Assembly: GCA_030531025.1 (NCBI GenBank)
Contig: JAUMTV010000145.1
Span: 1-6,985 of the forward strand
Origin: Turicibacter sp.
Lineage (GTDB): Bacteria; Bacillota; Bacilli; MOL361; Turicibacteraceae
DNA length: 6,985 nucleotides
Direction: 5' to 3'
Position numbers and translations under genes: made by a program. Shown here piece after piece: positions 1-6,985 of the stretch. The number at the start of each line of letters is the position of its first letter. The first letter of the stretch is position 1. The notes under the pieces are model-generated. The model searched no databases and was not told where the DNA came from. It was given only the letters and a program-made list of their open reading frames with translations.

Positions 1-2
1 GG

Positions 3-35
3 AGAGATTGTTTATGACAATCTCTTTTTTATTTT
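3..35 (+). terminator. Rho-independent terminator of an upstream gene
   Basis: An 8-bp perfect stem, AGAGATTG (3-10) with CAATCTCT (18-25), has a 7-nt loop and is followed by a T-rich tail on the plus strand. No gene precedes it inside the window, so it most likely ends a plus-strand gene to the left. From 36 to 130 I see no gene; the only structure is a small A/T palindrome (TCTTTAT-TT-ATAAAGA, 111-126). Confidence 0.8.
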
Positions 36-130
36 CATGAAACAAGAAGTATCTATATATAAACAGATAAGTATTCTACATCTAAGGTGGCAAACAAAAA
101 ATACTGATATTCTTTATTTATAAAGACATC

Positions 131-231
131 CTATAGTACAGGGGTCACCTAGCGATTTCTGAAAGAAATCTACTCCTCCGCTACTAGGGCTTAAAAATTT
201 TCTATGAAGAAAATTTATCTGGACTTATATA
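131..231 (-). repeat. Structured ~100-nt dispersed repeat, copy A
   Basis: Read on the minus strand, this begins TATATAAGTCCAGATAA and ends TAGGTGACCCCTG then TACTATAG, the same boundaries as copy B at 5151-5248. It can fold as a closing helix AGTCCAG/CTGTACT (one mismatch), a 9-bp hairpin AAATTTTCT-TCAT-AGAAAATTT (195-216), and a helix CCTAG/CTAGG (184-188 with 148-152). The last encloses a purine-rich GGAGGA segment and a 7-bp hairpin GATTTCT-TTC-AGAAATC (154-170). Helix sequences differ from copy B, but pairing, the TTC loop and the linkers are kept. It lies just upstream of the -10 of the PEBP-family gene, in the opposite orientation. I do not recognise it as a named RNA family or insertion sequence. 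Confidence 0.75.
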
Positions 232-252
232 TTAATTTGAAGGGAAGTAGCC

Positions 253-258
253 TATAAT
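253..258 (+). promoter_or_regulatory. -10 element of the PEBP-family gene
   Basis: A perfect TATAAT lies 34 bases upstream of the chosen ATG. The -35 at the proper distance (about 230-235, TATTAA) is weak and abuts or overlaps the outer end of repeat copy A, so the repeat may have contributed part of this promoter. Confidence 0.5.
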
Positions 259-286
259 AAGATTAATGAAGAAAGGAGATGATGGG

Positions 287-787
287 ATGAAATTAAGCAG
301 TAGTGGTATTGTTAATGGTATAATTCAAGATCAATATGGTGAACGTGGACCGATGAATGAATATGAAATGCCAACGGTGTCACTTCCATTAAAAATTGAA
401 GATGCACCAGCCAATACAGTTTCTTACGCGTTAGTTTTAGAAGATAAAGATGCTTTTCCTGTTTGTGGTTTTTCATGGATTCATTGGACAGCTGCTAATA
501 TTACTAAAACCGAACTTCAAGAAGATGAAAGCCAAAAAGCAACTGACTTTGTTCAAGGTGTGAATAGTTGGATTAGTGAACAAGGTGGACGTACTCCAGC
601 AGAAGCTTGTAGTTACTATGGTGGAATGGCACCACCAGATGCACCACATACATATGAACTATATGTCTATGCTTTAGATACAATGCTTGATTTAAAACAA
701 GGATTTAATTACAATGAACTCTATCATCAAATGGATGGACATATTTTAGCTCAAGCAACATTAAAAGGAATTTATCGTAATAGTTAG
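287..787 (+). CDS. YbhB/YbcL-family Raf kinase inhibitor-like protein (PEBP fold)
   Basis: A 166-residue cytoplasmic protein of the phosphatidylethanolamine-binding protein family. In sequence order it shows the acidic motif EDKDAFP (52-58, the family's DPDAP-like stretch), HW (66-67), the YYGGMAPPDAPH segment (110-121, corresponding to the family's GxxxYxGPxPPxGxH), and YALD (128-131). Together these line the conserved anion/ligand pocket. Length is typical of bacterial members. The start at 287 is chosen because AAAGGAG (272-278) sits 8 bases before it; the in-frame ATG at 266 lies upstream of that site and adds seven unlikely residues. There is no signal peptide. The gene stands alone between its own promoter and two terminators. 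Bacterial PEBPs have no settled physiological role, so family assignment is firm but function is open. Confidence 0.9.
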   Translation: MKLSSSGIVNGIIQDQYGERGPMNEYEMPTVSLPLKIEDAPANTVSYALVLEDKDAFPVCGFSWIHWTAANITKTELQEDESQKATDFVQGVNSWISEQGGRTPAEACSYYGGMAPPDAPHTYELYVYALDTMLDLKQGFNYNELYHQMDGHILAQATLKGIYRNS

Positions 788-802
788 TCATGTAAAGAAT
801 GA

Positions 803-838
803 AAAATAGGCTATCAAAAACAGATAGCCTATTTTAAT
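803..838 (+). terminator. Rho-independent terminator after the PEBP-family gene
   Basis: A 13-bp perfect stem, AAAATAGGCTATC (803-815) with GATAGCCTATTTT (823-835), has a 7-nt loop and begins 15 bases after the stop codon. A T-rich tail follows on the plus strand. Confidence 0.85.
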
Positions 839-870
839 ATTAATATACAGTTGTATAGTGTGGCTTCATC

Positions 871-905
871 AGGATACTACTTTGTAAATAGTGTCCTATT
901 TTTAT
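871..905 (+). terminator. Second, weaker terminator-like hairpin
   Basis: AGGATACTA (871-879) pairs with TAGTGTCCT (889-897), nine pairs including one G-U, followed by ATTTTTAT. The T-run is on the plus strand, so it would be a backup terminator for the PEBP-family gene. It has no T-run for the minus-strand gene at 937-1152. Confidence 0.55.
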
Positions 906-936
906 AACAAGGTTATTAGAGATAAATGGTAATCAA

Positions 937-1152
937 TTATGTTCTTAATCTTTTATTATGAAACAGATATCCAAGTGTAGCTGCTAATAAAGTAATGATA
1001 GAACAGATGAAAAATAACATCCATGTTTGACTTAATATTATTTCTAAGTTCTTAACTATGAAAATGACTATCAGATTAAAAAGAAGAAGAGCTGTACTCA
1101 TAACGGTTCCAATAACACTTATTAATCGAAGTCCCTTTAAAAACTTGATCAT
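937..1152 (-). CDS. Small two-helix membrane protein, function unknown
   Basis: A 71-residue protein. A basic N-terminus (MIKFLKGLR) is followed by two long hydrophobic stretches at roughly residues 10-34 and 40-63, and a basic tail (HNKRLRT). The positive charge at both ends suggests both termini are cytoplasmic. I start it at the ATG at 1152, because GGAG is 10 bases before that codon. The alternative GTG at 1161 sits only one base after the same site and would add three residues. It appears monocistronic, with no clear terminator of its own. A 16-bp palindrome lies 23 bases upstream and could be its operator. I do not recognise a family. The overlapping plus-strand frame lacks a ribosome binding site and is not protein-like. 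Confidence 0.55.
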   Translation of the reverse strand: MIKFLKGLRLISVIGTVMSTALLLFNLIVIFIVKNLEIILSQTWMLFFICSIITLLAATLGYLFHNKRLRT

Positions 1153-1174
1153 TAAATTCACACTCCTAAATTAC

Positions 1175-1190
1175 AACCGATTTATCGGTT
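1175..1190. promoter_or_regulatory. Palindromic operator-like site
   Basis: AACCGAT-TT-ATCGGTT is a perfect 7-bp inverted repeat with a 2-bp centre. It lies directly upstream of the ribosome binding site of the minus-strand membrane protein, just downstream of a possible -10 (TAAGAT on the minus strand, 1193-1198). That position fits repressor binding, but no regulator is identified. Confidence 0.4.
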
Positions 1191-1256
1191 TAATCTTACC
1201 AAATAGAAAGTTGTTAAAATTGTCGATGAAACAAACTTTAAGCCTATTTTTTTATT

Positions 1257-1265
1257 TGTGGATAA
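1257..1265 (-). promoter_or_regulatory. DnaA-box match (perfect 9-mer)
   Basis: TGTGGATAA is the exact reverse complement of the DnaA box TTATCCACA. A second identical site in the same orientation lies 136 bases downstream. Binding is not shown; see findings. Confidence 0.4.
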
Positions 1266-1392
1266 ATAATACTTTTCTAGTAGTTGATGAGATTATAAAT
1301 TTGAAAGAGATTGATTTTAAAATAGTTGATAATACAGAAAAGATATACATATCATAAAGTTTATGACAACGTTTGAAGTGAAATCAGCAAGC

Positions 1393-1401
1393 TGTGGATA
1401 A
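1393..1401 (-). promoter_or_regulatory. DnaA-box match (perfect 9-mer)
   Basis: A second exact TGTGGATAA, 167 bases before the kinase start codon and about 57 bases upstream of the candidate -10. A DnaA protein bound here could influence the salvage operon. Confidence 0.4.
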
Positions 1402-1475
1402 ATTTTATGGTGAAAATTGGACGAATAATAATATGTGATTTTATTATTTTTTTATGTTATTATGTAGAACGTGCT

Positions 1476-1519
1476 ATTTTTTTGAGGAACTTTATCGAAC
1501 TTATAACTCTCAAAAAAAT
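1476..1519 (+). repeat. Inverted repeat in the kinase 5' leader
   Basis: ATTTTTTTGAG (1476-1486) pairs perfectly with CTCAAAAAAAT (1509-1519) around a 22-nt loop. Inside the loop, AACTTTAT (1488-1495) can instead pair with ATAAAGTT further downstream, next to the ribosome binding site. Two alternative folds are therefore possible. The loop has no T-run after the stem, so it is not a terminator. Confidence 0.4.
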
Positions 1520-1559
1520 AATGATATGGTTATAAAGTTATGAAAGGTAAGGGTGAAGA

Positions 1560-2213
1560 ATGTTGATTACAATTGGAGCTATGATAGGAGCAGGAAAAAC
1601 AAGTTTAGCAGAGCTTGTAGCAGAACATTTTAATTCAGAAGTATTTTATGAAAGTGTGGATGATAATCCAATTTTACCACTATTTTATACAGCATCTGAA
1701 GAAGAGATTCAAGCAAAGAGATATCCATTTTTATTGCAGTTATGGTTTTTAAATACGCGTTTTAAAAGTATTAAAGATGCATTAGTTCATGATAATAATG
1801 TATTAGATCGTAGTATTTACGAGGATTGGTATTTTGCCAAGGTTAATAAAGATTTAGGTCGTATCTCAGAATTAGAGTTCAGTTTATATGAAGATCTTTT
1901 AAACAATATGATGGAAGAATTAAACGGGTTACCAAAAAAATCACCAGATTTAATGATTTATTTATCAGGAAGTTTTGAGACAATTATTGAACGTATTAAA
2001 AAACGTGGTCGTGAATATGAATTAGATGAAGGTTTAGTTTCGTATTACTATGAATTATGGAAAGGATACGATAATTGGATTGAGAAACATTATGATGCAA
2101 GTGAAGTACTTGTGATTAATATTGATGAAATTGACTATGTTAATAATGATGAAGATAAGAAAAAAGTTTTATCTATGATTGAAGAAAAATTAAACGAGAT
2201 TCGCAACCGTTAA
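1560..2213 (+). CDS. Deoxynucleoside kinase (dGK/dAK/dCK type)
   Basis: A 217-residue cytosolic enzyme that phosphorylates a deoxynucleoside at the 5' position in the salvage pathway. The P-loop is GAMIGAGKTS (6-15). Next come YESVDDNP (30-37), whose Glu31 is the expected substrate-binding acid, an aromatic substrate-pocket helix with LLQLWFLNTRF (58-68), the catalytic DRS motif (83-85), and the lid KKRGREYE (147-154). Length matches the bacterial dNK family. The position six residues before the P-loop lysine, normally glycine, is Ala7, with glycine moved to residue 6. Start: ATG preceded by GGTGA and AAAGG. It is followed 19 bases later by a nucleoside transporter, forming an import-and-phosphorylate unit. 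The base preferred (dG, dA or dC) cannot be read from sequence. Confidence 0.9.
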   Translation: MLITIGAMIGAGKTSLAELVAEHFNSEVFYESVDDNPILPLFYTASEEEIQAKRYPFLLQLWFLNTRFKSIKDALVHDNNVLDRSIYEDWYFAKVNKDLGRISELEFSLYEDLLNNMMEELNGLPKKSPDLMIYLSGSFETIIERIKKRGREYELDEGLVSYYYELWKGYDNWIEKHYDASEVLVINIDEIDYVNNDEDKKKVLSMIEEKLNEIRNR

Positions 2214-2232
2214 TAGAAAGTAAGTGTATAGC

Positions 2233-3408
2233 ATGAATATCATCTTTAGTTTAATTGCAATCGTTTGCTTATTAGCATTAGCATTTATTTTATCCACAGA
2301 TAAGAAAAAAATTAATTTACAAACAGTAGTCATGGGACTTTTATTACAAGTAATTTTAATTTTCTTCGTAATCAAAGTACCGGTGGGACAGTTTTTATTA
2401 GAAAAATTAGCGCTTAGTGTAAGTAGCCTCATTCAAATGGGAATGGAAGGTGTGGACTTCGTCTTTGGAGGAATTGCTGAAGGATACGTGTTTGCGATTA
2501 ATGTTTTATCGCTTATCGTTTTTACATCAGCACTAATTTCAGTCTTATATTTTTTGAAAGTCATCCCATTTTTAGTTAAATATGTTGGAAAGTTTATTGC
2601 ACGCTTAATGAAGACAACTGAAGTTGAAACTTTTTGTGCGGTAGCTAATAGCTTTTTAGGTGGAACAGAGGCCCCATTAGTTATTAAACCTTATTTATCG
2701 AGACTCACAAAATCAGAATTATTTGCTGTCATGGTTGGTGGTTTTGGTTCAGCGTCAGCGAGTATTTTAGGTGGATATAGTATGATGGGAATTGATATGA
2801 AATATTTATTAATTGCTGTCTTTACGGTTCCATTTAGTACATTAATGATTTCCAAAATGATGTTGCCTGAAACAGAAACGTCAAAAACAGCAAATGCTGA
2901 AATTGTTGGTTCTAAAGCAGAAACATTATTTGAGGCAATCTCAGAAGGAACGAGTAATGGACTTGGACTAGCTCTTAATGTTGGAGCCAGTTTAATTGCC
3001 TTTGTTGGACTTATTGCTATTATTAATGCTATATTAGGATTATTCGGGGTAAGTTTATCAACATTATTTGGTTATGTCTTTTTACCAGTTGCTTACTTAT
3101 TTCATATTCCATCAGCTGAGGCATTTACTTTTGCTTCATTGATCGGAACAAAATTGAGTATTAATGAATTTGTTGCTTATGGAGAAATGGTAGATGTAAT
3201 GAATGTCTTATCACCTCGAACGATTGCAATCTTATCGGTTGTATTGTGTAACTTTGCAAACTTCTCAGTGATTGGAATTCAAGTTGGTGCATTTGCATCA
3301 TTAGCACCAGAACGTAAAGGTGAGGTTGCAACATTAGGAATTAAAGCATTAATCTGTGGAACAATTTCAACCTTATTAACAGGTGCTATTCTAGGAATCT
3401 TTTTATAA
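2233..3408 (+). CDS. nupC: NupC-type concentrative nucleoside transporter (CNT family)
   Basis: A 391-residue inner-membrane symporter that imports nucleosides using a cation gradient. Family landmarks are SFLGGTEAPLVIKPYL (140-155), the re-entrant hairpin that contacts the nucleobase; SINEFVAY (309-316), with the conserved Glu312; and the C-terminal NFANFSVIGIQ (340-350). Hydrophobic helices cover nearly the whole chain, and the length matches bacterial CNTs. In the first motif the family usually has GQTEAP; here the Gln is Gly144. The ATG at 2233 is preferred, since the protein then begins MNIIFSLIAIV as homologues do. A GTG at 2224 would add three residues, and neither has a strong ribosome binding site, suggesting coupling to the kinase 19 bases upstream. 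A perfect DnaA-box 9-mer (2290-2298) lies in the coding sequence. Confidence 0.92.
   Translation: MNIIFSLIAIVCLLALAFILSTDKKKINLQTVVMGLLLQVILIFFVIKVPVGQFLLEKLALSVSSLIQMGMEGVDFVFGGIAEGYVFAINVLSLIVFTSALISVLYFLKVIPFLVKYVGKFIARLMKTTEVETFCAVANSFLGGTEAPLVIKPYLSRLTKSELFAVMVGGFGSASASILGGYSMMGIDMKYLLIAVFTVPFSTLMISKMMLPETETSKTANAEIVGSKAETLFEAISEGTSNGLGLALNVGASLIAFVGLIAIINAILGLFGVSLSTLFGYVFLPVAYLFHIPSAEAFTFASLIGTKLSINEFVAYGEMVDVMNVLSPRTIAILSVVLCNFANFSVIGIQVGAFASLAPERKGEVATLGIKALICGTISTLLTGAILGIFL
2290..2298 (+). promoter_or_regulatory. DnaA-box match inside nupC
   Basis: An exact TTATCCACA near the 5' end of the transporter gene, in opposite orientation to the two sites upstream of the kinase. It could be coding coincidence (Ile-Leu-Ser-Thr-Asp), but is the third perfect match within about 1 kb. 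Confidence 0.3.
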
Positions 3409-3418
3409 TATAAATAAG

Positions 3419-3455
3419 AAAAAGGGTTAACGATATATCATCGTTAACCCTTTTT
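3419..3455. terminator. Bidirectional terminator between convergent genes
   Basis: A 16-bp perfect stem, AAAAAGGGTTAACGAT (3419-3434) with ATCGTTAACCCTTTTT (3440-3455), has a 5-nt loop. It gives a T-run on both strands. It starts 11 bases after the nupC stop, and its right arm overlaps the stop codon (3454-3456) of the antiporter, so it serves both transcripts. Confidence 0.92.
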
Positions 3456-4659
3456 AATCTTCTGTATGAAGTAAACGGTCGCTTGTTAATTTGATTCCAA
3501 TCGCACCAATTGGAGCGGTAATTAAAACACTTAAAATGGCAATGGCTTGCATAATCTCTCCGCCTGCAACTCCCATTTGCAGTGGAATAGCTGCTTTAGC
3601 AGATTGTACAGTCGCTTTAGGTAAGTAAGCAATAATGCAAAAGACTCTTTCTTTAAAGGATAGATTCGTTCCGATTAATGAAATAAGCACTCCAAGTGAA
3701 CGAATCGTTAATGAAATAGATAAAATACCTAGTCCAATCCAGAAAAATTCTCCAACAAGTGTTGGATTGATGGCCATTCCCACAAAGGCAAATAAATACA
3801 ACTTTCCCGTTTTCCAAATCGTATTCATTTGATCTAAAATTACTTGAGAACTACTTACGATATAGTTACGAATAAAGAATCCATAAATCATCACTGTTAA
3901 TAATGAATTAAATAATTCAAGATAAAATTGCTTCTCAATGATACGCATCACTAAACATAATCCAAAAGCAATGATTACTTTTCCAAGTGACGATTGAATA
4001 CGTTCAATGATTGGTTTTGAAAGTTTATAAATGATAAACCCCGTTGCAATACTGATGGCAATAGTTAATGGAATCATAAGTAGTTGTACAAGGATTGAGA
4101 TTGTTTCATTATTTGCCTCTTGCGTATAAATACTTAAAAATGTTGTAAACAATGTAATCGCAATCGTGTCATCAGCACTGGCACCAACTAATAACATTTG
4201 TGGGATGGCTTTATCTTCTCCAACACGTCGTTGAATTAAATCAATCATTGAAGGAATTAAGACAGCGGGACTAACGGCAGCAATAATAAACCCTAAAATT
4301 GCTCCTTGAACAAAACTAAAATTAAGCAGTAACATTGCTATAATGGCAATCGTAAATCCTTCCAATGTTGCTGGGACAGCACTTAACAAGACTGCAGGGC
4401 GACCAATTTGTTTCATTTGAGCCAAACTAATTCCAAGTCCGCCAATAAACAATACAGCCACTAGAGCGATATCTTTTAAAGTAGGGGCAATAGCTAAAGT
4501 TACTTCAGGAACAAGGTTTAAAAAGGCTGGACCAATAAACATTCCAAGAAGCATCATCCCTATTAATGAAGGTAACTTAATATACTCAACTAGTTTTCCA
4601 CAATAGTTAGCGAGTACCCCAATAATAATTAAACTAACTACAATTATGATTAATGTCAT
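3454..4659 (-). CDS. Cation:proton antiporter (Na+/H+ exchanger family), fluoride-riboswitch controlled
   Basis: A 401-residue membrane protein with about eleven hydrophobic helices, of the sodium/hydrogen exchanger family (PF00999-type). It starts with a helix and the KLPSLIGMMLLGMFIGP segment (28-44). The AAVSPAVLIPS stretch (127-137) is the broken-helix motif, and GASADDTIAI (159-168) carries the Asp163-Asp164 pair expected in the ion-binding site of electrogenic members. The later KATVQSAKAAIP (349-360) is also family-like. There is no cytosolic TrkA/RCK domain, so it is a bare transport core. Ribosome binding site AGGAGG lies 7 bases before the ATG. Its leader is a complete fluoride riboswitch, so it is probably induced by fluoride. 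The ion carried (Na+, K+, or coupling to fluoride stress) is inferred, not seen. Confidence 0.88.
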   Translation of the reverse strand: MTLIIIVVSLIIIGVLANYCGKLVEYIKLPSLIGMMLLGMFIGPAFLNLVPEVTLAIAPTLKDIALVAVLFIGGLGISLAQMKQIGRPAVLLSAVPATLEGFTIAIIAMLLLNFSFVQGAILGFIIAAVSPAVLIPSMIDLIQRRVGEDKAIPQMLLVGASADDTIAITLFTTFLSIYTQEANNETISILVQLLMIPLTIAISIATGFIIYKLSKPIIERIQSSLGKVIIAFGLCLVMRIIEKQFYLELFNSLLTVMIYGFFIRNYIVSSSQVILDQMNTIWKTGKLYLFAFVGMAINPTLVGEFFWIGLGILSISLTIRSLGVLISLIGTNLSFKERVFCIIAYLPKATVQSAKAAIPLQMGVAGGEIMQAIAILSVLITAPIGAIGIKLTSDRLLHTED

Positions 4660-4687
4660 AACGTTTCCTCCTCATTATATTTTTCGT

Positions 4688-4743
4688 AAAAAAAGACTCC
4701 TACCCTTTAATCCATGACAAAAAAGGATTAAAGAGTAGGAGTC
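4688..4743 (-). terminator. Riboswitch-controlled intrinsic terminator
   Basis: On the minus strand a 19-bp stem (5' arm 4725-4743, 3' arm 4695-4713, one G-U pair) with an 11-nt loop is followed by seven T residues (4688-4694). Its 5' arm includes 4738-4742 (ACUCC), the strand the aptamer uses for its pseudoknot. Aptamer folding and terminator folding are therefore mutually exclusive, predicting transcription read-through when ligand is bound. Confidence 0.9.
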
Positions 4744-4780
4744 ATCAGCTTTCGCGGTTAATGGTGAACTCCATCACCTA
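4735..4780 (-). promoter_or_regulatory. Fluoride riboswitch aptamer (crcB motif)
   Basis: The minus strand shows the fluoride aptamer in order: AGGUGAUGGAGUUCACC, then AUUAACC, then a mini-hairpin GCGAAAGC, then UGAUGACUCCUAC. P1 is GGUGA/UCACC (4774-4778 with 4763-4767). The pseudoknot is GGAGU (4768-4772) with ACUCC (4738-4742). The conserved AACC and CUGAUGAC linkers are present. P3 is extremely short, two G-C pairs closed by a GAAA tetraloop (4748-4755). The aptamer begins a few bases after the predicted transcription start and overlaps the terminator downstream, an ON-switch layout. It controls the cation:proton antiporter at 3454-4659. Confidence 0.93.
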
Positions 4781-4792
4781 TTCGATACTTTT

Positions 4793-4821
4793 ATTATATG
4801 GTGAGAGGATCAATTTGTAAA
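4793..4821 (-). promoter_or_regulatory. Promoter of the fluoride-responsive antiporter
   Basis: On the minus strand a TTTACA -35 (4816-4821) is separated by exactly 17 bases from a perfect TATAAT -10 (4793-4798). The predicted start near 4786 places the riboswitch at the very 5' end of a leader of about 127 nt. Confidence 0.85.
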
Positions 4822-4963
4822 TAAAAAATTTAAATATACTCTGAGACATGATAAGCCATTAATTATACTTAACTCTCAATAATTATTCGATAGTTAGATA
4901 GTAGAATAGTTAAATCAAATGAGATATTTAAGAGAATGTAGCTTGAATATAGGAGAGGATTGA

Positions 4964-5167
4964 ATGAAAAGAAATCAATTGATTATTATAATGACGATAC
5001 TATTAAGACTTTTAATGTTTCCATTATATATCATCAGCTTTAATCGTCAACAATTACTTTTATTTGGATTAATTTATTTACTGGACCGTGTGATAAGTGC
5101 TTATACAGGGGGAGTTTTTAGTGAGACACTTGATGCGATTGACCAAAAAGTATATAAGTCCAGATAA
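4964..5167 (+). CDS. Small membrane protein, 3' end formed by a repeat
   Basis: A 67-residue ORF: a basic start (MKRNQ), hydrophobic stretches at roughly residues 5-26 and 31-47, then a short polar tail with FSETLDAIDQ. The ribosome binding site AGGAGAGG (4951-4958) is good, and TAGAAT (4902-4907) is a possible -10 with no clear -35. The last codons (Y-K-S-R-stop) lie inside the conserved left end of repeat copy B, which recurs at copy A. The present C-terminus was therefore probably created by the repeat, and the gene may be a truncated version of something longer. I recognise no family. Confidence 0.55.
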   Translation: MKRNQLIIIMTILLRLLMFPLYIISFNRQQLLLFGLIYLLDRVISAYTGGVFSETLDAIDQKVYKSR

Positions 5168-5248
5168 GTTTTTTACATCGTAAAAAACTTTTAGGCCCTA
5201 CTAATGGAGGAAACATGCTTCGCATGGTAGGTGACCCCTGGACTATAG
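5151..5248 (+). repeat. Structured ~100-nt dispersed repeat, copy B
   Basis: It starts TATATAAGTCCAGATAA, identical over 17 bases to copy A, and ends TAGGTGACCCCTG then GACTATAG. Predicted fold: closing helix AGTCCAG (5156-5162) with CTGGACT (5238-5244), 7 perfect pairs; an 11-bp hairpin AAGTTTTTTAC-ATC-GTAAAAAACTT; and helix CCTAC/GTAGG (5197-5201 with 5227-5231). The last encloses the purine segment TGGAGGAAA and hairpin CATGC-TTC-GCATG (5214-5226). It lies between two small membrane-protein ORFs and supplies the stop codon of the first. The AT-rich first hairpin could also act as a weak terminator. Confidence 0.75.
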
Positions 5249-5250
5249 TC

Positions 5251-5309
5251 TGCCTTGAACTCCCTACCAGTGGAGGAAACATGCTTCGCATGGTAGGTGA
5301 CCCACGGCA
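5251..5309 (+). repeat. Partial third copy (C) of the structured repeat
   Basis: A 42-base module, 5262-5303, matches 5196-5237 of copy B at 40 of 42 positions, offset by 66 bases. It keeps the CCTAC/GTAGG helix, GGAGGAAA segment, CATGC-TTC-GCATG hairpin and GGTGACCC. It lacks the first AT-rich hairpin and the AGTCC/GGACT closing helix; TGCC (5251-5254) with GGCA (5306-5309) might replace the latter. The two differences, both in the TAAT/CAGT segment after the helix, do not disturb pairing. Confidence 0.75.
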
Positions 5310-5377
5310 CAACTATCAAACATTTAGTGTGTTGTGATAAATGTAGATTTTATTTCTGTTTATATATAGATAGCGGA

Positions 5378-5569
5378 ATGAACGAAACAGAATCAAAGAA
5401 ATTTGGTAACCTACTGATGTGGATGGTTGGTTGGATTATGTTAGTTATCATTATATATGCCTATATTCTATTAACCAATTTATCACTGTTCATCATAATG
5501 ATGAGTGGTGAACTAATCGGTAAGGGAATTGAATTTCTTTTAAAGAAGATGAAAGAAAGGTCACATTAG
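5378..5569 (+). CDS. Small membrane protein, function unknown
   Basis: A 63-residue ORF from an ATG at 5378: polar start (MNETESKKFG), a hydrophobic segment at about residues 12-31, a second at about 34-44, and a basic amphipathic tail ending KKMKERSH. The reading frame stays open back to a GTG at 5297 inside repeat copy C, but those 27 extra residues are cysteine-rich and not protein-like. The ribosome binding site is poor (only GCGGA nearby), which lowers confidence. It shares the two-helix layout of the ORF at 4964, separated by the repeats, but clear similarity between them is not evident by eye. Confidence 0.4.
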   Translation: MNETESKKFGNLLMWMVGWIMLVIIIYAYILLTNLSLFIIMMSGELIGKGIEFLLKKMKERSH

Positions 5570-5874
5570 TAGACTTATAAATCATAGTTTTTCTCACTAG
5601 AAGTTAAATTTAAGTGATTTAGAAATATGAACTCAAAGTAAAATAAATATGTAGAGTAAAAGTTGTCGTTTGTGCAATGAACTTAGAATTAGTGAGGACT
5701 AAGAAAGAAGAATGTATTGAATATGTACAAAATGGGGAACCGCTTCTTATTTCCGAGAAGATAAAGATACTAAATTTATATATGATATTACCAAACTATC
5801 TCTTTAAGTAGATAGTCTTTATTTAAAAAAATTAAAACAAAAAAATGTTTTCATTTTCCAAAAGGGGATTTTTT

Positions 5875-5889
5875 TCACAATCATTGTGA
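5875..5889. promoter_or_regulatory. Fur-family-like 7-1-7 operator
   Basis: TCACAAT-C-ATTGTGA is a perfect 7-1-7 inverted repeat with the AAT-n-ATT centre shared by Fur, PerR and Zur boxes of Firmicutes. It fills the spacer directly against the -10 element (5890-5895), a typical repressor position. The outer bases (TCAC/GTGA) do not match the Fur, PerR or Zur consensus I know, so the metal or signal is unclear. Confidence 0.5.
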
Positions 5890-5895
5890 TATAAT
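5887..5895 (+). promoter_or_regulatory. Extended -10 promoter of the 5926 gene
   Basis: TGA-TATAAT is a perfect -10 with the TGn extension. The -35 (near 5867, GATTTT) is poor, as is common for extended -10 promoters. It overlaps the right arm of the 7-1-7 palindrome. Confidence 0.65.
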
Positions 5896-5925
5896 ACACA
5901 TGAAAGGGATAAAGGAGGAAAAATT

Positions 5926-6231
5926 TTGAAATATAATGCGGATTTGATTAATGAAAAAATTAAAGCTTTACCGAAAGAAAAAGATATTTTTAAATTAGAA
6001 AAGGGGTTAGATATTGTAATCCATGAGTTCTTAGATGATGTAAAAAATCATAAAGGAACGATTTGTGATCTAAAAGATTTAGAAAAGCAGACAATCTATC
6101 GTATTCGTTTTACAGGGGAAGCATATAAAGTAGAGGTTATTACAGCTAATCCAAAATCAAAAATGTTAGATACAAAAATGGGTACCGTAGAAGAAGCAAT
6201 TGACTTTGTGGTAAATACTATTAATAAATAG
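5926..6231 (+). CDS. Small soluble protein of unknown function, TTG start
   Basis: A 101-residue, lysine-rich protein beginning at TTG, with an excellent ribosome binding site AAAGGAGG (5911-5918) 7 bases upstream; no ATG gives a better start. The N-terminal half (2-58) looks helical with many charged residues. Residues 56-74 (TIYRIRFTGEAYKVEVITA) look like a beta hairpin, and the end (87-100) like an amphipathic helix. It contains a single cysteine (47), no signal peptide and no membrane segment. It is a stand-alone gene with its own promoter, a Fur-family-like operator and a terminator, pointing to a regulated single-gene unit. I do not recognise the family. Confidence 0.8.
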   Translation: MKYNADLINEKIKALPKEKDIFKLEKGLDIVIHEFLDDVKNHKGTICDLKDLEKQTIYRIRFTGEAYKVEVITANPKSKMLDTKMGTVEEAIDFVVNTINK

Positions 6232-6235
6232 GTAG

Positions 6236-6282
6236 AAAGAGCTAAGTAGCTAATGAATTTATAGCTATTAAGCTCTTTTATT
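6236..6282 (+). terminator. Rho-independent terminator after the 5926 gene
   Basis: AAAGAGCTAAGTAGCTA (6236-6252) pairs with TAGCTATTAAGCTCTTT (6262-6278) with one mismatch and one G-U, a 9-nt loop, and TTTTATTT-type tail. It begins just after the stop codon. Confidence 0.85.
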
Positions 6283-6341
6283 TATATGGAAAGTTGATGA
6301 AAATAAGACTGTCCATAATCTAGTTAGAAAATAAAATGGAT

Positions 6342-6372
6342 AAAAAAAGACATTAGCATACATACTAATGTC
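6342..6372 (-). terminator. Rho-independent terminator of the HxlR gene
   Basis: On the minus strand, GACATTAG (6365-6372) pairs with CTAATGTC (6349-6356) around an 8-nt loop, followed by seven T residues. It lies six bases beyond the stop codon of the regulator. Confidence 0.88.
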
Positions 6373-6378
6373 GATCGT

Positions 6379-6735
6379 TTATTCATGAGATTGTTCAAGA
6401 ATCCAAGTGATCACAGCATGAATAACTGCTTCAAGTTGCTGACCTAACTCTGTTAATTGATATTGTACTTTACGCGTATTGATAGGATCAACTTCTTTAG
6501 TGACTAATCCTTCCTTTTCAAGTTCACGAAGGCGTTCTATGAGAAGCCGATCAGAGATGCCATTTACTTTATCTAATAATTCATGATAACGTAGTGGACC
6601 ATCTAAGAGATGATAAATAATGATTCCATTCCAGCGCTTTCCGATAAGTTCAATAGTGCTGTGGAATTTAGAACAAAGATCTTTTAAATTTTCTGATTTA
6701 TAGCATGAGTGATTAATTTCATTAGACTTCATCAT
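6379..6735 (-). CDS. HxlR-family winged-helix transcriptional regulator
   Basis: A 118-residue DNA-binding protein, probably dimeric. The family signature is clear: IGKRWNGIIIYHLLDGPLRY (31-50), then HELLDKVNGISDRLLIERLR (51-70, recognition helix region), then ELEKEGLVTKEV and the wing with RKVQYQLTELG. Cys11 and Cys21 lie in the N-terminal arm, where YodB-type members carry their redox or electrophile-sensing cysteine. I start at the ATG at 6735, 12 bases after AAAAGGA; a second ATG follows directly. Longer starts run through the promoter (-10 at 6763-6768) and the operator, so they are not real. It is divergent from a nitroreductase gene, with shared operators, suggesting autoregulation and control of the neighbour. 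Confidence 0.9.
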   Translation of the reverse strand: MMKSNEINHSCYKSENLKDLCSKFHSTIELIGKRWNGIIIYHLLDGPLRYHELLDKVNGISDRLLIERLRELEKEGLVTKEVDPINTRKVQYQLTELGQQLEAVIHAVITWILEQSHE

Positions 6736-6762
6736 TTTAAGTATCATTCCTTTTCTAGTCCT

Positions 6763-6768
6763 ATTATA
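6763..6768 (-). promoter_or_regulatory. -10 element of the HxlR gene
   Basis: A perfect TATAAT on the minus strand, 27 bases upstream of the chosen start. The -35 position (about 6786-6791) touches the left arm of the large inverted repeat, so a bound regulator would block its own promoter. Confidence 0.65.
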
Positions 6769-6787
6769 GCATAAATAGTATTGACTT

Positions 6788-6838
6788 ATTAACTTACTTT
6801 TAGTAAGCATAAAATAAGCTTACTAAAAGTAAGTTAAT
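6788..6838. promoter_or_regulatory. Double HxlR-type operator in a 21-bp inverted repeat
   Basis: Arms 6788-6808 and 6818-6838 are perfect reverse complements over 21 bases around a 9-base spacer (ATAAAATAA). Each arm contains its own palindrome: CTTACT-TTT-AGTAAG (6793-6807) and CTTACT-AAA-AGTAAG (6819-6833), centred 26 bases apart. TACT/AGTA half-sites are typical of HxlR-family operators. The spacer holds TAAAAT (6810-6815), a possible -10 for the nitroreductase. Two dimers could bind here and cover both divergent promoters. Confidence 0.8.
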
Positions 6839-6856
6839 GTATAGGAGGTATTAGCA

Positions 6857-6985
6857 ATGTTAAAAAATAATTCTTTACAAAATATTATGCATGAAAGAAA
6901 ATCTATACGTTCATACGATTCAACATATACAATTTCAAGAGAAAAAATTTTAGAAATGTTACAAGAAGCATCAACAGCACCTTCT
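6857..6985 (+). CDS. Nitroreductase-family protein, 5' end only (runs off the window)
   Basis: The first 43 codons of an FMN-dependent nitroreductase-fold oxidoreductase. Visible are the N-terminal HERKSIRSYD (12-21), the family's FMN-phosphate-binding RxSxRxF/Y-like motif, and EASTAPS (37-43), the start of the usual APSxxNxQPW segment that continues beyond the edge. Ribosome binding site AGGAGG (6843-6848) lies 8 bases before the ATG. It is divergent from the HxlR-type regulator, with a double operator between, the common arrangement for electrophile- or nitro-compound-inducible reductases. The catalytic part is outside the window, so substrate class cannot be judged. Confidence 0.88.
   Translation, partial: MLKNNSLQNIMHERKSIRSYDSTYTISREKILEMLQEASTAPS

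Follow-up and report, generated by a model that had tools for sequence, protein, structure and literature searches.

A BOX-like composite repeat of Turicibacter with a folded inner module that is best read as separately mobile

Repeats of the BOX type are a long-established tool for strain typing. Other short repeats of bacteria include REP sequences, which are short and folded and have a GTAG/GGAG tetranucleotide next to the hairpin, the RUP element of pneumococcus, which is of the IS630 type, and the Rickettsia palindromic elements (RPE), which are inserted in coding genes, sometimes in frame, and are larger than the module described below. BOX elements, according to the parts of PMC3049150 drawn on here, are arranged as A-B(n)-C with a boxB that folds largely on its own; the same parts count 17 box modules standing alone in a single genome and report, in Streptococcus suis, one boxB type between two different end pairs. 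The present study suggests that Turicibacter, on whose repeats of this kind no paper was found in the open-licence PMC literature, harbors a composite repeat that is BOX-like in layout and is best read as containing a separately mobile structured module.

The repeat lies in a 6,985-nucleotide stretch of Turicibacter DNA, the whole of which we call the window, and in which a preliminary description had reported three copies (A, B, and C) of a structured element. The features are listed here, R1 being a covariance model of the module, searched with cmsearch.

About 54 to 231, minus strand: carrier A, of the family of carrier B and inverted (sequence and family search; ends exact to within a few bases)
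142 to 189, plus strand: module A, 48 nt (R1, E = 2.1e-4 in 503 kb, outside the training set)
4964 to 5152, plus strand: first part of an interrupted small membrane-protein gene (open frame; the joined frame matches P0001)
5153 to 5366, plus strand: carrier B, MITE-like (family search; the uninterrupted relative P0001 implies the empty form)
5157 to 5163, plus strand: AGTCCAG, 5' half of a proposed closing helix or inner inverted repeat (fold; weak covariation)
5166 to 5190, plus strand: carrier hairpin AAGTTTTTTAC-ATC-GTAAAAAACTT (fold; similar hairpins in other carriers)
5196 to 5237, minus strand: module B, 42 nt, GGGTC...GTAGGG on this strand, with a 6-bp P1, a P2 hairpin, and a 12-nt bulge (R1, training-set member; structure)
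5238 to 5244, plus strand: CTGGACT, the 3' partner of AGTCCAG at 5157 to 5163 (fold; weak covariation)
5262 to 5303, minus strand: module C, 42 nt, complete (R1, training-set member)
5369 to 5569, plus strand: second part of the interrupted small membrane-protein gene (open frame; the joined frame matches P0001)

Read in the sequence, copies A, B, and C are located where the preliminary description placed them, with the linkers and helix changes that it gave, but the elements run beyond its limits, to about 54–231 for A and to 5366/5368 for B. Copy C, which it took to be partial, is a full module like that at 5196–5237 and occupies a second insertion place of carrier B; in another locus (L119 1754–1943, genome G002) this place holds three modules and the first place is empty. 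The compensatory helix pairs are real but are divided between two units: the change of AAATTTTCT/AGAAAATTT versus AAGTTTTTTAC/GTAAAAAACTT belongs to the carrier hairpin, and the other two changed helices are the module's. Thus, rather than a single element of about 100 nt with a three-way junction, we see a carrier and an interchangeable module. The closing helix AGTCCAG/CTGGACT has little support of its own: its right half was recognized in 24 among the 50 rows listed, and one double change (L157, AGTCTAG/CTAGACT) was seen by eye, together with several mismatches.

The carrier runs from TATATAAGTCCAG to CTGTTTATATA in the order TATATAAGTCCAGATAA, hairpin, CTGGACTATAG, tail, CTGTTTATATA; by eye, it has imperfect terminal inverted repeats (TATATAAGTCCAGATAAG vs. 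TATATATAAACAGATAAG), and carrier A ends in TATATAAGTCCAG and, in reverse, TATATATAAACAGATAAG. Carrier B is flanked by TA at 5151–5152 and 5367–5368. When the window frames are joined across it, the whole query aligns to P0001 with 71% identity, and in this one protein-level comparison QKVYIDSG of the joined frame stands against QKV-DSG. Because of this match, carrier B probably broke the small membrane-protein gene and left a TA duplication, the TA pair being, from one inferred empty site, a likely target duplication; at the DNA level, the genomes examined contained no empty site for the gene and one weak homologous match only. In a public 93-aa protein, P0002, an apparent carrier tail lies in frame and runs on into this membrane-protein gene, and another strain thus seems to hold the same broken gene. 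Elsewhere in the window, a fluoride riboswitch aptamer (RF01734, 60.1 bits, 4729–4787, minus strand) precedes a 401-aa membrane-protein gene (3454–4659, minus strand), the product of which is presumably antiporter-like. This aptamer was the only Rfam match in the whole window, and the element region itself (5140–5390) gave nothing to E 10 in the Rfam comparison that the preliminary description had proposed.

The inner module is a structured unit of 42–64 nt that occurs in arrays of one to nine. R1 was built from nine ungapped 42-nt copies in the GGGTC orientation, two of them (B and C) from the window, its training material being Turicibacter and the window only. Copies folded and aligned have a P1 helix of 5–6 bp stacked on a P2 hairpin that is variable in sequence and length, with P1 and P2 parted on the 3' side by a 12-nt bulge, NNNTCCTCCNNN. 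Apparently without coding capacity, the module also lacks terminal inverted repeats: its ends are GGGTC and TAGGG, and its inverted repeat is the internal P1. Covariation was assessed on 103 distinct rows from the best 150 of 223 matches, giving 946 cells at ten pairs. Pairing cells (94.5% vs. 83.7% in shuffles), cells changed on both sides (89 vs. 22.2), and the covariation score (0.295 vs. 0.128) all exceeded every one of 500 shuffles, counts that are flattered by an alignment fitted to the structure and by the relatedness of the rows. Weaker, coarser measures were six double-change pairs, reached by 5 of 500 shuffles, and 18 further pair types, reached by 88. Shifting the pair partners sharply lowered the signal, and in a structure-blind mutual-information analysis (alignment A7, 99 distinct rows) the P1 pair 11–80 came out on top, at about twice the next value. 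A pseudoknot between GGGT and the bulge had no covariation in the alignment, where its columns are nearly invariant. Covariation beyond shuffles bears out the preliminary description of a structured family with compensatory changes. It had read the other strand, of which the complement pairs better on balance: of the 946 cells, 894 are paired in the GGGTC orientation, compared with 868 in the reverse one. If the P1/P2 junction pair is set aside, these figures become 827 and 775 of 843, and at the junction pair itself the order is reversed, at 67 and 93 of 103. On balance, therefore, covariation favors the GGGTC strand without amounting to proof, and is compatible with either RNA or single-stranded DNA.

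The module is present in all five Turicibacter genomes examined: the covariance-model search of relatives, also proposed in the preliminary description, found 12, 112, 41, 27, and 49 matches in G001–G005 (E ≤ 1, up to 150 candidates scored per genome). In 503 kb, mostly stretches picked around matches, R1 made 223 matches at this threshold, 219 of which were grouped into 116 arrays; the remaining four (one in L101, one in L113, and two in L170) were left out of the array analysis. A strict module pattern run across contigs of 84,980 species occurred in Turicibacter sp. UBA7094 only. Matches to R1 were found in six of eight genomes of the order and, under strict filters with at most 16 or 15 candidates scored per genome, the identical six were recovered by R1 across the class (6 of 395) and by R2, trained on 117 copies including six from G006, across the phylum (6 of 392). 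Viral contigs gave no match to two module patterns and one carrier pattern, and blastn with window positions 5140–5320 found no match in plasmids and phages.

The relation of module to carrier is that of a BOX-type A-B(n)-C layout, in which the ends are retained and the middle module is present in 0 to n copies. In a search with window positions 5140–5320, query parts 12–55 and 99–121 adjoin in several G002 loci, and parts 56–98 and 123–165 are variably present; module-free carriers exist, as where G002:62870–62912 directly abuts 62913–62935. A strict test found a recognizable carrier end in 39 of the 116 arrays and both ends in 31, and in no array did both ends have the opposite orientation; it replaces a looser test that had given 59 of 116 with false positives. 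The other 77 arrays have no carrier end, some possibly lying in decayed carriers.

Many solo modules sit instead within transposase genes of the ISL3, IS3, and IS66 families, and Pfam analysis of ten chosen contexts identified seven transposase-like proteins (HTH, DDE, or rve domains) and one PDDEXK_2 protein. These contexts bear on whether the module might be a cis-regulatory RNA or a small RNA family selected for regulation. The strong conservation of the fold would suit such a role, as would one copy that immediately precedes a tRNA-synthetase gene (a GC-rich module at L114 1450–1491, separated by 11 nt from the start codon of a class I enzyme gene that we take to be leuS). However, Rfam holds no match, the contexts listed are mainly MITEs and transposase genes and otherwise varied, and among them we found neither a fixed position upstream of functionally related genes, as for a riboswitch, nor a common regulated gene class; we regard a regulatory RNA as very improbable. 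Since the contexts listed comprise transposase genes, MITEs, and assorted intergenic sites, two of the three options in the preliminary description, a riboswitch and a dedicated noncoding RNA, are unsupported, and its third, a REP/MITE-like structured repeat mobilized in trans, fits best.

Sister copies of IS genes with and without a module at six sites, differing by 44–49 nt, argue that the module moves apart from the carrier. Twelve ISL3 copies fetched from G003 comprise six empty ones (L205–L210), with an open frame of 455–465 aa, and six filled ones (L211–L216), in which an identical 44-nt insert at one codon breaks the frame. Removing the insert in silico opens the frame across the site in each of the six; L215 stops early, where two more modules lie, and L213 and L216 are truncated by the limits of the fetched stretch. 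L212 is a SNP mosaic whose ends resemble L205 but whose middle differs, from which we infer that gene conversion probably spread the insert; precise excision as the origin of the empty copies is then unneeded. Restoration of the frame could also mean that the module is a mini-intron, spliced from mRNA or skipped by ribosomes, so that the interrupted transposase genes stay functional, and one IS3 insertion common to G002 and G005 copies is in keeping with this. Yet G003 also has intact ISL3 copies that can act in trans, the spread is accounted for by gene conversion, modules lie in genes in both orientations, and one four-module IS3 has a 4-nt deletion and looks dead, all of which makes a mini-intron extremely improbable.

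The IS3 copies provide the other five sites. L185 and L190 exceed L181 and L195 by 45 nt at GAAAT^GGAAAATG; L197, compared with L195 in its own genome, is longer at two sites, by 49 nt at GGAAAT^GAATTT and by 45 nt at CAAT^TAG; L180 exceeds L185 by 45 nt at GTTAAC^; and L186 is 48 nt longer than L195 at a site where the flanking bases have changed. At the three cleanest sites (that of L185/L190 and the two of L197), the module has AAT to its left and right. Over all six sites, the left flank is AAT at three and GA, AAC, or AATTA[T/C] at the others, the net gain varies (44, 45, 48, or 49 nt), and at some of them the adjacent sequence is altered by one to a few bases. A similar tendency appears at 34 de-duplicated sites outside carriers, chosen by the looser carrier test, where the module is preceded by A (0.62) and T (0.71) and the linker reads A (0.47), A (0.76), T (0.65), followed by G (0.56) and G (0.50). 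Two abutting modules often read AAT followed by GGG, so that an array junction is itself an AAT^GG-type site; and because arrays have AAT linkers anyway, a 3-bp duplication is indistinguishable from a unit that ends in AAT. Modules occur in ISL3 at two recurrent places, across several subfamilies and species; at one of these places the module keeps the frame in the majority of six copies (L120, L142, L144, L146, L173, and L175, from G002, G004, and G005), fetched by a route that would miss module-free copies. As several IS share one insertion across copies or species, by inheritance or gene conversion, independent events are fewer than the counts.

Some module-bearing IS, such as L180, look dead. 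The IS3 copy at L131 7286–8282 (G002), with four modules, a 20-nt insert, and a 4-nt deletion, is apparently a dead IS gathering inserts. The 20-nt insert is a hairpin, TACCCGCAAGGGGTACGCCG, and constitutes a second mini-insert, which breaks the frame at one fixed place in IS3 orfA (L180 1240–1259, L131 7347–7366, and also L186, L189, L192, L197, L237, and L150); it has a divergent form in L198 and is absent from sisters such as L185, L181, and L195.

The module is also found in an unrelated carrier in another genus. G006, one of three non-Turicibacter genomes of the order, has 21 R1 matches, the best at 34.3 bits with a per-genome E of 3.3e-5 that is, taken alone, modest given the 395 genomes searched. 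By eye, the element around these modules is a MITE about 225 nt long and unrelated to the Turicibacter carrier, which matched 41 times in all; among 30 fetched copies the module is present in 19 and absent in 11, with L247/L248 and L264/L265 printing alike. A PhotoRC-I match covering part of the module in one G006 copy scored 18.5 bits, below the cut-off of 45, and was set aside as not relevant. The G006 subtype recurs in Turicibacter IS3 genes (L131:7561–7604 and L150:4861–4904), with 39 of 45 aligned columns identical and, by eye, a T-A/C-G change in P1. Given that G+C differs between the G006 stretches (46.5%) and the window (31.2%), transfer between genera is possible.

Could such a distribution arise passively? 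A BOX-like repeat born in MITEs might multiply solely by slippage, unequal crossing-over, and re-insertion of circles by homologous recombination, with rare illegitimate entry into IS genes. Tandem arrays of near-identical units (eight at 59-nt spacing in L171 and seven at 61-nt spacing in L131) and gene conversion among ISL3 copies are what it would produce, and the parts of PMC3049150 drawn on here invoke mechanisms of this sort for the arrays of BOX. It is at odds with single insertions in unrelated IS3, ISL3, and IS66 genes that have a common target tendency, and with presence and absence in the unrelated G006 MITE, and we consider it unlikely. Collectively, copy counts, covariation, carriers with 0 to n modules, empty and filled sisters, the target tendency, and the G006 MITE favor a mobile repeat of two levels, a TA-inserting non-autonomous MITE as carrier and a separately mobile folded module, which we hold to be probable. 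It is weakened by the lack of a mover among our findings, Y1 loci that are devoid of modules, the variable gain, the AAT at three of six sites, and the weak strand bias.

In the two-level model, the outer carrier would be a non-autonomous MITE that inserts at TA, and the inner module would be inserted in units of about 45 nt, made up of GGGTC...GGG and roughly three bases of linker, frequently AAT. It would prefer AAT^G(G)-like sites, with near-exact junctions; as joined modules would recreate AAT followed by GGG, new modules could land beside old ones, which would explain the head-to-tail arrays, and slippage could enlarge these further. Modules would hitchhike whenever the host MITE or IS moves, and gene conversion would carry them between IS copies. 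The conserved fold with its short patches, together with the absence of coding capacity and of terminal inverted repeats, suggests that the folded strand, of single-stranded DNA or RNA, is recognized by a recombinase acting in trans. The fold, the family, the filled and empty carriers and IS genes, and the junctions are observations, to which the model adds this recognition and the action in trans.

The nature of this enzyme is a separate matter. One form of the two-level reading is REP/RAYT-like: an HUH Y1 transposase (TnpA) would move the folded single-stranded module, with GGAG as the REP tetranucleotide. The CCC strand does carry GGAGGA at the 5' foot of the hairpin, the module is without terminal inverted repeats and makes little or no target duplication, and Y1 transposases (PF01797) occur in four of the five Turicibacter genomes (in G001 as a fragment only). 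However, G004 gave no Y1_Tnp match despite its 27 module matches, although loss after spread is possible; the five full Y1 loci have their own, unrelated end hairpins and no linked modules; and covariation on balance favors the opposite strand. A replication-strand bias is expected for single-strand transposition, and here it is weak: with the origin set at dnaA and gene orientation as a confounder, 42 arrays have GGGTC on the lagging template and 71 have it on the leading one (p = 0.008), the numbers outside carriers, as split by the looser test, being 24 and 33 (p = 0.29). We regard a Y1 mover as doubtful. A bolder proposal makes the module, at about 45 nt, a mobile element complete in itself, which moves folded and single-stranded, as DNA or RNA, with recombination or reverse-transcription machinery of its own that is as yet undescribed, entering unrelated MITEs and IS genes in two genera; this we put forward tentatively, as a possibility rather than an expectation. 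A group I intron of Turicibacter with a GGAGG homing site, reported in an IStron survey (PMC4227781, in the part drawn on here), is a different element, and the likeness of that site to the GGAGGA of the CCC strand is probably chance.

Compared with described systems, the module has partial parallels. Like RPE, it is a short repeat within coding genes, but many of its insertions break the frame, and its identified hosts are mostly transposases. The carrier resembles RUP, a TA-inserting MITE, in its imperfect terminal repeats ending in TATA and its likely TA duplication, and differs in housing interchangeable modules. With REP/REPIN sequences moved by RAYT (TnpAREP) the module shares a short, folded, high-copy, noncoding form and, on its CCC strand, a GGAG-like tetranucleotide beside a hairpin; it is larger, has the 12-nt bulge, and forms head-to-tail arrays, and no Y1 gene is linked to it in the loci examined or matched in G004.

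A TATCTAC common to BOX and the module's bulge had raised the idea of homology. On one BOX copy (L268, from the S. pseudopneumoniae satellite phage record MK448497.1, found with a boxB probe from the part of PMC2444020 drawn on here), R1 and R2, run with filters off, gave top scores of 0.8 bits (E 2.9) and 1.2 bits (E 1.9), in both cases outside boxB, and the idea was dropped; by eye, moreover, a single boxB is two hairpins in a row, unlike P1 around P2.

In layout, pneumococcal BOX is nevertheless the closest known system: as far as the parts of PMC3049150 drawn on here describe the boxA-boxB(n)-boxC elements of Streptococcus pneumoniae and S. suis, they too have MITE-like ends, 0 to n tandem structured modules of about 45 nt, and high copy number. 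What sets the Turicibacter repeat apart is the module fold, with P1 around P2 and a 12-nt bulge, and the solo modules inside IS genes that have matched module-free sisters. The Turicibacter module, of the same kind as the BOX middle modules whose origin and movement are at issue, has been caught in and out of unrelated carriers at base resolution. Sister IS copies with and without it make mobility of its own and recognition of its fold directly testable, in a gut commensal. If the fold is the substrate, the module would be among the smallest mobile elements known to us, housed in a composite that, of the systems compared here, is arranged most like BOX.
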